Origin: Patescibacteria group bacterium
GTDB taxonomy: Bacteria; Patescibacteria; UBA1384; JAMDBS01
Assembly: GCA_023487325.1 (NCBI GenBank)
Contig: JAMDBS010000112.1
Coordinates: 1 to 5,006, forward strand
Direction of reading: 5' to 3'
Length of the DNA: 5,006 nt
Shown: positions 1 to 5,006 of the stretch, piece after piece
How the letters are laid out: each line of letters opens with the position of its first letter
Position numbering within the stretch: position 1 is the stretch's first letter
Notes under the pieces: generated by a model
Databases searched by the model: none
The model's input: only the letters and a program-made list of their open reading frames with translations
What the model was told of the DNA's origin: nothing
Program-made: the position numbers and the translations under genes

Positions 1-157
1 AAATACCCATTGTTGTTTTTGGTTTAAATCTTTAATGTTCATTATTAAAAATATATCACAATAAAGTAAAAGAAGTAAGAATTAAGCTTTTAGTTTATAG
101 AAGCTGGTTTGGATAAAGTTGTTAGTTTAAAGAAGCGCGTTTGGAATTTTGATATTA
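1..157. other. Gene-free AT-rich left flank
   Basis: No open frame with a ribosome binding site, no RNA gene and no clear promoter was found here. The first 22 bases match, with one difference, the reverse complement of 977-998 inside the 415-residue membrane protein gene. On the plus strand they would read KYPLLFLV followed by a TAA stop at 25-27. This could be the last codons of a related gene entering from the left, or an assembly artefact at a contig edge. The rest is A/T-rich spacer. Confidence 0.5.
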
Positions 158-183
158 TTTAGGATTTAGATATTAGTGCTTAG
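158..183 (+). repeat. 26-base dispersed repeat, copy 1
   Basis: This segment begins TTTAGGATTTAG and ends TTAGTGCTTAG. It is identical over 26 bases to the reverse complement of 3378-3403, in front of the 504-residue gene. Similarity extends a few bases on each side with mismatches. Here it lies downstream of the small-RNA terminator; the other copy lies in a presumed mRNA leader. It is made of short T/A/G words, so it may be a low-complexity intergenic repeat family of this genome rather than a mobile element. No terminal inverted repeats or target duplication are visible. Confidence 0.75.
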
Positions 184-189
184 AGTTTT

Positions 190-234
190 ATTCGTAGTAA
201 TTCGTAAGACGTTAATAATTCGTACAAATTCGTA
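190..234 (+). repeat. Four phased ATTCGTA heptamers
   Basis: Exact ATTCGTA occurs at 190-196, 200-206, 218-224 and 228-234. The starts are 10, 18 and 10 bases apart, giving two pairs with one-helical-turn spacing. This could be a repeated protein-binding site (operator or iteron-like) or a fragment of a genome-wide intergenic repeat. It lies just beyond the T-tract of the small-RNA terminator. No adjacent gene within the window explains it, and no replication initiator is encoded nearby. Confidence 0.6.
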
Positions 235-240
235 TCAACT

Positions 241-309
241 AAAAAAGACCCAAGAAATAGCACTGTGGATCAAACATTTTTTAATATTAATCCTGCTTCT
301 CTTGGGTCT
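241..309 (-). terminator. Intrinsic terminator of the small RNA
   Basis: On the minus strand the arm AGACCCAAGA (309-300) pairs perfectly with TCTTGGGTCT (255-246) and runs into TTTTTT (246-241). This is the classic Rho-independent layout. The interior is not just a loop: AGCA/TGCT (297-294 with 262-259) and GGAT/ATCC (293-290 with 270-267) can stack above the base stem, leaving an A/T-rich apical loop of about 19 bases. No other convincing terminator follows the 415-residue gene, so this one may also end that operon's transcript. Confidence 0.85.
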
Positions 310-526
310 CCAATTGGCTAAGGGAGTAACCATTTATATCCCCTTCCGGGGAATAAATTCCCAAGAAAGGAAAGTGGCATCCTAGCCGTCTGCCGATGTT
401 AAGTCGGCATATGGTTGGCGCCTTACCAGAAACTAAAGAGCAAAAAATTTTGTTTTTGTTTTATTAATACAAAGGTAAGGCTGAGCTGCTCCGATCGAGT
501 ACTTTATTGATCGAAGCAAATCAACC

Positions 527-541
527 CTACATTTCCCTCCT
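527..541 (-). promoter_or_regulatory. Shine-Dalgarno-like AGGAGGG followed by ATG-TAG
   Basis: Near the 5' end of the predicted small RNA, AGGAGGG (541-535) is followed two bases later by ATG (532-530) and immediately by TAG (529-527). This makes a start-stop unit with no peptide. The purine run resembles the Shine-Dalgarno of the 504-residue gene (AGGGAGGG, four bases between GGGAGG and ATG). It could be a ribosome-capturing regulatory site, an anti-16S contact, or chance. A TTG at 524-522 would give only a six-codon frame. Confidence 0.3.
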
Positions 542-561
542 GTTTTTAATATTCTATAAAT

Positions 562-591
562 ATTATACCACAAAAAAATTGATTTTGTCAA
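562..591 (-). promoter_or_regulatory. Strong sigma70-type promoter of the small RNA
   Basis: On the minus strand there is TTGACA (591-586), an 18-base spacer and TATAAT (567-562), with TG one base before the -10 (TGGTATAAT), an extended -10. Both hexamers match consensus exactly. Transcription would start near A555. The -35 box contains the TGA stop codon (590-588) of the 415-residue gene, so the promoter is packed against the end of that gene. No protein start follows downstream, which points to an RNA product. Confidence 0.85.
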
Positions 592-1835
592 GTCTCTTGG
601 CTGTGGATATCTTTTTTGAGTGGTATATTGATATTTAAAAAACCGCTATCCTTAATTGACAAATCGGAATTTTCAAATTGACTATACTGTTGCCTCATAG
701 CTGTTAGCTGGTATAAACCGGGATTAATAACAAATGAATAACGGCCCCTGCTATCACTAACTTTGGTAGATACTAAACGACCGTTGTCTTTATTAAATAA
801 CCGTACGATGCTTAAATCTAAGGGCTGTTTATTAGAATTATCAAATACTTCGCCAAATGGCTTGGGTTTGAAAAAGTTGCGGATTTCCCAGATCCAAACC
901 AGCAAATATACTAACAGCACTAACATATTTTTCCAATCTATGCTTTTCCAAAAAAAATAGATAGCAAGTCCTGTGCCCAAAACCAACAATGGGTATTTTA
1001 AATAAGCGATTATTTCCACAAATACATTTAATATATTTAATCGATGCGCTAAGGTTTTTATCTCTGGATCTAAAGGGATATCCATATTTAATACTTCGTT
1101 TTCCTTAACTTCAATAGGCTGGCCATGATAAGCGTTAGAGACTAATTTGGAAGGAAAAATATAATTGTTTTTATTAACTTCCAAGTAATATTTTCCTGGT
1201 TTAAGGAGAAATCCGAATTCTCCTTTCTCATTGCTGAACTGAGTTTCTAATAATTTCTTAATTTCAAAATCAAAAATTCTTACTTGCGCCAAGGCTATTG
1301 GTTGCCGAGTATCAGTATCATAAACTATTCCCCAAGTTCTCTTTTTTTTATTTAAACCCAAAAGCGACATAATACTCGCCCACAAGCTTGAACCAAAAGA
1401 AAGCAGCGGTAAATTCATTAAAAGCGGTAAAAGCAAGCTAAGGGCTAAGAGCGCCAACGCAAAACCTAAAATATTGTAATTAATATAATTGGATGTCTTT
1501 AAATCTAAAACTAGCGGTTGAGAAACGGTTACCGGTGTCTGGACTGGGGTAGGCGTTGGCCTAGGACTAATTACCGCAGCTGGTTCCGGTTGCGAAATAT
1601 CTAAAGCAAAATAAGGCCAGAAGGCCATGCCGTTTATATCAGTAATAAAGCCAAAATGTGTAAAATTTGTCGACTCGCTTGTGCCGCCGCCAAAATCAAT
1701 TTGATCTAAAACCTGATAATTCTGCGAAGAAGAAAAATCTGCCCTTGCACAATTTGGTGAAATTAAAAAACTAATACTTAAAATTAGTACAACAAAAATT
1801 AAAAATTTAAAATTTAAAATTAAAAATTTTTTCAT
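588..1835 (-). CDS. Membrane protein with two carboxypeptidase-regulatory-like domains
   Basis: 415 residues. Residues 1-32 form a signal peptide (MKKFLIL..., likely cut after ARA at 30-32; Cys29 does not sit in a good lipobox). Residues 33-63 carry a short motif, SSxNY...DFGGGTSxSxNF, a type I associate with CPR surface proteins. A Pro/Thr-rich linker spans about 83-107 and a hydrophobic stretch about 121-160. A first beta-sandwich resembling CarboxypepD_reg follows at about 167-256 (GIVYDTDTRQPIALAQVRIFD, then GEFGFLLKPGKYYLEV). Two further membrane segments lie near 279-296 and 303-317. A second such domain is at about 327-408 (GEVFDNSNKQPLDLSIVRLF, then GRYSFVINPGLYQLTA). No zinc-peptidase catalytic domain is present, so it is not a carboxypeptidase; these domains usually serve as structural or binding modules. 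The start is one base after the TAA of the secreted-protein gene with only a weak Shine-Dalgarno, suggesting translational coupling. The first codons are almost pure A/T. Likely role: membrane anchor or scaffold for surface material (inferred). Confidence 0.8.
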   Translation of the reverse strand: MKKFLILNFKFLIFVVLILSISFLISPNCARADFSSSQNYQVLDQIDFGGGTSESTNFTHFGFITDINGMAFWPYFALDISQPEPAAVISPRPTPTPVQTPVTVSQPLVLDLKTSNYINYNILGFALALLALSLLLPLLMNLPLLSFGSSLWASIMSLLGLNKKKRTWGIVYDTDTRQPIALAQVRIFDFEIKKLLETQFSNEKGEFGFLLKPGKYYLEVNKNNYIFPSKLVSNAYHGQPIEVKENEVLNMDIPLDPEIKTLAHRLNILNVFVEIIAYLKYPLLVLGTGLAIYFFWKSIDWKNMLVLLVYLLVWIWEIRNFFKPKPFGEVFDNSNKQPLDLSIVRLFNKDNGRLVSTKVSDSRGRYSFVINPGLYQLTAMRQQYSQFENSDLSIKDSGFLNINIPLKKDIHSQET

Positions 1836-1836
1836 T

Positions 1837-3351
1837 TTATCTTGCTTTATACCAAATTGTGATATTAGCTTTTCCGCCCGCGGTTGGATTGCCTATTTTA
1901 TTAATAAATACGCGATTGACTGGTATAGTTCCTTGCTGATGGGCCGGATAATCTTTTGGATCATAACATGCGCTAGCGCTGGCCTTTACGTCGCCATCAG
2001 GAATTGTCAATGGACATGCCAAGTCATTGCCACCACCCGGATCGGGCTGATCCTGATCAGTTAAAATAAATATAAAACCCTCGCCCGGATTGCCTGTCAC
2101 ATCATCTTCCACGGCAACATCCATCTTAATTGCTGTTACATTGATGGGAAAGCCAAACCAATCTACTCTAGTCGGCTCAGTAATACTGCCTAAATTATCA
2201 ATATACACGCTTTTTGACATAACTAATGTTGCCGAGCCATCGGCACCGGTATGTTTATGGGCAGAAATATCCACCCCGTCTACTGTCGAACCTGATTCTA
2301 GGGTAATATTTCCACGCGCATAAACATTACCGGCGTAATCAACGGTAAATGCCCTGGTTGGCCCAGCAATAGGATCATCATAAACACCCATAATCAAAAA
2401 ATCGTTTATGGCAGAAGAGCCGGCGGTGACAACTTTTAGCGCTGCTCTTTCGTCGGTTGGATTGGCAGATGAAGCCTGGGAAACAAATAAGGCCGCGCCG
2501 CTTGCTATTTGCGCATCAATTCGACTGGCGGCATAAGCTTGGAAATAAGCGAGGGTCGCTAAACCAGTTGATGTAAAAGTATCAGTTTGAATGTTAGAAA
2601 CATTGGTAATATTCGTTGAATGAAAATCAGAAACCGTTAAGCTGCTAGCGAGTTTTTCACTAGTAATCGATTGATTGGCGATTTTTTCGGTGGTAATACC
2701 TAAATCTGCCAAGTCGCTGGTTTCGATAGCTCCGTTCGGCAAAGTTAGAGTACCAGATGATAAAGCAAATCCATTATTGGCATTAATCAAACCATTAGCT
2801 GTTACGGTGCCAGAAAAAGTTGAAGTTGTAGAAACCGTTAAAGCATCAACGGCCGTTGTTCCGGCCTGCATGTCGTTGGTTGTTTTGATTTTTCCAGCTA
2901 TATCGATTTGACCACTATTTCCTAACTTTAAAATATCATTTGCACCAGTCCCTGCCTTAGAACCATCTAGCAGAGAAGAATTTACGGCAAAAGGTGCGGC
3001 GCCAATTCTCTTTCGCGGGCTTAATTCACTATCAGAACCAATTTTAGTGCCTAAATAATACGCTGAGCTGGTAAAATCGATATTCAAACTCTCAATCGAT
3101 CCTAACATTACTGAAAAAACACCCGATTTTACACTTACCAGATGTGACTCGCTCCAAACAGCATCGCCGCCAGTACTTTCAGTATAGATCGCAAACCTAA
3201 CGCTATAGGTTCCTTCACTAACAACGTTTCCGCTCCTGTCCATTAATCTAGCTTGATAATTTAATTGCGTTTGCGGCGCCGCTAAGATCTTGGCGGGAAG
3301 CAAAAATGCAGAAACTAAAATTAGTCCAATTATAAAATACCAGATTTTCAT
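1837..3351 (-). CDS. Secreted fibre-like surface protein
   Basis: 504 residues. A signal peptide covers 1-24 or 25 (MKIWYFIIGLILVSAFLLPA, then KILA-A). Residues 29-122 resemble a module common at the start of bacterial secreted and tail-fibre-like proteins: LNYQARLMDRSGNVVSEGTYSVRFAIY, a VWSESHLVSV strand, GVFSVMLGS, a YYLGTKIGSD strand and SPRKRIGAAPFAV. Residues 165-265 are low-complexity Ser/Thr/Ala-rich strands (ALTVSTTSTFSGTVTANG) and pseudo-repeats such as ITTEKIANQSITSEKL (219-234), typical of elongated beta-structured or trimeric fibres. GNVYARGNITLESGSTVDGV (341-360) and the following AHKHTG are also fibre-like. The C-terminal third (about 376-504) is probably a compact beta domain; the only two cysteines, 446 and 462, could form a disulfide. 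No enzyme motif, sortase signal or membrane anchor is seen. The start is supported by AGGGAGGG (3362-3355) just before ATG. It probably forms one transcript with the 415-residue gene. Substrate or partner is unknown; adhesin or cell-surface fibre is an inference. The phage-tail resemblance does not make this a prophage, as no other phage gene is present. Confidence 0.8.
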   Translation of the reverse strand: MKIWYFIIGLILVSAFLLPAKILAAPQTQLNYQARLMDRSGNVVSEGTYSVRFAIYTESTGGDAVWSESHLVSVKSGVFSVMLGSIESLNIDFTSSAYYLGTKIGSDSELSPRKRIGAAPFAVNSSLLDGSKAGTGANDILKLGNSGQIDIAGKIKTTNDMQAGTTAVDALTVSTTSTFSGTVTANGLINANNGFALSSGTLTLPNGAIETSDLADLGITTEKIANQSITSEKLASSLTVSDFHSTNITNVSNIQTDTFTSTGLATLAYFQAYAASRIDAQIASGAALFVSQASSANPTDERAALKVVTAGSSAINDFLIMGVYDDPIAGPTRAFTVDYAGNVYARGNITLESGSTVDGVDISAHKHTGADGSATLVMSKSVYIDNLGSITEPTRVDWFGFPINVTAIKMDVAVEDDVTGNPGEGFIFILTDQDQPDPGGGNDLACPLTIPDGDVKASASACYDPKDYPAHQQGTIPVNRVFINKIGNPTAGGKANITIWYKAR

Positions 3352-3370
3352 TATCCCTCCCTGTTAACCT

Positions 3371-3495
3371 TTAAATCCTAAGCACTAATATCTAAATCCT
3401 AAACAATATTAAATTTTATAAATTCAAAACGTTTGTAATTTTAATATTTTAATTTGGAATTTGTTTAGAGTTTAAAATTTGGGATTTAGGATTTT
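3371..3495. repeat. AT-rich repeat region with inverted 'AAATCCTAAA / TTTAGGATTT' arms
   Basis: The 196-base gap between dnaB and the 504-residue gene is mostly repeat-like. AAATCCTA at 3373-3380 and AAATCCTAAA at 3394-3403 are both complementary to TTTAGGATTT at 3485-3494 (8 and 10 perfect pairs). The region would lie in the 5' leader of the fibre-gene mRNA if the promoter at 3516-3545 is used, so the two left arms could compete for the right arm. The helices are weak (A/T-rich) and far apart, so a structural role is uncertain. Confidence 0.5.
3378..3403 (-). repeat. 26-base dispersed repeat, copy 2 (inverted)
   Basis: Read on the minus strand this is identical over 26 bases to 158-183. It sits 27 to 52 bases upstream of the ATG of the 504-residue gene, just before its ribosome binding site. 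The pair brackets the two-gene surface-protein unit plus the small RNA in inverted orientation. That arrangement could allow inversion by recombination, but 26 bases is short for that. Confidence 0.75.
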
Positions 3496-3515
3496 AATAA
3501 ACTAATGTTTGTTTA

Positions 3516-3545
3516 ATTATACCAAAACTAAAATATTAATACTAA
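3516..3545 (-). promoter_or_regulatory. Probable extended -10 promoter for the surface-protein unit
   Basis: On the minus strand TGGTATAAT (3524-3516) is a perfect extended -10. At 18 bases spacing the -35 position reads TTAGTA (3545-3540), a poor match to TTGACA. Spacing and extended -10 are the same as in the small-RNA promoter at 562-591. The start would fall near 3509, giving a leader of about 158 bases before the ATG at 3351. It begins immediately after the dnaB stop, and I see no terminator between them, so read-through from dnaB is also possible. Confidence 0.6.
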
Positions 3546-3547
3546 CA

Positions 3548-4909
3548 CTAACTCTTGTTTTTTTTCTCGATTGATTTAAAAGATGTTTGCTCAGAAACAA
3601 AATAAAGTTCTAGTTTGCCAACCGGACCATTACGATGTTTTTTAATGAATAAATCGGCAATATTTTTTCTTTCGGAGTCATTATTGTAATAATCCTCTCT
3701 ATATAGAAACATGACTACATCCGCATCTTGCTCGATAGAGCCGGATTCTCTTAAATCGGCCAATTGAGGAATATGATCTGGCCGCTGTTCTACCGCGCGC
3801 GAAAGCTGAGAAAGCGCCATTACCGGCACATTCAATTCCCTTGCGAGCGCTTTTAAACCCCGAGAAATATCCGATATTTCTTGAACTCGATTGATATCGC
3901 GCAAATTCTGCCGACCCTGCATTAATTGCAAATAATCAATAATAATTAAGCCTAAACCATGTTCGGACTGCAAACGACGCGCCTTAGTCCTTAATTCCAT
4001 CACATTTAGAAGCGGCGAATCATCAATAAAAATCGGCGCCTCAGAAAGCACATTCATCGCGTAGCCAACGCGCGGAAAATCTTCTTCGGATAAATTGCCG
4101 GTGCGTAGTTTCCAAGAGTCGACAGCCGCCTCCGAACAAATCATCCTGTCTACCAGTTGCTCCTTGGATTGTTCCAGCGAAAAAATACCCACCGGAATTT
4201 TTTCTTTGCCCGCCGCATATTGAGCAATATTTAAAGCCAGTGATGTTTTACCAATCGAAGGCCGCGCCGCCAAAATAATTAAATCAGAAGGCTGTAGCCC
4301 GGCTAAGATATTATCTAGTTCCTTAAATCCGGTTGGCACGCCGCGTAATTTGCCTTTGTGTTTATGCAAATCATCAATACGATCAAAAGTTTCGGCCAAA
4401 ATCGATTTCACCGGCACAAAATATTGCTTGGTAAACTTCTGTGAAACTGCAAATATCTCGCTTTCGGCTTTATCTAAAAGCGTTTCAACATCTTCTTCTT
4501 CGGTATAGCCTAGACTAGTAATTGCGGTCGCGGCCGAAATAAGACGGCGCAAAGTCGCTTTGTTATGCACAATTTCCGCATAAGAAACAATATGGGCGGA
4601 ACTAGGAACAATATTAGCCAATGTCGTTAAATAGCTAACGCCGCCAACATCTTTTAGTTCTTTTTTCTTCTCTAGGCGATCGGTCAAAGTAACTAAATCT
4701 ATTGGTGTTCTTTTTTCAAATAGCTCCAAAATAGCGGCAAATATTTTTTGATGATCTTCCTTATAAAAATCCTCGATCCTGACAATATCGGCGATTTTAA
4801 TTATGGAATCTTTGTCTAACAAAATACAGCCCAAAACCGATTGCTCGGCTTCGAGATTTTGCGGCGGAATATGGACATTGTCAGTTAAGGTATTTTTTAC
4901 GCCGGGCAT
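3548..4909 (-). CDS. dnaB: Replicative DNA helicase DnaB
   Basis: 453 residues, the usual length for DnaB, with no intein. It is the hexameric 5'-3' helicase that unwinds DNA at the replication fork. The N-terminal domain starts at PPQNLEAEQSVLG (15-27) and runs to about 155, followed by a linker to about 185. The RecA-like motor has Walker A ARPSIGKTS (215-223, K221/T222), catalytic Glu246 in FSLEQS, Walker B LIIIDYLQLM (321-330, D325), the sensor-like ALSQLSRAVEQR (365-376), LADLRESGSIEQDADVV (383-399) and the KHRNGP segment (424-429), whose KxR matches the arginine-finger region. The common FSLEMS reads FSLEQS here, a small deviation at Met. The ATG at 4909 is preferred over the in-frame GTG at 4945 because GAGGAGGGA (4925-4917) precedes it at good spacing; from the GTG that site would be coding. 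After the TAG stop, two further in-frame stops follow (TAG TGT TAG TAT TAA). It starts one base after the upstream gene's TAA, so coupled translation is likely. Confidence 0.98.
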   Translation of the reverse strand: MPGVKNTLTDNVHIPPQNLEAEQSVLGCILLDKDSIIKIADIVRIEDFYKEDHQKIFAAILELFEKRTPIDLVTLTDRLEKKKELKDVGGVSYLTTLANIVPSSAHIVSYAEIVHNKATLRRLISAATAITSLGYTEEEDVETLLDKAESEIFAVSQKFTKQYFVPVKSILAETFDRIDDLHKHKGKLRGVPTGFKELDNILAGLQPSDLIILAARPSIGKTSLALNIAQYAAGKEKIPVGIFSLEQSKEQLVDRMICSEAAVDSWKLRTGNLSEEDFPRVGYAMNVLSEAPIFIDDSPLLNVMELRTKARRLQSEHGLGLIIIDYLQLMQGRQNLRDINRVQEISDISRGLKALARELNVPVMALSQLSRAVEQRPDHIPQLADLRESGSIEQDADVVMFLYREDYYNNDSERKNIADLFIKKHRNGPVGKLELYFVSEQTSFKSIEKKNKS

Positions 4910-4910
4910 T

Positions 4911-5006
4911 TTATGCTCCCTCCTCTTCGAAAACTTCCCGCACACTCGCTAACACATCTGGTTCGATTTTATTTATTTTAGCTAATTTGCTGTCGATAAT
5001 AGTTAA
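4911..5006 (-). CDS. C-terminal end of an unidentified protein (partial)
   Basis: The minus-strand frame is open from the window edge to TAA at 4913-4911, giving 31 residues that begin LTIIDSKLAKINKIEPDVLA and end VREVFEEEGA. The evidence that it is a real gene is its continuous frame and the one-base TAA-A-ATG junction with dnaB. It also overlaps dnaB's Shine-Dalgarno, so the EEEG codons double as the ribosome binding site. It is a charged, probably helical tail with no recognisable motif. It does not look like the end of ribosomal protein L9, a frequent dnaB neighbour in other bacteria. Function unknown. Confidence 0.65.
   Translation of the reverse strand, partial: LTIIDSKLAKINKIEPDVLASVREVFEEEGA
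4917..4925 (-). promoter_or_regulatory. Ribosome binding site that sets the dnaB start
   Basis: GAGGAGGGA on the minus strand contains a perfect AGGAGG (4924-4919), nine bases before the ATG at 4909. It lies within the last codons of the upstream gene and rules against the longer GTG start at 4945. Confidence 0.9.

Follow-up and report, generated by a model that had tools for sequence, protein, structure and literature searches.

A dnaB-linked structured RNA, likely a member of an undescribed fast-evolving family in one class of Patescibacteria

Introduction

OLE, GOLLD and ROOL are stand-alone structured bacterial RNAs of unclear function, larger than the RNA described here and assigned to Rfam families, and 6S RNA is another stand-alone gene, with a strong promoter. 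One account treats OLE, GOLLD and ROOL as ornate orphan RNAs (PMC12286853), and another reports orphan structured RNAs from a pipeline (GC-IGR) that searches GC-rich intergenic regions (PMC6429828). Our own literature searches covered titles and the starts of abstracts, outside subscription journals and preprints; the matches listed on structured or small RNAs in CPR, Patescibacteria or Saccharibacteria included no lineage-specific study, and those on dnaB- or uvrD-linked RNAs, candidate structured RNAs and CPR RNA motifs did not describe the RNA considered here. This RNA lies in a window of 5,006 bases, by which we mean the whole contig that was analysed, and it probably belongs to a family found beside dnaB in one patescibacterial class. 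Genomes and loci used for comparison carry G and L numbers, respectively.

Results

A strongly promoted non-coding locus downstream of dnaB

On its minus strand the contig carries, in this order, dnaB, a 504-aa gene, a 415-aa gene and the RNA locus:

3548-4945, minus strand: dnaB, replicative helicase (Pfam DnaB_C, 7.7e-109)
3351-1837, minus strand: gene for a 504-aa protein without a Pfam match
1835-588, minus strand: gene for a 415-aa protein with carboxypeptidase-regulatory-like domains
241-555, minus strand: RNA locus, after the 415-aa gene and at the left end of the contig

The RNA is downstream of dnaB with two other genes in between, and 240 bases remain between it and the contig end, in which no minus-strand ORF of at least 30 aa begins. 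A DnaB tree of 36 rows, with ten forks unresolved, places the window beside G095 (99/94), within one patescibacterial class (55 genomes). The closest relatives of the surface proteins P0002 and P0006 (73% and 76% identity) apparently lie on one 23,806-base contig, so this gene pair is probably conserved. Two repeats were also seen: contig bases 1-22 are a 95% inverted copy of 977-998, inside the 415-aa gene and possibly an assembly end artefact, and a 44-base intergenic repeat (145-188 versus 3373-3416) occurs in inverted orientation with 89% complementarity.

Three features delimit the transcription unit:

562-591, minus strand: extended -10 promoter of the sigma-70 type (TTGACA 591-586, 18-base spacer with TG, TATAAT 567-562)
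241-555, minus strand: structured non-coding RNA of about 315 nt, so described from its fold, the lack of an Rfam match of substance and its relatives by dnaB
241-246, minus strand: T6 run of the terminator, read from the sequence

The promoter overlaps the stop codon (588) of the upstream 415-aa ORF and is the sole 12/12 match among the 16 sites listed in the window; no 12/12 site occurred in 600 dinucleotide-shuffled windows. The RNA start near 555 is placed from this promoter, and its end is set at the T run, which follows a hairpin at about 311-244 with pair probabilities of 0.74 to 0.99; a simple terminator scan of the window did not list this hairpin among its sites. ORFs within the transcript reach 34 aa at most. 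The first-pass annotation, which had proposed a promoter of TTGACA and an 18-base spacer, a strong terminator and no credible protein between them, is borne out on all three points.

From these signals we infer that the window RNA is transcribed. Judged by its promoter, it may reasonably be expected to be abundant, because high-scoring promoter sites precede the RNase P and tmRNA genes of the class: among 40 such genes, the top-scoring site within some 115 bases upstream, where single shuffles average about 8, scored 12/12 in 8, 11/12 in 4 and 10/12 in 12, and for each of the 8 genes with a 12/12 site none of 40 shuffles matched it. Two class genomes (about 1.75 Mb) hold 14 sites of at least 11/12 followed by at least 200 non-ORF bases, one of them being RNase P, and the best fold among 15 such promoter sites is that of the window RNA (z -6.4; next -4.6).

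Predicted fold

The stretch 241-555 has a folding energy of -111.6 kcal/mol, with z-scores of -7.5 and -7.2 in two runs and still -6.3 once the terminator hairpin is removed. In a scan of both strands by 160-nt windows, 122 in all, 9 of the 10 best folds overlapped the window RNA, whose GC content is 39% (47% in 312-432) versus 25% in 1-240. The following elements are predicted or can be drawn:

475-530, minus strand: 5' hairpin (530-521/484-475 and 519-509/496-486), pair probability 0.99, z -7.0 alone
420-481, minus strand: 8-bp stem GCCUUACC/GGUAAGGC round an A/U-rich loop, competing with the outer 5' hairpin
339-372, minus strand: central hairpin (372-364/347-339 and 362-358/353-349), pair probability about 0.9
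332-358, minus strand: GGAA-capped helix with one bulge, competing with the central hairpin
312-318, minus strand: GCCAATT, immediately upstream of the 3' hairpin
about 244-311, minus strand: 3' hairpin, the terminator stem, whose shape defines the proposed family

The 3' hairpin runs from a lower stem through an A bulge (258), a 4-bp middle stem (259-262/294-297) and an ACAG bulge (263-266) to an upper stem with the apex AAUAUUAAA. Two of the remaining helices had been singled out earlier, namely the GGAA-capped helix at 332-358 and the stem 420-427/474-481; both can form, but neither is part of the predicted minimum, and forcing them costs 2.7 and 3.7 kcal/mol, respectively. They are without solid comparative support, the suggestive exception being a counterpart of 420-481 in one relative. 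Specifically, G191 holds CCTTACCG...CTCTTTA...CGGTAAGG, which resembles the arrangement at 420-481, with CCTTACC...GGTAAGG around A-rich sequence; this similarity may mean that the 420-481 stem is right, but the alignment between the window and G191 is not significant.

Known RNA classes and direct homology

When the window was scanned with cmscan, in full to E 5 and over 231-600 to E 10, every match fell far short of the cut-off. Most of the matches were models of eukaryotic miRNAs that fitted plain hairpins; the others were Qrr, CRISPR-DR57, SSRC8_2 and, at positions outside the window RNA, STnc240 and snoZ162. RNase P class A (RF00010) gave no match to E 10, tmRNA (RF00023) was matched by neither ARAGORN nor Rfam, and 6S RNA (RF00013) gave no match, the predicted fold not being a single long hairpin with a central bubble. 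A riboswitch or T-box leader was rejected on two grounds, namely that no Rfam match of this type was found and that no same-strand ORF of at least 30 aa starts in the 240 bases downstream. The first-pass view that this is no recognisable housekeeping RNA, and the Rfam comparison it proposed, thus end in the same result: no match of substance to E 10, with 6S, SRP, RNase P and tmRNA all absent. In the class itself, RNase P scores over cut-off in 42 of 55 genomes and tmRNA in 47 of 55, both sets including G067 and G031.

Searches with blastn were equally sparse. The window RNA matched 1 plasmid and 6 phage records over short stretches (E 0.1-0.3), and 21 of 379 phylum genomes had matches at E <=0.001, all of 23-54 bases; queries with the neighbouring gene, in part or in full, run class-wide (55, 7 and 1 genomes), and with the 3' half of the window RNA (2 genomes) returned nothing. 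A single-sequence covariance model of its central domain (R1) found nothing in the 55 class genomes and one match at E 0.32, judged to be chance, in the 379 phylum genomes; the lack of a convincing relative indicates that the middle of the RNA is not conserved. Exact-pattern scans of IMG/VR yielded one match, which R1 did not recognise and which looked unrelated by eye, and otherwise nothing, and no viral locus was found via protein neighbours.

Relatives beside dnaB

The stretch downstream of dnaB was examined in 20 genomes of the class, and 12 of them have a promoter-driven or strongly folded non-coding unit there. Eight units (G031, G067, G220, G191, G150, G109, G254 and G279) are matched by R2, the model of the 3' hairpin described below. 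Without an R2 match, G081 and G262 combine a promoter with a double-bulge hairpin, and G237 and G138, possible members, show a promoter and a folded non-ORF stretch only. The other eight genomes (G095, G169, G245, G229, G049, G211, G158 and G180), in some of which the stretch is short, show no such unit there. Among candidates discarded on the way, a unit downstream of dnaB in G049 proved to be 23S rRNA, the non-ORF stretches of G211 were repeats by eye with the 10/12 site elsewhere, and that of G229 was A/T-rich and by eye unlike the family. In G095, the nearest genome by the DnaB tree, no copy can be recognised anywhere in the assembly; the two best R2 matches there (0.18 and 0.28) look coding by eye, one being without a promoter and the other having a 10/12 site about 280 bases upstream.

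Putative members span about 145-400 nt. A promoter of at least 10/12 precedes 11 of the 12 family members, the remaining one, G254, having no good promoter (7/12). In G067, one of the 14 promoter sites mentioned above starts the structured unit by dnaB, after a sigma-like ORF. Beyond the RNA lies uvrD in 6 of the 8 R2-matched relatives (G067, G031, G109, G150, G254 and G220); G191 and G279 differ in that the RNA and dnaB converge, and the gene tested downstream is murJ, followed at some distance by lepA in G279. This varying orientation argues against co-transcription with dnaB. The RNA is accordingly conserved outside its source genome, but its company is different: surface-protein genes had been suggested as the neighbours to look for, whereas it is dnaB that stays constant, and uvrD follows beyond the RNA in most of the matched relatives.

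In ten genomes outside the class (G020, G026, G092, G064, G028, G135, G178, G148, G016 and G027), we found no 10/12 promoter with a long non-ORF stretch on the dnaB strand. One of them, G016, has, 5 kb past dnaB, a non-ORF stretch of 421 bases that folds strongly and contains AGGAGGG (L303, 5177-5597). This stretch has no 10/12 promoter on its strand and neither an R2 nor an Rfam match, and it may be a distant relative or another unknown RNA.

Several further elements were seen in the class genomes. G067 has a second promoter-driven RNA away from dnaB (L211, 4285-4501, minus strand), a possible paralogue that shares the 3' hairpin and little else with the dnaB-linked copy, and a promoter-driven, strongly folded unit (L189, 13505-13740, plus strand) with complementary ends, a terminator and no Rfam match of substance, whose shape is reminiscent of 6S RNA. 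In G220 (L291), another 11/12 promoter lies downstream of the RNA in the same intergenic stretch and perhaps belongs to a second RNA. Inteins with a LAGLIDADG domain interrupt dnaB in G220 (L291, 7477-8988, minus strand) and G191 (L292, 7436-8959, minus strand), and an intein also occurs in uvrD of G220 (L291, 3821-6787, minus strand).

A bulged 3' hairpin defines the proposed family

R2 is a covariance model of the 3' hairpin built from G031, G067, the second G067 copy and G220, with the window left out. Over 30 loci (333 kb), training loci and antisense echoes excluded, it matched G191 (7e-9), G150 (0.016), G109 (0.053), the window (0.066), G254 (0.14) and G279 (0.33), followed by L302 from outside the class (0.98) and by two matches above 3. 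The match to the window is weak on its own; position had already singled out G150, G109, the window and G254 by the time R2 was built. For G191 and G279 similarity came first, and promoters of 11/12 and 10/12 were then seen upstream. On the G067 contig, R2 gave good scores for the two known copies only.

The shape of this hairpin is asymmetric. All 12 family hairpins have a bulge of 3-5 bases on the 3' side that faces no more than one base, as do 235 of 1636 controls (mirror image, 232); two successive 3'-side bulges occur in 11 of 12 versus 40 of 649 controls, two of which are family copies, whereas the mirror image of the double bulge is seen in 0 of 12 and 55 of 649; in these comparisons hairpin ends were set by hand for the family and by rule for the controls, and R2 had served to confirm some of the members. 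Of 11 tabulated hairpins, 10 have A as the opening base of the first bulge, and AAU(N)UUAAA recurs in 6 of 14 RNAs, that of the window among them, as against a mean of 1.04 and a maximum of 5 in shuffled sequences. Both the two successive 3'-side bulges and the A/U apex are present in the window hairpin.

Its pairing is retained as well. Double changes that keep pairing occur at every one of the nine innermost lower-stem positions in ten hairpins (1.32; shuffled max 0.53), a count that omits G067b, a near copy of G067, and G109, whose predicted fold lacks the middle stem, and that leans towards pairing, since stem pairs were drawn from each hairpin's own fold, and is not a formal covariation test. 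The predicted folds nevertheless show a hairpin whose structure would outlive its sequence. Compensatory changes, which the first-pass annotation had proposed to look for in its named helices, are seen in the 3' hairpin but not in those two helices.

Sequence links and the GGAGGG element

Of the 91 pairs among 14 RNAs, 22 have alignments that no more than 6 of 300 shuffles equalled. The 5' part of the window RNA aligns with that of G279 better than in 300 of 300 shuffles, over a segment that includes GGAGGGAAAUGUA; its other 12 comparisons are not significant, G262 coming next at 18/300. One element near the 5' end is shared exactly:

528-540, minus strand: GGAGGGAAATGTA, Shine-Dalgarno-like and followed by ATG-TAG, an identical 13-mer standing near the 5' end of the G279 RNA

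Among 304 loci this 13-mer has one genomic site, that of G279, present in both L117 and L135. More broadly, of the 14 putative members 8 contain GGAGGG and 6 lack it, 5 contain GCCAAT, and 3 have GGAGGG with an ATG at most 6 bases away; the corresponding shuffled means are 0.86, 0.91 and 0.06, and the maxima 5, 4 and 1. No peptide is conserved among the three with such an ATG. The 16S rRNA of G067 ends in CACCTCCTTT at its 3' end, and pairing of GGAGGG with the anti-Shine-Dalgarno would therefore be possible.

Discussion

Our results make it likely that the window holds a stand-alone non-coding RNA gene belonging to an undescribed, fast-evolving, dnaB-linked family of one patescibacterial class. 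The earlier reading of the stretch as a stand-alone structured RNA is supported by the lack of an Rfam match of substance, the relatives in other genomes and the pairing kept in the 3' hairpin. The family's position is downstream of dnaB and, in most firm relatives, between dnaB and uvrD, and the window RNA is presumably a trans-acting molecule, not a leader or a 3' untranslated region.

Five other readings have to be weighed. That the stretch is the 3' untranslated region and terminator of a surface-protein operon with an internal promoter, its hairpin being merely a favoured terminator shape, is unlikely. The interval between the stop codon at 588 and position 311 holds no listed terminator-like site, the hairpin ends in T6 and double-bulge hairpins do occur elsewhere at a low rate (40/649), all as this reading would have it; yet the RNA of relatives follows dnaB directly, a sigma-like ORF (G067) or a Pfam-less ORF (G109), runs convergent to dnaB in G191 and G279, keeps a promoter of at least 10/12 in 11 of 12 cases and, in the window, folds strongly even without the hairpin (z -6.3).

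It is quite unlikely that the window RNA is real but unrelated to the others, with the dnaB neighbourhood alone in common. Three links tie it to them, namely position, the R2 match and the match with G279 that contains GGAGGGAAATGTA, against which it can be said that the family ties amount to the 3' hairpin and one pairwise comparison only and that R1 yields nothing convincing.

An attenuator-bearing leader that regulates in cis a gene past the contig end, for example uvrD, would account for a terminator at the end of the RNA and for uvrD lying downstream in G067, G031, G109, G150, G254 and G220. We consider it improbable: no minus-strand ORF of at least 30 aa begins in the 240 bases left of contig, the gap between RNA and uvrD is about 540 bases in G109 and about 620 in G150, other ORFs intervene in G067, G031 and G220, the RNA points the other way in G191 and G279, and Rfam gives no leader or riboswitch match.

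Very improbable, too, is a tiny messenger in which GGAGGG and ATG start a micro-peptide, since the window ATG is directly followed by TAG, the frames of G279 and G031 close within a few codons that differ by eye, and 11 of 14 members lack such an ATG, against the 3 of 14 that carry one within 6 bases of GGAGGG. Most improbable of all is a very divergent 6S, SRP, RNase P or tmRNA, for which the strong promoter and a length within the range of such RNAs would speak, but none of these families appears in the Rfam scans to E 10, G067 and G031 have RNase P and tmRNA besides the new RNA, and the predicted fold does not take the single-rod form of 6S.

For the stand-alone, dnaB-linked RNA that we favour, a mechanism can be sketched. 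The bulged 3' hairpin would terminate, stabilise and protect the RNA and is probably also a putative protein-recruiting element, while GGAGGG, complementary to the 16S anti-Shine-Dalgarno, would be exposed as the candidate working contact. Through it the RNA could dock on free 30S subunits, most likely at the 30S 3' end, the main alternative being a GGA-binding protein as the contact. We offer this whole hairpin-held, GGAGGG-docking mechanism, whether on the 30S subunit or on a GGA-binding protein, as the likeliest mechanism, though a tentative one. A doubtful extension of it would make the RNA a class-specific, anti-Shine-Dalgarno-complementary and hairpin-anchored global regulator of free 30S subunits or part of a replication-tied complex. 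Generally, Patescibacteria have very small genomes, and a strongly promoted RNA gene kept beside dnaB in such a reduced genome is unlikely to be idle.

Compared with known systems, the family's 3' hairpin is, as in intrinsic terminators, followed by a T run, but it differs from them in its two successive 3'-side bulges (11 of 12 versus about 6% of controls) and its recurrent A/U apex motif. The window RNA shares with 6S RNA a stand-alone gene and a strong promoter, whereas its fold has several domains instead of one bubble-bearing rod and gives no RF00013 match. The dnaB-linked RNAs are stand-alone and structured as OLE, GOLLD and ROOL are, but with members of about 145-400 nt, a terminator-type 3' hairpin and no Rfam family match. 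In common with the orphan RNAs of the GC-IGR report (PMC6429828), the window RNA is richer in GC than its AT-rich surroundings, lies in a long intergenic region and folds strongly; by contrast with them, the dnaB-linked RNA matches no Rfam family, is tied to the dnaB locus in one patescibacterial class and shows very fast sequence turnover. In this family blastn and a single-sequence model failed where position and a small hairpin model worked, so fast-changing RNAs of this kind may be widely overlooked.
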